From Paracoccaceae bacterium (GTDB taxonomy: Bacteria > Pseudomonadota > Alphaproteobacteria > Rhodobacterales > Rhodobacteraceae), in NCBI GenBank assembly GCA_007694945.1, contig REER01000061.1, positions 62,001-126,000 on the forward strand: DNA of 64,000 nt, in the 5' to 3' direction. The position numbers were made by a program, and so were the translations under genes. Under the pieces are notes generated by a model, which worked only from the letters and a program-made list of their open reading frames with translations, was not told the origin of the DNA and made no database searches. Every line of letters starts with the position of its first letter. Position 1 is the stretch's first letter. Shown here one piece after another: positions 1-64,000 of this stretch.

Positions 1-689
1 TGTGACCACGCCGCCGACATGGCGGCGAATTGCTCGTCATTGGCACTGATCCGCCGCGCCTCGGCAATGCGCATCGTATCGGTCTCGATCACCACTAAAT
101 CAAGCGGCATGCCCACACTGAGATTCGAGCGCAGGGTCGAATCCATGGACAGGAGCGCCGCCTTCTTGGCATCGGCCAGTGGAGTGTCGACCGTGATCAC
201 CCGGTCCAAGATGGGCTTGCCGTATTTATGCTCGCCGATCTGCAGATAAGGCGTGTCCTCGGTCGCCTCGATGAAATTGCCCTCTGGATAGACCAGAAAC
301 AGCCGCATCTCGCCGCCCAAGCGCTGGCCCGCAACTATCATCGAGGCATTGGCGGCCTGCGTCATCCGGTCCATCCTTGCACGCGTCTCGGAAGTCACGC
401 GCGACAGCATCTCACCCACAATGGTCGCGACATCGAGCATGGTCTCGGCCTTCATGATCGAGTTCTCATGTGTGGCATCGACATCGTCGATCGCTTCCTG
501 CAGGCGCGCGAGCGTGGTCTGCGTCACCGAGAGATTGCCCGCCGTCATCATCACGATGACCCGCTCACCCGGTTCCTCGAAAGTGAACATCTTGCGATAG
601 GTCGAGATATTATCGAGTCCGGCATTGGTCCGGGTGTCGGACAGCAAAACCAGCCCGGCCTTGAGCCGCAAGCCCACGCAATAGGTCAT
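1..689 (-). CDS. Anbu-type proteasome-like peptidase (3' end cut off by window edge)
   Basis: Ntn-hydrolase fold peptidase of the ancestral beta-subunit (Anbu) type, expected to form a cytoplasmic self-compartmentalised ring. The reading frame begins Met-Thr-Tyr-Cys-Val-Gly. After Met removal the N-terminal Thr would be the nucleophile, and the proteasome-like triad is visible as Thr1, Asp17 (in LLSDTRTN) and Lys32 (in TYRKMF). About 229 codons are present; the family is roughly 245-250 residues, so only the extreme C-terminus is missing. It is the last gene of a four-gene minus-strand cluster (ATP-grasp, alpha-E, transglutaminase, Anbu), 64 nt after the transglutaminase stop. This gene neighbourhood is the established diagnostic context for Anbu; the physiological substrate is not known. 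Confidence 0.9.
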   Translation of the reverse strand, partial: MTYCVGLRLKAGLVLLSDTRTNAGLDNISTYRKMFTFEEPGERVIVMMTAGNLSVTQTTLARLQEAIDDVDATHENSIMKAETMLDVATIVGEMLSRVTSETRARMDRMTQAANASMIVAGQRLGGEMRLFLVYPEGNFIEATEDTPYLQIGEHKYGKPILDRVITVDTPLADAKKAALLSMDSTLRSNLSVGMPLDLVVIETDTMRIAEARRISANDEQFAAMSAAWS

Positions 690-753
690 TGCGCGCCTTT
701 CCACATGCAGGCAGACCCGAGGCTCCTTGTGCCGCAATGCAACTGCGAGAGTC

Positions 754-1572
754 TCATTGTTGCTGCGCCTCGATCACGACAGTGACGTCCAGCGACTCTT
801 CGGCCCCACCCAGAACCAGCCCGCGAATGGGGGCGGCATCCTGTGCGTCCAGCCCTGAGCCAAGGCGGATGTAGTGATCGTTCGGGCAGGACTCGTTTGA
901 GGCATCGAAGCCGACCCAGCCAAGCCCGTCGATGTAGATCTCGGCCCAGGCATGGCTGGCCTCATGGGGCGATCCGTCCTCTGTCGCGTTCAAATAACCC
1001 GATACATAGCGCGCGGGCAGCCCGGCCAGATGCGCGCAGGCGATCATCACATGGGTATGATCCTGGCAGACCCCCAAACCTTCATTCATCGCCTCGGCAG
1101 CGGTGGTATGCGCATGGGTCGCGCCAGGAGTATAGGGCAGTGCCTTGTGAACAGCCGAGGCAAGCGCATGGGCGCGGTCCAGAGCAGAGGCCGTTCCCAT
1201 AACGGCAAGCGTATCCTCGACCAGTTCACGGATTGCACGGTTCGGTTCGGTGCGTGGGGTGTTGCGCATATAAGCGCGTGGCGGCACACGCTCGCGATGG
1301 CCGCGCAAAACGCCGGCCATATCCTGCGTTTCGACCTTGCCACTGACGTTGACCTCGACGGTACTGGTCAGGTTGCGCAGCGACACAGTCTGGATGTGGT
1401 CGCCTGCCCCGTCGGAGAACAATCCGCCGATGACAGCACCGGGTACATCGACCGACCAGTTGACTATCTTCTGCCCCTCGCAGCGCGCCGGAGTCAGCCG
1501 CAAGCTCTGAATGATACCACCAACCGGGGTCGCGAACTCATAGCGGGTCTTGTGCACCACAGTCAGGATCAT
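754..1572 (-). CDS. transglutaminase-like cysteine peptidase of the Anbu cluster
   Basis: Transglutaminase-fold protein, about 272 residues, predicted cytoplasmic. The N-terminal bacterial transglutaminase region starts MILTVVHKTRYEF. The catalytic core follows, with Cys in GLGVCQDHTHV (about residues 160-170), His in EASHAWAEIY (about 205) and Asp in VGFDASN (about 220), in the expected Cys-His-Asp order. The ATG at 1572 overlaps the alpha-E stop in an ATGA arrangement, which favours this start over an ATG 36 nt upstream. The ATP-grasp/alpha-E/transglutaminase trio has been proposed in comparative genomics to make and trim or cross-link a peptide-like product; that is inference from families, not something the sequence proves. 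Confidence 0.9.
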   Translation of the reverse strand: MILTVVHKTRYEFATPVGGIIQSLRLTPARCEGQKIVNWSVDVPGAVIGGLFSDGAGDHIQTVSLRNLTSTVEVNVSGKVETQDMAGVLRGHRERVPPRAYMRNTPRTEPNRAIRELVEDTLAVMGTASALDRAHALASAVHKALPYTPGATHAHTTAAEAMNEGLGVCQDHTHVMIACAHLAGLPARYVSGYLNATEDGSPHEASHAWAEIYIDGLGWVGFDASNESCPNDHYIRLGSGLDAQDAAPIRGLVLGGAEESLDVTVVIEAQQQ

Positions 1573-2522
1573 CTTGCCTCTCCGGTCAGATACTGGTCCT
1601 GAATGCATTGCCCGAGCCCCGCATTCTCGGAAATCATCCGCGACAGGAATTCGTGCAGCCCTTCGTCGAAGACATCCTCAATCTGCGCCTCGGCCAATTC
1701 ACCCAAAAGCTTGCGCGCGGCCTCCTGCGCCGGCGTCGCGCGGTCATACATCCGCGCCAGATGGTCGAGATGCTCGTTCACCTCGAGGCTGCAGGACAGT
1801 AGCGAGCGCGGGAATTTCGGGTTCAGGATCAGGAAATGCGCGATCTGTGCTGCGCTCAATTCGCCGCCATAGGCCCAGTTATAGGCCCGATGCGCCGAGA
1901 GCGCGCGCAACAGCGTCGTCCATTGATAATTGTCCAGCCCCGAGCCGACATAGGCGACCGACGGCAGCAGCACGTAATATTTTACATCCAAAAGCCGCGC
2001 CGTGTTGTCGGCCCGCTCGACCGCATAGCCGAGGTTCATGAAACGATAGCCGTCATTGCGCAATTGCGTGGCCTCGATGGCACCGCGGATCTGCGCTGCC
2101 GTGCGCAGGCTCCAGTCGGTCAGCTCAGGCACTTCCAGCGATGAGCGTTCCCGCCGCATCAACTCCTTGAGATCCTGAAAGCTGGTATTGATCGCATCCC
2201 AGACCTGCGTCGTCAGCGCCGTTCGCACGATGCGCGCATTCTCGCGCGCCGCCGTGATGCAGGAGGCCACAGAGGACGGATTGTCCATGTCGAAGAACAG
2301 GAACGATTCGACATTGCGCTGCTTCAGCTCGCCATACTTCTCAGTGAAATTCTGCAGCGTGCCCTTGCTTTGCAGGATCGCGCTCCATTCATTGCGGAAG
2401 CCCCCGCCGGTATTGGGCAAAAGTGCATTGCGAAAGCCCAGATCCAGCAGACGGGCCGTTGTCTCGGACCGTTCCAGATAGCGGGTCATCCAGTAAAGAT
2501 TCGCGGCAGTGCGGCTCAGCAT
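1569..2522 (-). CDS. alpha-E domain-containing protein
   Basis: Alpha-E family protein (old DUF403), about 317 residues, mainly helical and without membrane segments. It starts MLSRTAANLYWMTRYLERSE, the highly typical N-terminus of this family, and carries the conserved ERADNTARLLDVKYY segment near residue 170. The start at 2522 lies one base after the upstream ATP-grasp stop, and the stop overlaps the next gene's ATG, so the three genes are translationally coupled. Alpha-E proteins nearly always travel with a circularly permuted ATP-grasp enzyme and a transglutaminase, as here. Their molecular role is not established; a helper or substrate-binding role for the ligase is the usual guess. Confidence 0.9.
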   Translation of the reverse strand: MLSRTAANLYWMTRYLERSETTARLLDLGFRNALLPNTGGGFRNEWSAILQSKGTLQNFTEKYGELKQRNVESFLFFDMDNPSSVASCITAARENARIVRTALTTQVWDAINTSFQDLKELMRRERSSLEVPELTDWSLRTAAQIRGAIEATQLRNDGYRFMNLGYAVERADNTARLLDVKYYVLLPSVAYVGSGLDNYQWTTLLRALSAHRAYNWAYGGELSAAQIAHFLILNPKFPRSLLSCSLEVNEHLDHLARMYDRATPAQEAARKLLGELAEAQIEDVFDEGLHEFLSRMISENAGLGQCIQDQYLTGEAR

Positions 2523-2523
2523 C

Positions 2524-3942
2524 TCATTCCTCCGCGATGACCCAGGTATCCTTGACGCCACCGCCCTGAGACGAGTTCACCACCAGCGAACCTTCGGTCA
2601 GCGCCACACGCGTCAGACCACCCGGCACCAGATCTACATCGCGCCCGACAAGGCAATAGGGCCGCAGATCGACATGGCGCGGGGCGATGCCTTCCTCGAC
2701 AAAGGTCGGGCAGGTCGAGAGCGCGAGCGTGGGCTGGGCAATATAGTTGCCAGGGTTTTCGGCCAGTTTGGCAGCGAAGGTCTCGATTGTCGCCTTGTCC
2801 GCTTTCGGCCCCACCAGCATGCCATAGCCGCCCGAGCCATGCACCTCCTTGACCACCAGTTCGGCCAGATGCTCCTGCACATACTTATACTCATCGGGCT
2901 TGGCGCATTGCCATGTCGGCACGTTCTCCAGAATAGGCGCCTCGCCCAGGTAAAAGCGCACCATCTCGGGCACAAAGGTATAGATCGCCTTGTCATCGGC
3001 CACACCCGCACCGGGGGCCGAGCAGATCGTCACCCCACCAGAGCGGTAAACATTCATCAGCCCCGGCACGCCAAGCGTTGAGTCGGGGCGGAAACAGAGC
3101 GGATCGAGGAAAGCGTCGTCAATCCGGCGATAGATCACATCGACCTTGCGCGGCCCCTGCGTGGTGCGCATCCAGCAGAAATCACCCTCGACGAACAGAT
3201 CCTGCCCCTCCACCAGCTCCACCCCCATCAGATCGGCAAGGAAGGAATGCTCGTAATAGGCCGAGTTGTAATGCCCCGGTGTCAGGATCACGATATTCGG
3301 TTCGCGGTCGCATTTCGCCGGTGCGACCGAGGCCAGCGTGCGCTTGAGTAGCCGCGCATAATTGTCCAGTGGCGCCACACGGTTTTCCTGAAACAGATGC
3401 GGGAACATCCGCATCATGACCTCGCGATTCTCCAGCATATAGGAAACGCCCGAGGGTGTGCGGCAGTTATCCTCGAGCACATAGAACTGATCCACCCCCG
3501 TGCGCACCAGATCGATCCCCACGATATGGCTGAAAATCCCCAGCGGCGGGCGAAAACCGGCAACAGCGATCTCGTAGGCCTCGTTGCGATAGACCAGATC
3601 GGCCGGGATGCGGCCCGCGCGGATAATCTCGCCCCGGTCATAGACATCGGAGAGGAACGCATTGAGCGCCCGCGCGCGCTGCTTGATGCCGCGCTCCAGC
3701 CGGCGCCATTCATCTGCGGCAAAGACACGCGGGAACATGTCGAACGGGATCAGACGGTCAGGGTCGCCGCCATCGCCATAGACCGCGAAAGTGATGCCGA
3801 AGCGGCGAAACAGGTCCTCGGCCTCGGCCTGCTTGAAGGCGCGGAACTCGGTCGGCATGTCCTGATACCAGCCCTCGAGCCCCCGATAGGGCGGGCGCAA
3901 CCCATTGCCATCATACATCTCGTTGAAATACGCCTCGGACAT
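2524..3942 (-). CDS. circularly permuted ATP-grasp protein (type 2)
   Basis: Circularly permuted ATP-grasp ligase, about 472 residues, first gene of the Anbu operon. It starts MSEAYFNEMYDGNG, chosen because AAGGGAG lies 10 nt upstream; a longer reading frame exists but has no ribosome site. Recognisable blocks are PFDMFPRV (about 90), YVLEDNCRTPSGVSY (about 175), the glycine-rich KEVHGSGGYGM (about 365) and the acidic C-terminal strand. Members are predicted to form amide bonds on a small peptide or protein using ATP. The upstream region to 4101 is the divergent gap to the glycosyltransferase. Identification is firm; substrate unknown. Confidence 0.92.
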   Translation of the reverse strand: MSEAYFNEMYDGNGLRPPYRGLEGWYQDMPTEFRAFKQAEAEDLFRRFGITFAVYGDGGDPDRLIPFDMFPRVFAADEWRRLERGIKQRARALNAFLSDVYDRGEIIRAGRIPADLVYRNEAYEIAVAGFRPPLGIFSHIVGIDLVRTGVDQFYVLEDNCRTPSGVSYMLENREVMMRMFPHLFQENRVAPLDNYARLLKRTLASVAPAKCDREPNIVILTPGHYNSAYYEHSFLADLMGVELVEGQDLFVEGDFCWMRTTQGPRKVDVIYRRIDDAFLDPLCFRPDSTLGVPGLMNVYRSGGVTICSAPGAGVADDKAIYTFVPEMVRFYLGEAPILENVPTWQCAKPDEYKYVQEHLAELVVKEVHGSGGYGMLVGPKADKATIETFAAKLAENPGNYIAQPTLALSTCPTFVEEGIAPRHVDLRPYCLVGRDVDLVPGGLTRVALTEGSLVVNSSQGGGVKDTWVIAEE

Positions 3943-4101
3943 GCGGCGGAAACTCCCTTGCTTTGCCTCATCAAAGACAGGTCCTGCCGGATTGTAAAGA
4001 AGCGGAAGCAAAACTGCCCGAAAAACAGGCGCTCGGCTTTACGGCGCATTTACGCCGGGCCGCTAGGCTGGCCAGACAGCCCCTTCAGCCGACAACCCCC
4101 G

Positions 4102-5961
4102 ATGCACACCCCACCCGCGATTTCGGTCATCCTGCCCTGTCACAACCTCGCCGCTTTCGTCGGCGGTGCCATTGCCTCGCTGCGCGCGCAGAGCTTCCCC
4201 GATTTCGAGGCGCTGGTAATCGATGATGGCTCAACCGATGGCACGGGCGAGGCCGCTCTGCGCGCCATTTCGGGCGACGGGCGGTTCCGTCTCATCACAT
4301 CTGCGCCGCGCGGCCTTTCCGCCGCGCGCAATCTGGGGCTGGAGCGCGCGCGCGGCGCCGCCATCGCTTTTCTCGATGGTGATGACCGCTATGAGCCCGA
4401 TTTCCTGCGCGACCATCATGACGCCTTGATGCGCAGCGGCGCGCCATGGACGGCCTCGGCGTTGTCGCTGGTCTGGCCTGATGGGCAGGCGGTTGGGCAT
4501 TCTGCCATCCACGGCGCGCCTGCGCCGCAGGGGCAGGAACGCTGGCTGCCGCTGATGGATGCCTGCGACATCGCCGCCCTGTTCCCCTCGGCCTGGAACA
4601 AGCTTTACCGGCGCGATTTCATCGCCCAAAGCCGCTTTCGCGAAGGCGTGCTTTATGAGGACCACCCGTTTTTCTGGGAACTCGCCAGCCGCGCGCGGCG
4701 CATCCGCTACCTGCCACAACCGCTCTATCGCTACCGTCAGGGGCGCGCCGGGCAGATCACTGCGCAGGCTGATGGTCGCATGCTGCAGCATCTCGACCGG
4801 CTGCGCGAGGTGGCGCGGATCATAGCGCCCACGGGTCTGACCCGGCAGCGTGCAGCGCTCTCACGCCTTGCGACACGGGCGGTGGAGGAGCGGCTGCGCA
4901 TGGTGCCCGCGCCCGCGCAGCGGGCGCGCTTCCTCAAGGAAGCTGCGAACCTCTTCACCGAACAGGGCTTGCGCTGGGACCCTGCAGGCGCGCCCGACAT
5001 CGCCGCTGCGCCCGCCACCACTCTCGACCCCGAGATGCGCCTGAGCATCATCCTCGCCAATGCAGATGCACCACACGCCCAACAAACAAGCGCAGCACTC
5101 ACCGCGCAGACCCTACCGCTGGCCGAGGTCATCCGCGTGCCGGCAGCGGACTTCTCTGCGCGCCTTGCGGCTGCATCTCAGGCGCGGACACCATGGGTCG
5201 CCATGCTTCGCGCGGGCGACCGCCCCGCGCCCGACTGGGCCGCGCGCATGGTGCTGCACGCACGGCAGAAAAGCGCTCTGCTGGTCTCCCTCGTGCCGGA
5301 GCGCGATTCCGGGCTGGCCGCACAGTCCGGCGTCGTCGCCTGCGATCCGGCCATGATGCTGATCCGCCGCGAGGCACTGGCCGTCTTGTGCCCCGCCAAG
5401 ATCGAAGCGCTCGCCGTCCTGCCCGAGCCAGTCGCCATGGCCTGGCTCTCTCATCGGCTTTGCCTGGAAGGAGGCGGGGTCGCGGCGCTGGCAGACAAGC
5501 TGATGACGCTGACCCCGCGCCCGGCCTATGCGTTCGAAACACTCGCAGGCGCGTTGCAAGCGACACCCCTGACACCGCCTGCCCGCGCCGCGGTCTTTGC
5601 CCATCTGGCACAGGCGCGGCTCGCCGAAACGTCCAGCCGCGCCCTGCGTCTGCTCCTCGCGCTCGGTGCCGGGGTCACACAGCGACGCTTCGGGCTCTCC
5701 CCGCCCCCGCCTGGTCTCGCGCTCGCGCGTTCGCTGCGGCTGATACTTGGCCAGCGGATCACCCCCCGGACCCTGCAAACACCTTTTTATGCCACCGGAC
5801 GCAGCAACTGGCACTCTTTGGCCGGGGAAGCTCCCAATCAGGCAGTTTGCCATGCCCGCAGAGCCCGTCAACACCCTGATCGCATTCGTAATCCCCATCC
5901 GTCATCCGCCCGGCCGCAAGGCCCAGACAACCGCATCACTCAAAACAACGCCTCTCGGTGA
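4102..5961 (+). CDS. family 2 glycosyltransferase with a second degenerate GT2-like half
   Basis: Nucleotide-sugar-dependent glycosyltransferase, cytoplasmic or membrane-associated, probably building a surface polysaccharide with its neighbours. The GT-A domain occupies residues 1 to about 300, with IDDGSTDG at 40-47 and the metal-binding DGDD at 92-95. From about residue 313 a second segment again begins like a GT2 domain (RLSIILANADAP) but lacks the acidic sugar-binding motifs, so it looks degenerate. The start at 4102 is the first ATG that gives a GT2 N-terminus; the open frame upstream is only antisense to the ATP-grasp gene. At 620 codons it is long for a GT2. The last 30 or so residues run through a remnant of another gene and overlap the convergent sulfotransferase by 22 nt, so the natural C-terminus is uncertain. 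Confidence 0.8.
   Translation: MHTPPAISVILPCHNLAAFVGGAIASLRAQSFPDFEALVIDDGSTDGTGEAALRAISGDGRFRLITSAPRGLSAARNLGLERARGAAIAFLDGDDRYEPDFLRDHHDALMRSGAPWTASALSLVWPDGQAVGHSAIHGAPAPQGQERWLPLMDACDIAALFPSAWNKLYRRDFIAQSRFREGVLYEDHPFFWELASRARRIRYLPQPLYRYRQGRAGQITAQADGRMLQHLDRLREVARIIAPTGLTRQRAALSRLATRAVEERLRMVPAPAQRARFLKEAANLFTEQGLRWDPAGAPDIAAAPATTLDPEMRLSIILANADAPHAQQTSAALTAQTLPLAEVIRVPAADFSARLAAASQARTPWVAMLRAGDRPAPDWAARMVLHARQKSALLVSLVPERDSGLAAQSGVVACDPAMMLIRREALAVLCPAKIEALAVLPEPVAMAWLSHRLCLEGGGVAALADKLMTLTPRPAYAFETLAGALQATPLTPPARAAVFAHLAQARLAETSSRALRLLLALGAGVTQRRFGLSPPPPGLALARSLRLILGQRITPRTLQTPFYATGRSNWHSLAGEAPNQAVCHARRARQHPDRIRNPHPSSARPQGPDNRITQNNASR
5852..5959 (+). pseudogene. probable remnant of a second GT2 glycosyltransferase N-terminus
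   Basis: In a different frame from the GT2 gene, an ATG at 5852 opens MPAEPVNTLIAFVIPIRHP. This reads like a GT2 N-terminus (hydrophobic beta strand followed by Pro-Ile-Arg-His-Pro). A dozen residues later it becomes KAQTTASLKT, which resembles the first helix of such proteins but lacks the usual intervening residues. It then runs antisense into the sulfotransferase gene. This suggests a gene truncated by deletion when the sulfotransferase and glycosyltransferase were brought end to end. It could also be chance; no homology search was possible. Confidence 0.35.
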
Positions 5962-6860
5962 TAGAAGAAGCGTTTGCGGATTTTCTCATTGCTTTCATGG
6001 TTACGCGCTCGCAGGGTTGCAACCTGCGCACCCGTCAGTCGCAACCGTCCCTGCCCCGGAAAGAGCGGACGCAACAAACGCAAAGCGCTTGTGTAAAGCG
6101 GGTTCGGGCCGCCCGAGCGCGCCTGCACCGGCAACACAGCATTGAGCTTGCGCCGCAAAGCAATCTCTTCCTGCGTCAGCGAAGTGTTCACGCGCGGCGG
6201 GCGTTCCAGCCCGGCCAGGTTGATCCCGGCGACTGCACAGAAATCCTGCAGCAGATCGCCCCCGACGAGCGCATCGCGCGTCATCAACCGAAGCTCCAAA
6301 CGGTCTCGGCCGACAACCTCGAGCCAGCGTTTCAGCGACCGCCAATGATCGATCTTTCCATGTCGATCCAGATGCGTGGCAAAGTCGTGCCGCGCGCCGC
6401 GGCGGATGGCCTCGGAATAGCTGCTTGTGACCAGTTCTTCCTGTGGCCGCAGATAGAGCAGATAGGTCACCTGTGAAAACCGCGCGCACAGGAACTCATC
6501 CAGCGCCGCGATCCGCTCAAGGGTGGTGAGCCAGGCATGGATATGCTCGCTCGACGCGATGAAATTCGGCAGTTCAGTCGCTGCAAGGCGCGCCTCCAGA
6601 AACCGGGCATATTCTCCAACATAGGCGCGCTGGTCATTGGGGTTTCGAAAGCCGAGGCGCCGCCGCTCCAGATCGGGCGCGATCTCGCACCCGCAGGCTT
6701 CCAGTGCGGTGACTGGCAATTCAAACTGACTGCCGAATGCCGGGTTGAACGGGGCATTGAGCAGCCCCTGCTCTGCCAGCGCGGCCCGGTTCATTGCCAG
6801 AAAGGCCTGGATCGACGAGGTGCCGGATTTCGGAATCCCGATATGGATCAGTGCCTTCAT
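5940..6860 (-). CDS. sulfotransferase-like protein
   Basis: Predicted PAPS-dependent sulfotransferase, about 306 residues, likely modifying a glycan. The 5'-phosphosulfate loop is at the very N-terminus (HIGIPKSGTSSIQ, residues 6-18). A second PAPS-site strand is plausible around the SEHIHAWL segment near residue 100. The ATG at 6860 follows GAGGA at suitable spacing; an in-frame ATG 12 nt upstream is possible. The first 140 nt overlap the 3' end of the GT4 glycosyltransferase gene in another frame. The gene is convergent with the GT2 gene and overlaps its end. Family assignment rests on the N-terminal loop and general pattern; acceptor unknown. Confidence 0.75.
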   Translation of the reverse strand: MKALIHIGIPKSGTSSIQAFLAMNRAALAEQGLLNAPFNPAFGSQFELPVTALEACGCEIAPDLERRRLGFRNPNDQRAYVGEYARFLEARLAATELPNFIASSEHIHAWLTTLERIAALDEFLCARFSQVTYLLYLRPQEELVTSSYSEAIRRGARHDFATHLDRHGKIDHWRSLKRWLEVVGRDRLELRLMTRDALVGGDLLQDFCAVAGINLAGLERPPRVNTSLTQEEIALRRKLNAVLPVQARSGGPNPLYTSALRLLRPLFPGQGRLRLTGAQVATLRARNHESNEKIRKRFFYHREALF

Positions 6861-8286
6861 GCATTTCCTCATAATGCCGGTGTAATGCCTGCGCGTGCTG
6901 CGCCATGTCCTGCGGAGGCAGCACGCCCGCCCAATAGGCGCGCAGGTCGATGTCGCCTTCCAGCACGCGCGCGAGACAGGCGGCGAAATCACCCACATCG
7001 CCCGCGCGGAAACGCAGCGCCGCCATGCCGCCCAATTCCTGCGCCCCGCCCCGGTCCGAGGTGATCAGCGGTATATGGCGCACATGCATCTCGAGCGCGG
7101 TCTGGGGCAGATTGTCCTCCCATAGCGAGGGCACAACACCGAGGTCAACCTGCGCCAGAATGCCGTCGAGTTCCGCCGTCACATAGCCATCGAGCCACTC
7201 AAGCCCGGCCAGATGGCCGCGCAGCGCGGCCATCTGCGCCATCATTTCAGCCGGACCGCGCCTGGCGGCGACAGTCAGGTGAACGCGCGCCGCCTGCGCT
7301 GCGGGCAGCGCTGCGAGGGCCTGCAGCAGGAAGGGAAAACCCTTGTCGGCGCGCATATAGCCCTGATAGCAGAGCCTTAGCGGGCGCGCGGGGCTGAAAT
7401 GATCGGGCCAGACACGCGGCTTGCTGCGCGCCCAGTGATGGGCATGCGGCGTGCCGATATAGAGCGTCTCAACCCGGTCGAGGCCGAAGCCCTGCGCCAT
7501 CGCCTCTGTCCGCGCCGAGACGGCGAGAACTCGGGTGCAGTGGGCATTGATGAGTGTCACCATCTGCCCCCGGCGCTGGCGCAGCGCGTTTTCGGGGCCC
7601 GGCGGCGCGGGCGTGGTACTACGGCGTAGAAACCGTCTGGCAAGCTGCCAGCCGCGACGCAACCCCGGTCGCAACAGCCGATCGTGCAGCCAATGGCCTG
7701 CCCCGAAGCCCCCGCGCGCGCAGAGTGTCTCGAGTTGATACGCCCGACGTACCGAGTGGGGGTTCGGCGTGAATGGCAAGCAATTGCGACAGCGCGCGCC
7801 CTTTGCATTATCGATGCAATGGGCGGTCTCGCGCCACCATAGGTTCACCTGCGGGCAAAAGGGATGATGGTTGTGCAGGCTGAGGATACCACGCTGCCCC
7901 GGGAGTCGCGCTGCCCGTTCCAGCGCCCGCGCAGGCAGCCCTTCGAGCGTATGGAAATGCACCACATCATAGGGGCCCGTAGCGCGCAGGAAATCGGTGA
8001 AGGCGGCCTCTGTCGCGGCGTGGTGGATCTGGGCCGGAGAGGCGAAATCAGCCTGTGACGGGGCCAGAGGGCGGGCATTCACGATCTCGTAATGCCCGTT
8101 GCGGATCTGCTGCCAGCGTGGCGGGCGCTGGCGAAGGTCATGCCGCAGACCCGAGGCAAGTGTGGTGACGTCGTACCCCGGCATACGCCGCTGTTCGGTG
8201 ATCAGCGCACGCATATAGCTCCGCACGCCACCGCCCCGCTCGGCCGGATCGTCAGGATCGACCCAGTTGTAATGCAAAACGCGCAT
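6721..8286 (-). CDS. family 4 glycosyltransferase (GT-B fold)
   Basis: Retaining GT-B glycosyltransferase, 521 codons as read. The N-terminal domain begins MRVLHYNWVDPDD with GGGVRSY near residue 18 and contains a cysteine-containing insert (HCIDNAKGARCRNC, about 160-175). The C-terminal GT4 domain shows the diagnostic E-x7-E-like region, VPSLWEDNLPQTALEMHV (about 400), followed by ITSDRGGAQEL. The reading frame continues about 47 codons into the sulfotransferase gene. The tail has no family resemblance, so either the genes truly overlap by 140 nt or a one-base change removed the normal stop. It begins 3 nt after the 80-codon ORF and is probably translated by coupling, since no clear ribosome site is present. 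Confidence 0.85.
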   Translation of the reverse strand: MRVLHYNWVDPDDPAERGGGVRSYMRALITEQRRMPGYDVTTLASGLRHDLRQRPPRWQQIRNGHYEIVNARPLAPSQADFASPAQIHHAATEAAFTDFLRATGPYDVVHFHTLEGLPARALERAARLPGQRGILSLHNHHPFCPQVNLWWRETAHCIDNAKGARCRNCLPFTPNPHSVRRAYQLETLCARGGFGAGHWLHDRLLRPGLRRGWQLARRFLRRSTTPAPPGPENALRQRRGQMVTLINAHCTRVLAVSARTEAMAQGFGLDRVETLYIGTPHAHHWARSKPRVWPDHFSPARPLRLCYQGYMRADKGFPFLLQALAALPAAQAARVHLTVAARRGPAEMMAQMAALRGHLAGLEWLDGYVTAELDGILAQVDLGVVPSLWEDNLPQTALEMHVRHIPLITSDRGGAQELGGMAALRFRAGDVGDFAACLARVLEGDIDLRAYWAGVLPPQDMAQHAQALHRHYEEMHEGTDPYRDSEIRHLVDPGLSGNEPGRAGRAGAAQCPVQPGIRQSV

Positions 8287-8289
8287 CGC

Positions 8290-8532
8290 TTACGCGCCCA
8301 TACTGGCAAGGGTCTGGTCGTCAAATGCGTGGAACGCGGGTGCTATCTGGTCGACAGACAAGAGCCGAGCCCAGTGCCGCGGTCGCCGCTTATCGGGGCG
8401 GCTTTCCTTCGCAACATGAACCGGCACTGCAGCGCTCTGCGACAAGATCTGCAGGCTTTGTGACTGGGCGCGCAGCGGGTTGTCAGGCCACGAGGGAGGC
8501 GGCTGTCGCATCGAGGTGGGGATAGCAGCCAT
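8290..8532 (-). CDS. small hypothetical protein upstream of GT4
   Basis: An 80-codon ORF starting MAAIPTSMRQPPPSWPD. The ATG is preceded by AGGAG about 10 nt away and the stop lies 3 nt before the GT4 start, so it looks like the first gene of the glycan operon rather than chance. I do not recognise the family. It is soluble by eye, proline-rich near the start and basic in the middle (SRPDKRRPRHWARLL), ending DDQTLASMGA. No signal peptide or membrane segment. It may be the remnant of a larger gene or a small partner of the glycosyltransferase. Confidence 0.45.
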   Translation of the reverse strand: MAAIPTSMRQPPPSWPDNPLRAQSQSLQILSQSAAVPVHVAKESRPDKRRPRHWARLLSVDQIAPAFHAFDDQTLASMGA

Positions 8533-8659
8533 GCGTTACAAGCTCCTGTTCAAGACGGGCGCGCCCGAATGGCGTGCTACGCCTTGGCTAGCAAAACGGA
8601 GTTAAGGGAGGGTAACTTTGCTGTGACAGACAAGGCAGCTATTTACTCGCCGACAGTCA

Positions 8660-9763
8660 TCATTTTGGCGATGAGAGCCGACGCCAGTGTTGCAGCACAT
8701 CGCCGCCGACGTGGCGGAGTGCGGCAAGCTCGAAGCGCGGCGCGCTCGCGAGCGCGCTCAGGTCCAGCGGTCCGACACCCGCGCGGCCTTCGGCACCGAT
8801 GATCTTGCCCGCTGCGAAAATGACCAACTCATCGGTCAGATCGGCCCGCAGAAGAGCGGCGGCCAAAGCCCCGCCCCCTTCACAGAGCACCCGCGTGAGC
8901 CCGCGCGCGGCCAGCGCGCGCAGCATCGCCGCCATGTCCAGCCGCTCGCCCGCATCCGGGCAGGCGATCAGTTCTGCCCCGGTGCCCGCCCATGCCGTCT
9001 GCGCCTCGGCAGGTGCCTCTGGCGCATGCACCAGCCAGACAGGGGCCTCGCGCGCGCTGGCGCCCAACCGCCCCGAGGGTGGCACGTTGAGCCGCGCGCT
9101 GGCCACCACCCGCACGGGCTGGTGCGCAACGCCCAAGCCGCGCACCCGCAAGTCCGGGTCATCGGCGCGGGCGGTGCCTGCACCGACCAGAACCGCGTCG
9201 TGCGAGGCACGCAAACCATGGACGGCGCGGCGGGCCTCGGGGCCGGTGATCCAGCAGCTTTCGCCAGTCGCCGTGGCAATCCGGCCATCGAGCGTCAGTG
9301 CGAGCTTGAGCGTCACCATCGGCCGCCCTTCGCGGATACGCATGAGAAACCCTGCCTGAACGCGCGCCGCCGCCTCGGCCTCGACGCCCTCGGCCACCTC
9401 AATGCCCGCAGCGCGCAGCATGTCATGCCCGCGCCCGGCCACGCGCGGGTCCGGGTCGGTCAGCGCGGTGACCACGCGCGCCACGCCCGCACCGATCAGC
9501 GCCTCTGCGCAGGGCGGGGTCTTGCCGTGATGAGCGCAGGGCTCGAGACTGACATAAGCGGTCGCGCCGCGCGCATCGCATCGCGCGAGCGCGATGGCCT
9601 CGGCATGAGGGCGGCCGCCGGGTTGCGTCCAGCCACGGGCCAGAACGCGGCCCTCGCGGACGATCACACAGCCGACAGCCGGGTTCGGCCAGACCCGACC
9701 CAGCCCCCGCGCACCCAGCGCAATGGCAAGGCGCATGAAACGACGATCAGCCTCGGCGCTCAA
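8660..9763 (-). CDS. ribD: bifunctional riboflavin deaminase/reductase RibD
   Basis: Catalyses deamination of the 2,5-diamino pyrimidine intermediate and reduction of its ribose side chain in riboflavin synthesis, in the cytosol. The N-terminal deaminase zinc site is complete: HAE (RPHAEAI, about residue 52) and PCAHHGKTPPC (about 77-87). The C-terminal RibD reductase domain spans about 147-365, with MVTLKLALTLDGRIA and the LCEGGGALAAALL segment. Length 367 residues is normal. It sits 3 nt downstream of nrdR, the common nrdR-ribD order in alphaproteobacteria. Confidence 0.95.
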   Translation of the reverse strand: MSAEADRRFMRLAIALGARGLGRVWPNPAVGCVIVREGRVLARGWTQPGGRPHAEAIALARCDARGATAYVSLEPCAHHGKTPPCAEALIGAGVARVVTALTDPDPRVAGRGHDMLRAAGIEVAEGVEAEAAARVQAGFLMRIREGRPMVTLKLALTLDGRIATATGESCWITGPEARRAVHGLRASHDAVLVGAGTARADDPDLRVRGLGVAHQPVRVVASARLNVPPSGRLGASAREAPVWLVHAPEAPAEAQTAWAGTGAELIACPDAGERLDMAAMLRALAARGLTRVLCEGGGALAAALLRADLTDELVIFAAGKIIGAEGRAGVGPLDLSALASAPRFELAALRHVGGDVLQHWRRLSSPK

Positions 9764-9766
9764 GTC

Positions 9767-10234
9767 TCAGTCAGCGGCTTTCGCCTCGGGGCGCAGCTCC
9801 GAGACGAATTTGTCGAAATCATCAGCTTCCTGGAAGTTCTTGTAAACACTGGCAAAACGGACATAGGCCACCGTGTCGATCCGCGCGAGCGTTTCCATCA
9901 CAATCTCGCCGATCATATTCGAGGGGATATCCGTGTCGCCAAGACTCTCCAGCCGCCGCACGATGCCCGAGATCATCTGGTCGATACGCTCATGCTCAAT
10001 CGGGCGTTTCTGCATCGCGATGCGGATCGAACGCTCCAACTTCTCGCGGTCAAACGCCTCGCGCCGTCCATTTGTCTTGATCACCACAAGGTCGCGTAAT
10101 TGCACGCGCTCATAGGTTGTAAACCGCCCGCCACAGGCCGGACAGAAGCGGCGCCGACGGATGGCACCATGGTCTTCGGCAGGACGCGAGTCCTTCACCT
10201 GCGTGTCGGTATTGCCACAAAACGGACAGCGCAT
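9767..10234 (-). CDS. nrdR: transcriptional repressor NrdR
   Basis: ATP/dATP-sensing repressor of ribonucleotide reductase genes. The N-terminal zinc ribbon has two CxxC pairs ([17 protein letters not shown], residues 3-6 and 31-34) followed by the ATP-cone domain starting near residue 49 ([17 protein letters not shown]). Length 155 residues is typical. The ribosome site GAGGGAGAGGG directly precedes the ATG, and a hairpin lies immediately upstream of it (separate entry). Followed 3 nt later by ribD. Confidence 0.96.
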
Positions 10235-10242
10235 GCCCTCTC

Positions 10243-10293
10243 CCTCGGTTTGCCTTATTGCTCATTACCAACGAATATAGGCAAACCGCGAGG
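10243..10293 (-). promoter_or_regulatory. inverted repeat in the nrdR 5' leader
   Basis: Arms CCTCGGTTTGCCT (10243-10255) and AGGCAAACCGCGAGG (10279-10293) pair over 13 bp with a two-base bulge and a 23-nt loop. On the nrdR message the 3' arm ends in GAGG at the edge of the ribosome-binding site, so folding could affect nrdR translation. It does not look like a terminator, having no T-run, and it is not an NrdR box. Function inferred only. Confidence 0.45.
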
Positions 10294-10370
10294 GGTTGGG
10301 TAGTAGGAAAGGCCACACCCCATATGATGGGGCGCGGCTGTTGCAACAGGGACTCATCCAGCAAAGAGGC

Positions 10371-10802
10371 CTAATGCACCACGATCACACGGGTCTGCTC
10401 CATCCCCTCGGCGCGCACCATATCGAAGAATTTGCGTGCATTATCAGGGTGGAGGCGGACACAACCCGCAGATGCAGGGCGCCCCAGTCGATTGATCTCA
10501 TTGGTCCCGTGGATGGCATAATGGCCGGAATAGAACACGGAATAGGGCATGGGCGCATTGTTGTAGCGGCTGGAGCGATGATTGCGTGACAGCCATTGCG
10601 GGCGCCACTGTCCTGTCGGTGTGATCTTGCCCGAGCGCGCGGTCGAGACCGGCCATTCATAAAGCAATTGCCCATGATGATAGACATGCATAACCTGCCC
10701 GCTGAGGCTGACCCGCGCGACAAGGCGGTCGGCGAACGCCTGCTGCGCAGGCCAGATCAGCATGAATGCGACAAGCATCGTGGCAGCGAGTTTGCGCAGC
10801 AT
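10371..10802 (-). CDS. exported L,D-transpeptidase (YkuD domain)
   Basis: Periplasmic peptidoglycan-modifying L,D-transpeptidase, 143 residues. A Sec signal peptide is visible (MLRKLAATMLVAFMLIWPAQ, cleavage after AFA near residue 24). The YkuD domain has HGTN (about 98) and the catalytic S-x-G-C motif SAGCVRLHPDNA (about 111-121). The start at 10802 is chosen because GGGGGA lies 5 nt upstream and the signal peptide begins there; the longer frame upstream is unsupported. It is a minimal catalytic protein with no LysM or peptidoglycan-binding domain. Divergent from the SDR gene, with an inverted repeat in its upstream region. Confidence 0.9.
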   Translation of the reverse strand: MLRKLAATMLVAFMLIWPAQQAFADRLVARVSLSGQVMHVYHHGQLLYEWPVSTARSGKITPTGQWRPQWLSRNHRSSRYNNAPMPYSVFYSGHYAIHGTNEINRLGRPASAGCVRLHPDNARKFFDMVRAEGMEQTRVIVVH

Positions 10803-10823
10803 CTGGTCCCCCAATGTTAATTT

Positions 10824-10857
10824 CGCTGTTGAAAAATTCGAACGGTCTTCAACAGCG
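10824..10857. promoter_or_regulatory. 10-bp perfect inverted repeat upstream of the L,D-transpeptidase
   Basis: CGCTGTTGAA and TTCAACAGCG are perfectly complementary, separated by 14 nt, lying 21-55 nt upstream of the transpeptidase start and in the divergent region shared with the SDR gene. The spacing (24 nt between arm centres) fits either a dimeric repressor site covering two turns or a leader hairpin. No T-run follows. Regulator unknown. Confidence 0.4.
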
Positions 10858-10973
10858 CGACACAAAGAGATTCGAGTCAAGCGGATTTCCGCCGATGACC
10901 TGTCGGATCGGAAACCATGCGTTGCATGGCTGCATCTCTTGCCTTTCGCGCGGCAAGCCGCTTAAGAGGCGGC

Positions 10974-11636
10974 ATGAGCACAGAGACCGACAAGAAGATT
11001 GCCCTCGTCACGGGCGCGACACGTGGCCTCGGCGCCGCATTGGCCGAGCATCTGGCCGCGACCGGCTGGCATGTAGTGGCGCTGGGGCGGACCATGGGTG
11101 CGCTGGAAGAGCTGGATGACCGGATCAAGGCGAAGGGCGGCAGCGCCACCCTGGCAGCGCTGGATATCACGGTCGATGACGCCATGCGGCATCTGTGTCG
11201 CGACATTCACGAGCGCTGGGGGCATCTTGATCTCTGGGCGCATACGGCAATTCACGCCCCGCCGATGAGCCCGGCCGACCATGTCGCACTGAAGGATTGG
11301 GAGAAATGCGTCGCGATCAATATTCGCGCAACCGGTTTCCTGATCCCTATGGTGGCCCCGCTACTGCTCGCAGCCCCGTCCCGCGCGACGGCCCTTTTCG
11401 CCCATGACCCTGCCGCGAGCGGCAAGTTCCTGGGCGCCTATGGCGCGTCAAAGGCGGCACAGATGGCGCTCGCCCGCGCGTGGCAGGACGAGAGCGCGAA
11501 AACCGGGCCACGTGTACTGGTCGAGCCGGTCGCGGCAATGCCAACCGGCACACGCGCGCGATTCCATCCGGGCGAGGATCGGGCCGGATTGACCCCTTGC
11601 AAGGTCGAGGCCGAGCGGCTTGCCGGGCTGCTCTAG
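10974..11636 (+). CDS. short-chain dehydrogenase/reductase
   Basis: NAD(P)-binding Rossmann-fold SDR, 220 residues. Cofactor loop TGATRGLG at residues 14-21; catalytic YGASK near 162-166; an SDR-type N-Ala/Asn strand is present as AHTAIHAPP instead of the usual NNAG, which is a departure from the classical motif. The start is taken at ATG 10974 behind AGAGG. The frame extends upstream without support. Substrate cannot be inferred. Followed by a strong bidirectional terminator. Confidence 0.85.
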   Translation: MSTETDKKIALVTGATRGLGAALAEHLAATGWHVVALGRTMGALEELDDRIKAKGGSATLAALDITVDDAMRHLCRDIHERWGHLDLWAHTAIHAPPMSPADHVALKDWEKCVAINIRATGFLIPMVAPLLLAAPSRATALFAHDPAASGKFLGAYGASKAAQMALARAWQDESAKTGPRVLVEPVAAMPTGTRARFHPGEDRAGLTPCKVEAERLAGLL

Positions 11637-11685
11637 GTGCGCGCCCGGAGCCCTTTCGTCTGCGCGCCTCGATCGCGCCTGCGCG

Positions 11686-11737
11686 ATGCGCCCCGGGCCG
11701 TGCAGGGGCGGGTGGGTGGGCACGGCCCGGGGCGCAT
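11686..11737. terminator. 18-bp perfect inverted repeat, bidirectional terminator
   Basis: ATGCGCCCCGGGCCGTGC (11686-11703) is exactly complementary to GCACGGCCCGGGGCGCAT (11720-11737) across a 16-nt loop. It lies between the convergent SDR and YbdK-type genes, and CTTTTC follows on the plus side. The position and very stable stem support a shared transcription terminator. Confidence 0.75.
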
Positions 11738-11771
11738 TGCGACTTTTCCGAACAGAGCGGACACACCCGCA

Positions 11772-12905
11772 TCAAAGCCCTTCGCGAAACTCTGAAATCA
11801 GCGCTTGCACCACAGCACAGAGCGCCTCTTTCTCATCGGCACCCTCGGCGCAGGCTTGGGCATGCACGGCCCGCTGGCGCTCTGCGCTTGTGCCGACACT
11901 CAGGATATTCTGCGCCGCGCGTACCTCGTTCAGACAGCCCAGCACCATCGCATCGGCCTCGATCAACTCGATCAGTTCGGCCACCAGTTGCGGCATTGGC
12001 ACCAGCGCACTCTGGCCGAAATCCAACAACCCCTCGCGCGTGCCGTAACGCTGCGCGCGCCAGCGGTTCTCGGCAATCAGGAAGCGGTCATAGATCCGCC
12101 AGCGCTGATTGCGGCGGCGCAGTTCGACCAGCATCCGGGTGATGGATTGCACCAGCGCCGCGATGGTCAGGGCATGCTCCATCAGCGGCATGACATCGCA
12201 GATCCGCGCTTCGAGCGTCGGGAAACGGTGCGACGGGCGGATATCCCACCAGATCTTGGTCGTATCCTCGATCAGCCCGGCCTCGATGATCATGTCCACC
12301 GAGCGGCGATATTCACCATGGCTGATGAAATCGGGCGGCAGGCCAGTGCGGGGCAGATTGTCGAAAATGGTCAGCCGGTAGCTCGACAGCCCTGTGTCCT
12401 GCCCGCCCCAATAGGGCGAGGAGGTCGACAGCGCCAGCAGATGCGGCAGGAAATAGGTGATCTGGCGCATGATATCGATGCGCAGATCATCATCGGGCAG
12501 CCCGACATGGACATGCATGCCGCAGATCAGCATCCGCCGCACCACGCCCGCCAGGTCGCGGGCGAGGTCGTTGTAGCGCTGTTTCTCGGTATGCTTGCGC
12601 GTGTGCCAGTCGGCGAATGGGTGGCAAGAGACGGCCAGCGGTGCCATGCCATATTGCGCGGCGCAATCGGAGATGGTGCGGCGCAGATGGCCAAGATCTT
12701 CGCGCGCCTCGGCTATATCGGCGCAGACGCCCGTTCCAACCTCGATCTGGCAGGCCAGAAACTCGGGCGAGACCTTATCTCCCAATTCGCGTGCGCAATC
12801 CTCCATCAGAGCGTCGGGCACATCGGCCAGCGCGCAGGTTTCGGCGTCGACCAGAAGATATTCTTCCTCGATTCCCAGAGTATAATCGGGCGCAAGCTCT
12901 TTCAT
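11772..12905 (-). CDS. carboxylate-amine ligase, YbdK/GCS2 type
   Basis: Glutamate-cysteine-ligase-like ATP-dependent carboxylate-amine ligase, 377 residues. Diagnostic segments are [13 protein letters not shown] at 8-20 (Mg/ATP glutamates), [16 protein letters not shown] near 125-140, [17 protein letters not shown] near 162-178 and [16 protein letters not shown] near 226-241. YbdK-type enzymes have weak glutamate-cysteine ligase activity; the true amine donor is usually unknown. Convergent with the SDR gene across a terminator and divergent from the DUF3445 gene. Confidence 0.92.
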
Positions 12906-12982
12906 GAGCGAAGCCTAACGCGGAATTCGCATCCCGCAAGCGAGAATTGACGCGCCGCAAAGCGCCGCCTAGGAGTTGTGGC

Positions 12983-13777
12983 ATGCCTGTCCTGCACCCT
13001 GCCCTGCCCTATGCCCCCTGGACCCGGCCCGCCGGGCGTCGTCTGCCCGGCGTGATGCCGCTGGCGCGCGCTGACTGGCTGATGGTGGATGCGGCCTATG
13101 CGCCCCAGATGAAAGAGCGTCGGAAGCTCCTTGCAGAACGGCCAGCGGATGTGCTGGACCTCTTGCCCGGAGGGCAAGAGGCGGCCGAGGAAGTGCTGGA
13201 CGAGGTGCTTCGCGACCTGCCGGAGCATGGCTTCACTGCCGAGGGCGCGCGCGTGACCTGCCCGGACGGTTTCACTGTGGAGATCGACCCGACACGCCCA
13301 CTCTGGACGCTAGGGCATCTGTTGCAGTCCGATTTCTGTCTGTTGCAGAAGCGGGGCGCTGAGCATGTGCTAACCGGCGCGGTCCTGTGCTTTCCCTCAA
13401 GCTGGACGCTTGCAGAGAAGCTCGGCAAGCCCCTGATGCGCATTCACAAACCGGTCGAGAGCTATGACGGGCAGATGGGCGCGCGGGTGCAGCGCATGTT
13501 CGACCTGATGCGCCCCGAGCAGCCGCTCTGGCGCGCCAATCTGCTCTATTATGTGGACCCCGCGCTGTTCCAGCCGCGCTCCGAGCGCGCGCCAAAGCAG
13601 CGCAGGCGTGAGAGTGTCTATCTGCGCTCGGAACGCCAGTGCCTGTTGAAACTACCGCGCTGCGGAGCGGTGGTCTTCTCGATCCACACCGCCGTGATCT
13701 CCCGTGACTGCCTGACCCCCGAGCAAGCTGCTGCGCTGCGCGAGATCGAGGCCGGATCAGCGCAGGCCGGGGCCTGA
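12983..13777 (+). CDS. DUF3445 heme-dependent oxidative N-demethylase family protein
   Basis: About 264 residues; matches the DUF3445 family, whose characterised relatives are heme-containing subunits of dimethylamine-type oxidative N-demethylases. Visible landmarks: FTVEIDPTRPLWTLGHLLQSDFC (split across about 100-122), FPSSWTLAEKLGKPL near 138-152, IHKPVE, then LRSERQCLLKLPR and FSIHTAVI near the C-terminus. The ATG at 12983 has AGGAG 7 nt upstream. No partner N-demethylase subunits are next to it, so the function here is family-level only. Its end overlaps the convergent lipoprotein gene by 21 nt. Confidence 0.85.
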   Translation: MPVLHPALPYAPWTRPAGRRLPGVMPLARADWLMVDAAYAPQMKERRKLLAERPADVLDLLPGGQEAAEEVLDEVLRDLPEHGFTAEGARVTCPDGFTVEIDPTRPLWTLGHLLQSDFCLLQKRGAEHVLTGAVLCFPSSWTLAEKLGKPLMRIHKPVESYDGQMGARVQRMFDLMRPEQPLWRANLLYYVDPALFQPRSERAPKQRRRESVYLRSERQCLLKLPRCGAVVFSIHTAVISRDCLTPEQAAALREIEAGSAQAGA

Positions 13778-14050
13778 GTTAAGCATCTGCTGCCGATCGG
13801 GCGCGGTAATCACCGGAACGCGCAGCTGTGCTGCGCGCGCCTGCAGGGCGGTGGCGCGGGCATCGGGGGCGTCTGTGAGCCGCGCGGTATGCGGACCATC
13901 TTCACGCTCGGCCAGCAGTTGGGTCAATGGGAGCAACTCCGGCGCAGGTGCTTCGACACCTGCTTGGCTTGGCGGCAAATCGGGCGGGGCAAGACAGGCC
14001 ACGAGGGCCGCCGGGGCCAGCCAAAGCGCAAATCTGCGAAAAGGGGTCAT
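13757..14050 (-). CDS. small putative lipoprotein
   Basis: A 97-codon ORF with a lipoprotein signal: MTPFRRFALWLAPAALVAC, where LVAC is an acceptable lipobox with the lipidated Cys at 19. The mature part is short, Ala/Pro-rich (APPDLPPSQAGVEAPAPELL) and ends in a helical region. AGGA lies 7 nt before the ATG, and the start gives a clean signal peptide. It overlaps the end of the DUF3445 gene by 21 nt, tail to tail. No family recognised; envelope location is the only supported statement. Confidence 0.65.
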   Translation of the reverse strand: MTPFRRFALWLAPAALVACLAPPDLPPSQAGVEAPAPELLPLTQLLAEREDGPHTARLTDAPDARATALQARAAQLRVPVITAPDRQQMLNSGPGLR

Positions 14051-14153
14051 TCGGGCGTCCTGCAACGCGGCGTATTGCCCAAAGACTGCGCCAGAAACGC
14101 CTGTTGCGCAAGCAGGGTTGCGCTGTGCAGGTGAACGAGGGCAAGAAGCCGCC

Positions 14154-14744
14154 ATGGGCCGCACGAAGAATTCCTCTGCCGAAACCACCCGCCCGCGTAT
14201 CCGCGAAGCCGCGTTGCGGCTCTTTGCGCGGCATGGCTATGCCGCGGTGTCGATGCGCCAGATCGCGAAAGAGGTCGGCGTGCAGGCGGGCACGCTCTAT
14301 CTCTACACGCCCGACAAGCAGACGCTGCTTTTCGACCTGATGCAAGCGCATATGCAGGAGCTGCTGGACGCGCATGCCGCGCTCCCTCCCTGCCCCGGCG
14401 TGGTGGCGCGGCTGGAACAGTTCACCCGCTTTCACATCCGCCACCACGCCGCCCGCGCCGATGCGGTGTTTGTGTCCTATATGGAGTTGCGCAATCTGGA
14501 GCCTGCGAATTTCGCCGCCATCGAAGCCATGCGCCGCACCTACGAGGACCGGCTGGAGGCGATCCTGCGCGACGGGCTGACCCAGGGCAGCCTGCATGTG
14601 CCCGACACCAAGCTGGCGACCCTGGCGCTGATCGCCATGCTGACCGGCGTGAACACCTGGTACCGCGAGGGCGGGCGGCTGAGTCTGGCCACGGTCGAAG
14701 GGATCTACTGGGACATGGTCCGTCGCGCCGTAGGCGCCGGTTGA
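14154..14744 (+). CDS. TetR/AcrR family transcriptional regulator
   Basis: 196 residues. N-terminal TetR helix-turn-helix at about 14-60: IREAALRLFARHGYAAVSMRQ followed by IAKEVGVQAGTLYLYTPDKQ (split here), the classic helix 1-3 pattern. The C-terminal ligand domain contains a HIRHHAARADAVFVSYMELR segment of the TetR_C type. The start at 14154 gives the standard length; GAGG is upstream. Divergent from the small lipoprotein. Its target is unknown; the nearest candidates are itself and the divergent lipoprotein gene. Confidence 0.92.
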   Translation: MGRTKNSSAETTRPRIREAALRLFARHGYAAVSMRQIAKEVGVQAGTLYLYTPDKQTLLFDLMQAHMQELLDAHAALPPCPGVVARLEQFTRFHIRHHAARADAVFVSYMELRNLEPANFAAIEAMRRTYEDRLEAILRDGLTQGSLHVPDTKLATLALIAMLTGVNTWYREGGRLSLATVEGIYWDMVRRAVGAG

Positions 14745-14814
14745 GCCGGGCGCGCGGCAGAGTTGAGGGCAGCGCGCAGCGCGATACGGAAACGGGACAC
14801 CGACACGCGGCTTT

Positions 14815-15450
14815 CTACATCCCGCACCCATCGACGATAAATTCGCACCACGCGGTCGGCGGCGGTGGTGCATCGGGATCGTCGAAGCGAATGCCCGGAG
14901 CGAACCGCGGCCGCGAGACGGCAAGCTCCGTGAACCTGCGCGGCCCCAATCCAACCGTGAACGGCGGCCGATAATCCAACCAGCCCTCGGTTACCAGAAC
15001 CGTCTCGCCAAGACTGATCATCGGCAACCTTTGCGCAAGATGGTCTGCCAACCACTCATCCGTCAGGCGCCCGCGCCCGCCGGAACGCTCCCCAAAACTC
15101 CAGACAACACGGTGGGCTTCGGCATCGACGTCCCAGCCAATCAGGGACATGCGCATGTAGACCGGGTCCGGAGACTGTGCCGCCAGCGAAAGGAAATCAT
15201 GGGTCCCACGCAGGAACTCAGGGGTGACAGCATTGGCACTGGCCCTCGACACCAGATCGCTGGTGGTGAACACTGCCCGCTGCAACCCCGTTTTCGCCCG
15301 AAACGCATCGGTGAACGTGAAGGAAGCCATAAGCGCCCAGAATACGAACGGCAAGATCAGGACCGTCTCGACGCTGATGGACCCTTTTTCGCCGCGCAAC
15401 TGTTCGTGCAGGCGGATCCAGGCGGTTCTGGAAAAAGACATCTGTTTCAT
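14815..15450 (-). CDS. TadE/TadG-like pilus assembly protein
   Basis: About 211 residues. Starts MKQMSFSRTAWIRLHEQLRG, followed by the TadE-like signature EKGSISVETVLILPFVFWAL, one N-terminal membrane segment with a conserved Glu, then a periplasmic domain. The ATG at 15450 overlaps the previous gene's stop as ATGA. Third gene of a coupled trio; such minor pseudopilins assist assembly of Flp/Tad pili. The core tad genes (flp, cpaA-F, tadBC) are not in this window, so this is a detached minor-pilin block or the edge of a larger locus elsewhere. Confidence 0.85.
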   Translation of the reverse strand: MKQMSFSRTAWIRLHEQLRGEKGSISVETVLILPFVFWALMASFTFTDAFRAKTGLQRAVFTTSDLVSRASANAVTPEFLRGTHDFLSLAAQSPDPVYMRMSLIGWDVDAEAHRVVWSFGERSGGRGRLTDEWLADHLAQRLPMISLGETVLVTEGWLDYRPPFTVGLGPRRFTELAVSRPRFAPGIRFDDPDAPPPPTAWCEFIVDGCGM

Positions 15451-15986
15451 TCTGTCACAAACCCAGAGACGGTGCGCAATGAGAACATCCCCGATCCATC
15501 CAGCGGCAGTTGCAAGCCAAGCCGTGTGGTGGGAAATATCGGGCGGACAAGATAACAGACACGCAGGAGCATGAGTGCCTCGCTCCCTGCAATCGTAAAG
15601 ATGGTCGGCGGCGCGATCGGCTCGCTCAGATCGATGCAACGCGCAGGCTCTTGCGGGAAGTTCCAGCTTTGCATGTCGATGCGCCGCATTTCAATCAGCA
15701 GCCGCTCGTCGCAATGCGACAGAAGGTTGGCGCGCGCGCAAAGCTCCGACCGAAACTCTTCCTGGGTCGTGCCATAGGCCAGACGCCCAAGCCGGATGTC
15801 GCGCACTGACAGGTCCACCGCGCGCTCCAGGGAAACGCGTTGAACCATCACCCAGCCCGATTCGGCTCCCATGAGCAGGATCGACATGACCAGCGGGAAC
15901 AAGACGACGAACTCGATCGTTGCCGAACCGGTCTCGGACTGCCCGAAGCGCCGCCAGACGCGGGTAATCAACCTGTGCCGCGTCAT
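15447..15986 (-). CDS. TadE-like minor pseudopilin
   Basis: 179 residues. Basic N-terminus then ETGSATIEFVVLFPLVMSIL (about 18-37), the TadE motif with Glu at the fifth position of the hydrophobic segment, and a periplasmic domain with four Cys residues. Translationally coupled at both ends by ATGA overlaps (with the VWA gene upstream and the next TadE/G gene downstream). Acts at the inner membrane/periplasm in Tad pilus biogenesis by family. Confidence 0.88.
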   Translation of the reverse strand: MTRHRLITRVWRRFGQSETGSATIEFVVLFPLVMSILLMGAESGWVMVQRVSLERAVDLSVRDIRLGRLAYGTTQEEFRSELCARANLLSHCDERLLIEMRRIDMQSWNFPQEPARCIDLSEPIAPPTIFTIAGSEALMLLRVCYLVRPIFPTTRLGLQLPLDGSGMFSLRTVSGFVTE

Positions 15987-17410
15987 TCGACCAGCCTCAA
16001 GGCTTGGATCGACGCTGCGATGGCGGCGAATACTTGATCAAGCTCGCCACCCACAGCGTTGAAATAATGGTTCGGGGTCGATGCACAGTTGCGCATTTCG
16101 TCTTGGCCCTGCGTATTGGTCTCGAACGCGATCGTGTAGATCACCACCCCATTTTGCTTGGCCATGTCACAGGCGCTGAAGAAGTCTTGCAGGTTTTCCG
16201 ACCTCCTCGTGATCCGGCGGCGCCAATCGTTCGACAACCCCAGGATATGCGTATTGTCGAGCGTGTCCTGCTCGTCCTCGGTCGGAAAGACACCGTTGGT
16301 CCCGAACACGGTGTTGGTCCCCGGTCTGCGTGGGCGATGCTGGTCGGTAATCAGTCCGTCAGTCATAAGAACCACGACCTTTCTCGTGCCATCATCATCC
16401 CATGCGACCGGACGATCCAGATGGACACTGTCGACCCTGTTCGATCCGACCAGTTGGCCCGTCAGCCAGTTGCTGTCGGGATCCAGCAACGCCAGTCCCC
16501 ACCGCATCCCGTAATGGGTCCCGGTGCCGTCATGCAGTCGCATGTTGGTCAGGTAGTCGTGCAGTTCATCCTCGTTGCTGGAGTGGTAGAGAATCGAGTT
16601 CGCCTCGATCGGGCACCACCCCCAATCCATCGTCGGCCAGTCTATCGGCCAGTTCATGAAGTGCGGCGCCTGCGGGATCGTCGACAGATCCGGCAGGCCG
16701 GTCGAGTCGAACACCGAACGCGGCAAGTCCGGGCAGTGTGAATAGTCGTGCCATGCGTTGCCGCCGAGCAACTCGAAGACCTGCTGACCGGGATTCACGG
16801 TCCCGGCATAGGGAATGATCGAGATGGTCGTGACGTCGGGCACCTCGTCATCCAGAACCTGCGACACGAAGTTGCGCGCCGCGCCACGCAGGCGCGTGAT
16901 GCGCGGAATGCCGATGCTGTCGGTCCAGCGCATCGAGCCCGAAATGTCGAGGACAAGCGAAATCTCGATATTCGACACCTGCTCGAGCGCGCCGCTGACT
17001 TCGTGACTGATCAGGGTATCTTGCCCGACCATGCGCATGAAGATCGTATTGACCTGCGGACGTGTCCGCACCAGCACCCGGGCCGAGTTCAATCCGCTTT
17101 CGATCTCGATCGGCTCGACCAGATAATCAAGCAAGCCTTCAGCACGGAAGAAGTCCCGAACGATTGCCTCGCGGTCGCCACCTTCGCGCAATGTCGCTGC
17201 AGCCAGGGCGGCGCGGTCTGCGGTCGCCTGAACCCGAATGCGCTTTGATTCGTAGCGCATGAAGTCGACGGCAAGGCCCGCAATCAGGATGATGCAGACA
17301 AAGAAGAACAGGCCCAGCACGATCATGCTGCCCTCTTCCCGTTGCGCATAGGCATCTGCCGCGCGCCGTCCACGCTTCAGGACGTTGGAAAACATTGTCT
17401 GTTGCTTCAT
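15983..17410 (-). CDS. TadG-like protein with von Willebrand factor A domain
   Basis: About 475 residues. N-terminal Flp-processing/TadG region EEGSMIVLGLFFFVCIILIAG with one membrane helix (about 30-50), then a periplasmic part carrying a VWA domain: the MIDAS motif is visible as DISGSMRW (about 155), and the domain continues to ITVYTIAFETN-like strands near the C-terminus. The start at 17410 is preferred because GGAG lies 7 nt upstream; an ATG two codons earlier is too close to it. First of three coupled pilus genes; divergent from gdh. Confidence 0.88.
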   Translation of the reverse strand: MKQQTMFSNVLKRGRRAADAYAQREEGSMIVLGLFFFVCIILIAGLAVDFMRYESKRIRVQATADRAALAAATLREGGDREAIVRDFFRAEGLLDYLVEPIEIESGLNSARVLVRTRPQVNTIFMRMVGQDTLISHEVSGALEQVSNIEISLVLDISGSMRWTDSIGIPRITRLRGAARNFVSQVLDDEVPDVTTISIIPYAGTVNPGQQVFELLGGNAWHDYSHCPDLPRSVFDSTGLPDLSTIPQAPHFMNWPIDWPTMDWGWCPIEANSILYHSSNEDELHDYLTNMRLHDGTGTHYGMRWGLALLDPDSNWLTGQLVGSNRVDSVHLDRPVAWDDDGTRKVVVLMTDGLITDQHRPRRPGTNTVFGTNGVFPTEDEQDTLDNTHILGLSNDWRRRITRRSENLQDFFSACDMAKQNGVVIYTIAFETNTQGQDEMRNCASTPNHYFNAVGGELDQVFAAIAASIQALRLVE

Positions 17411-17681
17411 GGTCATACTCCGGACACACGCACACAGCAGGGGCTTCTGCTCCCCATTGGGCACTCTACCGATAAATTTGTTAGCAAATCCTCGTGGCAG
17501 GATTTTGGCCGTCGCTGCCCCAAAAAAGCCGGATTCCGGAGTGTTTCCGAATGTCGAAATTCACGCAAGAGTGGACGCAGCGGGACATTTGAGCGTAAGC
17601 ATGGTGTTCAGACTGCCTTTTAATCCGGCATTTGCCGAAGAAAACAACACGCCCGGAAAACAGCACCAGAGGGGGGACAAG

Positions 17682-19112
17682 ATGCTCGACACGAAAGAAC
17701 CCGGATTTCGCGAGAACGTTGATCTGATGTTCAAACGCGCCGTTGCGCATCTCGACCTGCCGCCGGGGCTTGCCGAGAAGATCCAGATCTGCAACTCGAC
17801 CTATACTGTGCGCTTCGGCGTGCGCCTTCGCGGCAAGATCGAGACGTTCGTAGGCTATCGCTCGGTGCATTCCGAACATATGGAACCGGTCAAGGGCGGC
17901 ATCCGCTACGCCCCCGAGGTGGATCAGAACGAGGTCGAGGCCCTCGCCGCGCTGATGACCTACAAATGCGCGCTGGTCGAAACCCCTTTTGGTGGCTCCA
18001 AGGGCGGGCTGTGTCTGGACCCGCGCAAATATGAAGAACATGAACTGGAACAGATCACCCGCCGCTTCGCCTATGAACTGGCCAAGCGTGACCTGATCAA
18101 CCCAGCACAGAACGTCCCCGCCCCCGATATGGGCACCGGCGAGCGCGAGATGGCCTGGATCGCGGATCAATACGCGCGCATGAACACCACCGACATCAAT
18201 GCCCGCGCCTGTGTCACCGGCAAGCCACTGAATGCAGGGGGCATCAAGGGCCGGGTCGAGGCCACGGGCCGCGGGGTACAATATGCGCTGCGGGAGTTCT
18301 TCCGTCACCCGGATGACGTGGCCAAGACCGGGCTGAAAGGAGGCTTGGGTGGCAAGCGGATCGTGGTGCAGGGGCTGGGCAATGTGGGGTATCATGCCGC
18401 CAAGTTCCTGCGCGAGGAGGACGACGCACGCATCACCGGTATCATCGAGCGCGACGGGGCGCTGGTCAGTGACACGGGGCTGGACCCGGATACCGTGCGC
18501 GAGTGGATCATGCAGACTGGCGGCGTTCGCGGTTTCGAGGGGGCCGAGTTTGTCGAAAACGGGTCCAGCGTGCTCGAGGTCGAGTGCGACATCCTGATCC
18601 CGGCGGCGCTGGAGGGTGTGATCAACATCAACAATGCCGACCACATCAGGGCCCCGCTGATCATCGAGGCGGCGAATGGTCCGATCACGGCAAGCGCTGA
18701 CGAGATTCTGCGCGAAAAGGACATCGTCATCATCCCCGATCTCTATGCCAATGCCGGCGGTGTGACAGTGTCCTATTTCGAATGGGTCAAGAATCTCAGT
18801 CATATCCGCTTTGGCCGGATGCAGCGCCGCAATGAGGAAGCTCATGCCATGTTGCTGGTCAATGAACTGGAGCGGCTTTCGGCGGACAAGGAACTTGGCT
18901 GGGAGCTGGCCCCAGATTTCAAGAGTCGCTTCCTGCAGGGCGCGGATGAGTTGCAGCTTGTCCGCTCGGGGCTGGATGACACAATGCGCGGCGCGTATCA
19001 GTCGATCTCTGAGGAATGGCACCGCCGCCACGATGTGAAGGACCTGCGCACCGCGGCCTTCATCGTGGGCATCGAGCGGGTCGCGGCGAGTTACCGGGCG
19101 AAGGGGTTGTAA
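17682..19112 (+). CDS. Glu/Leu/Phe/Val dehydrogenase (glutamate dehydrogenase)
   Basis: Interconverts glutamate and 2-oxoglutarate with ammonia (family function), 476 residues. The N-terminal dimerisation domain has HMEPVKGGIRYAPEVD (about 67-82), the catalytic-lysine region PFGGSKGGLCLDPR (about 104-117) and NVPAPDMGTGEREMAW. The Rossmann domain carries IVVQGLGNVGYHAAKFL (about 226-242). The C-terminal ANAGGVTVSYFEWVKN motif is complete. ATG 17682 follows AGGGGGGA. The gene stands alone, divergent from the pilus operon and convergent with the DUF418 gene. Coenzyme specificity cannot be read safely. Confidence 0.93.
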   Translation: MLDTKEPGFRENVDLMFKRAVAHLDLPPGLAEKIQICNSTYTVRFGVRLRGKIETFVGYRSVHSEHMEPVKGGIRYAPEVDQNEVEALAALMTYKCALVETPFGGSKGGLCLDPRKYEEHELEQITRRFAYELAKRDLINPAQNVPAPDMGTGEREMAWIADQYARMNTTDINARACVTGKPLNAGGIKGRVEATGRGVQYALREFFRHPDDVAKTGLKGGLGGKRIVVQGLGNVGYHAAKFLREEDDARITGIIERDGALVSDTGLDPDTVREWIMQTGGVRGFEGAEFVENGSSVLEVECDILIPAALEGVININNADHIRAPLIIEAANGPITASADEILREKDIVIIPDLYANAGGVTVSYFEWVKNLSHIRFGRMQRRNEEAHAMLLVNELERLSADKELGWELAPDFKSRFLQGADELQLVRSGLDDTMRGAYQSISEEWHRRHDVKDLRTAAFIVGIERVAASYRAKGL

Positions 19113-19166
19113 TCGGCGGGGGCGGTGCGTGCCGAACCACGCAATGCCATTGGCTTATACACCTCG

Positions 19167-20444
19167 CTAGCCGTAGCGCAGCATTGGCTGCACGCGGCGA
19201 TAGCTCAGGCTGCGCCACAGCCACTCCGCCGGGCCGAAGCGGAAACGCGCCAGCCAGGCCCGCGACCAGAGCGGCATGGCGACCCAGACCGCCAGCACCA
19301 CCAGCACTTGCGCCGGGCGACCGACCTCCATGAACAGCCCCAGCCCGTGGCCATAGAAGATGAAGGTGCAGATCATGCTCTGGGCCAGATAGTTGGTGAA
19401 CGCCATCCGCCCGACCGGGGTGAAGACTGCCTTCATCGCAGGGCCGAACCGGCGTGTGGCGAGGATAACCAGCGCGATATAGGACACTGCGACAAGCGGT
19501 GCGGCAGCGGTATTGAACATCCGCCCGAAATAGAGCGAGAAAAGCATGTCCCAACCGTGACGCTCGTTCATCACCACGCCCAGGCCGACCAGCGGCAGAC
19601 CAATGGCGAGCCCCGCAATGGCCACGCGCCAATAGACTCTCTCCGACCACTCGCCGCTCAGAAACCCCGATTTCATTGCCGCCATCCCAAAGGCCATCAG
19701 CGCCACGACATAGTGCAGCGTTTCGGTGGGAAAGACGAACAGATGGAAGTTGAGGCTCTGCGCGGCACGTATCGGCATCTGCGCGGCAAAGCCACCACGA
19801 TAGGCCGAAATTTCCGCCGCAAGTTGCGATGCAGCGGGGACCCAGACATCAGCCTCGATCGCGCGGATTTCTTCCTCTGGAAGCCACGGGATGGCAAATC
19901 CGAGCGCGGCGGCAATGGCGAGGTGCAGCGCCAGGAAGCCGCCCCCCAGGATCACAAGGCTGCGCGCTGACCAGTGGCGCACGAAAACGATCACCATGCC
20001 GATGAGCGCATAGGACACAAGGATATCACCGGCCCATATGAAATAGGCATGGATCAGGCCGATCACGAGCAGCCAGAACATGCGATGAAAATGCAGCGCC
20101 AGCGCGCCGCCCGTGCCAGTCTGCTCGGCACGAGTAGTCATCAGCACGATGCCGGCGCCGAACAGCATGGAAAAGATCGCGATGAACTTCTCGAAGAAGA
20201 CGACATGCGAGACCAACCAGATCGCATAATCCAGCCCGGTGATCGGGCCCATGGCTGTCGGGTTGATCAGGGTGGCCTGAACCATGGCGAAAAGCTGGAT
20301 GTTGATCACAAGGATACCGAACAGCGCGAAGCCGCGCAGAATATCCAGCGTGTCGATCCGTGCAGCCCCGGTGACAGGACCGGTTGAAGACCGGGTCTCG
20401 ATGGTCACCTCGGACACTGCGGTGTCGGATGCGGCATTGGACAT
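19167..20444 (-). CDS. DUF418 domain membrane protein (paralogue 1)
   Basis: About 425 residues with roughly ten membrane segments. N-terminal IDTLDILRGFALFGILVINIQ is the standard acyltransferase-3/DUF418-like opening, and the C-terminal DUF418 half contains RMAFTNYLAQSMI and ends FGPAEWLWRSLSYRR. Start taken at 20444, where AAGGAGG precedes the ATG. Function of the family is unproven. A second member lies at 56531-57694 in this window with the same termini (FGPWEWLWRSLSELR). Convergent with gdh. Confidence 0.88.
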   Translation of the reverse strand: MSNAASDTAVSEVTIETRSSTGPVTGAARIDTLDILRGFALFGILVINIQLFAMVQATLINPTAMGPITGLDYAIWLVSHVVFFEKFIAIFSMLFGAGIVLMTTRAEQTGTGGALALHFHRMFWLLVIGLIHAYFIWAGDILVSYALIGMVIVFVRHWSARSLVILGGGFLALHLAIAAALGFAIPWLPEEEIRAIEADVWVPAASQLAAEISAYRGGFAAQMPIRAAQSLNFHLFVFPTETLHYVVALMAFGMAAMKSGFLSGEWSERVYWRVAIAGLAIGLPLVGLGVVMNERHGWDMLFSLYFGRMFNTAAAPLVAVSYIALVILATRRFGPAMKAVFTPVGRMAFTNYLAQSMICTFIFYGHGLGLFMEVGRPAQVLVVLAVWVAMPLWSRAWLARFRFGPAEWLWRSLSYRRVQPMLRYG

Positions 20445-20853
20445 TGTGAGCCTCCTTGCATGAGTCATCTGCGGGCTGACGGGAGTGACGCCAACGCATA
20501 TGGAGTTGAATTTCGGTTTCGTGCAGGCTGCCGGGCGACCCCGGCGTGACTCAAGGTCGTTTTCGTCAATGTCAGGTTCAGCTTCGTGAATGACGGGGTC
20601 AGTGCTGTTCATGATGCGTGACTGGTTTAAGGCTCTTGCGGATCGGCAGGTGATGCGATCAGTCTCGTTCCTGTCACGCGCTCAGCAAATGTCGATGGTT
20701 GGCGCCTCGCCATGCGTCCGCAATCCATGTAACGAATTGCGGCGCACCGCTGTCACGGAGGCCTTTTGCGCAGGTGTCATGAGTGGTAGAACAAAGGCCA
20801 ATAAGCTTGCTCCTCGGCCTCTCTGCAGGCGGTCGATTCTCCGACGCCAGACG
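20445..20853. other. intergenic region without recognised gene
   Basis: 409 bases between the DUF418 start and the TerB-like stop. Open frames here have no family resemblance and no good ribosome site. No tRNA, terminator-like hairpin with T-run or repeat was seen. It should hold the DUF418 promoter on its left side. Confidence 0.5.
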
Positions 20854-21318
20854 TTAGCCGCGCTCCCGCTGCACCTCTTGACGCGCGAGCGCCGAGTCGC
20901 GATCCGAGAGCCCGAGGAGGTTGCTCACCAGCCGCATCAGCCCGTCCTCTTCATCATGGCGCTTGCCATCGGCAAGGATGACGGACCACAGATCGCGCAG
21001 CAGCGCGGGCCGATCCTCAAGCGCGACCACCTCCTTGATACGACGCGTCAGATGCACAGTGTCACCTGTGCTGTCGTCCAACACCTCGGCCTCGCGGCGC
21101 AGGGCCACCTGTTCCCAGACGCTCAGCCCGAAACGGCGGGCTGTCACTTGGTCGATCTCGGCGACTTGGCGCGGGTCGTAATCGCTATTGGCGCGCGCCG
21201 CGCGCACCAATAGCGCGGTCAGCGCGGCGCGTCCCGCGATTTCAGGCTGTTCCGCCGGCGGGCGGCGGCCGAACAGAGATTGCATCCAGTCGAAAGCATT
21301 TTGCTGCATGGGCTGCAT
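20854..21318 (-). CDS. TerB-like protein
   Basis: All-helical TerB/tellurite-resistance-like domain, about 154 residues. Two repeats of the family's acidic metal-binding pattern are visible: ARANSDYDPRQVAEID (about 50) and LADGKRHDEEDGLMRLV (about 128). The start is uncertain: ATGs at 21318, 21309 and 21285 are in frame and none has a clear Shine-Dalgarno. Stand-alone TerB proteins like this are common in the group and have no proven link to tellurite. Its neighbour upstream is the SLC13/RCK transporter, on the same strand but across a terminator-free 37-67 nt gap. Confidence 0.8.
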   Translation of the reverse strand: MQPMQQNAFDWMQSLFGRRPPAEQPEIAGRAALTALLVRAARANSDYDPRQVAEIDQVTARRFGLSVWEQVALRREAEVLDDSTGDTVHLTRRIKEVVALEDRPALLRDLWSVILADGKRHDEEDGLMRLVSNLLGLSDRDSALARQEVQRERG

Positions 21319-21385
21319 ATAGGTGAAGCGGGGGCAAAAACCAAACAAAGCAGGTCACGCTTTCGCGCAGTGCGCAGTGCGCAGA

Positions 21386-23206
21386 TCAGAACGGCAGCAT
21401 GACGGGCACCAGCGCCACCAGAACAACCAGCGTGATGACCCACAAGGGCGTACCGATGCGCACGAAATCCAGAAATCGGTAATTCCCTGGCCCCACCACC
21501 AGCGTGTTGATCGGCGAGGAAACCGGCGTCATGAAGGCCGCCGAGGCCGCGAGCGCCACTGTCATCATGAACGGATATGGCGAAAGCCCCAGCGTGTCGG
21601 CAATGGCAAAGGCCACGGGCGCCATCAACACTGCCGTGGCCGTGTTCGAGATGAAGAGGCTGAGCGCCGTGGTCACCACGAAGATGGCAGCAAGCGCGAC
21701 ACGCGGGCTGGCCTCGCCGGTCAGTTGCACAAGCGCCTCGGCGGCCAAATCGACCCCGCCCGTGCGCTGCAGCGCCAGCGAGAAGGGCAGCATGCCGACT
21801 ATCAGCACCAGCGTCTGCCAGTTGATCGCACGATAGGCGCCGGCGATGTCGATGCAGCGAAACAACCCCATCAGCAGACAGCCCAGCAGCGCGGCCTGCA
21901 CATTCGGGATGATCCCCCAGACCATCAGCCCCACGACCAGCGCCAGCACCCCCAGCGCGAGCGGCGCCCGTGATGCGGCCGGGGCCACATCGGCGGCCTC
22001 GCTCGGCAGGTCGAGCAGCACCATGTCGCGCCGCGCATCCGACAGCCGCCGGATCGCGCGCCAGCGCCCGACGACCAGCAGCGTATCGCCCGCGCGCAAT
22101 GGCAGGTCGGTGATCGGCCCCTCGATCGGGGCGGTGCCCCGGCGCAGACCGATCACGGTCAGGTCATGGACGGTGCGAAAGCGCAGCGCCTCCAGCGTCT
22201 TGCCAAGGTAATGCGAGCCCGGCGGCAACATGACCTGCGCCAGACCGATCTCGCGGGTATGGTCGCTGAAATAACCCGCTGGCAGCGGCACAGGGCTGAG
22301 CGCCTGGGCCTTGCAGAACGCCTCGAGATCGGCGCGCTCACCGCGCAGGTCGAGCATCAGCAGATCATTCGCCTCCAGCCGCGTTTCGGCGCGCGGCACG
22401 ACCATGACAGGCCCCATCCGGCCCGGACGTTCGATCGCCACAATATGCACTCCTTCCGAGGCGCGCAGGTCCAGCACATCCAGCCTGCGCCCGACCAGCC
22501 GGGAGTCCGGTCGCACCCGCAGCCGCATTTCGCGCCCTTCCAGCGCATAGTCGCGCACGAGATCGCGCAGGCTGACCGCGACGGGCGGCGCCTCGAACTG
22601 CCCATTCCCCAGCCAGCGCCGGGCGAGCAGCATGTAGAGAATCCCGAGGATCAGGATCGGCACCCCGAAAGGCGCGAAGGCGAAGAAGCCGAACCCCTCC
22701 AGCCCACGGCGCACCAATTCGCCATGCACGACGAGATTGGGCGCCGTGGCAATCAGCGTGGTCATTCCCGCAATCATCGCGGCAATGGCCAGCGGCATCA
22801 TAAACCGCCCCGGTGCCACCCCCATGCGCTGCGCGATGCGCAGCACGATGGGGATGAAGATCGCCACAACCCCGGTCGAGGACATGATCGCACTCAGGCT
22901 GGCCGCCGCGAGCATCAGAAGCACGATCAGCCGTCCCTCCGACAGCCCCGCCCGCGCCTGCATCCAGTCGCCCATTGCCTGCGTCACGCCCGTGCGCACC
23001 AGCGCCTCGCCTAGGACGAAAAGCGCCGCAATCAGGATCACATTGGGGTCCGAGAACCCTGCAAGAGCCTCGGGCACGGTGATGACGCCCGTAAAGGGCA
23101 GCGCCGCGACCATGATCAGCGCCACCACATCCATCCGCGGACGCCCGATGGCGAACATCACGATGGCTGCAACCAGCAGCCCCAGAACCATGACCAGTGG
23201 TGACAT
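21386..23206 (-). CDS. SLC13 family permease with two RCK_C (TrkA_C) domains
   Basis: 606 residues. Membrane half 1 covers about 1-180 with conserved SSTGVVAIFIPIVLR (about 110) and TAPNLVVHGELVR. Two cytoplasmic RCK_C domains follow at about 205-290 (ending DLLMLDLRG) and 305-390 (GDTLLVVGRW). Membrane half 2 covers about 410-606 with NTATAVLMAPVAFAIA and SPINTLVVGPGNY. This is the divalent anion:sodium symporter architecture seen in putative sulfate/organic anion carriers. Substrate cannot be told from sequence alone. Confidence 0.9.
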   Translation of the reverse strand: MSPLVMVLGLLVAAIVMFAIGRPRMDVVALIMVAALPFTGVITVPEALAGFSDPNVILIAALFVLGEALVRTGVTQAMGDWMQARAGLSEGRLIVLLMLAAASLSAIMSSTGVVAIFIPIVLRIAQRMGVAPGRFMMPLAIAAMIAGMTTLIATAPNLVVHGELVRRGLEGFGFFAFAPFGVPILILGILYMLLARRWLGNGQFEAPPVAVSLRDLVRDYALEGREMRLRVRPDSRLVGRRLDVLDLRASEGVHIVAIERPGRMGPVMVVPRAETRLEANDLLMLDLRGERADLEAFCKAQALSPVPLPAGYFSDHTREIGLAQVMLPPGSHYLGKTLEALRFRTVHDLTVIGLRRGTAPIEGPITDLPLRAGDTLLVVGRWRAIRRLSDARRDMVLLDLPSEAADVAPAASRAPLALGVLALVVGLMVWGIIPNVQAALLGCLLMGLFRCIDIAGAYRAINWQTLVLIVGMLPFSLALQRTGGVDLAAEALVQLTGEASPRVALAAIFVVTTALSLFISNTATAVLMAPVAFAIADTLGLSPYPFMMTVALAASAAFMTPVSSPINTLVVGPGNYRFLDFVRIGTPLWVITLVVLVALVPVMLPF

Positions 23207-23255
23207 CTACCCGCCTGCGTGCTTTGCGGCAATCTAGCCGGGTGCCGCGTAAACG

Positions 23256-23325
23256 AAAAGCCCTGCCCGACCCGCTGCGGGCGGGCGGACAGGGCGCGGT
23301 CCGTGGCGGGGCGGGCGGGGCTTTT
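23256..23325. terminator. strong terminator between msrB and the SLC13 gene
   Basis: AAAAGCCCTGCCCG (23256-23269) pairs with CGGGCGGGGCTTTT (23312-23325) over 14 bp with one G-U. A second stem lies inside it (GCCCTG/CAGGGC with CCCGC/GGGCGGG). The A-run and T-run at the ends make it usable in both directions; it lies just past the msrB stop on the minus strand. Confidence 0.75.
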
Positions 23326-23337
23326 GCGCGGAGCGCG

Positions 23338-23862
23338 TCAGGCGCCGACCGGGTGTCCCTCGACCTCGCCTGTCTCATCAGGGGTGAAGGTCATGGCCAG
23401 GCCGTTGATGCAATGCCGTTTTCCCGTCGGCTCTGGGCCATCACCGAAGATGTGCCCCAGATGGCCGCCGCAATTGGCGCAATGAACCTCAGTGCGCACC
23501 ATGAAGAAGCGCCGGTCGGTCTGCGTGCCTACGGCGCCATCGATTGCCTCCCAGAAACTCGGCCAGCCCGTGCCGCTGTCGTATTTCGTCTCCGACCGAT
23601 AGAGCGCATTGCCACAGCCCGCGCAGTTATAGGTGCCGGCGCGGTCATTCTCCAGCAGCGGCGAGCGTTCACCCATCAGCGCATTGGTATAGGCACGCTC
23701 GGTCGCGTGCTCGCGCAAAACGGCGAATTGCGCCGGTGTCAGCCGCGCGCGCCATTCCTCCTCGGACAGCGTAAACGGAAACTCCCCGTCACTGGCCTGC
23801 GCGGCCTTCGCACCCATGAGCGCAAGACCTGTCGTCAACAAAAAAGAGCGTCGGTTGAACAT
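23338..23862 (-). CDS. msrB: exported peptide-methionine (R)-S-oxide reductase MsrB
   Basis: Reduces methionine-R-sulfoxide residues. 174 residues, with an N-terminal Tat-like signal (FNRRSFLLTTGLALMGA, twin Arg at 4-5), so a periplasmic repair enzyme is predicted rather than the usual cytosolic one. Zinc-binding CxxC pairs are CAGC (about 80) and CANC (about 129), and the catalytic Cys is in RHCINGLAMTF (about 152). AGGAGG lies 5 nt upstream of the ATG. No msrA is adjacent, and nothing here identifies its electron donor. Divergent from dnaG. Confidence 0.92.
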   Translation of the reverse strand: MFNRRSFLLTTGLALMGAKAAQASDGEFPFTLSEEEWRARLTPAQFAVLREHATERAYTNALMGERSPLLENDRAGTYNCAGCGNALYRSETKYDSGTGWPSFWEAIDGAVGTQTDRRFFMVRTEVHCANCGGHLGHIFGDGPEPTGKRHCINGLAMTFTPDETGEVEGHPVGA

Positions 23863-23977
23863 CGAATCCTCCTGTTGCCTTGGTCATCATACGCATTCGC
23901 ACCCGAGTTGGTTTCAGTTTAATTACCGGATTCTATCCTGTCTTCAACAAGCCTGCGTGATCTGGCATGATCACGCC

Positions 23978-25867
23978 ATGAGTCTGCCCCTCGGTTTCCT
24001 TGATGAATTGCGCAACCGTGTCTCGATCTCTTCGGTGGTCGGGCACAAGGTTGTCTGGGACATGCGCAAGTCGAACCAGGCCAAGGGCGATTACTGGGCG
24101 CCCTGCCCGTTCCATCAGGAAAAAACCGCTTCTTTTCATGTTGATGACCGTAAGGGCTTTTACTACTGCTTCGGTTGTCACGCCAAGGGCGACGCGCTGA
24201 AATTCCTTCGCGAGACCGAGAATTTGAGCTTCATGGAGGCGGTCGAGGTGCTGGCGCGTGAAGCAGGCATGACCGTGCCCGCGCGCGATCCACGTGCCGC
24301 CGAAAAGGCAGACCGGCTAGGCGAGTTGGCGCAGGTGATGGAGGCTGCGGGCCGCTTCTTCCGTGGTCAGCTTGCCACCAGCGCAGCAGGACAGGCGCGC
24401 GATTACCTCGACGGGCGCGGGCTTGCGCGCGAGACGCAGGAGCGTTTCGAGATCGGCTTCGCGCCACCCGCCCGGCGCGCGCTCTGGGAGCATCTGACCA
24501 GCGCGGGTGTCAGCCCAGACAAGATCATCGAGGCCGGGCTTGCCATCGCGCCCGAGGATGGCAGCGCGCCGTTTGACCGCTTCCGGGGCCGGATCATGTT
24601 TCCGATCCGCGACGCGCGCGGACGGCTGATCGCTTTCGGCGGGCGGGCGATGGACCCGAACGCGCCCGCCAAATATCTAAACTCGCCCGAAACACCGCTC
24701 TTCGACAAGGGCCGCTCGCTCTATAATGCAGGCCCAGCGCGGAGCGCGGCCGGCAAGCAGCCGCTGATCGTCGCCGAAGGCTATATGGATGTCATCGCCC
24801 TTGTCGCTGCCGGGTTCGAGGCCGCCGTGGCGCCACTGGGCACAGCCATCACCGAAGACCAGTTGCGCATGATATGGCGGCTCAGCCGAGAGCCCGTGAT
24901 CGCCCTCGATGGCGATGCCGCCGGGCTGCGTGCGGGCTACAAGCTCATCGACCTTGCCCTGCCCCATCTGGGCCCCGAACAGGCGCTGCGCTTCTGCCTG
25001 CTGCCCGGCGGGATGGACCCCGATGATCTGCTGCGCGCCAGTGGCAGTGGGGCCATGCGCAAGCTGATCGAGGGCGCGCTGCCCCTCGCGCAACTCCTGT
25101 GGCAACGCGAGACGGAGGGGCAGGTCTTTGACAGCCCCGAGCGGCGCGCAGCGCTCGACATGCGCTTGCGCACGGCGCTTGGCCGGATCACCGACACTGG
25201 CCTGCGCAGCCATTATGCCGAAGAGTTGCGCAATCTGCGGGCCGCCTTCTTCCGTCCTGCGCAACGCACCGGGGCAAAATTCCGCCCGCGCTTCGCGCCG
25301 CCGACCCAGCCGCTGCCCGCCACGCGCGCGACCCGGCTTGCCGCGACCGAGCACCCCGGGATTGCCGAGCACATGCGCGAGGAAATCATCCTTGCCATCT
25401 TGCTGAACCACCCGGCATTGCTGCCCGAATTCGAGGCCGATCTGGAACGCGCCGAGATGACCAGTCCCCCGCATGAGGTGCTGCGCGAAGCGCTGCTGTC
25501 AGCGGACCCCGAGGCACCCAACCGCCCCGAGGCAGTGCATCTGCTCGATCTCAGCCATATCCGCATAGCGCCACCCGTGCGCCCCGATGCCGACCCGGAG
25601 CTTGCCCGCAATTGCCTGCGTGAGGAATTCGCCAAGCTCTTCACCCGGCGCGGCGCCGCCTTGGAACTGCGCGAGGCGTCCGAGGATCTGGCGTATCTGG
25701 CCGATGAGGGGCTGACTTGGCGGCTGCGGCAGGCTGCCGAGATGCGCAACCTCGCCGAGCGCTCGCGGCTGTCGGATTCAACGGATCTGGGCGAAGATCG
25801 CGCAGCCCTCGCAGGCCAACTCGACAAGCTGATCGAATCGCAGGTCTGGGTGAAGCCGAAAAAGTGA
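23978..25867 (+). CDS. dnaG: DNA primase DnaG
   Basis: Synthesises RNA primers at the replication fork. 629 residues: CHC2 zinc finger at about 40-65 (CPFHQEKT...FYYCFGCHAKGD), catalytic core with FRGRIMFPIRDARG (about 200), and the TOPRIM domain with IVAEGYMDVIAL (about 263) and ALDGDAAGLRAG (about 308). The C-terminal helicase-binding region follows from about 450. The ATG at 23978 gives the usual MSLPxGFLDELR N-terminus; there is no clear Shine-Dalgarno. Directly upstream of rpoD, the classical macromolecular-synthesis arrangement. Confidence 0.96.
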   Translation: MSLPLGFLDELRNRVSISSVVGHKVVWDMRKSNQAKGDYWAPCPFHQEKTASFHVDDRKGFYYCFGCHAKGDALKFLRETENLSFMEAVEVLAREAGMTVPARDPRAAEKADRLGELAQVMEAAGRFFRGQLATSAAGQARDYLDGRGLARETQERFEIGFAPPARRALWEHLTSAGVSPDKIIEAGLAIAPEDGSAPFDRFRGRIMFPIRDARGRLIAFGGRAMDPNAPAKYLNSPETPLFDKGRSLYNAGPARSAAGKQPLIVAEGYMDVIALVAAGFEAAVAPLGTAITEDQLRMIWRLSREPVIALDGDAAGLRAGYKLIDLALPHLGPEQALRFCLLPGGMDPDDLLRASGSGAMRKLIEGALPLAQLLWQRETEGQVFDSPERRAALDMRLRTALGRITDTGLRSHYAEELRNLRAAFFRPAQRTGAKFRPRFAPPTQPLPATRATRLAATEHPGIAEHMREEIILAILLNHPALLPEFEADLERAEMTSPPHEVLREALLSADPEAPNRPEAVHLLDLSHIRIAPPVRPDADPELARNCLREEFAKLFTRRGAALELREASEDLAYLADEGLTWRLRQAAEMRNLAERSRLSDSTDLGEDRAALAGQLDKLIESQVWVKPKK

Positions 25868-26027
25868 CCGAATCGCGACAGGTGCGCACGCAACTATGCG
25901 GGAATCTCTCTTCTGGAACTGGAAAAAGCCGCCCTGCTTCCCTAAATACCCACAATCACGGATAGCCCGGTGTTGATTCGCGAATGCGATTCTCTGTACT
26001 GGTGCCACCTCAGTTGCGGGAGCTTTC

Positions 26028-28021
<1,994 letters not shown>

Positions 28022-28022
<1 letters not shown>

Positions 28023-28376
28023 GCGCACCGCTCGCCTCGCTCGAGACAGCGCAGTTTGCGATTACGCGCTATGCAACTGACGCCTGCCTGCATGGCGCGC
28101 GGCCTCGGACCTATACGGATCTGGCGACAGCTTTGGGGCGCGCGACCCCGGTCGCACGTGAGCTGGAACCGACTCTGGCACTCCTGCGCATCGAATGTCA
28201 CGCGCGGGGCCTGCCCAATCTCTGCGCCGTGGTCATTGCCAGCGGCACCGACATGCCCCGCGCGCAAATCCTTCGATACGCTGAGTGCCACATGGTGCGA
28301 CACCGGGCTTGACGAAAACGGCGTGCGGGAGGAGCAGGCGCGGATTCTGGCGTTTGACTGGTGCGGCGTCACTTGA
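28022..28376 (+). pseudogene. broken conserved gene downstream of rpoD (lost start, one-base frameshift)
   Basis: Starting just after the rpoD stop, one frame reads SAPLASLETAQFAITRY and continues with good coding character through RPRTYTDLATALGRATPVAR and ECHARGLPNLCAVVIASGTD to RAQILRYAE. It then meets a stop at 28310. From 28290 the +1 frame continues ATWCDTGLDENGVREEQAR and ILAFDWCGVT, with a stop at 28374-28376. Removing G28285 joins them smoothly as LRYADATWCDTGL. No start codon precedes the first segment; it begins directly at the rpoD stop. I recall an intact small conserved gene at this place in relatives; its function is unknown to me. Confidence 0.7.
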
Positions 28377-28379
28377 CGC

Positions 28380-28853
28380 TCAGCCGTGCTCTTTCAGCAA
28401 CCGCCGCTTCTGCTTGTCCCAGTCGCGCTTGGCCTCGGTCGCGCGCTTGTCGGCCAGCTTCTTGCCCTTGGCGACACCGATCTTCAGCTTCACGAGCCCA
28501 CGATGGTTGAAATACATCACCAGCGGCACCAGCGTCATGCCCGCTTTCGCCGTATCGGCCCAGAGCCGCGCCAATTCGCGCTTTGAAGCCAACAGCTTGC
28601 GCTTGCGCCGTTCCTCATGCCCCCAAGTGCGCGCAGGCGCATATGGCGCGATATAGGAATTGATCAGCCACAACTCGCCATCCTCGATGGCGGCATAGCT
28701 CTCGGCAATATTGGCCTTGCCAGTACGCAGTGACTTCACCTCGGAACCGGTCAGCATGATCCCGCATTCGAGATCGGACTCGATGGCATAGTCGAACCGC
28801 GCCCGGCGGTTCTCGGCGATGATGCGGTAATTCGGGTCTAATGTCTTGGCCAT
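28380..28853 (-). CDS. smpB: SsrA-binding protein SmpB
   Basis: tmRNA partner for ribosome rescue, 157 residues. Family landmarks: [20 protein letters not shown] near residue 14-33, [20 protein letters not shown] (about 33-52), and the C-terminal [20 protein letters not shown] plus KRRLLKEHG tail that enters the mRNA channel. Length is normal. The stop lies 4 nt from the end of the broken gene on the opposite strand. No ssrA gene was seen in the window. Confidence 0.96.
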
Positions 28854-28885
28854 CCACGCCAGATAAGGGGGCGCGCGCGCCCTGT

Positions 28886-29593
28886 CTAGGGCTTGAGCCG
28901 CACCTGCATCGCATTGCCCGAGGATTTGCGCAGCTCGAAGGCCCCGGTCTTGGCCACCAATTCACTCAGCTTCGCGCAGCCATAATTGCGCGCGTCGAAA
29001 TCCGGGTTGGCCGCAACGATGAACTGCCCCAGCGGGCCTAGCGTGAACCATTCGGCATCCTTGTCGATGGCCTGCATCGCGGCCTTGATCAGCGGTACCG
29101 CTTTCGAGGGGGCCGCCTTGCTCTCCTTCGCGGGTGTATCGGGCGCGGCCTCGGGCATAAGGTTCTCGACAAAGATGAAGCGCTTGCATGCCTTGCGAAA
29201 CGCCTCGGGCGTCTTCTGCTGGCCGATGCCATAGACATCCAGCCCTTGCTCGCGGATGCGCGAGGCGAGCCGCGTGAAGTCGCTGTCGGAACTGATCAGC
29301 ACAAACCCGTCGAAGCGACCCGAATGCAGCAGGTCCATCGCATCAATCACCAGAGCGATATCAGAGGAATTCTTGCCCACAGTATTGGCCGGCTGATGAT
29401 GCGGCACCAGCGCCAGCTTGGGCAACATGTCCTGCCAGCCCGACATCTGACTGCGCGAGAAATCCCCGTAGATGCGCCGCACCGAGGCCTCGCCGAGGCT
29501 CGCGATCTCCTCGAAAATCGCCTCGGCCCAGCGCGGCGAGGAATTGTCGGCGTCAATCAACACTGCCAGAAGCGGTATCCCTGCCCGCGCCAT
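28886..29593 (-). CDS. NYN domain (DUF88) protein with C-terminal LOTUS/OST-HTH
   Basis: Predicted RNA-processing PIN-like nuclease, 235 residues. The NYN domain starts with [18 protein letters not shown] (acidic Asp pair, about 8-25), then [12 protein letters not shown] (about 77) and [19 protein letters not shown] (about 96-114), which holds the metal-binding acidic residues. A LOTUS-like domain follows at about 170-232 ([20 protein letters not shown]). This pairing is common in bacteria; targets unknown. The ATG is preceded by GAGGAGA, which is part of the dispersed element at 29601-29628. Confidence 0.88.
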
Positions 29594-29600
29594 GCCCGTC

Positions 29601-29628
29601 TCCTCTTCATCTTGCCAAAAATACTCAA
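29601..29628 (-). repeat. dispersed intergenic element, copy 1
   Basis: On the minus strand this reads TTGAGTATTTTTGGCAAGA then TGAAGAGGA, immediately upstream of the NYN gene, where the GAGGA serves as ribosome site. Related copies are at 32669-32690 and 38731-38754 in this window. I recall very similar short AT-containing elements scattered through Rhodobacteraceae intergenic regions; role unknown. Confidence 0.55.
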
Positions 29629-29660
29629 TCTTCGCATCGTCCCGGCACAGGTCTCACGGA

Positions 29661-30143
29661 TCACAACCAGCGATAGAGCACAAGCGCATCCACATAGCCG
29701 TGTTCCGGATGCCGAAACGCCCCAGGCAACCGCCCCACGATCTCGAAGCCTTGTGCCTGCCAGAGATCAATCGCGCGGGCATTGGTCTCGACCACGAAAT
29801 TGAACTGCATCGCGACATAGCCCAACATTCGCGCAGTCTCAATCGCATGGCCCAGCATCGCCCGCGCGACGCCGCGCCCCTGCGCCGCCTGCGCGGTCAC
29901 AAAGCCACAATTCGCCACATGCGCCCCGCCACCGCCCTGATTGGGGCAAAGATAGTAACTCCCCAGCGCCGCACCCTCGGCCTCTGCGACATAGGCGCGA
30001 TGCGTGCCGCCACACCAGAAGGCCAGCGCGGCATCGCGCGGGATGTCCCGGTCGATGGCATAGGTCTCGCCTGCGCGAAAGATGGGCTCGAGCATGGCCC
30101 AAATCGCCGCATGATCATCCTCGGTCGCTACGCGCAACCTCAC
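29661..30143 (-). CDS. GNAT family N-acetyltransferase
   Basis: About 160 residues. The acetyl-CoA site is readable: ANCGFVTAQAAQGRGVARAML, where Q/R-x-x-G-x-G/A is AAQGRGVA (about 92-99), followed by MQFNFVVETNARAIDLWQAQ and [12 protein letters not shown] typical of the C-terminal half. Start taken at GTG 30143, two bases after the upstream stop (TGATGTG); no in-frame ATG exists nearby and the longer frame lies inside the isomerase gene. Substrate unknown. Confidence 0.82.
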   Translation of the reverse strand: MRLRVATEDDHAAIWAMLEPIFRAGETYAIDRDIPRDAALAFWCGGTHRAYVAEAEGAALGSYYLCPNQGGGGAHVANCGFVTAQAAQGRGVARAMLGHAIETARMLGYVAMQFNFVVETNARAIDLWQAQGFEIVGRLPGAFRHPEHGYVDALVLYRWL

Positions 30144-30144
30144 A

Positions 30145-30744
30145 TCAGCCAAGCCGCCCCCGTTCTGCCCAGTCGAGCGCATCCTCCAGCCGGTCATCAC
30201 CCCAGAAGACCTCACCCGCCACCACGAAACTCGGCGCACCAAAGACACCCAGCGCCATCGCCGCGTCAGTCTTGGCGTTCAGCCGATCCGCAATCTCCGC
30301 GCTCTGCGCCAGCGCCATCACGCGGGCTGTGTCCTGCCCGATGCTCCCCAGCGCCCGCGAGATCGCGGGCTCCTGCCCCGGCTCCAGCCCTTCAACGAAC
30401 CAGACCCGATAGGTCTCGGTGACATACGCCTCGCACCAGCCCTCATCGCAGCCCACAAGCGCAATCTGGTTGGCCAGTGTCAGTTCGGCTAGCGGGTAGG
30501 GCGCGGGGACACGGACCTCCAGCCCGTATTTCTGCGCCCGCCGTTCGATATCGCGCCACATATAGGCGGCCTTGACCGGCTTGTCGCGAAAGGGAATGTT
30601 GTTCTGCGCCAGCATGATCCGGCGCACATCAAACGGCCGCCAGTGCAGCGCCGGGGCCTCGGGACCCATCTTCGCGAGCCGCAGAACGGTCAGGCAGGTG
30701 TAGGTGCTGCCGATCGAGAACCAGAAATCTATCGAAGCAGGCAT
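30145..30744 (-). CDS. DsbA-like 2-hydroxychromene-2-carboxylate isomerase family protein
   Basis: 199 residues with a thioredoxin-fold kappa-GST-like pattern: IDFWFSIGSTYTCLTVLRL (about 5-23), where the family's Ser/Cys active-site region is SIGSTYTCL, then an all-helical insert, and the C-terminal LGVFGAPSFVVAGEVFWGDD motif (about 167-186). Characterised relatives isomerise 2-hydroxychromene-2-carboxylate in naphthalene degradation, but many members act on unknown glutathione-linked substrates, and there is no aromatic-degradation cluster here. Preceded by a 20-codon ORF with a very strong ribosome site, and coupled to the GNAT gene downstream. Confidence 0.85.
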   Translation of the reverse strand: MPASIDFWFSIGSTYTCLTVLRLAKMGPEAPALHWRPFDVRRIMLAQNNIPFRDKPVKAAYMWRDIERRAQKYGLEVRVPAPYPLAELTLANQIALVGCDEGWCEAYVTETYRVWFVEGLEPGQEPAISRALGSIGQDTARVMALAQSAEIADRLNAKTDAAMALGVFGAPSFVVAGEVFWGDDRLEDALDWAERGRLG

Positions 30745-30747
30745 GGC

Positions 30748-30810
30748 TCACACAATCATCACGACGCGGCATACGCTGAGCGCCACGCCTTGCTCTTCAA
30801 TAGGTCGCAT
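30748..30810 (-). CDS. candidate 20-codon leader ORF
   Basis: ATG at 30810 behind AGGGAGGAGGAG (4 nt spacing), one of the strongest ribosome sites in the window. It encodes MRPIEEQGVALSVCRVVMIV and stops 3 nt before the isomerase ATG. The placement suggests a translated leader or coupling peptide for the isomerase-GNAT pair. Nothing is known to me about its function; conservation in relatives would decide whether it is real. Confidence 0.5.
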   Translation of the reverse strand: MRPIEEQGVALSVCRVVMIV

Positions 30811-30955
30811 GCGGCTCCTCCTCCCTCGCCTGATATTTCAGCAGTGTGGCGCAGCGCCCACGGGAAGCGCAAGAGCAAGAGCCATACGTGGCGCGAAAAC
30901 ATCCTGCTGCATCCGAATGCTTGATTTTCTTGGCGCCGCGCCCCAAACTCGACAT

Positions 30956-31291
30956 ATGAACATGCACATCCCGCCACGCGGCATTGACGGACAGACAAGT
31001 TTCGACCGGCGCGAACTCGGCGTGATCCTGTCACTCTATGGCAGGATGGTCGCGGCGGGCGAATGGCGCGACTACGGGATTTCCTGTCTGCGCCACCATG
31101 CCGTGTTTTCCATCTTCCGCCGCACAGCGGAAAACCCGCTTTACCGGATCGAGAAACACCCGGCCCTGCGCCAGCGTCAGGGCATGTATGCGGTGATCGG
31201 GATCGACGGTCAGGTGCTCAAGCGCGGGCATGATCTGGTGCAGGTGCTCAAGGTTCTGGAACGCAAGCTGTTGCGGGTGATCGAGGATTGA
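30956..31291 (+). CDS. DUF2794 domain-containing protein
   Basis: About 111 residues, soluble. Family features: FDRRELGVILSLYGRMVAAGEWRDY (about 20-45, broken here) followed by AVFSIFRRTAENPLYRIEK, RQRQGMYAVIGIDG and QVLKRGHDLVQVLKVLERK. DUF2794 is a conserved alphaproteobacterial family with no assigned function. The ATG at 30956 is used; another at 30962 is in frame. Upstream 30811-30955 is the divergent promoter region shared with the isomerase. Confidence 0.88.
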   Translation: MNMHIPPRGIDGQTSFDRRELGVILSLYGRMVAAGEWRDYGISCLRHHAVFSIFRRTAENPLYRIEKHPALRQRQGMYAVIGIDGQVLKRGHDLVQVLKVLERKLLRVIED

Positions 31292-31329
31292 GGCTTTACA
31301 GCTGCGCGCGCCCCTGCTACGCGATTCCC

Positions 31330-31371
31330 ATGAACACGCTGACACATATCCGCGCCCTGCGACGTCGATAA
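31330..31371 (+). CDS. candidate arginine-rich leader peptide before argD-argF
   Basis: Short ORF ATG..TAA encoding MNTLTHIRALRRR: four Arg codons in thirteen, the last three consecutive and written CGA-CGT-CGA, codons that are uncommon in this CGC-preferring genome. It ends 120 nt before argD, with several mutually exclusive hairpins between. This is the layout of a ribosome-mediated attenuator sensing charged tRNA-Arg. No clear Shine-Dalgarno is visible, which is the main weakness. Inference only. Confidence 0.5.
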   Translation: MNTLTHIRALRRR

Positions 31372-31373
31372 GC

Positions 31374-31473
31374 GACCTGTTTGTTCCCGCGCATCCGCAG
31401 GATGCGCGCCCCTGGCCAATATCTGAAAACCGTAATTGACTTGGCCGCCTGCCTTTGGCAGGTCAGGTATTTT
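31374..31473 (+). promoter_or_regulatory. competing RNA hairpins between the leader ORF and argD
   Basis: Elements in order: GACCTG (31374-31379, 3 nt after the leader stop); a 9-bp perfect stem CGCGCATCC/GGATGCGCG (31388-31396, 31400-31408, loop GCA); GGCCAA (31414-31419) complementary to TTGGCC (31441-31446); and CCTGCC/GGCAGG (31448-31453, 31457-31462, loop TTT), followed by CAGGTATTTT. GACCTG is also complementary to CAGGTC (31459-31464), so it competes with the last stem. TTGACT at 31436-31441 could alternatively be a -35 element. Confidence 0.45.
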
Positions 31474-31491
31474 CCGACAGAGGACACGCCC

Positions 31492-32664
31492 ATGAACGCG
31501 CCCTTCCCTTCGATCCTGCCTACCTATAACCGGTCCGACCTGCGCTTCCTGCGCGGCGAAGGCTCCTGGCTGATCGAGGCAGATGGCCGCCGTTTCCTCG
31601 ACTTGACCTCCGGGATCGCGGTCAATGCGCTGGGCCATGCGCATCCGGCCCTCGTCGCCACGCTCACCGAACAGGCGCAGGCACTCTGGCATGTCTCGAA
31701 CCTCTACCAGATCCCGGCACAGGAACGCCTCGCCGACCTGCTCGTCGCGCATTCGTTTGCCGACACGGCCTTCTTCACCAATTCCGGCACCGAGGCCGCG
31801 GAACTCGCCATCAAGATGGTGCGGAAATACTGGTATGACCAGAACAGCCCGCGCGAGACCATCCTGACCTTCGAGGGCGCCTTTCATGGCCGCTCCACCG
31901 GGGCCATCGCGGCGGCCGGCTCGGAGAAGATGTGCAAGGGCTTCGGCCCGCTCATGCCCGGTTTCAAGACGCTGCCCTGGGGCGATCACGACGCGCTCCG
32001 TGCAGTGCTCGATGACCGCGTTGCTGCCGTGATGATCGAGCCGGTGCAGGGCGAAGGCGGCATCCGCCCGTTGCCGGAGCAATGCCTCAAGGGCCTGCGC
32101 GATCTCTGCGACCAGACCGGCGCTCTGCTGGTGCTCGACGAGGTGCAATGCGGCATGGGCCGCACGGGTCGGCTCTTCGCGCATGAATGGGCGGGCGTCA
32201 CTCCCGATATCATGCTGGTCGCCAAGGGCATCGGCGGGGGCTTCCCGCTCGGCGCCGTGCTGGCCACGGCGAAGGCGGCATCCGCCATGACGGCAGGCAC
32301 GCATGGCTCCACCTATGGCGGCAACCCACTCGCCTGCGCTGTGGGCGCCAAAGTGGTCGAGATCATGACCGAACCGGGCTTTCTCGACTCGATCAGCCGC
32401 AAGGCCGGTCAGTTCCGGCAAGGGCTCGAAAGCCTCGTCGCCACTTATCCCGAGGTCTTCAAGCAGGTGCGCGGCGCGGGTCTGATGCTCGGCCTGAAAT
32501 GCCGCAAGACCAATACCGATCTGGTCAAGGCGGCGCAGGCAGAATTGCTGCTCACGGTCCCGGCCGCCGACAATGTCGTCCGCCTGCTGCCGCCGCTCAC
32601 CATCGCCGAGGATGAGATCGCCGAAGCCCTCATCCGCCTCGACAGGGCTGCACAGAGCCTCTGA
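31492..32664 (+). CDS. argD: acetylornithine/succinyldiaminopimelate-type aminotransferase
   Basis: PLP-dependent class III aminotransferase of arginine biosynthesis, 390 residues. N-terminal [15 protein letters not shown] (about 42-56), the phosphate-binding [12 protein letters not shown] (about 97-108), the [14 protein letters not shown] aspartate region (about 211-224), and the PLP lysine in [13 protein letters not shown] (about 244). The ATG at 31492 follows AGAGGA. Followed by argF after 73 nt containing a hairpin. The argD-argF pairing supports the arginine role. Confidence 0.94.
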
Positions 32665-32668
32665 TTTT

Positions 32669-32715
32669 CTTCCCCCAAATACTCCGGGAGCGCGAGGGCA
32701 GAGCCCTCGCTCCCG
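32669..32715 (+). repeat. dispersed element copy 2 with attached hairpin (argD-argF spacer)
   Basis: CTTCCCCCAAATACTCCGGG carries the same core AAATACTC as the other copies. It runs into a stem in which CGGGAG and CGAGGGC (32685-32699) pair with GCCCTCG and CTCCCG (32703-32715), loop AGA, with a two-base bulge. It could attenuate or protect the message between argD and argF; there is no long T-run. Confidence 0.5.
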
Positions 32716-32737
32716 CCCTCTCGCAAAGGCCCGACAC

Positions 32738-33664
32738 ATGCCGCATTTCCTCGACATCCACAGCACTGACCCCCAAGCCCTCCGCTCCATGATCGACGGC
32801 GCGCGCGCGATGAAATCCGCCCGCGACGGCTTGCCCAAGGGCACGCCGGATGCCAAGCAGCCACTCGCGAACCACATGGTTGCGCTGATCTTCGAGAAAC
32901 CCTCGACCCGCACCCGCGTCAGCTTCGATCTGGGCGTGCGCCAGATGGGCGGTCAGACCATGGTGCTTTCGGGTTCGGAAATGCAGCTCGGCCATGGCGA
33001 GACCATCGCCGACACCGCACGGGTGCTCTCGCGCTATGTTGATCTTATCATGATCCGCACATTCGAGGAATCAGTACTTCAGGAGATGGCGGAATATGCC
33101 TCAGTCCCGGTCATCAATGGGCTGACCAACCGCAGTCATCCCTGCCAGATCATGGCCGATGTGATGACCTTCGAGGAGCATCGTGGGCCGATTGCCGGGC
33201 GCAAGGTGGTCTGGTGCGGGGATGGCAACAATGTCTGTTCCTCCTTCCTGCATGCGGCTGGCCAGTTCGGCTTCGACCTCACCTTCACTGGCCCCGAAGT
33301 CCTCGACCCCGAGCCGGAATATGTGGCACTGGCTCGCGAGAAGGGATCAGCAGTCGAAATCATCCGCGATCCCGTCCGCGCAGTCGAGGGCGCCGATCTC
33401 GTGGTGGCCGATACCTGGGTGAGCATGCATGACAGCCAGTCCAACCGCGAGCGCCGCCACAACCTGCTGCGCCCCTATCAGGTCAATGACGCGCTGATGG
33501 CGCATGCCAAGCCCGATGCGCTGTTCATGCATTGCCTGCCTGCGCATCGTGAAGAGGAGGTTACGAGCGCCGTGATGGATGGCCCGCAATCGGTGATTTT
33601 CGATGAGTCCGAGAACCGCCTTCACGCGCAAAAGGCAATCCTGCGCTATTGCCTCGGGACTTAA
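32738..33664 (+). CDS. argF: ornithine carbamoyltransferase
   Basis: Makes citrulline from ornithine and carbamoyl phosphate; 308 residues, cytosolic trimer by family. Carbamoyl-phosphate loop [12 protein letters not shown] (about 50-61), [14 protein letters not shown] (about 130), ornithine-binding ADTWVSM (about 226) and the catalytic-Cys motif [13 protein letters not shown] (about 263-275). The start gives a short N-terminus (MPHFLDI) as in alphaproteobacterial homologues. Followed by a terminator at 33788-33815. Confidence 0.96.
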
Positions 33665-33787
33665 CCCTTTCGGAACAGTCTGCCATTCCAAGGGGGCAGG
33701 CGCATCATCGAGGAAGGCCCACCGGAGCAAATCTTCACTTCCCCCATTCACAGCAGCATGCAAAGCTTTCTGGCCCGGATATTGGAA

Positions 33788-33815
33788 ACGGGCCAGAGGT
33801 CACCCTCTGGCCCGT
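33788..33815. terminator. 12-bp perfect hairpin between argF and the convergent membrane protein gene
   Basis: ACGGGCCAGAGG (33788-33799) pairs exactly with CCTCTGGCCCGT (33804-33815), loop TCAC. It lies in the 174-nt convergent gap after argF and just before the stop of the membrane protein gene. No T-run, but the position suits a shared terminator. Confidence 0.6.
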
Positions 33816-33838
33816 CCGATCATCACGAAACGCCCTGA

Positions 33839-35050
33839 TCAGGCAGCCGCTTCCTTCGCCGGGATGCTTGGCGCTCCGAAATGACGGCGGTTCAGATGCA
33901 GCACCAGCGCGATCATCAGTGCCTGCGAGGCCAGCGCCACCGCTGTCAGCACCCAGTAGACAGCGCCGAATTGCACGATCAACCCGGCATCGACCAGCCC
34001 CTTGTTGACGAAGAAATGCACCAGCACCGCAAAGCCCACACCCGGACAGACCAGCGCATAGGAGCCCGGTGAGTTTTCGCGTCCGAACAGGAACCGCTTC
34101 GCATAGCCCTGACGGACAAGGATCAGCCCGGCGAAGAGCAGGAACAGCACCTGCACCGAGAGATATTGCGCCAGCGTCACCATCCGCTCGCCCGCCAGAT
34201 CAGCGGCACCGAAATGCGCATCCATCCCATGGCTCTGGCGCAGGCTCAGGATACCCAGCACCGCCAGCAACGGCACGATGATCGACAGCGTCGGCGCCGT
34301 CTCGGGGTTCGCGCCATTCTCCATCATTGAGCGCAGGCCCAGCATCACGGCCACAATGGCGATCAGCGCCGAGGTCATGAAGAAGAAGGAGGACAGCACC
34401 AGACCGGTTGCAGCAAGAGCGGGGACCGTGCTCATCGCCGCGGGAGCGGCGAGGCCGACGCCGACCATGGCAAAGGCAAAGGCAGGCAGGACCTGGCCGA
34501 AATTATTGTTGGCGGCACAGTTGAAACCCCCTTCGACCAGCACCCGGCTCAGGAACGCGCCATATAGGCGGAAGGCATAGATTCCGATGCCGATGAAGGT
34601 AACCATCGCCAGCGGGAAGAGATATTCCACAACCGACCATAGGCCGGGCACGAAGACCATGCCGAAGATGAACAGCACATTGACCGACATCGCCAGCGCC
34701 AGCGGCATGGCCATCACCTGCGTCTGGGCGTTGGTTTTCATGAATTTGGTGTAGGCTTCGGTCTTCGACCACTCGGAAAACCTACGCAGGTTCCAGACCA
34801 GTAGCTTGAGGTTGAGAAAGCCGAAGACGGCAATCCCCAGCGCCGCCACAAGGATTACGCCCTGCACCAGCAGCGTGCCGCCCGTGAAGGCCGCAGCGAT
34901 GTCTTCGAACACGGGCACCGGTTGGCCCGGATGTGGCAGCCAGTGCAGCAGCCACATGAAAAACGTGACCGCCAGCCCCCCGGCCCCAAGCGAGGCAAGG
35001 AAGTAGAGCGGTGAATAGCTATCGGATGGACGGGTTGTTTGAGCACTCAT
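33839..35050 (-). CDS. multispan membrane protein, TsoY-like
   Basis: 403 residues with about ten hydrophobic segments. It resembles, from memory, the family labelled TsoY (seleno)protein in public annotation. Characteristic stretches: LLVWNLRRFSEWSKTEAYTK (about 95-114), VPGLWSVVEYLFPLAMVTFI (about 145-164) and EGGFNCAANNNFGQVLPAFA (about 188-207), with the single Cys where a selenocysteine might sit in relatives. Start at 35050 behind GGAGG. The upstream region carries an ATATTC-N8-GAATAT operator, which points to persulfide/sulfide control and thus a sulfur-related transport role. Family name and substrate are both uncertain. Confidence 0.65.
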   Translation of the reverse strand: MSAQTTRPSDSYSPLYFLASLGAGGLAVTFFMWLLHWLPHPGQPVPVFEDIAAAFTGGTLLVQGVILVAALGIAVFGFLNLKLLVWNLRRFSEWSKTEAYTKFMKTNAQTQVMAMPLALAMSVNVLFIFGMVFVPGLWSVVEYLFPLAMVTFIGIGIYAFRLYGAFLSRVLVEGGFNCAANNNFGQVLPAFAFAMVGVGLAAPAAMSTVPALAATGLVLSSFFFMTSALIAIVAVMLGLRSMMENGANPETAPTLSIIVPLLAVLGILSLRQSHGMDAHFGAADLAGERMVTLAQYLSVQVLFLLFAGLILVRQGYAKRFLFGRENSPGSYALVCPGVGFAVLVHFFVNKGLVDAGLIVQFGAVYWVLTAVALASQALMIALVLHLNRRHFGAPSIPAKEAAA

Positions 35051-35065
35051 GGTGGCCTCCTCTAT

Positions 35066-35085
35066 ATATTCTTGAAATCGAATAT
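35066..35085. promoter_or_regulatory. ATATTC-N8-GAATAT operator (BigR/SqrR-like)
   Basis: A perfect 6-bp inverted repeat with an 8-nt spacer, ATATTC (35066-35071) and GAATAT (35080-35085), lying 16-35 nt upstream of the TsoY-like start codon. ArsR-family persulfide sensors of the SqrR/BigR group bind ATTC-N8-GAAT-type sites. Binding here would block ribosome-site-proximal transcription of the membrane protein gene. No ArsR gene is in the window. Confidence 0.6.
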
Positions 35086-35092
35086 GACTATA

Positions 35093-35137
35093 TGTTCGCA
35101 GCTTTGCAGTATGGCAAATTGTCGCAGCCTTGCGACA
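35093..35137. promoter_or_regulatory. two tandem palindrome-like sites upstream of the TsoY-like gene
   Basis: A perfect 7-bp inverted repeat TGTCGCA-gcct-TGCGACA lies at 35120-35137. A degraded version, TGTTCGCA-gctt-TGCAGTA, lies at 35093-35111. Their cores CGCAGCCTTGC and CGCAGCTTTGC are 26 bp apart, close to two and a half helical turns. They sit in the divergent region before smc. A dimeric regulator is likely; identity unknown. Confidence 0.4.
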
Positions 35138-35256
35138 GGTTGATCCAATATCTTGTGGATAACCCGCGCAATGACCCCAGATGCAGCGCACACATCTTGA
35201 CATGACCGCCCCCCTCTAGGACACTCGCCAGCGGAATCCACCAGATCAGGCGCATC

Positions 35257-38200
35257 GTGCAGTTCACCCGACTTCGCCTCAACGGCTTCAAGAGCTTCAC
35301 TGACCCGACGGATCTGTTGATCCATACGGGTCTTACGGGCGTGGTCGGCCCCAATGGCTGCGGCAAGTCGAACCTCCTGGAGGCACTGCGCTGGGTGATG
35401 GGCGAGAATCGCCCCACCGCCATGCGAGGCTCGGGCATGGAGGACGTGATCTTTGCAGGAAGCGACACCCGCGGCGCGCGCCATTTCGCCGAAGTCAGCC
35501 TGCATCTCGACAATTCCGCCCGCCTCGCGCCAGCCGCCTTCAATGATGCGGATCAACTCGACATCGTGCGCCGGATCACGCGCGATGCTGGCAGCGCTTA
35601 CAGGATCAACGGCAAGGAGGCCCGCGCACGCGATGTGCAGATGCTCTTCGCCGATGCCTCGACCGGCGCGCATAGCCCCGCGCTGGTGCGGCAGGGCCAG
35701 ATTGCCGAACTGATCAACGCCCGGCCCAAGGCGCGGCGCCGGATTCTGGAAGAGGCCGCGGGCATCTCGGGCCTCTATCAGCGCCGCCATGAGGCCGAGC
35801 TGCGCCTGCACGCGACCGAGACCAATCTCGGCCGCGTTAGCGACGTGATCGACCAGTTGGCCCAGCAGATGGCGCAGCTTGCTCGGCAGGCGCGGCAGGC
35901 CGAACGCTACCGCCAGATCGGCAAGCGGCTGCGCGAGGCGGAGGGGCTGTTGCTCTACCGTCGCTGGCGCGAAGCCGACCAGACACGGCTGGAGGCCGAG
36001 CGCGCGCTGCAGGAGGGGCTGCGTGCCAGCGCCGAGGCCGAGCGCGCGGCGCAGGCGGCCACGCGCGCGCGGGGCGAGGCTGAGGAGAGGCTCCCCCCCC
36101 TGCGCGAGGAAGACGCAATTGCCGGAGCGATCCTGCAACGGCTGGAAGTGCAACGCGATGCGCTTGCCCGCGAAGCAGAACGCGCCGCCGAGACAGTCCA
36201 GACACTGACCGCGCGCATTGCCCAGCTAGACCGCGACATTACCCGCGAAAGCGGGCTCAACCGCGACGCACAGGAGATGATCGCGCAGCTAGAATGGGAA
36301 CAGGGCGAGATCGCCAAGGCCAGCGACGGGCAGGACGACCGCCTGACCGAGGCCGCGCAACGGGCAAGCGACTCCGCCGCATTGTTGCAGGAACGCGAGG
36401 CCGCCTCGGACCAGCTAGGCGAAGATGTCGCGCGCCTGACGGCGCGCCATCAATCGGCGGAGCGCTTGCTCAGCGACCTCGGCGCGCGGCTGGGCCGCGT
36501 GGAGACCGCGCACGCCGAGGCACTGCGCCTGCGCAGCGCCTCCGAGAGCACGCTCAATGACGCGGGCGCGGAGATTGCCAGCGCTGAGGCAGAGCGCGAC
36601 GCCGCGAAAGCGCTGATGGAACGCGCAGAAACAGCGCTTGCCAGCACCGAAACCGCCCGCAGCGCAGCGCAGGCCGCCGAGGCCGAGGCGCGCGGCGCCT
36701 TGGCCGAGGCCGAGGGCGAAGCCGGGACACTGCGCGCGGAACTCAAAGCCCTCGCGCGCGTGCTGGAGCGCGATCAGGGCGATGGCACGCGTTTGCTCGA
36801 CCAGATCCGCGTTGCGCCCGGCTACGAGTTGGCGCTCGGAGCAGCCTTGGGCGAGGATCTGCGCGCGCCCTTGGCCGAGGATGGCTCGGGTTGGGTCACG
36901 CTTGACCCCTATGCGGCGTCCCCCGCCTTGCCCGAAGGTGCAGAGCCGCTTGCTCCGCATGTCACGACTCTCGGAGGCGCCGCGCCTTTGTCGCGGCGCC
37001 TGTCACAAACCGGCATTGTCACACCTGATGCGGGCACCCGGCTACAGCCTGTGTTGCAACCGGGCCAGCGACTGGTGTCGCTGAAAGGCGATGCCTGGCG
37101 CTGGGATGGGCTCCACACGAGCGCTGCAGATGCGCCCGGCACCGCCGCGCTCAGGCTGCAACAGCTCAACCGGTTGGAGGCCCAGCGCGAGGAACTTGTG
37201 CGCGCGGAGGCCCGCTGCTCTGAAGCCAAGACCACGCATGCCGAGCGTAAGACGCGGCTCGACACGCTGAGCCGCGCTGAACAGGACGCGCGACAGGTCC
37301 GCCGCAGCGCCGATCAGCGCCTGACCGAAGCTCTGCGCGCCCTTGCCAAGACCGAGACCGCCCGCGACACGGCGCGCGCACGGCTGGACACCGCGCGCGC
37401 GCAAGTCGAGCGGCTGGATACGGAACATGCCGAGATCGCCGCCCAACGCAGTGAAGCGATAGCGCAGGCCGGGAAGTTGCCCTCGATCGAGGGGGCGCGT
37501 CAGGAAGCCGAGCGCTTGCGCGAGGCGGTCGAGGCCGCGCGTATCGCGATGCTGAGCCATCGCGCGCAGGCCGATGAGTTGCGCCGCGAGGCAACGGCGC
37601 GTACGGCCCGCCAGCAGGAGATCACGAAATCGCTCAGCGGCTGGCGCCACCGGCTGGAAACGGCGGACCAGCGCGTGGCTGATCTGACTGAGCGGCGCGC
37701 GGCCAGTGCCGGGGAACTGGCGCAGGCCGAGGCCGCGCCGCAAGAACTCGAGGCAAGGCGCGAGGCGCTGGCGGGGGAGCTTGCCCGCGCTGAGGCACGG
37801 CTGACAGCGGCGCGTGATGCCCTCTCGGGGGGCGAGGCCGCGCTGCGCGCGGCCTCGGATGACGAGCGCCAGGCCGAACGCGCCGCCGCAGATGCCCGCG
37901 AGGCACGAGCGCGGCTCGAAGTGTTGCGCGATGCAGCGTGCGAAAGCGTTGCCGTCGCCGCCGGACGGATCGTCGAAGAGATGGACTGCTCGCCACAGGA
38001 CCTGCTCGCGCGGCTTGAGACCGACCCCGAGACCATGCCGGATGCAACCGCGCTGGAGGAAGAACTCCACCGCCTGCGCCGCGCGCGCGACGCGCTGGGA
38101 GCGGTCAATCTGCGCGCCGAGGAAGATGCCCGCGAAACCGGGCGCGAGCATGATATGCTGGTACAGGAAAAGGCCGATCTCGAAGCCGCCATCGCCAAGC

Positions 38201-38715
38201 TGCGGTCCGGAATCAATGCGCTCAACCGAGAGGGGCGCGAGCGCTTGCTGGTGGCCTTCGACAAGGTCAATGCCAATTTCGCGACGCTCTTCACGCATCT
38301 CTTTTCCGGTGGCGAGGCGCGGCTGGTGCTGGTCGAGAGCGATGACCCGCTCAATGCCGGGCTGGAGATCCTTTGCCAGCCACCGGGCAAAAAATTGGCG
38401 GTGCTCTCGCTGCTGTCAGGCGGCGAGCAGACGCTCACGGCGCTGGCGCTGATCTTCGCGGTGTTCCTAGCCAACCCGGCCCCGATCTGCGTGCTCGACG
38501 AGGTCGATGCACCGCTCGATGACGCCAATGTCGCGCGCTTCTGCGATCTGCTTGACGAGATGGTCCGCCGCACCGAGACGCGTTATCTGATAATCACGCA
38601 TAACGCGATCACCATGGCACGTATGGACCGGCTGTTCGGCGTGACCATGGCCGAACGCGGGGTCAGCCAGTTGGTGAGCGTGGATCTGAAACAGGCGGAA
38701 ACGCTGGTCGCCTGA
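35257..38715 (+). CDS. smc: chromosome segregation/condensin ATPase Smc
   Basis: 1152 residues, start GTG. N-terminal ATPase half with Walker A VGPNGCGKSN (about 30-39); long coiled coil from about 165 rich in Ala/Glu/Arg; a globular hinge at about 505-640 that is poor in the usual glycines; second coiled coil; and the C-terminal head with the signature LLSGGEQTLTALAL (about 1053) and Walker B VLDEVDAPLDDANV (about 1079). Acts with ScpA/ScpB to organise the nucleoid. The gene is monocistronic, followed by the dispersed element and a convergent flavoprotein gene. Confidence 0.96.
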   Translation: MQFTRLRLNGFKSFTDPTDLLIHTGLTGVVGPNGCGKSNLLEALRWVMGENRPTAMRGSGMEDVIFAGSDTRGARHFAEVSLHLDNSARLAPAAFNDADQLDIVRRITRDAGSAYRINGKEARARDVQMLFADASTGAHSPALVRQGQIAELINARPKARRRILEEAAGISGLYQRRHEAELRLHATETNLGRVSDVIDQLAQQMAQLARQARQAERYRQIGKRLREAEGLLLYRRWREADQTRLEAERALQEGLRASAEAERAAQAATRARGEAEERLPPLREEDAIAGAILQRLEVQRDALAREAERAAETVQTLTARIAQLDRDITRESGLNRDAQEMIAQLEWEQGEIAKASDGQDDRLTEAAQRASDSAALLQEREAASDQLGEDVARLTARHQSAERLLSDLGARLGRVETAHAEALRLRSASESTLNDAGAEIASAEAERDAAKALMERAETALASTETARSAAQAAEAEARGALAEAEGEAGTLRAELKALARVLERDQGDGTRLLDQIRVAPGYELALGAALGEDLRAPLAEDGSGWVTLDPYAASPALPEGAEPLAPHVTTLGGAAPLSRRLSQTGIVTPDAGTRLQPVLQPGQRLVSLKGDAWRWDGLHTSAADAPGTAALRLQQLNRLEAQREELVRAEARCSEAKTTHAERKTRLDTLSRAEQDARQVRRSADQRLTEALRALAKTETARDTARARLDTARAQVERLDTEHAEIAAQRSEAIAQAGKLPSIEGARQEAERLREAVEAARIAMLSHRAQADELRREATARTARQQEITKSLSGWRHRLETADQRVADLTERRAASAGELAQAEAAPQELEARREALAGELARAEARLTAARDALSGGEAALRAASDDERQAERAAADAREARARLEVLRDAACESVAVAAGRIVEEMDCSPQDLLARLETDPETMPDATALEEELHRLRRARDALGAVNLRAEEDARETGREHDMLVQEKADLEAAIAKLRSGINALNREGRERLLVAFDKVNANFATLFTHLFSGGEARLVLVESDDPLNAGLEILCQPPGKKLAVLSLLSGGEQTLTALALIFAVFLANPAPICVLDEVDAPLDDANVARFCDLLDEMVRRTETRYLIITHNAITMARMDRLFGVTMAERGVSQLVSVDLKQAETLVA

Positions 38716-38730
38716 CGCTCACGGTTGAAT

Positions 38731-38754
38731 TTGAGTATTTGTGGCAAGACGAAG
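38731..38754 (+). repeat. dispersed intergenic element, copy 3
   Basis: TTGAGTATTTGTGGCAAGAC followed by GAAG, in the 39-nt convergent gap between smc and the flavoprotein gene. Same core as copy 1 but in opposite orientation relative to the window, and here in a tail-to-tail gap rather than upstream of a gene. Confidence 0.5.
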
Positions 38755-39930
38755 TCACAATCGGACTGCATGCCGCCCGGCCCAATGCCCGGTCGACAGG
38801 CAGGCGGTCAGCAGATAGCCGCCTGTCGGGGCCTCCCAGTCGAGCATTTCACCTGCGGCAAAAACGCCAGGCCAGTCGCGCAGCATCAGGGCATCGGTCA
38901 GGGCCTCGCGGCGAATGCCACCGGCCGTCGAGATCGCTTCATCCATGGGGCGGGGGCCTTGCAGCGGCAGGGGCAGGGCCTTGAGCAGCCAGGCCAGTGC
39001 CGAGGGATCCGCCGGCAGCGGATGCGCGCAATCGCGCAAAAGCGCGAGCCGCGCGCCATCGAGGCCGAGCGCACGGCGCAGGCGGTTCTTCTGCGACAGC
39101 TTCGCGGGCTGACGGGCGAGCCTGTCGGCGAGGGTTTCGGCAGTGAGGTCTGGGAAGAGGTCCAGCATCAGCGGCGCGCCCTCGCGCAAGGCACGCGAGA
39201 GCGCGTAGATCCCGCCGCCCTCGACCCCGCGGGCGGAGAGGGTGAATTCGGCACGAATGCTGTGGTCGCCCGCCGACAGGCGGGCGCCCTTGATCGGGGC
39301 ACCGAAATGCGAGGTCATATGCGCGGACCAGTCCACCCGGAACCCCATATTGGCGGGCTGAAAAGGCGCCAGCGGGATGCCGCGCGCGGCCAGATGCGCG
39401 GCCCATCCGCCGTCCGAGCCCAGCCTTGCCCAGCTTGCCCCCCCCAGCGCGAGCACGCTCACACGCGGCGCGAGGCCGCGTGGACCGTCGGGGGTCGCGA
39501 AGTCGAAGGCGCCGCTCTGCCAGCGCCAGTTGCGGCGCATCTGCACCCCGAGCCTGTCAAGGCGCGCGAGCCAGGCACGCAGTAGCGGCGAGGCTTTCAT
39601 CGCCCGTGGAAAAACTCGCCCCGATGAGCCTGTGAACAAGGGCTGCCCCAGCCCTTCCGCCCAGGCCCGGATCTGCTCTGGCCCGAAGGCCCGCAGCATC
39701 GGCGCCAGCCAGTCGGCGGCCTCGGCATAGCAGGTGAACTGGTCAGAGAGCGGGGCGGCATTGAGCAGATTCAGCCCCGACTTGCCCGCCATCAGGAATT
39801 TGCGGGCGGGCGAGGGTTTCGCCTCGCAGATCACGACCCGCCGACCGGCCGTGGCCATCGACTCGGCTGCCATCAGCCCTGCCGGGCCAGCGCCGATCAC
39901 AAGCGCGTCAATTGTCTCGGGTTGTGGCAT
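38755..39930 (-). CDS. NAD(P)/FAD-dependent oxidoreductase, HI0933/TIGR03862-like
   Basis: About 391 residues. N-terminal FAD-binding Rossmann motif VIGAGPAGLMAAESM (about 11-25) with EAKPSPARKFLMAGKSGLNL (about 40-59), a combination typical of HI0933-like flavoproteins. The C-terminal STAGGIRREAL and GVFAAGEMLDWEAPTGGYLL region (about 345-375) closes the FAD site. The family's reaction is not established. ATG 39930 is used because AAGAG lies 8 nt upstream; an ATG at 39948 is in frame. Divergent from the EEP gene. Confidence 0.88.
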   Translation of the reverse strand: MPQPETIDALVIGAGPAGLMAAESMATAGRRVVICEAKPSPARKFLMAGKSGLNLLNAAPLSDQFTCYAEAADWLAPMLRAFGPEQIRAWAEGLGQPLFTGSSGRVFPRAMKASPLLRAWLARLDRLGVQMRRNWRWQSGAFDFATPDGPRGLAPRVSVLALGGASWARLGSDGGWAAHLAARGIPLAPFQPANMGFRVDWSAHMTSHFGAPIKGARLSAGDHSIRAEFTLSARGVEGGGIYALSRALREGAPLMLDLFPDLTAETLADRLARQPAKLSQKNRLRRALGLDGARLALLRDCAHPLPADPSALAWLLKALPLPLQGPRPMDEAISTAGGIRREALTDALMLRDWPGVFAAGEMLDWEAPTGGYLLTACLSTGHWAGRHAVRL

Positions 39931-40026
39931 CGGATCCACTCTTAACATTTCTTTGAGAGGCCCCATGTATTGTGGAACCGCAGGCCCTGCTACATATGGA
40001 GGAAATCCATCCGTTTCCGAAGGCTC

Positions 40027-40764
40027 ATGTCCGACCTGATCGTCAGTTCCTACAACATTCACAAGGCTGTCGGAACCGACATGCGGCGCGATCCGCTGCG
40101 CACGGTGCAGGTGATCGGCGAGTTGGGCGCAGATATCGTTGCCCTGCAGGAAGTTGACCGTCGCTTCGGTGACCGCCGCGGGGTTCTCGACCCCGAGATG
40201 CTGCGCGACACCACCGGGCTGACACCCGTCGCCCTGACCGACCGTCTCGGCACCCGCGCGCATGGGTGGCATGGCAATCTGCTGCTCTTGCGCGGGGCCG
40301 AGGTCGAGGAGGCGCGCGCCGTCACTCTGCCGGGGCTTGAGCCGCGCGGAGCGATCGTCGCCGACATCCGGATGGCGGGCCAACCGCTGCGGGTTATTGC
40401 CGCGCATCTTGGGCTTTTGCATCAGTCACGGCTCATGCAGGCGCGCTTCCTGTCAAAAGAGATCGAGGCCGGGGATGGGCGCCCCACTCTGGTGATGGGG
40501 GATTTCAACGAATGGCGCTTGGGCGCGGGCTGCTCGCTGATGCCGCTGCGGCGCGAGTTGCGCGCGGTCAAGCGCTCGGCCCAGACGATTGCCAGCTTCC
40601 CCGCGCAGATGCCCATGCTGCCCCTCGACCGGATCATCGGCTGCCGCGAGGCCGAAATCGGCGATCTGCGCGCCCATGACAGCGTGCTGGCGCGCAAGGC
40701 CTCGGATCACCTGCCGATCCGGGCGGCGCTGCGCTTGCCCCAGACCCAAAGCGCAGTTATGTGA
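40027..40764 (+). CDS. endonuclease/exonuclease/phosphatase family protein
   Basis: 245 residues. Metal-dependent EEP fold: [14 protein letters not shown] (about 4-17, catalytic Asn), [13 protein letters not shown] (about 39-51, Glu ligand), VIAAHLGL (about 120), VMGDFNEWR (about 150-158) and the C-terminal [10 protein letters not shown] (about 225-234) with the Asp-His pair. GGAGGAAA is upstream. Could act on nucleic acid, phosphoinositide-like lipid or other phosphoesters. Its stop overlaps a possible GTG start of miaB. Confidence 0.88.
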
Positions 40765-40793
40765 GCGCGACATACCCAACACAGGCACGCTCC

Positions 40794-42116
40794 ATGACCG
40801 AGGCCCGGAAGCTCTATATCAAGACCTATGGCTGTCAGATGAATGTATATGACAGCGAGCGGATGGCCGAGGCACTGGGCGCCTCGGGCTACACGGTCAC
40901 GGATGCGCCCGAGCAGGCCGACATGATCTTGCTCAACACCTGCCACATCCGCGAGAAGGCCGCCGAGAAGGTCTATTCCGAACTGGGGCGGCTGAAACCG
41001 CTCAAGACTGCAAACCCCGATCTCAAGATCGGGGTCGCGGGCTGCGTGGCCCAAGCCGAGGGCGAGGAGATCATGCGCCGCCAACCGCTGGTCGATCTGG
41101 TTGTTGGGCCGCAGACCTATCACCGCCTGCCTGCGATGGAACAGGCCGTGCGCGCAGGCGAACGCGCGGTCGACACAGATTTCCCAGAGGAAGACAAGTT
41201 CGAGCATCTGCCCAAGGGGCCGCGTTTGAGGCGCGCGCCCGCGGCATTTCTCACCGTGCAGGAAGGCTGCGACAAGTTCTGCGCTTTCTGCGTCGTGCCC
41301 TACACGCGCGGGGCGGAAGTCTCGCGCCCGGTCGCGCGCGTGTTGAGCGAGGCGCGCGATCTGGTGGACCGCGGTGTGCGCGAGATCACGCTCTTGGGCC
41401 AGAACGTCAACGCCTATCATGGCGAGGGCGAGGGCGGCACATGGGGGCTGGCGCGGCTGATCCGCGAATTGGCGCGGATCGAGGGGCTGGAGCGCATCCG
41501 CTTCACCACCTCGCACCCCAATGACATGGAGGATGACCTCATCGCCGCGCATGGCGATGAGCCCAAGCTTATGCCCTATCTGCACCTGCCGGTGCAGTCC
41601 GGCAGCGACCGCATCCTCAAGGCGATGAACCGCAAGCATACAGCCGAGCAATATCTGCGCCTGATCGAGCGGCTGCGCGCCGCCCGCCCCGACCTGCTCT
41701 TGTCGGGGGACTTCATCGTGGGCTTTCCGGGCGAGACGGATCAGGATTTCGAGGCGACGCTCGCGCTCGTGCGCGCCGTCGGCTACGGGCAGGCCTTCAG
41801 CTTCAAGTACTCCGCCCGCCCCGGCACCCCCGCTGCCGAGCGCGCGGGCGTGCCGGATGACGTGGCCTCCGACAGGCTCCAGCGCCTGCAGGCGCTGCTG
41901 ACCGAACAGCAACGCGATTTGCAGCGCACCATGATCGGGCGTGAGGTCTCGGTGCTGTTCGAGAAACCCGGTCGACTGCCGGGCCAGATGGTCGGCAAAT
42001 CCGAGTATCTGCACGCGGTCCATGTCACCGACCCGCGCGTCGAGACAGGCCAGATCGCGCGCGTGCGCATCACCGAAGCGGCGCCGAACTCGCTTGGTGG
42101 TGTACTTGTCGCCTGA
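40794..42116 (+). CDS. miaB: tRNA-2-methylthio-N6-isopentenyladenosine synthase MiaB
   Basis: Radical-SAM methylthiotransferase acting on tRNA position 37. About 440 residues: UPF0004 domain starting [16 protein letters not shown] (about 9-24) with its three iron-sulfur Cys, the radical SAM CxxxCxxC in [13 protein letters not shown] (about 159-171), and a C-terminal TRAM domain ([20 protein letters not shown]). ATG 40794 chosen; a GTG at 40761 overlapping the EEP stop is also possible. Followed by a terminator. Confidence 0.95.
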
Positions 42117-42150
42117 GGCCACAGCCCAAGACTGGGCCGCAGGCCAGGTC

Positions 42151-42203
42151 AGCGCCCGCGAATGGCCATGGGCGGGTGGGCGGGGCCGTGAGCGGGCGCT
42201 TTT
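42151..42203 (+). terminator. rho-independent terminator after miaB
   Basis: AGCGCCCGC (42151-42159) pairs with GCGGGCGCT (42192-42200), followed by TTT; the enclosed 32 nt contain a further GGCC/GGCC pairing. Lies 35 nt beyond the miaB stop in a 285-nt gap before phoH. The rest of the gap should hold the phoH promoter; nothing else was recognised there. Confidence 0.65.
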
Positions 42204-42401
42204 CCACGCTGCGGTGACGACATCGGCAACCTTATCAGCCCACCCTGCTGCGCCAGATATTGTGACACGCACGCAATATGCTTCTGTGTATCGCGGTTTT
42301 CCGGGCCATGTCGCAAATGAATCCTTGCACCAAGACAGCCCGCTTGGCAGCATCAATTTACGGACAAACGGCTCACCTCAAAGCCTCAATGGGAGATATG
42401 C

Positions 42402-43407
<1,006 letters not shown>

Positions 43408-43415
<8 letters not shown>

Positions 43416-43938
43416 TCCGCTCGTCGCGCTAGTGATCGAGGATGCGCGCTGGAGCGAGACCATGCTCGACCCGCTGGCTGATCGCGCCGCGCGCGCCACA
43501 CTCGCCTATTTGGGCCATGCAAGCGAAGGCTACCAAATCGTGCTCCTCGCCTGCGACGATGCCCGCATCGCCGCACTCAACGCCGATTTCCGGGACAAGC
43601 CCCAGCCAACCAATGTGCTGAGCTGGCCCGAATGGAACCTCGCTCCTGATGAGGACGGTGCCCTGCCCGAGCCTCCTCCCGCGCCGGATGCCGAGGACCC
43701 CGAACCCCTTGGCAATATTGCGCTGGCCTATGAAACCTGCCTGCGCGAAGCGGAGGAACAGGGCAAGCCCTTCGAGGCGCATCTGACTCATCTGACCGTG
43801 CATTCGGTGCTGCATCTGCTGGGCTATGATCACATCCGTGACAAAGATGCCGCGTTGATGGAAGAAACCGAAACACGTATACTTGCATACCTCGGGGTCG
43901 CAGACCCATATGGTGAGACGGCGCAGGCGCCAGAGTAA
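43408..43938 (+). CDS. ybeY: endoribonuclease YbeY (16S rRNA maturation)
   Basis: Zinc-dependent RNase of 16S rRNA 3' maturation and ribosome quality control, about 176 residues. The H-x3-H-x5-H metal motif is HSVLHLLGYDH (about 132-142) and the FRDKPQPTNVLSWP substrate-site segment is present near 60. Start is GTG 43408, overlapping phoH by 8 nt. A Pro/Glu/Asp-rich insert (PEPPPAPDAEDPEP) lengthens the protein relative to minimal YbeY. Confidence 0.94.
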
Positions 43939-43954
43939 CCCTTGGAAAGGACTG

Positions 43955-44824
43955 ATGGGCGACAGTATAGACGGATCTAGTGCAGCGCAGCGCGCGCAGG
44001 ATGATCCTAGAGAAAGTGAAGCACGCGGCCTGTTCGGCCGTCTCTTCGATGCCTTGACCCCCGATGATGACAGCGCTGCCAAGGCGCGTGCTTTGGGCGC
44101 AACCTTGCCGGGCCTCGCGCGGCTGCAGGATATGCGTGTCGAGGATGTCGCCATCCCCAAGGCCGAGATCGTCGCGCTCGAGCGAGGCACCGAGCTGGGC
44201 GATATCGTCGTAGCCTTTCGCGACTCCGGCTATTCGCGCATCCCGGTCTATGATGAGACGCTGGATCAACCGCTTGGGCTACTTCTGTTGAAGGACCTTG
44301 CCCTGCGTTATGGCTTCAACGGCCATCACGCGATTGATCTGCAGTCCCTCCTGCGCCCGATCCTCTATGTGCCGCCCTCGATGACCCTCGCTGTGCTCTT
44401 GCGGAAGATGCAGGCCGAGCGGACCCATTTCGCGCTGGTGATCGACGAATATGGCGGCGTGGACGGGCTGGTGACGATCGAGGATCTGCTCGAACAAGTG
44501 GTCGGCGAGATCGAGGATGAGCATGACACCGAAGATGAGGCGCAGATCCAGCATGAAACGCCGTCCACGCTTTTGGTCGATGCCCGTGCGCCGCTTGAAG
44601 AGATCGAGCGCGAGCTTGGCTTCGTGTTGATCGACCCGGAGGAGGAAGAGGAGATCGACTCACTGGGTGGCCTTGTCTTCCTGCTTTCGGGCCGGGTCCC
44701 GGTGCGCGGCGAGATGATCGCGCATCCTTCAGGGCTCGAATTCGAGGTGGTCGAGGCCGACCCGCGCCGCATCCACCGCCTGCGCGTCCATCTGCCCGAA
44801 GTGCTGCGCAAAGCTGCGCAATGA
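43955..44824 (+). CDS. CorC/TlyC-type CBS domain protein
   Basis: 289 residues, soluble, without the DUF21 membrane domain. A CBS pair spans about 65-185 (MRVEDVAIPKAEIVALE ... HFALVIDEYGGVDGLVTIED) and a CorC_HlyC domain about 200-285. Often annotated as hemolysin or magnesium/cobalt efflux component; the lnt neighbour is the classic ybeZ-ybeY-ybeX-lnt order, making this YbeX/CorC. AAAGG precedes the ATG. YbeX is linked to ribosome maintenance in E. coli, which fits the phoH-ybeY context. Confidence 0.9.
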   Translation: MGDSIDGSSAAQRAQDDPRESEARGLFGRLFDALTPDDDSAAKARALGATLPGLARLQDMRVEDVAIPKAEIVALERGTELGDIVVAFRDSGYSRIPVYDETLDQPLGLLLLKDLALRYGFNGHHAIDLQSLLRPILYVPPSMTLAVLLRKMQAERTHFALVIDEYGGVDGLVTIEDLLEQVVGEIEDEHDTEDEAQIQHETPSTLLVDARAPLEEIERELGFVLIDPEEEEEIDSLGGLVFLLSGRVPVRGEMIAHPSGLEFEVVEADPRRIHRLRVHLPEVLRKAAQ

Positions 44825-44831
44825 TTCTGCC

Positions 44832-46370
44832 TTGCTTCGCGATCTGACATCCACGCGCACAACCCTTTGGCGCAGCCGCCTGCAGATCGCAGGCGGATAT
44901 GGCGGCTTGGGCATACTTACGGCGGCGGGACAGGCTCCACTCGGCTGGTGGCCCGTCTCGATTGTCGCGCTGTCGCTGCTGATGTATTTTCTGCCGGGCG
45001 CTGGCTCCGCCCGCGCCTGGGGCGGACGCATGTGGCTGACGGGCACCGGCTATTTCGGGGCCTCGTTGTTCTGGATTATCGAGCCCTTCATGGTGCAGTC
45101 CGAAATCCATGGCTGGATCGCCCCTTTTGCCCTTGTCGGCATGAGCGTGGGCATGGCGCTGTTCTGGGCCGTCGCCGGCTGGGGTGCCGCCCGCGCGGCC
45201 TCTGGGGGCAGCGCGCGCCTGATCGCATTGGCCAGTCTGCTCGTGCTGCTCGAGATGTCGCGCGAATGGGTGCTGACGGGATTTCCCTGGGCCATGCTCG
45301 GCCATGGGCTGATCGGCACGCCCCTGATGCAACTCGCCGCACTGACCGGTGCGGGCGGGCTGAGTCTTTTGGTGCTAGCCGCCGCGATTTTTCCCGTGCT
45401 GGGACAGGCGCCGGGCAAGCGCGCCGCAGGCGCGGTTGCCTCCCTCATTGTGCTGGGCACTGGCTGGCTCTGGGGCAGCACACAAACCAACCTGCCCCCG
45501 GACCGTGACGCCGTGGTCAGGCTGGTGCAGCCGAATGTCCCACAAACCGAGAAATGGCTTGAAGAGAATATCTACCTGTTCTTTTTCCGTTTGCTCGACC
45601 TCTCTGCAGCACCTGCCGACACGCCCCCAGATCTGATCCTCTGGCCCGAGACGGCCGTGCCCTTTCTGCTCGAATATCCCGGCGACGGGCTCGAGATGAT
45701 GGCCGATGCCATGGTCGAACATGGTCCCGAGACCCTCCTCGCCTTTGGCGTGCAGCGTATGGAGGACGCACGTTTCTTCAACAGCCTCGCCGTGATCGAC
45801 ACGCAGGCGGAACTGCAGGCGATCTACGACAAGCACCATCTTGTGCCCTTTGGTGAATATGTGCCCGTGCTCGGCGCGCTGCTGGGCGAAGGCTATTCGG
45901 GTTTCGCCGCACAGCAATTGCTGGGCTACACTCCCGGCGCGGGGCCCGAGGTCATCGACCTCGGCCCCTTGGGAAAGGCCCTGCCTCTGATCTGCTATGA
46001 GGCGATCTTCCCGCGCCATATGCGCACCGAAACTCGCCCAGACTGGATCATGAAGGTCACCAATGACGCCTGGTTCGGCGAGTTGACCGGCCCGTTCCAG
46101 CACCTTGCCCAAGCAAGGCTGCGCGCAGTCGAGCAGGGGCTGCCGATGCTGCGTGTGGCCAATACCGGTGTTTCAACGGTGATCGACGCGCGCGGCGGGT
46201 TGGGCGCGACGCTGGAGCTGGGCGAGACCGGGTTTATTGATGCGCCGATTCCCGGCGCCTTGCCGCCGACGCTCTATGCGCGGCTCGGCGACTGGCCCGT
46301 GCTGCTGGTCTTGCTGGTGGTTTTCGTGAGCGCGGCCCTTGCGGGCCGCGCTCGAAACCCGCGGCAGTAA
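44832..46370 (+). CDS. lnt: apolipoprotein N-acyltransferase Lnt
   Basis: Inner-membrane enzyme adding the third acyl chain to lipoproteins. About 512 residues: six or so N-terminal membrane helices, then the periplasmic nitrilase-like domain with the Glu-Lys-Cys triad in ILWPETAVPFL (about 276), YDKHHLVPFGEYVP (about 335) and LPLICYEAIFPRH (about 388), and a last membrane helix. The start appears to be TTG at 44832, 8 nt after the CorC stop; no in-frame ATG occurs until about 50 codons in. The 3' end contains a 10-bp hairpin (46329-46352). Confidence 0.93.
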   Translation: MLRDLTSTRTTLWRSRLQIAGGYGGLGILTAAGQAPLGWWPVSIVALSLLMYFLPGAGSARAWGGRMWLTGTGYFGASLFWIIEPFMVQSEIHGWIAPFALVGMSVGMALFWAVAGWGAARAASGGSARLIALASLLVLLEMSREWVLTGFPWAMLGHGLIGTPLMQLAALTGAGGLSLLVLAAAIFPVLGQAPGKRAAGAVASLIVLGTGWLWGSTQTNLPPDRDAVVRLVQPNVPQTEKWLEENIYLFFFRLLDLSAAPADTPPDLILWPETAVPFLLEYPGDGLEMMADAMVEHGPETLLAFGVQRMEDARFFNSLAVIDTQAELQAIYDKHHLVPFGEYVPVLGALLGEGYSGFAAQQLLGYTPGAGPEVIDLGPLGKALPLICYEAIFPRHMRTETRPDWIMKVTNDAWFGELTGPFQHLAQARLRAVEQGLPMLRVANTGVSTVIDARGGLGATLELGETGFIDAPIPGALPPTLYARLGDWPVLLVLLVVFVSAALAGRARNPRQ

Positions 46371-46409
46371 TGTCATTTTCGCAGAGTGCGGCCAGCTCTC
46401 GGAAGAGCC

Positions 46410-47714
46410 CTAGTCCACGCGGCGCAGCACCAGCGGCCCCTGCCCCTCGAATGTAGCTCCAATCCGGCAGGCGGCTTGCACCGCCACCACGGCCTCTGCA
46501 GCAGCCGCCTCGTCTGTCGCATGAACCATCGCAATCGGATCGCCCAGCTCGACAGCCGAGCCCACGGGCACAATGCCCGACAGCCCGACACGCGGGTCGA
46601 TGCTGTCCGTCACTTGCCGCCGACCACCGCCGAGCGCGATCACAGCCAATCCGAGCGCGCGCGTCTCATAGCCTGTGATCACACCAGCCATGGGCGCAGG
46701 CACCGCGACCACCACTGGCGCGAGCGACAGATAGCTCTCGGCGCGCTCGATAAAGTCCGCAGGGCCACCCAGCCCGGCCACCATCTGCCCGAAACGCTCC
46801 GCCGCGCGCCCCGAGCGGAAGGCTGTCTCGATCGCCCTCCGGCCCGCCGCCTCACTCGCAGCAAGCCCCGCCAGCTCCAGCGCCTCGGCCCCCAGCGCGC
46901 AGGTCACCTCCCAAAGCCGCGAATCGACCTCGCGCCCGGTCAGGAAATCGACCGCGACCGTCACTTCCAGTGCGTTCCCGGCTGCCGGGGCCAATGGGGC
47001 ATTCATATCGGTGATCAGCGCCCGTGTGCGGCAGCCCGCGCCATTCGCGACCTCGACCAGCGCCTGCGCCAGAGCCTCAGCCTCTTTCAGCGTGGCCATG
47101 AAGGCGCCATTGCCGCATTTGACATCCAGCACCAGCGCATCGAGCCTCGCCGCGAGCTTCTTGGACAGGATCGAGGCGGTGATCAGATCGCGCGACTCGA
47201 CGGTCGCCGTCACATCGCGCACGGCGTAGAATCGCCGGTCGGCCGGGGCAAGGGCCGAGGTCTGGCCAATGATGGCGCAGCCGGACTCCTCGACCACGCG
47301 CCGCAGGCGCGTGGTCTCCGGTGTGGTATCATAGCCGGGTATCGCCTCGAGCTTGTCGAGCGTGCCACCCGTATGCCCCAGCCCGCGCCCCGAGATCATC
47401 GGCACCACCGCACCACAGGCCGCAAGCGCGGGTGCGAGCATCAGCGAGACATTGTCGCCGATCCCGCCAGTGGAATGTTTGTCCACCACTGGCCCGCGCG
47501 CCCAGGACAGCACCTCGCCCGAATCGCGCATCGCCTGTGTCAGCGCCACGCGCTCGGGCAGCGACATGCCCTTGATCACGACCGCCATGGCAAAGGCGCC
47601 AAGCTGCGCATCGCCCAGATCGCCCGAGGTGATGCCCGCGACTATCGCGCTGATCTCTTCTGCCGTCAGTTCCCCACCATCACGCTTGCGCCGGATCAGT
47701 TCCTGATAAAGCAT
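46410..47714 (-). CDS. deoA: thymidine phosphorylase
   Basis: Phosphorolysis of thymidine/deoxyuridine; 434 residues. Glycosyltransferase-3 fold with VVDKHSTGGIGDNVSLML (about 80-97, phosphate site), SGRGLGHTGGTLDKLE (about 112-127), LDVKCGNGAFM (about 188-198) and a C-terminal PYNP domain. GGCAGGGG precedes ATG 47714. It stands apart from the cdd-deoB-add-upp operon about 3 kb away although it belongs to the same salvage route. Convergent with lnt across a 39-nt gap. Confidence 0.95.
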   Translation of the reverse strand: MLYQELIRRKRDGGELTAEEISAIVAGITSGDLGDAQLGAFAMAVVIKGMSLPERVALTQAMRDSGEVLSWARGPVVDKHSTGGIGDNVSLMLAPALAACGAVVPMISGRGLGHTGGTLDKLEAIPGYDTTPETTRLRRVVEESGCAIIGQTSALAPADRRFYAVRDVTATVESRDLITASILSKKLAARLDALVLDVKCGNGAFMATLKEAEALAQALVEVANGAGCRTRALITDMNAPLAPAAGNALEVTVAVDFLTGREVDSRLWEVTCALGAEALELAGLAASEAAGRRAIETAFRSGRAAERFGQMVAGLGGPADFIERAESYLSLAPVVVAVPAPMAGVITGYETRALGLAVIALGGGRRQVTDSIDPRVGLSGIVPVGSAVELGDPIAMVHATDEAAAAEAVVAVQAACRIGATFEGQGPLVLRRVD

Positions 47715-47795
47715 CCCCTGCCACCCTCTTTCCTGCCCAGTCACCCTTGCCTTTAAGACGCCACTTGGCAAGCATCAGCACCAGAGGAGCCCACC

Positions 47796-48200
47796 ATGAT
47801 CGACCCGCGCATCGCTGAGAGTTTCGACCGCCAGAGCATGATGACCAGCCTGAACGCGCGGCTGATCATGGCCGCCGAGGGGCACTGCGTGATCGCGGCG
47901 CCGCTGCTCCCAGCCTTTCAACAACAACATGGCGCCGCGCATGCCGCCGTGGCATTCGCGCTTGGCGATTCGGCGGCAGGTTATGCAGCGCTGACCGAAA
48001 TGCCGGCGGGGCAGGAAGTGATGACCGCCGAGATGAAAATCAACCTGCTGCGGCCCGCCACGGGCGAGGCGCTCGAGGCCGTGGGCGAGGTGGTCCGCGC
48101 GGGCCGCAGGCTAGTTGTGGTGCGCGCCGAAGTCTTTGCGCTCACTGGGACCGAGCGCAAATCCGTCGCGCTGTTGCAGGGGACGATGATCGGGGTCTGA
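47796..48200 (+). CDS. PaaI-type hotdog thioesterase
   Basis: 134 residues with the 4HBT hotdog pattern: QQQHGAAHAAVAFALGDSAA (about 42-61), where the HGxxxA helix holds the catalytic region, and MTAEMKINLLRPATGEALEA (about 77-96). Likely hydrolyses acyl-CoA; substrate unknown. Divergent from deoA and followed 61 nt later by an EamA transporter on the same strand. Confidence 0.85.
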   Translation: MIDPRIAESFDRQSMMTSLNARLIMAAEGHCVIAAPLLPAFQQQHGAAHAAVAFALGDSAAGYAALTEMPAGQEVMTAEMKINLLRPATGEALEAVGEVVRAGRRLVVVRAEVFALTGTERKSVALLQGTMIGV

Positions 48201-48261
48201 GGCTCTGGACAAGGGGCAGCACGCGCGTTAGTTCACACGTTCACAACCAGAAGCGCCCGCC

Positions 48262-49164
48262 ATGCCCAGCACCCCCACATTCGGAAACTGGATCGCCCTC
48301 ATCACCCTCGGCCTGATCTGGGGGGCGTCCTTTCTGGGCATCGCCATCGCACTCGAAGGCTTCGCGCCGGTCTGGGTCGCAGCAGGTCGGATTGTGTTGG
48401 GCGCGCTTACACTCACCGGCATAGCGCTGGCCCTGCGCGTGCCCCTGCCCCGCACGCCGCTGGTATTGGGCTTCGCCTTTGGCATGGGCGTGTTCTCGAA
48501 TGCGCTGCCCTTCTTCCTGCTAGGCTGGTCACAGCAGCACGTCACCTCGGGCTTTGCCGGGATCAGCATGGCGGCGATCCCGCTTTTCGTGATCGGCTTT
48601 GCGCATTTCCTCGTGCCGGGCGAGACGCTGACGCGGCCCAAAGTGGCGGGTTTCGTGATGGGCCTCGTCGGCGTGGGCGTGCTGATCGGCCCTGGCGTAC
48701 TGGCGGCCTCGGGCTCGGATCTCGAGGCGCTTGCGCGGCTGGGCTGTCTTGGCGCCTCGCTCAGCTATGCGGTCGGGGCGATCCTGACCCGACGCTGCCC
48801 CGAGGTGCACCCGCTGGGCTTCGGCATGGTGGCGCTCTGGTCGGCCAGTGCCTTCATGCTGCCTGTGGCGTTGATGACCGATGGCCTGCCCGCATGGCCC
48901 GATGCGCGCCCGCTCGCCGCGATCCTCTATCTCGGGCTGCTGCCGACAGGCTTCGCCACGCTGCTGCTAGTCGGTGTGATCCGCAGCGCAGGGCCGAGCT
49001 TTCTGTCACAGGTGAATTACCATGTGCCGGTCTGGTCGGTGCTGCTGGGGGTTCTGGTGCTGAACGAGGAATTGCCGGGGCGCTTCCTGATTGCGCTGGC
49101 GATCATCATCGGCGGGCTGATGCTGGCGCGCCGGACAAGCCTTCGCGCACGGCCTGCGCTCTGA
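48262..49164 (+). CDS. EamA-type DMT superfamily transporter
   Basis: 300 residues with ten predicted membrane segments as two EamA repeats (first from about 8, LITLGLIWGASFLGIAIALE; second from about 150, LGCLGASLSYAVGAILTRRC). Inner-membrane exporter of amino acids or metabolites by family. The start ATG 48262 gives a standard N-terminus. Followed after 13 nt by the HMCES/YedK gene on the same strand. Confidence 0.9.
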   Translation: MPSTPTFGNWIALITLGLIWGASFLGIAIALEGFAPVWVAAGRIVLGALTLTGIALALRVPLPRTPLVLGFAFGMGVFSNALPFFLLGWSQQHVTSGFAGISMAAIPLFVIGFAHFLVPGETLTRPKVAGFVMGLVGVGVLIGPGVLAASGSDLEALARLGCLGASLSYAVGAILTRRCPEVHPLGFGMVALWSASAFMLPVALMTDGLPAWPDARPLAAILYLGLLPTGFATLLLVGVIRSAGPSFLSQVNYHVPVWSVLLGVLVLNEELPGRFLIALAIIIGGLMLARRTSLRARPAL

Positions 49165-49177
49165 TAGACTCGCGCGC

Positions 49178-49843
49178 ATGTGCGGCCGCTTTGCCATTAC
49201 CCTGCCCGATGATGCGATGGCGCGCGCCTTCGGCGCGCGCCCGGCCAATGATCTGCCGCCGGTGCCAAGGTTCAACGTCTGCCCCACGCAACCCGTGGCC
49301 AGCATCATCAGCCGCGAGGGAAACCGCCACATGGGCCCCATGCGCTGGGGGTTCCTGCCGCATTGGTACAAGACCGAGACCGATGGCCCGCTTCTGATCA
49401 ATGCCCGCGCCGAGACCATCGCCGAGAAACCCGCCTTTCGCGCGGCGGCTCGCGCGCGGCGCTGCCTCATCCCGGCCTCGGGGTTTTATGAATGGACCAA
49501 GGATGAAGAGGGCAATCGCCTGCCTTGGTATATCCAGCCCGCCGAGGGCGAGATGCTGGTCTTTGCCGGGGTCTGGCAGGTCTGGGAGCGCGACGAGCGC
49601 CGCCATGTGACCTGCGCCATCGTTACCTGCGCGGCCAGCACCGAGATTGAGCATATCCACCACCGCATGCCGGTGATCCTCGCCCCCGAGGACTGGGCGC
49701 TCTGGCTGGGTGAGGCCGGTCATGGTGCAGCCAGCCTGATGCGTCCGGCGCCCGAGGGTGGGCTGCGCTGGCACCGGGTGGATCCGCGCGTGAACTCAAA
49801 CCGGGCCGACGGGGCAGAGCTGATCGAGCCGTTGAAGGCGTGA
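49178..49843 (+). CDS. SOS response-associated peptidase (HMCES/YedK)
   Basis: Forms a thiazolidine crosslink with abasic sites in single-stranded DNA through its N-terminal Cys. 221 residues: MCGRFAIT (Cys2 exposed after Met removal), FNVCPTQPV, MRWGFLPHWYK, LINARAETIAEKPAF (Asn and Glu active-site residues), RCLIPASGFYEW, and HHRMPVIL with the conserved His near 168. Thirteen nt after the EamA gene, so probably cotranscribed. No SOS box recognised. Confidence 0.95.
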   Translation: MCGRFAITLPDDAMARAFGARPANDLPPVPRFNVCPTQPVASIISREGNRHMGPMRWGFLPHWYKTETDGPLLINARAETIAEKPAFRAAARARRCLIPASGFYEWTKDEEGNRLPWYIQPAEGEMLVFAGVWQVWERDERRHVTCAIVTCAASTEIEHIHHRMPVILAPEDWALWLGEAGHGAASLMRPAPEGGLRWHRVDPRVNSNRADGAELIEPLKA

Positions 49844-49893
49844 GCGCTACGCCTGTGGCCAGAGTCGGCTGATATCTCGGCCAAATGACAGCC

Positions 49894-50664
49894 TCAGCGC
49901 AGGAACGCGTCGTGAAACCCCATATGCCGCACCTGCGACAGGGCCGAATGCGCCTGCCCGCGATCATGGAAAGGCCCGACCGAGACGACGGTCAGCCCAC
50001 CTACGTGATGCATCTGCGCGGGCAGACCAGCATTCTGCAGGCGAGCGCGCAGCCGCGTGGCATTCGACGGCACTGCAAAACTGCCGACCTGCACCATGGC
50101 GCCATGGCGGGGCATAAGGGTTTTAGCCGCGCGTGCCGTCTGCACCGGATGGTCGAAATACTGGCCTTCGAACAGCGCCGGGCTGGTCACGCAGCGCACG
50201 AGCACACGCCCCGACACGGATGTCACCAACTCGCCATAGGGCGCCTTGGCGGGACAGGACGGGTGCCGCCCCGAGGCATCGGCCCGCGGCAGAGCCCGGC
50301 GCTGCGGTGCGCGCGCTGTCCGCTGTGGTGCTGCAGGCGCAGCCTGCGCGGGCTGCGGGACAACCTCCACCTGCGTGGTTGCCGCCGGGGCGGCCTCCTC
50401 CTCGGCAGGTGCGGTTTCCTCAGCGACCTCTGTCAGCGTCGGTGTCTCTCCGCAGACAATCTGGCGGTCCGGGCCGTAGCGCGGCACCCATGTCACTTCG
50501 CCCGCAAAAGTGGTGCGCATGAAGACACAGCCGCGGCTGTCAACAAATTCGCGCTCGTCGAAGCCTTCGGGCGGCAATTCGGCAGGCGCCGGGCCGTTGA
50601 TCTGCGCCCATGCAGCCGTTGACATCATCAGGGACACGCCCAATGCGGCAGTAAGTCTCAGCAT
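49894..50664 (-). CDS. exported SPOR domain protein
   Basis: About 256 residues. Sec signal MLRLTAALGVSLMMSTAAWA, then a domain with paired Cys (SRGCVFMRTTF, DRQIVCGETP), an Ala/Pro/Glu-rich linker at about 90-130, a second Cys pair, and a C-terminal SPOR domain at about 185-256 (HGAMVQVGSFAVPSNATRLR; VVSVGPFHDRGQAHSAL). SPOR binds denuded septal peptidoglycan, so a cell-division or envelope role is likely. ATG 50664 chosen for the signal peptide and the GGGGTGG upstream. Confidence 0.88.
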   Translation of the reverse strand: MLRLTAALGVSLMMSTAAWAQINGPAPAELPPEGFDEREFVDSRGCVFMRTTFAGEVTWVPRYGPDRQIVCGETPTLTEVAEETAPAEEEAAPAATTQVEVVPQPAQAAPAAPQRTARAPQRRALPRADASGRHPSCPAKAPYGELVTSVSGRVLVRCVTSPALFEGQYFDHPVQTARAAKTLMPRHGAMVQVGSFAVPSNATRLRARLQNAGLPAQMHHVGGLTVVSVGPFHDRGQAHSALSQVRHMGFHDAFLR

Positions 50665-50739
50665 CGCCACCCCCCGGTTTCGATCATTTAACTGTGCCCG
50701 CGCCAAGCCACGGATGTAAAGCGGAAACTCACCGCGGCG

Positions 50740-51375
50740 CTAGACCGTCCCGAAGATGCGGTCCCCGGCATCGCCCAGCCCCGGCACAATATAGCCCTTC
50801 TCGTTCAGATGGCTGTCAAGCGCGGCGGTCACGATCCGCACATCCGGGTGTGCCTCGGCCATGCAGGCCAGCCCTTCGGGCGCGGCCAATAGACAGATCA
50901 GGCAGACCTGCGTTGCACCGGCCTTTTTCAGCAGATCAACCGCCGCCGCCGAGGAATTGCCGGTGGCAAGCATCGGGTCCACGGCAATGACCAGTCTCCC
51001 CGCCATCTCGGGCGGCAGTTTGCAGTAATACTGCACCGGGCGCAGGGTTTCCTCGTCGCGGTAGAGGCCGACAAAACCCACCTTGGCCGTGGGGATCACA
51101 TCCAGCACCCCGTCAAGCAGTCCATTCCCTGCCCGCAGGATTGAGACCACCACTGGGTCCGGCCCGTCCAGCATCGGCGCCTGCATTTCGGTCAGAGGCG
51201 TTGTGATAGTGCGCATCGCCACGGGCAGATCGCGGCTGGCCTCATAGGTCAGCAGCAAGCTGATCTCGCGCAGTAGCCTGCGAAATTCGGGGCCGGGCGT
51301 GCTGGCATCGCGCATCAGCGAGAGCTTGTGCTGCACCAGCGGGTGATCGACGATGGTCACGTTGGGGTGGGTCAT
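50740..51375 (-). CDS. upp: uracil phosphoribosyltransferase
   Basis: Converts uracil and PRPP to UMP; 211 residues. Conserved [14 protein letters not shown] (about 47-60), [18 protein letters not shown] (about 89-106), and the PRPP loop [18 protein letters not shown] (about 132-149), with C-terminal [13 protein letters not shown]. The start at 51375 overlaps the add stop as ATGA. Last gene of the cdd-deoB-add-upp operon. Confidence 0.96.
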
Positions 51376-52352
51376 TGGGCCTCCAATCTCTTGGCAAGGG
51401 CGCTGCGGGTCTCGGGGTCGCAAAAGGCGGCGTCGAGGGCTGTTCGGGTGATGGCATCGAATTCGGACGCCTCCCAGCCGAAATGGTCGGCCAGCGCCTG
51501 ATATTCGCGCGTCATGGTGGTGTGGAAAAAAGGGGGGTCATCGGTCGAGACCGTCAGCCTGACGCACGCGCGGCGCAGCCGGTCGATCGGGTGCGCGGCA
51601 AGCGTCGGATAGAGGCCGAGCGCGATATTCGACCCGGGGCAGACCTCCAGCACCACGCCCGTCTCGGCCAGATGATCGACCAGCGCCGGGTCCTCGATGG
51701 CGCGCACCCCGTGGCCGATGCGGGTGACACGCAGATCGCGCAAGGCATGGCGCACCGAGTCCGGCCCACCCCATTCGCCAGCATGGGCCGTAAGGCCCAA
51801 GCCCGCTTCACGCGCTGCATCAAAAGCGTAAGCGAAATCCTTGGGCTGCAACATGGATTCGTCGCCAGCGAGACCAAAGCCCGTGATGAACCGGCCCGCT
51901 GTTTCCTGTGCGCAGCGCGCGATCTTGCGCGCCTGTTCGGGGCCGAAATGGCGAATGCAGGTGACGCAACCGCGCATGACGATATCGCGTTGCGCCTCGG
52001 CTTGCGACGCAGCCGCCTCGATTGCCGCGAGATAATCTCGCCAGGCCGCGAGATCACCGCCACCACAGAAATCAGGAGACAGGAAGGCTTCGGTATAGAT
52101 CACACCCTCTTCGGCTGACTGTTCCAGCACGGCCAGCGTCAGGTCGTGGAAGTCCTGCGGGCTTGTCAGCACTGTGCATGCGGCCTCGTAGACGCGCAGA
52201 AAATCGGGGAAATCGCGATAGTCATAAGAGCCGCGTTCATCGAAAATCCGCGACAGATCAACAGTTTTGCGCTGCGCAAGCGCGCGGATGAAAGCGGGCG
52301 GCGCAGCCCCTTCGAGGTGCAGGTGCAATTCCAGCTTGGGCAGGTCTCTCAT
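51372..52352 (-). CDS. add: adenosine deaminase
   Basis: Deaminates (deoxy)adenosine to inosine; 326 residues, TIM-barrel zinc enzyme. Metal and catalytic residues: ELHLHLEG (8-15), LTAHAGEWG (about 187-195, His and catalytic Glu), RIGHGVR (about 212) and VSTDDPPFF (about 270). Overlaps deoB upstream and upp downstream by 4 nt each. Converts purine nucleosides for salvage alongside deoB. Confidence 0.95.
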
Positions 52353-53551
52353 GGCAGGAAACTCCGCCCCGGCCCCTGCGCGGGCACGCCCAGATGCGCG
52401 GCCACGCTTGCGGCGACGTCGCTGAAGGCGCAGAGACCGATCTCCCCTCTTCCCCGCCCCGCCACCAGTACCGGCACCCGCTCGCGGGTGTGATCGGTGC
52501 CTGGGGCGGTCGGGTCATTGCCGTGATCGGCCGTGATCAGCAGCATGTCACCGATGCGCAGGCGCGAAAGCGCCTGCGCTGCAACAGCGTCGAAGGCTTC
52601 CAGCGCGCGGGCATAGCCCGCGACATCACGGGTATGGCCATAAAGCGAGTCGAACTCAACAAAGTTGCAAAAGGTCAAGGACTGCTCCTCTGCATCGCCA
52701 ATCAGCCCCAAGAAATGTTGATAAAGTGCATGGTCATTCTTGCCCTTATGGACCTGATCCACCCCCTGGCCCGAGAGGATATCGCTGATCTTGCCCACGG
52801 CATGCACCATGCCCCCCGCCGCCTGAACCCAGTCACACAGGGTCGGCGCGGGCGGGGCCATGGCATAATCGCGCCGGTTGCCCGTGCGCTGAAACCCGGT
52901 CTTGACCGAGCCGACAAAGGGGCGCGCGATGACGCGGCCCACGCGCATCGCATGCAGGGTCGGGGCGAGGTCGGCGCACAACTGCCACAGCCGCTCCAGC
53001 CCGAAAGCCTCTTCATGCGCCGCGATCTGGAACACGGAGTCCGCCGAGGTGTAGCAGATCGGCCAGCCCGTGCTCAGATGCTCGGCTCCAAGTTCGGTGA
53101 CAATCGGAATCCCCGCCGCGTGGCAGTTGCCCAATATCCCCTCGGTCCCCGCCAGTGCGCAAACCTGTGCGGCCAGTTCGGGCGGAAAAGCGGGGATCTC
53201 GCGCGGGAAATAGGTCCAGTCCCAGGGTACCGGCACGCCCGCCAATTCCCAATGCCCCGAGGGCGTATCCTTGCCCCGCGACACTTCCGTCGCAGCACCC
53301 CAGCGCCCGCGCGGGGCAGCCTCCAGCCCCGGCGTCTCGGCCCCCGAGGCCAGCCGGATCGCCGCCCCCAGCCCCAAACCGTCGAGCGTAGGCAGGCACA
53401 GCGGGCCGCTGCGCCCCTCATCGGCCTGGCCAGCCGCACAGGCCTGCGCGATGTGCGCGAGCGTATTCGCGCCTTCATCGCCGAAATCGGCGGCATCGGG
53501 TGCGCCCCCGCATCCGACCGAATCGAGCACGACCAGAAAGGCGCGCGGCAT
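52349..53551 (-). CDS. deoB: phosphopentomutase
   Basis: Interconverts (deoxy)ribose-1- and 5-phosphates, channelling nucleoside sugars to central metabolism. 400 residues, alkaline-phosphatase fold: LVVLDSVGCGGAPDA (about 6-20, metal Asp), GKDTPSGHWELAG (about 93-105, catalytic Thr and His), VEFDSLYGHTRDV (about 294-306) and LITADHGNDPTAPGTDHTRE (about 332-351). Start overlaps the cdd stop by one base (TGATG pattern), and its end overlaps add. Confidence 0.95.
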   Translation of the reverse strand: MPRAFLVVLDSVGCGGAPDAADFGDEGANTLAHIAQACAAGQADEGRSGPLCLPTLDGLGLGAAIRLASGAETPGLEAAPRGRWGAATEVSRGKDTPSGHWELAGVPVPWDWTYFPREIPAFPPELAAQVCALAGTEGILGNCHAAGIPIVTELGAEHLSTGWPICYTSADSVFQIAAHEEAFGLERLWQLCADLAPTLHAMRVGRVIARPFVGSVKTGFQRTGNRRDYAMAPPAPTLCDWVQAAGGMVHAVGKISDILSGQGVDQVHKGKNDHALYQHFLGLIGDAEEQSLTFCNFVEFDSLYGHTRDVAGYARALEAFDAVAAQALSRLRIGDMLLITADHGNDPTAPGTDHTRERVPVLVAGRGRGEIGLCAFSDVAASVAAHLGVPAQGPGRSFLP

Positions 53552-53943
53552 CAGCGCTTTTCCATATGCGCGGGCCCGAAGGCACCGGGCAGCAGATCGG
53601 ACACGCGCACAGTATGCGCCGTGCCATCAAGCGCCATCATCGTGACCTTCACATCGGGCCCTGCGAATTCCGCGATCTTCTGGCGGCAGCCACCACAGGG
53701 CGGGACCGGCGAGGGGCTGTCGGCGACGACGACCAGCTCGGTGATCTCGCGCTCGCCTGCCGCGCACATGGCCGCAATCGCTCCGGCCTCGGCGCAGGTG
53801 CCCTCGGGATAGGCGACATTCTCGACATTGCAACCAGTATAGAGGCGCCCGGACGCCGCGCGCAGCGCGGCGCCTACCTTAAATTCGGAATAGGGCACAT
53901 AGGCGTTTTTGCGCACAGCGCAGGCAGCTTCAAACAATGTCAT
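53551..53943 (-). CDS. cdd: cytidine deaminase
   Basis: Deaminates cytidine/deoxycytidine; 130 residues. YVPYSEFKVGAAL (about 14-26), the zinc and catalytic motif NVENVAYPEGTCAEAGAI (about 40-57), and PPCGGCRQKIAEF (about 82-94) with the two remaining Cys ligands. Start 53943 has GGAGGG 6-12 nt upstream and gives the normal length. First gene of the salvage operon, divergent from the malic enzyme gene across 161 nt. Confidence 0.95.
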   Translation of the reverse strand: MTLFEAACAVRKNAYVPYSEFKVGAALRAASGRLYTGCNVENVAYPEGTCAEAGAIAAMCAAGEREITELVVVADSPSPVPPCGGCRQKIAEFAGPDVKVTMMALDGTAHTVRVSDLLPGAFGPAHMEKR

Positions 53944-54104
53944 CACCGACCCTCCGGACCTGCGCCAGATTGCGTCGCGCCCACGCGCTTTGCAAGCCGG
54001 CGCAACGATTTTCCATTTCCCGCAGAAACACCATAGGCTAAAACCGCCTTGCGGCATGCCAGAGATTGTTTAGCATTAAACCAACTGCCGTAGGAGGGGA
54101 GCCA

Positions 54105-56384
54105 ATGCCAGAGACGCCATCCGAGGACAAACGCCACCCGGCGCTTCTCTATCACGAATACCCCCGCCCCGGTAAGCTGGAGGTGCGTCCGACCAAGCCC
54201 CTCGCGAATGGTTCTGACCTCGCGCGTGCCTATTCCCCCGGTGTGGCCGAAGCCTGCACCGAGATAAAGGCGAACCCTGACAATGCGGCGCGCTACACGG
54301 CGCGGGGCAATCTGGTGGCCGTGGTCTCGAACGGAACTGCGGTGCTGGGGCTGGGCAATATCGGCGCGCTGGCCTCGAAACCGGTGATGGAGGGCAAGGC
54401 TGTCCTGTTCAAGAAATTCGCCAATATCGACTGTTTTGATATCGAGGTAAACGAGCCGGACCCCGAGAAGCTTGCCGAGATCGTCTGTGCGCTGGAACCC
54501 ACTTTCGGCGCGATCAATCTAGAGGATATCAAGGCGCCCGACTGTTTCATCGTCGAGAAGATCTGCCGCGAGCGGATGGGGATTCCGGTTTTCCATGATG
54601 ACCAGCACGGGACCGCGATTGTTGTCGGTGCAGCGGCGACCAATGCACTGCGCGTGGTCGGCAAGCGGCTCGAGGATATAAAGATCGTCAGCACCGGCGG
54701 TGGGGCGGCGGGGATTGCCTGTCTTAACATGCTGCTGAAACTGGGGGTGAAGCGCGAGAATGTCTGGCTGTGCGATCTGCACGGGCTTGTCCATGAGGGC
54801 CGCGAGATTGACATGAACCCGCAGAAGGCCGCTTTCGCGCAGGCCAGTGACAAGCGCAGTCTGGACGAGGTGATTGCAGGGGCCGACATGTTCCTGGGCC
54901 TCTCTGGGCCGGGGGTGCTGAAGCCCGAGCATGTCGCGCAGATGACCAAACGCCCGATCATCTTCGCGCTCGCCAACCCGACCCCAGAGATTTTGCCCGA
55001 TGCAGTCCGCGCTGTCGCCCCGGATGCGCTGATTGCCACCGGGCGGTCGGATTTTCCCAATCAGGTCAATAATGTCTTGTGCTTCCCATTCATTTTCCGC
55101 GGTGCGCTGGATGTTGGCGCGACCGAGATCAATGATGCGATGCAGATCGGCTGTGTCGAGGGGATCGCGGCGCTGGCCCGCGCCACAACCAGCGCCGAGG
55201 CGGCAGCGGCCTACAAGGGCGAACAGCTCAGCTTCGGCCCCGATTACCTGATCCCCAAGCCCTTCGACCCGCGCCTGATGGGGGTCGTGGCCTCTGCAGT
55301 GGCCAAGGCGGCCATGGAATCGGGCGTGGCCAAGCGCCCGGTGCCCGATCTGGCGACCTACAAGGCCGGGCTCGATGCCTCGGTGTTCCGCTCCGCCATG
55401 ATCATGCGACCTGTCTTTGAGGTCGCGCGCCAGACCAGTCGTCGAATTGTCTTTACCGAGGGTGAGGATGAGCGCGTGTTGCGCGCGGCCTCGGCCATGC
55501 TCGAAGAAACTGTCGAGGTGCCGATCCTGATCGGGCGGCCAGATGTGATCGAGATGCGGCTGGAGCGCGCCGGGCTTTCGATCCGGCCGGGGCGCGATTT
55601 CGAGCTGGTCAACCCGCAGGACGACCCGCGCTATCGCGAATACTGGCAGAGCTATCATGCGCTGATGGAGCGGCGCGGGGTCACGCCTGATCTCGCGCGC
55701 GCCATTCTGCGCACCAATACCACCGCCATTGGCGCGATCATGGTGCATCGGGGCGATGCAGACTGCCTGATCTGCGGCACTTTCGGGCAGTTCCTGTGGC
55801 ACCTGCAATATGTGACACAGATCCTCGGCAATGAGGGGCGGCACCCGGTGGGCGCACTGTCGCTTCTGATCCAGCAGGAAGGCAACCTGTTTGTCGCTGA
55901 CACGCAGGTTCACCCGAACCCGACGCCCGAACAGGTGGTCGAGGCCGCGATTGGCGCCGCGCGCCATGTGCGCCGTTTCGGGCTGGAGCCAAAGGTCGCG
56001 CTCTGCTCGCACAGCCAGTTCGGCAACCTCGACACGCCTTCGGGGCGGGTGATGCGCGCAGCCATGGAAATACTGGATTCTGCCGGGGTCGATTTCGACT
56101 ATGAGGGCGAGATGCATATCGACTCGGCGCTCGACCCTGAGTTGCGCGCGCGGCTGTTCCCCCATGCGCGCTTCAGCGAGCCCGCGAATGTCCTGATCTT
56201 CTCGAACACGGATGCGGCCAGCGGTGTGCGCAACGTCCTCAAGACACGTGGTGGGGCGCTGGAGGTGGGGCCGATCCTGATGGGCATGGGCAACACGGCG
56301 CATATCGTGACACCCTCGATCACGGCGCGGGGCTTGCTGAACATGTCGGCGCTGGCAGGAACACCGGTTGCGCATTACGGCTGA
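54105..56384 (+). CDS. maeB: NADP-dependent malic enzyme with phosphotransacetylase-like domain
   Basis: Oxidative decarboxylation of malate to pyruvate. 759 residues, the large MaeB form. Malic domain at 1 to about 165 with ALLYHEYPRPGKLEV and ARAYSPGVAEAC; NAD-binding domain to about 430 with HDDQHGTAIVVGAA (about 165-178) and STGGGAAGIACLNML. The C-terminal PTA-like domain is at about 440-755 (RRIVFTEGEDERVLRAA; LLIQQEGNLFVADTQVHPNP) and probably regulates by acetyl-CoA. AGGAGGGG precedes the ATG. Confidence 0.95.
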   Translation: MPETPSEDKRHPALLYHEYPRPGKLEVRPTKPLANGSDLARAYSPGVAEACTEIKANPDNAARYTARGNLVAVVSNGTAVLGLGNIGALASKPVMEGKAVLFKKFANIDCFDIEVNEPDPEKLAEIVCALEPTFGAINLEDIKAPDCFIVEKICRERMGIPVFHDDQHGTAIVVGAAATNALRVVGKRLEDIKIVSTGGGAAGIACLNMLLKLGVKRENVWLCDLHGLVHEGREIDMNPQKAAFAQASDKRSLDEVIAGADMFLGLSGPGVLKPEHVAQMTKRPIIFALANPTPEILPDAVRAVAPDALIATGRSDFPNQVNNVLCFPFIFRGALDVGATEINDAMQIGCVEGIAALARATTSAEAAAAYKGEQLSFGPDYLIPKPFDPRLMGVVASAVAKAAMESGVAKRPVPDLATYKAGLDASVFRSAMIMRPVFEVARQTSRRIVFTEGEDERVLRAASAMLEETVEVPILIGRPDVIEMRLERAGLSIRPGRDFELVNPQDDPRYREYWQSYHALMERRGVTPDLARAILRTNTTAIGAIMVHRGDADCLICGTFGQFLWHLQYVTQILGNEGRHPVGALSLLIQQEGNLFVADTQVHPNPTPEQVVEAAIGAARHVRRFGLEPKVALCSHSQFGNLDTPSGRVMRAAMEILDSAGVDFDYEGEMHIDSALDPELRARLFPHARFSEPANVLIFSNTDAASGVRNVLKTRGGALEVGPILMGMGNTAHIVTPSITARGLLNMSALAGTPVAHYG

Positions 56385-56530
56385 CCTCTCCGCCCAAGCC
56401 AAGGCAGGTTGAGCCGCGCAATGCAGGCGAAGAAATGCCAATCCGGCGCGGCTATCGTGCCGGACACTTGTCAAACCCCTGCAGAAGCCAGAAGCTGGAG
56501 CCATAAACAGTAAAAAAAACAGGCTTGGGC

Positions 56531-57694
56531 ATGACGCGCGCATCACGGCGGCGACGAAATACGCTGATTGATAGCATGAGGGCGCTGGCTCTGGGCGGCG
56601 TCGTGATCGTCAATATGCTGACCCTGTCGGGCTTGGCCTACATAACCCCGGACACGCGGGCCGAAACTCTGGGGGCAATGGATCTGGCGTTGTGGCGGCT
56701 GCTATCGCTGTTTCTGGAAAACAATGCGCTGGCGGTCTTCTCGTTCCTGTTCGGCTTCAGCTTCAGCCTGTTACTGCAGAGGCAGGGCAACACCCCGGAC
56801 TCCCGCGGGTCGATGATCTTGCGGCGGTTAATAGTGTTGTGGGGGATCGGGCTGTTCAACGCGGTATTCCTGTTCTGGGCCGACATTCTTATGACCTATG
56901 CCCTGCTGGGGCTGGTCTTGCCGCTGGCCGCGCGCTTGCCGCTGCGCATGATTGCCACTCTCGGCTGTACGCTGATCATGGCTGGTCCTGTGGCTCTGAT
57001 GCTGAGCGGGGTCCCGCTGCCCAGCGCCGTACCCATGGGGATAGAGGAGAGCATCCCGGTCTTTGCCTCGCAGAGTTACCGGTTGGTGCTGGAACATAAT
57101 GTCGTCATGGCCACCACTGCCCCCGCCAATGCTGCCGGGCTGATCCTGCTGCGCTTTTTCGTTCTGTCGGGCATGTTCCTGCTGGGTCTGGCCGCCAGTC
57201 GATCAGGCATGTTGGAGCAAGTCCTGTCGGCGCCGCGCGTTTGTGCGAAGCTGGGCGCGGGGCTGATCCTTGCAAGCGTGGGCATGCAGCTTTTCCAGGG
57301 AACAGAACCACCGCGATACGGTGTCATGCTGTTGCTGCATTTGGACATGGTGGTAATGGCGTTTGGCTATCTGCTCCTGGGTTCTGTCATGCTCGGCCAC
57401 CCGCACGCCGTCAGGCTGCGGCAGGTTCTCGCGCCGCTGGGACGGATGAGCCTGACCGGCTATCTCATGTCGGCCGCGCTGGGGCAGGCTGTTTTCTATG
57501 GCTGGGGACTGGCGCTGATCGGGCAATTGGGCGTGGGCTCCGTGCTTGCCGTGGCGCTTTGCATCTACACTCTGCTCTTGGCCTTTGCGCATCTGTGGTT
57601 CAGCCGGTATCTGTTTGGCCCATGGGAATGGTTATGGCGCAGCCTGAGCGAATTGCGGCCACAACCCCTGTTGCGCCCAGACATGGTGAGCTGA
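56531..57694 (+). CDS. DUF418 domain membrane protein (paralogue 2)
   Basis: 387 residues with about ten membrane segments; same family as the protein at 19167-20444. N-terminal LIDSMRALALGGVVIVNM, middle FSFLFGFSFSLLLQRQG, and DUF418 half with GRMSLTGYLMSAALGQAVFY, ending FGPWEWLWRSLSELRPQPLL. ATG 56531 used; a TTG two codons upstream is possible. Function unknown. It lies between maeB and prpE but is not obviously related to them. Confidence 0.87.
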   Translation: MTRASRRRRNTLIDSMRALALGGVVIVNMLTLSGLAYITPDTRAETLGAMDLALWRLLSLFLENNALAVFSFLFGFSFSLLLQRQGNTPDSRGSMILRRLIVLWGIGLFNAVFLFWADILMTYALLGLVLPLAARLPLRMIATLGCTLIMAGPVALMLSGVPLPSAVPMGIEESIPVFASQSYRLVLEHNVVMATTAPANAAGLILLRFFVLSGMFLLGLAASRSGMLEQVLSAPRVCAKLGAGLILASVGMQLFQGTEPPRYGVMLLLHLDMVVMAFGYLLLGSVMLGHPHAVRLRQVLAPLGRMSLTGYLMSAALGQAVFYGWGLALIGQLGVGSVLAVALCIYTLLLAFAHLWFSRYLFGPWEWLWRSLSELRPQPLLRPDMVS

Positions 57695-57715
57695 TTTCCC
57701 TGCACCACTGAATGC

Positions 57716-57815
57716 TTTGCAAAATAGTCCTGCGCACAGCGCTACAGGCCACGCCAAGCCATGAGTTTGCAAAATTTTCCTGCCTTTATCAGCAAAATAT
57801 GCAAATTTTTCCTGC
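57716..57815. promoter_or_regulatory. three TTTGCAAA-type repeats upstream of prpE
   Basis: An 18-bp direct repeat, TTTGCAAAAT-NN-TCCTGC, starts at 57716 and 57766, with a third copy TATGCAAATTTTTCCTGC at 57798. The octamer TTTGCAAA is itself a perfect palindrome. Spacings are 50 and 32 bp. Such octamers are the known binding core of ScfR regulators (PccR of Rhodobacter sphaeroides, RamB of corynebacteria) that control short-chain acyl-CoA genes, matching the prpE gene 96 nt downstream. Confidence 0.65.
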
Positions 57816-57910
57816 TTCATGACGCTCTGTTGCCGGTAACAGCCATTGCGCGAGTGGGCGCTGCTCGACTATCCCATTGAACACGAGTTGAGGAGAAGGG
57901 AGAGACTCAG

Positions 57911-59815
57911 ATGCGCTATGCCGATCTGCACCAGAAATCATTGTTGGACCCGAACGGGTTCTGGATGGAGCAGGCGCAAGCCATTGACTGGGTCAAACCA
58001 CCCTCAAAAGCGCTGTTCGACGAGAACGCTCCGCTTTACGAGTGGTTTTCCGACGGCATGCTCAACACCTGCTGGAACGCGCTCGACCGCCATGTCGAAG
58101 CCGGCCGCGGTGATCAGGTCGCGGTGATCCATGACAGCCCGATCACGCATTCCAAGCGCGAACTGACCTATACCGAGATGCGCGACCGCGTTGCCTCTCT
58201 GGCAGGCGCGTTGCAGGCGAAGGGCGTGGAAAAGGGCGACCGCGTCATCATCTACATGCCGATGGTCCCCGAGGCGCTGGAGGCCATGCTGGCCTGCGCG
58301 CGGCTTGGCGCGATCCATTCGGTCGTGTTCGGTGGCTTTGCGGCCAACGAGTTGGCCGTGCGCATCGATGATGCCAAACCGAAATGCATCATCGCGTCCT
58401 CTTGCGGGCTCGAGCCGGGGCGGGTGATCCATTACAAGCCGCTGCTGGATGGCGCCATCGAGATTGCCAGCCACAAGCCCGAATTCTGCGTCATCTTCCA
58501 GCGCGAGCAGGAAGTCGCCAAACTGAATGAGGGGCGCGATTTCGACTGGCACGCCTTCCAGCATGGCGTGACACCCGCAGACTGTGTGCCGGTCGAGGGC
58601 AACCACCCGGCCTATATCCTCTATACCTCGGGCACCACAGGCCAGCCCAAGGGCGTTATCCGCGCCACCGCGGGCTATCTGGTCGCCCTGCACTGGAGCA
58701 TGAAGAACATCTACAACCTCGATCCGGGCGATGTGTTCTGGACCGCCTCGGATGTCGGCTGGGTCGTGGGACACAGCTATATATGCTACGGGCCACTGAT
58801 TGCCGGCAACACGACCGTTGTCTTCGAGGGCAAGCCCGTCGGCACGCCGGACGCGGGCACTTTCTGGCGCGTTATCTCTGAGCACAAGGTCAAGAGCTTC
58901 TTCACGGCCCCAACCGCCTTCCGCGCGGTCAAACGCGAGGACCCCAAGGGCGCATTCGTCAAGAAATATGACCTGAGCAGCCTGAAAACCGTCTATCTCG
59001 CTGGCGAACGTGCCGATCCCGACACCATCGTCTGGGCGCAGGAACAATTGCAGGTGCCGGTGATTGACCATTGGTGGCAGACCGAGACCGGCTGGGCCAT
59101 CGCCGCCAACCCTGTCGGCTGCGAATTGCTGCCGGTCAAGCTCGGCTCACCGGCCGTTGCCATGCCCGGCTATGATGTGCAGGTGCTCGACGAGGGCGGC
59201 CGGCCAGTCAGTCCCGGCACGCTTGGCGCCATTGCCATCAAGCTGCCCCTACCCCCCGGCACCCTGCCCAACCTCTGGAACGCCGAAGCGCGGTTCCGCA
59301 AAAGCTATCTGGAGCAATTCCCCGGCTACTACGCCACGGGCGATGCGGGTTATATGGATGAGGACGGCTATGTCTACATCATGGCGCGCACCGATGATGT
59401 GATCAATGTCGCCGGGCACCGTCTCTCGACAGGCGGCATGGAAGAAGTACTCGCCAGCCACCCCGATGTCGCCGAATGCGCCGTGATCGGAATAACAGAC
59501 GAGTTGAAAGGGCAGTTGCCGCTGGGCTTTCTCTGCCTCAACAAGGGCGCCGAGCGTGACAATGCCGAAATCGTCAATGAATGCGTGAAGCTGGTACGCG
59601 ACAAGATCGGCCCGGTCGCAGCCTTCAAGCTTGCCGTGGTGGTGGAACGCCTGCCCAAGACCCGCTCGGGCAAGATCCTCCGTGGCACGATGGTCTCGAT
59701 CGCCGATGGCAAGGACTTCAAGATGCCCGCCACGATCGATGACCCGGCGATCCTCGATGAAATCGCGGATGCGCTCAAGACACTGGGCTATCCACAAGCG
59801 AAGGCCTCTGCATGA
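57911..59815 (+). CDS. prpE: propionate-CoA ligase (acyl-CoA synthetase PrpE)
   Basis: Activates propionate (and probably acetate) to the CoA thioester through an acyl-adenylate. 634 residues of the ANL superfamily. N-terminal ACAS_N segment with DWVKPPSKALFDE (about 27-39), the P-loop YTSGTTGQPKGVIR (about 238-251), HWWQTETGW (about 383-391), the YATGDAGYMDEDGY hinge region (about 475-488) and the C-terminal catalytic Lys in KTRSGKILRG (about 587-596). GGAGAAGGGAGA precedes the ATG. Lone gene, preceded by ScfR-like repeats. Confidence 0.92.
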   Translation: MRYADLHQKSLLDPNGFWMEQAQAIDWVKPPSKALFDENAPLYEWFSDGMLNTCWNALDRHVEAGRGDQVAVIHDSPITHSKRELTYTEMRDRVASLAGALQAKGVEKGDRVIIYMPMVPEALEAMLACARLGAIHSVVFGGFAANELAVRIDDAKPKCIIASSCGLEPGRVIHYKPLLDGAIEIASHKPEFCVIFQREQEVAKLNEGRDFDWHAFQHGVTPADCVPVEGNHPAYILYTSGTTGQPKGVIRATAGYLVALHWSMKNIYNLDPGDVFWTASDVGWVVGHSYICYGPLIAGNTTVVFEGKPVGTPDAGTFWRVISEHKVKSFFTAPTAFRAVKREDPKGAFVKKYDLSSLKTVYLAGERADPDTIVWAQEQLQVPVIDHWWQTETGWAIAANPVGCELLPVKLGSPAVAMPGYDVQVLDEGGRPVSPGTLGAIAIKLPLPPGTLPNLWNAEARFRKSYLEQFPGYYATGDAGYMDEDGYVYIMARTDDVINVAGHRLSTGGMEEVLASHPDVAECAVIGITDELKGQLPLGFLCLNKGAERDNAEIVNECVKLVRDKIGPVAAFKLAVVVERLPKTRSGKILRGTMVSIADGKDFKMPATIDDPAILDEIADALKTLGYPQAKASA

Positions 59816-59916
59816 CTCCTGCGCAAAGCAGTTGTGAATCGCGCAGGCCTTCGCATAAGCTGCCTGGAGGGGGATCGTGACTGCGCGATCCGCATGATCC
59901 GGGAGACAATTCAGAC

Positions 59917-59988
59917 ATGACCGCAACTCTGCCAGATAACCTCCGGGCGGCCTCTGCCTGGCAGGGATGGAGGAGCGCGGCCTCATGA
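59917..59988 (+). CDS. candidate 23-codon ORF coupled to the NtrC-like regulator
   Basis: ATG 59917 with GGGAGA about 10 nt upstream; begins MTATLPDNLRAASAWQG and stops in an ATGA overlap with the proposed regulator start at 59985. The overlap supports both the small ORF and that start codon. Two Trp codons occur close together, but no hairpin system was seen. Function unknown; may only couple translation. Confidence 0.4.
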   Translation: MTATLPDNLRAASAWQGWRSAAS

Positions 59989-61376
59989 CCGAGCAGGGTC
60001 AAATTTTGCGCACGGGCGACCTGCTGCTGGTCGAAGACACGCCATCGCTGCAGATGCTCTATCGCACAGTTCTGCGCAAGGCGGGCTACCCGCCGGTTTG
60101 CGCCTCGACCGGTCAGGAAGCGCTGGAGCATTTCGCCACTCATCTGCCACGGGTCGTTTTGCTCGATTTGATGCTGCCGGACACCGACGGGTTGAGCGTC
60201 ATGGCGGCGATGTTGCGCATCCAGCCAGAGACCCGGGTGATCGTGATCTCGGCAAATGGCTCGGTCAGCAATGCTGTCGAGGCGACCCGGCGTGGCGCGC
60301 ATGACTTCCTTGTCAAACCACTGGGCGATTTGCGCATGCTTACGGCGGTCGCCAATGCTCTCAACGCGAACCGGCGGCGCTGGCGAGAGGACGATCATGC
60401 TGCACAGGATCTGATAAGTCTGACGGGCAGCGTCTTTCTTGGGCAGTCGCCCGCCATCATGGGCGTCCAGAGTCAGGCAAGTGCAGTCGCAGCCTCGCAG
60501 GCGCCAGTTTTTCTGCTGGGAGAGAGCGGGACCGGAAAATGCGCCTGCGCCGAGTTGATCCATGGCCGATCGCCGCGTGCGACGCGCAAGATGGTGATCG
60601 TGAAATGTCGCGGCACCGAGGCGCGGGCGCTAGAGCGTATCCTCTTCGGTGATGCGAGCGCGAGCGACGTGTCTTCGGTCGATGGGGCGCTGGCACAGGC
60701 ACAAGGCGGCTCTTTGTTGCTGGACCATCCACAAGAGATGCCGTTGTCGCTGCAGGACCGCCTGCTTCAGGTGCTCGAACGCGGCAGTCTGACCCTGCCG
60801 GGCCAGAGCAAAGCGCAGCCTCTCCACATCCGATTGATCTGTTCTTCCGAAGCCGACCCGCGCGTTTCTGATGAACAGGGCAAGCTGCGCGCAGAGCTGT
60901 TCTATCGGCTTTTCGTCATCACCCTGCATATGCCACCACTCCGCGAGCGCGCCGAAGACATCCCACTGCTCGCACAGCATTTCCTCGGGCGTATCGCGCA
61001 GCAGGAAGGCAAGAGCTTCACCCATTTTGCCGCTGACGCGCTTGCGGCGCTGGCAGCACAGAAATGGCCTGGCAATCTGCGCGAATTCGCCAATCTCTTG
61101 CGACAGATTGTGGTTCTCAATGCGGGTCCGGAACTCACTCTGGGCATGCTCAAGCCGCATCTGCCGGCAGAGCCCATGCCCGAGCCCGTTTGTCCTGTCC
61201 AAACCGCCCCCGAAGCGGGGTTTGCGGGGTTGACCATGGCCGAAATCGAACGTCGGGTGATCGAGGCGGCAATTGCCCGGCATGGCGGCTCGGTACCGCA
61301 GGCCGCGCGCGAGCTCGATCTTGCCCCCTCGACGATCTACCGAAAGCGCGAGGCGTGGTCATCGACAGCGCGTTAG
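59985..61376 (+). CDS. NtrC-like response regulator lacking the sigma-54 contact loop
   Basis: 463 residues. Receiver domain at about 12-125 with VEDT, phosphoacceptor Asp61 (VVLLDLMLP) and VKPL near 116. AAA+ domain with a complete Walker A (GESGTGK, about 180). The segment that normally carries GAFTGA is replaced by FGDASASDVSSVDGAL, and Walker B reads GSLLLDHPQEMPLS, with His instead of the catalytic Glu. A C-terminal Fis-type helix-turn-helix is intact (GGSVPQAARELDLAPSTIYR). So DNA binding and phosphorylation look possible while sigma-54 activation does not. No partner kinase is adjacent. Start 59985 chosen because of GGAGGAG upstream and the ATGA overlap. Confidence 0.88.
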   Translation: MTEQGQILRTGDLLLVEDTPSLQMLYRTVLRKAGYPPVCASTGQEALEHFATHLPRVVLLDLMLPDTDGLSVMAAMLRIQPETRVIVISANGSVSNAVEATRRGAHDFLVKPLGDLRMLTAVANALNANRRRWREDDHAAQDLISLTGSVFLGQSPAIMGVQSQASAVAASQAPVFLLGESGTGKCACAELIHGRSPRATRKMVIVKCRGTEARALERILFGDASASDVSSVDGALAQAQGGSLLLDHPQEMPLSLQDRLLQVLERGSLTLPGQSKAQPLHIRLICSSEADPRVSDEQGKLRAELFYRLFVITLHMPPLRERAEDIPLLAQHFLGRIAQQEGKSFTHFAADALAALAAQKWPGNLREFANLLRQIVVLNAGPELTLGMLKPHLPAEPMPEPVCPVQTAPEAGFAGLTMAEIERRVIEAAIARHGGSVPQAARELDLAPSTIYRKREAWSSTAR

Positions 61377-62212
61377 ATCAAGGCGCACAGCGCAGCATCC
61401 TCATCACCGGCTGTTCCAGCGGAATCGGGCATCATGCGGCCCACGCGCTGGCGGCGCGAGGCTGGCGTGTCTTTGCGACCTGCCGCAAACCCGAGGATGC
61501 AGCACGCCTGCAGGAAGAGGGGCTGGAGAGCCTTGCCCTCGATCTGACCGACACGAGAGGCATCACCGCGGCGCTGCAAGAGGTGCTGCGTCAGACCGAG
61601 GGCCGCCTCGATGCACTGTTCAACAATGGCGCCTATGCCATCCCCGGCGCGACCGAGGACCTGCCGACTGATGCGCTGCGGGCGATATTCGAAACCAACT
61701 TTTTCGGCTGGCACGAATTGACGCGGCAGGTGCTCCCGGTGATGCGTGCCCAACGCTACGGGCGCATCGTGCAGAACTCTTCGGTGCTGGGGCTGGCAGC
61801 GCTGCCCTGGCGCGGGGCTTATGTAGCGAGCAAATTCGCGCTCGAGGGGCTGTCAGATGTGCTGCGCCTCGAACTGGCAGGCACCGGCATCCATGTCAGC
61901 CTGATCGAGCCCGGCCCTGTCACCTCGCGCATTCGCGAGAATTCGATCCCGCATTTCGAGCGCTGGATCGACTGGCAGACCAGCGCCCGCGCTGATCAGT
62001 ATCGCGATGAATTGCTGGCCCGGCTTTACGAGCCGCGCGGACCTGATTTCTTCGAGCTCCCGCCTGAAGCCGTAACCCGCCGCCTGATCCACGCCATCGA
62101 GGCGCGGCGCCCGCGCCCGCGCTATTATGTCACCACGCCGACGCTGCTTTTGGGCACCGCGCGACGGCTGTTGCCGACACGCCTTCTCGACATGATCCTG
62201 CGCAAAATCTGA
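61355..62212 (+). CDS. short-chain dehydrogenase/reductase
   Basis: 285 residues. Cofactor loop ITGCSSGIGHHAAHAL (about 16-31), NNGAY strand at about 90 and catalytic YVASK (about 155-159), with Ser in NSSVLGL. The C-terminal part is longer than minimal SDRs and ends LLPTRLLDMILRKI, possibly membrane-associating. The start is GTG 61355, inside the regulator's last codons (22-nt overlap), since no suitable ATG exists. Coupling suggests the regulator and SDR are one operon. Confidence 0.85.
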   Translation: MVIDSALDQGAQRSILITGCSSGIGHHAAHALAARGWRVFATCRKPEDAARLQEEGLESLALDLTDTRGITAALQEVLRQTEGRLDALFNNGAYAIPGATEDLPTDALRAIFETNFFGWHELTRQVLPVMRAQRYGRIVQNSSVLGLAALPWRGAYVASKFALEGLSDVLRLELAGTGIHVSLIEPGPVTSRIRENSIPHFERWIDWQTSARADQYRDELLARLYEPRGPDFFELPPEAVTRRLIHAIEARRPRPRYYVTTPTLLLGTARRLLPTRLLDMILRKI

Positions 62213-62285
62213 CAACAAAAATTTGGAGTCGCATTCTTCCCGGTCGGGGTTATGTAAGAGCCACCAGACATGAAAGGATCTTGCC

Positions 62286-62489
62286 ATGCTCTCGGACCCG
62301 TTATTCATTGTTGCCGCGATAGCATCGCTGGCCGTGCTCGGGATTCTCGCTGTCGGGATCGGCGGTTTCGCCAAAGGTGGTGAATTCAACCGCAAGCATG
62401 GCAATCGGATGATGCGCTGGCGGATCTACGCGCAATTCACCGCCGTGGCGCTGATCATGGTCTTTGTCTATTTCCGTCAGGGAGCGTAA
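62286..62489 (+). CDS. twin transmembrane (HIG1-like) small protein
   Basis: 67 residues: membrane helix 1 (FIVAAIASLAVLGILAVGIG), a conserved loop GGFAKGGEFNRKHGNRMMRW, and helix 2 (AQFTAVALIMVFVYFRQG). This is the alphaproteobacterial twin-TM/HIG1-type family often found before the cobalamin adenosyltransferase gene. Mitochondrial HIG1 relatives bind respiratory complexes; the bacterial role is not known. AAGGA lies upstream of the ATG. Three nt separate it from the next gene. Confidence 0.85.
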   Translation: MLSDPLFIVAAIASLAVLGILAVGIGGFAKGGEFNRKHGNRMMRWRIYAQFTAVALIMVFVYFRQGA

Positions 62490-62492
62490 GCG

Positions 62493-63065
62493 ATGGTCGT
62501 TCTGAACAAGATCTACACCCGTACCGGTGATGCCGGCGAAACCGCACTCGGCAATGGCACACGCGTCGCCAAACATGCGCAGCGCGTGACCTCCTATGGC
62601 ACTGTGGACGAGTTGAACGCCACCATAGGCCTCGCACGGCTGCATGCCTCAGGCGACATGGTCGAGGCGCTGTCACGCATCCAGAATGACCTGTTCGACC
62701 TTGGTGCCGATCTCTGCCGCCCGGATATGGAGCGCGATCACAAGGCCGAATACACGCCCCTGCGCATTATCCCGGCGCAAGTGGATCGGCTGGAGACCGA
62801 GATTGACGCGATGAATGCCAAGTTGGAGCCCTTGCGCAGTTTCATCCTGCCCGGTGGCTCGGCACTCTCGGCGCATCTGCACCTGTGCCGGACTGTCGCG
62901 CGCCGCGCCGAGCGCGAGGCCGTTTCGCTGGCCACGACCGAGTCAGTCAACGAATCGGCCGTGAAATACCTCAACCGCCTGTCGGACTGGTTCTTTGTGG
63001 CCGGTCGGATCGCCAATAATAACGGCGCCGACGACATTCTCTGGGTGCCCGGCGCGAACCGTTAG
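62493..63065 (+). CDS. cob(I)alamin adenosyltransferase, PduO type
   Basis: Makes adenosylcobalamin from cob(I)alamin and ATP; 190 residues. N-terminal ATP-binding IYTRTGDAGETALGNG (about 7-22), TSYGTVDELNATIGLAR (about 33-49), helical core with IQNDLFDLGADL, and the C-terminal NRLSDWFFVAGRIANN (about 162-177). Adenosylcobalamin is needed by methylmalonyl-CoA mutase, which links it to the propionyl-CoA route started by prpE. Cotranscribed with the twin-TM gene. Confidence 0.94.
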   Translation: MVVLNKIYTRTGDAGETALGNGTRVAKHAQRVTSYGTVDELNATIGLARLHASGDMVEALSRIQNDLFDLGADLCRPDMERDHKAEYTPLRIIPAQVDRLETEIDAMNAKLEPLRSFILPGGSALSAHLHLCRTVARRAEREAVSLATTESVNESAVKYLNRLSDWFFVAGRIANNNGADDILWVPGANR

Positions 63066-63182
63066 CGCGCACAGCCGGGAAAACGCGGCGTCGCCAAGCG
63101 GGTATGCGTCGTTTTTTCCCTGTTGTCGCGGCGCCAAGGTCAGTAAAACCGCTTTCAGTATTGAAACAGGAGATCCACGCCC

Positions 63183-63944
63183 ATGAAGGTGCTCGTGCCC
63201 GTCAAGCGCGTGATCGACTATAACGTGAAAGTCCGCGTCAAGGCGGATGGCAGCGGGGTCGATCTGGCGAATGTGAAGATGTCGATGAACCCCTTTGACG
63301 AGATTGCCGTCGAAGAAGCGATCCGGCTGAAGGAAGCCGGTGTCGCCTCCGAGATCGTTGCTGTGTCCATCGGTGTGAAGCAGGCGCAGGAAACCCTGCG
63401 CACGGCGCTCGCCATGGGGGCCGACCGCGCCATCCTGATCGTGGCGGCCGATGATGTGCATACCGATATCGAGCCGCTGGCCGTGGCCAAGCTGCTGAAA
63501 GCCGTGATCGACGAGGAAGCGCCCCAGATCGTGCTCTGCGGCAAGCAGGCGATCGACAATGACATGAACGCGACCGGCCAGATGCTGGCCGCGCTGACCG
63601 GCTGGGCGCAGGCGACCTTCGCCTCCGAAGTCAAGGTCGAGGGCGAAACCGCGCTGGTCACGCGCGAGGTCGATGGCGGGTTGCAGACAATCAAGGTCAA
63701 GCTGCCCGCGATCATCTCGGTGGACCTGCGCCTGAACGAGCCGCGCTACGCCTCGCTTCCGAATATCATGAAGGCCAAGAAAAAGCCGCTGGAGGAAAAG
63801 ACCCCCGCCGATTACGGCGTCGATGTCGCCCCGCGGCTGGAGATCGTGAAGACCTCCGAGCCGCCGACGCGCGCGGCCGGCATCAAGGTAGGCTCGGTCG
63901 ATGAGCTGGTGACGAAACTCAAGGACGAAGCGGGGGTGATCTGA
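63183..63944 (+). CDS. etfB: electron transfer flavoprotein beta subunit
   Basis: Carries electrons from acyl-CoA and other dehydrogenases to ETF-ubiquinone oxidoreductase, with EtfA. About 253 residues, with the classic N-terminus [40 protein letters not shown] (about 37-56), [20 protein letters not shown] (about 118-137) and [20 protein letters not shown] (about 180-199). AGGAGA precedes the ATG. Stop overlaps the etfA start (TGATG). The 117 nt upstream should hold the promoter; a T6 run at 63112-63117 is the only notable feature. Confidence 0.96.
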
Positions 63945-64000
63945 TGGCAGTTCTTCTTCTGGCCGAAGTGACCGACGGCACGCTGAACATGGATGCGACC
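63944..64000 (+). CDS. etfA: electron transfer flavoprotein alpha subunit (5' end only)
   Basis: Begins [19 protein letters not shown], the typical EtfA N-terminus, and runs off the window after 19 codons. Its ATG overlaps the etfB stop by two bases, the usual etfBA coupling. Confidence 0.9.
   Translation, partial: MAVLLLAEVTDGTLNMDAT

What the first reader, a model, noticed from the sequence alone, without database searches (positions are those of the whole stretch)
31330..31491. Candidate arginine leader-peptide attenuator in front of argD-argF
A 13-codon ORF ending Arg-Ala-Leu-Arg-Arg-Arg-stop lies 120 nt before argD. The three terminal Arg codons are CGA-CGT-CGA, rare choices in a genome that prefers CGC. 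GACCTG, 3 nt after the stop, can pair with CAGGTC (31459-31464), which would break the CCTGCC/GGCAGG hairpin that is followed by TATTTT. A ribosome stalled at the Arg codons would cover GACCTG. A separate 9-bp stem (31388-31408) lies between. This is the classical logic of trp/his/leu attenuation applied to arginine, for which I know no described alphaproteobacterial argD example. The missing Shine-Dalgarno and the weak terminator are the main doubts, and the direction of control cannot be fixed by eye.
Basis: partly seen in the sequence, partly recalled or inferred. Interest (0 to 1): 0.75.

Follow-up and report, generated by a model that had tools for sequence, protein, structure and literature searches.

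The report
Arginine-sensing leader peptide before argD
A tiny gene whose clearest conserved feature is a run of arginine codons sits in front of the arginine-synthesis genes argD-argF in most sampled members of one large bacterial family, and probably lets the ribosome report an arginine shortage to those genes.

Summary
A short ORF with an Arg run (own: MNTLTHIRALRRR) precedes argD in 152 of 189 distinct Rhodobacteraceae loci, plus 14 weaker forms. A nucleotide-first test shows it is coding: 75 of 76 motifs have an in-frame ATG. Its Arg codons are CGA/CGC/CGT, almost never CGG. The absent Shine-Dalgarno is explained: the promoter is placed so that the mRNA should start at the AUG (leaderless).

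Compensatory change supports two other features: hairpin T just before argD, overlapping a conserved argD promoter (P2); and helix P0 between nucleotides 1-10 of the leader mRNA and the segment after its stop codon. The P0 signal begins at the A of the AUG (145 leaders). No conserved antiterminator was found.

Best reading: a leaderless, ribosome-based arginine sensor acting in cis on argD-argF, ON when charged tRNA-Arg is scarce. Sensor and anatomy are well supported; the step from stalling to expression is inferred. ArgR was found in 0 of 100 family genomes.

The parts
31295..31300 (+). P1 -35 box TTTACA
   Evidence: Sequence; T at -35 before the leader ATG in 129 of 152 leaders
31318..31323 (+). 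P1 -10 box TACGCG, 17-nt spacer; its last base is 7 nt before the A of ATG
   Evidence: A TA starting at -12 or -13 before the leader ATG in 138 of 152; C at -1 in 130 of 152. Promoter by comparison, not mapped
31330..31371 (+). Leader ORF MNTLTHIRALRRR-stop, inferred leaderless (transcript starts at 31330)
   Evidence: P0 covariation begins at +1; SD-like 4-mers before 14 of 152 leaders versus 123 of 152 argD starts
31360..31368 (+). Arg sensor codons CGA CGT CGA
   Evidence: codon counts
31330..31336 (+). P0 helix, 5' strand (AUGAACA)
   Evidence: Family-wide hybrid covariation test and 4-mer table; in the window the helix is weak (-5.2 to -6.4 kcal/mol)
31378..31386 (+). P0 helix, 3' strand (UGUUUGUUC; two possible registers)
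   Evidence: duplex for UGUUUGU; the UGUUC register read by eye; GTTC is in 13 of 24 own-genus linkers, 4.0 expected
31388..31408 (+). Hairpin A (9-bp stem)
   Evidence: fold; structure peak here in leader loci (window mean z about -0.8 to -1.3); only weak covariation (p 0.006 and 0.15)
31436..31441 (+). P2 -35 box TTGACT of argD
   Evidence: TTGAC 25-110 nt before argD in 101 of 105 distinct loci; exact in 146 of 151 strict-leader and 34 of 36 other blocks (block chosen by a score that favours TTGAC and GGCA)
31459..31464 (+). P2 -10 region CAGGTC (CA conserved, 17-nt spacer)
   Evidence: C in 91 and A in 84 of 101 at these columns (spacing not selected for). Not mapped; the consensus scan finds no promoter because its rule needs a T at position 6
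31447..31463 (+). Hairpin T (GCCTGCC TTT GGCAGGT), then CAGGTATTTT; terminator-like
   Evidence: 1 found, 0.3 expected in shuffles; half-by-half covariation p = 3e-17 in 121 non-genus leaders; no test possible inside the genus, where it hardly varies (p 0.18)
31492..32664 (+). argD (class-III aminotransferase; acetylornithine aminotransferase inferred from synteny)
   Evidence: PF00202, 389.7 bits
32738..33664 (+). argF (ornithine carbamoyltransferase)
   Evidence: PF00185 and PF02729; follows argD in 107 of 107 strict-leader loci with at least 1570 nt held from the argD start
30956..31291 (+). DUF2794 gene upstream; not part of the unit
   Evidence: PF10984; upstream in 23 of 23 own-genus leaders but 0 of 88 others

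Best explanation
The region is a cis-acting arginine sensor for argD-argF. RNA polymerase starts at the A of the leader AUG (P1) and makes a leaderless message. A ribosome translates 13-18 codons and meets a run of Arg codons beginning at codon 10-12, all decoded by one tRNA-Arg (ACG anticodon; decoding rule recalled). With ample Arg-tRNA the ribosome runs to the stop, where it covers the segment just downstream, so the 5'-end:post-stop helix P0 cannot form. With too little charged tRNA it stalls at the run, leaving nucleotides 1 to about 12 and the post-stop segment free. P0 can then close, and no second ribosome can load. That difference decides whether the P1 transcript is read past hairpin T into argD: ON when arginine is short. 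P2, inside T, gives a basal level. Supported by comparison: ORF, codons, P1 position, P0, T, P2. Inferred: stalling, ribosome footprints, the direction of control, and the link from P0 to read-through.
For: Leader in 152 of 189 distinct family loci, plus 14 weaker. Coding test. argF next in 107 of 107; the upstream gene changes outside the genus. CGG 3 of 546 at run positions 1-4, against 443 of 1955 in argD. P0: nt 1-8 x linker z -15.8, p 6e-21, no signal for -8..0 or -4..+4; one genome per genus (62) p 2e-10. 4-mer table: GATC 0.92, GTTC 0.81, CGTC 0.93, TGTC 1.00 on the diagonal. T: p 3e-17, and weaker without the leader (p 0.002). Five loci (four named Paracoccus) have a leader and no visible P2, so argD there is probably reached from P1. 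ArgR found in 0 of 100 family genomes. No leader with this promoter before argG (8 loci), argC (6), argJ (7).
Against: No segment was found that clearly pairs alternatively with T. One weak hint, leader ORF x T left p 0.04, was not borne out by its sub-windows (p 0.19-0.87). Linkers even lack GTCAA (0 of 121, 4.7 expected). Ribosome-masked folding favours the expected direction in 18 of 77 leaders, the opposite in 7, neither in 52. The U-tract after T is weak (mean 3.1 T in 8). P2 could feed argD without the leader. T still pairs somewhat in loci without a leader (p 0.005). For GACC starts the 4-mer table is not diagonal. The hybrid test is not perfectly calibrated: an argD coding control deviated the other way (z +2.8, p 0.001). 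23 of 189 loci lack the leader by the rule used. In the window itself P0 is weak. Nothing was measured.
Confidence: 0.6

Rival explanations
1. Separate small-RNA gene. P1, leader, P0 and terminator T form a self-contained transcript of about 145 nt that always ends at T. argD is driven only by P2. The RNA or its Arg-rich peptide acts in trans, like rnTrpL/peTrpL of Sinorhizobium.
For: T competes with nothing conserved, so it could be constitutive. T lies on the P2 start region and relaxes when the leader is lost. P2 is conserved with or without the leader. A leaderless trp leader with trans functions is described in Sinorhizobium (passages of PMC10117765).
Against: argF follows argD in all 107 leader loci that could be checked, i.e. 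the unit was only ever seen at argD. By eye, peptide sequence outside the Arg run is hardly conserved. Leaders without a visible P2 exist. Arg codons fit a cis sensor of an arginine gene.
Confidence: 0.2
2. Classical trp-type attenuator: GACCTG after the stop pairs with CAGGTC of the terminator.
For: Geometry is right by usual footprints (recalled): a ribosome at the first CGA leaves 31374-31379 about free, one at the stop covers it. Complement strong in L001, L002, L004, L014. Weak own-genus signal, post-stop x T right, p = 0.02, n = 24.
Against: GACCTG is missing in 20 of 24 own-genus linkers, among them L003, whose ArgD is 88% identical. No covariation outside the genus. The window's own fold keeps the hairpin in both ribosome states.
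Confidence: 0.08
3. Rho-dependent version: the C-rich, G-poor linker between leader and T is a Rho loading site, exposed when the leader is translated fluently and hidden by P0 when the ribosome stalls.
For: Linker C 0.41 / G 0.23; its last 20 nt C 0.41 / G 0.14, against C 0.35 / G 0.28 at the same place in loci without leader and C 0.31 / G 0.32 upstream of P1. Leader ORFs coupled to Rho are known: mgtL and speF orf34 (passages of PMC6386406).
Against: The linker is short. No rut predictor was run. Rho action in this family was not tested.
Confidence: 0.1

Closest known systems
Ribosome-mediated transcription attenuators (trp, his, leu, ilv leaders; general knowledge)
   Same: Short ORF with a run of the cognate codons before a biosynthetic operon; terminator-like hairpin before the structural gene; sensor codons near the end of the ORF
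   Different: Arginine, leaderless start, no conserved antiterminator found, helix P0 on the start-codon region, and a promoter inside the hairpin
uORFC-8-2 motif before cysS in Rhodobacterales (PMC8632094, section 24 read)
   Same: Same bacterial order; short ORF with tandem cognate codons, usually at positions 14 and 15; proposed ribosome-mediated attenuation
   Different: Cysteine and a tRNA synthetase gene; its first stem contains the sensor codons and its consensus ends in a U run, whereas here no pairing partner of the Arg run was found
rnTrpL / peTrpL of Sinorhizobium meliloti (passages of PMC10117765)
   Same: Alphaproteobacterial leader peptide encoded by a leaderless message that starts with the AUG of the ORF
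   Different: Tryptophan; trans functions described there, untested here
orf34 before speF in Salmonella (passages of PMC6386406)
   Same: Two consecutive Arg codons in a short upstream ORF sense arginine through ribosome pausing
   Different: Controls polyamine synthesis; has an SD and a conserved peptide core (HIRRT); high arginine lowers speF through an RNase G-sensitive structure, and translation of orf34 counteracts Rho

Membership tests
Ribosome-mediated transcription attenuator (trp type) | Short translated ORF with a run of codons for the end product | tested here: met
   coding frame and Arg run conserved, strict form in 152 of 189 loci. Translation itself inferred
Ribosome-mediated transcription attenuator (trp type) | Lies directly before biosynthetic genes for that amino acid | tested here: met
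   argD-argF in 107 of 107 strict-leader loci that could be checked
Ribosome-mediated transcription attenuator (trp type) | Intrinsic terminator before the structural gene | tested here: inconclusive
   Hairpin T co-varies but its U-tract is weak and it overlaps promoter P2
Ribosome-mediated transcription attenuator (trp type) | Mutually exclusive antiterminator conserved with compensatory changes | tested here: not met
   Linker x T arms: p 0.64 and 0.16 in 121 leaders, 0.24 and 0.40 in 62 genera; ORF x T left p 0.04 not confirmed in sub-windows
Ribosome-mediated transcription attenuator (trp type) | Expression rises when the amino acid is limiting | not testable with these tools
   No expression data available
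Leaderless leader mRNA (rnTrpL type) | Transcript starts at the AUG of the leader ORF, no SD | tested here: inconclusive
   Strong by comparison: -10 at fixed distance and few SDs; P0 covariation starts at +1. No 5' end mapped
Leaderless leader mRNA (rnTrpL type) | Function of RNA or peptide in trans | not testable with these tools
uORFC-8-2 (cysS) | Tandem Cys codons before cysS | tested here: not met
   Arg codons before argD
speF orf34 family (DUF2618 core HIRRT) | Conserved peptide core before speF | not tested
   Leaders here are under the 20-residue limit of the family search; gene differs
Any Rfam family | Score above the family's gathering cut-off | tested here: not met
   0 matches in the window; best sub-threshold hit RsmY on the other strand, 17.3 of 57 bits

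The most novel reading that the evidence does not exclude
A new layout of ribosome-sensing control. In a leaderless message the first ten nucleotides are both the ribosome landing site and one strand of a switch helix whose partner lies past the stop codon. The Arg run begins at codon 10-12, so that a stalled ribosome frees exactly that strand while blocking the next ribosome. The sensed state is read from the 5' end behind the ribosome rather than from an antiterminator ahead of it. It would be an arginine regulator of a family in which ArgR was not found.
Probability: 0.35. Interest if true: 0.82.

Novelty: new variant of a known kind. Interest (0 to 1): 0.72.

Why it matters
Arginine genes of many gamma-proteobacteria are run by ArgR, reported absent from other proteobacterial classes (PMC5343134, passages) and found in none of 100 family genomes searched here. 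How Rhodobacteraceae sense arginine is therefore open. This leader is a concrete candidate, present among others in named Paracoccus, Ruegeria, Roseovarius and Rhodobacter-labelled genomes, and testable with one reporter fusion. If P0 works as proposed, it shows a way to build a ribosome sensor on a leaderless mRNA without an antiterminator.

Tried and rejected
Rejected: (1) Arg run as a DNA site: the frame of ATG, run and stop is kept.
(2) Arg codons held for RNA pairing: R1 x linker p 0.72 in 62 genera, and 0.14 or more for windows over the run.
(3) Peptide acting by its sequence: by eye only the Arg run is steadily conserved (a His-Ile pair before it recurs).
(5) Hairpin T as mere promoter composition: halves of different loci fit worse than own halves.
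(6) Same leader at argG, argC, argJ: none with the P1-type -10 in 8, 6 and 7 loci; one argJ locus (L291) has an Arg-rich ORF without that promoter. Only eight genomes were tried.

Limits of the sample: one search kept the best 80 of 580 relatives. Of 243 family genomes with argD I looked upstream in 90, those with the highest argD scores. Of 105 class genomes outside the family with argD I looked in 27, again the best. Two of these (L208, L209) gave an Arg-rich ORF of other shape, taken as chance, not studied.

Rows dropped: 10 of 199 loci (2 short, 8 duplicates). In most covariation tests, leaders with a linker of 35 nt or less or without a block (145 of 152 used; 121 of the 128 outside the genus). 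Loci share ancestry; p values are not corrected for it, except that repeats the main tests with one genome per genus. Three loci counted as 'none' (L042, L128, L156) hold Arg-rich ORFs without the promoter features and may be remnants.

Full report
What is there. The window lies in a Rhodobacteraceae genome (near relatives labelled Natronohydrobacter and Roseibaca). Between a DUF2794 gene and argD-argF (Pfam) is the ORF 31330-31371, MNTLTHIRALRRR.

Conservation. 110 argD loci came from two searches (one search kept the best 80 of 580), then 28 loci and 60 upstream stretches from a family sample of one genome per genus (the best-scoring of 243 genomes with argD) and 28 from the class (one of them in the family). 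After dropping 2 short and 8 duplicate loci, 189 distinct family loci remain. 152 carry an ORF of 8-24 codons with at least three Arg in four residues. 14 more have a shorter form such as MTQGPFIRRA with promoter features; 23 have none by the rule used. In the one-per-genus sample alone a form with three Arg in four is in 23 of 28 and 43 of 60. Of 27 loci outside the family (the best of 105 such genomes), 2 gave unlike, probably chance ORFs. argF follows in 107 of 107 strict-leader loci with enough sequence; the DUF2794 neighbour is confined to the genus (23 of 23, against 0 of 88 outside).

It is translated sequence. Starting from the nucleotide motif alone, 75 of 76 loci have an ATG in the right frame (7 and 14 in the wrong frames), and in 74 of 76 the frame ends 3-7 codons from the motif start. 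Codons before the run vary freely. Positions 1-4 of the run read mainly CGA-CGC-CGA-CGC (128 of 152, 108 of 133, 108 of 144, 96 of 117). CGG, 443 of 1955 Arg codons in argD, appears 3 times among 546 in those positions. Of 34 tRNA genes found in the own genome, 30 were read; Arg anticodons seen were ACG, CCT and TCT, none TCG. That the ACG tRNA (inosine) reads CGU, CGC and CGA is recalled. So the run seems to sense one tRNA.

Leaderless start. Upstream of the ATG the 152 leaders show T at -35 (129), a TA starting at -12 or -13 (138) and C at -1 (130); SD-like 4-mers precede 14 leaders and 123 argD genes. In the window: TTTACA 31295-31300, 17 nt, TACGCG 31318-31323, start at 31330. An independent sign comes from P0: pairing of the leader's 5' end with the linker is seen for nt 1-8 (z -15.8) and not for -8..0 or -4..+4.

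Downstream. TTGAC lies 25-110 nt before argD in 101 of 105 distinct loci, with C in 91 and A in 84 of those 101 at a fixed 17-nt spacing; in the larger set it is exact in 146 of 151 strict-leader and 34 of 36 other blocks, mostly 47-63 nt before argD (block choice favours TTGAC and GGCA). It is best read as argD's own promoter P2. In leader loci the same block folds into hairpin T. Exchanging halves between loci costs on average 2.3 kcal/mol (121 leaders, p 3e-17; one per genus p 1e-9). T is weaker without the leader (mean z -0.41, n 19, against -1.18, n 127; p 0.002), though its halves still fit somewhat (p 0.005). In the own genus T hardly varies, so the test says nothing there. A second hairpin A (31388-31408 here) shows as a structure peak with weak covariation.

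A new helix, P0. The hybrid test between the leader ORF and the post-stop linker gave p 5e-7 and traced to the first 10-14 nt of the message. A plain count shows it. Loci whose nt 3-6 read GATC have GATC in the linker in 92% (48 loci); GAAC, GTTC 81% (21); GAGC, GCTC 53% (19); GACG, CGTC 93% (14); GATG, CATC 57% (7); GACA, TGTC 100% (6). The GACC class is not diagonal (GGTC 33%, TGTC 44%, CGTC 56%; 18), nor is GACT (3 loci). Off-diagonal values are otherwise mostly far lower, with CGTC and CATC common in several classes. Own-genus leaders alone give p 7.5e-4 for nt 1-10; the window's copy is weak. The best 3' strand starts within 15 nt of the stop in 92 of 145, under a ribosome waiting at the stop. 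The Arg run begins at codon 10-12 in 135 of 152. By usual footprints (recalled), a ribosome stalled there leaves nt 1 to about 12 free but blocks another ribosome. Controls for the hybrid test: untranscribed -12..0, p 0.73; Arg run, p 0.72; an argD coding segment deviated in the opposite direction (p 0.001), so its p values are rough.

What was not found. Outside the genus no segment clearly co-varies with an arm of T; the one weak hint (ORF x T left, p 0.04) fell away in sub-windows. GTCAA, the complement of TTGAC, is absent from all 121 linkers (4.7 expected). Ribosome-masked folding of 77 leaders moved T in the classical direction in 18, opposite in 7, neither in 52. So the anatomy says arginine sensor, but the last step to argD is open: T read-through, Rho on the C-rich linker, or a separate small RNA. 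Five loci without a visible P2 (L043, L051, L082, L089, all labelled Paracoccus, and unnamed L173) favour action in cis.

Context. ArgR (PF01316) was found in 0 of 100 family genomes while the control rang in 9 of 14. Upstream of argG (8 loci), argC (6) and argJ (7) no leader with this promoter was seen. Rfam has no match. Ten paper searches listed no paper that, from titles, abstracts and the passages I looked at, describes an argD leader. The nearest printed analogue is the cysS motif of the same order (PMC8632094, section 24); its supplementary tables could not be read, so an entry there cannot be excluded. The text of PMC11109978 holds neither arginine nor argD, nor does PMC5107571 on Paracoccus small RNAs.

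Noticed in passing
L177, L198, L143 upstream of argD: Reduced leaders with only two adjacent Arg read THIRRDI, SHIRRLV, VHIRRG. The speF ORF34 core quoted in PMC6386406 is HIRRT. Likely coincidence, but a His-Ile pair before the run recurs in many leaders.
   Followed up: no
L043, L051, L082, L089, L173: Loci with a leader and a P0-like helix but no visible P2 block; argD starts 105-124 nt after the leader AUG, so the message seems to run straight into argD.
   Followed up: partly
L125: Leader MKTHATIRRA has a long P0 (about 13 pairs in the fold, AUGAAAACGC with GCGUUUUC and more) and no P2 block: a good reporter candidate.
   Followed up: no
31409-31435 and family linkers: C-rich, G-poor stretch before TTGAC, more skewed in leader loci (last 20 nt C 0.41 / G 0.14 versus C 0.35 / G 0.28 without leader); Rho-site-like.
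   Followed up: partly
G063:C57:26015-26797: An argC-like stretch with one internal TGA, scoring below the family cut-off, lies about 1.3 kb downstream of this genome's argD (28054-29208 minus strand).
   Followed up: no
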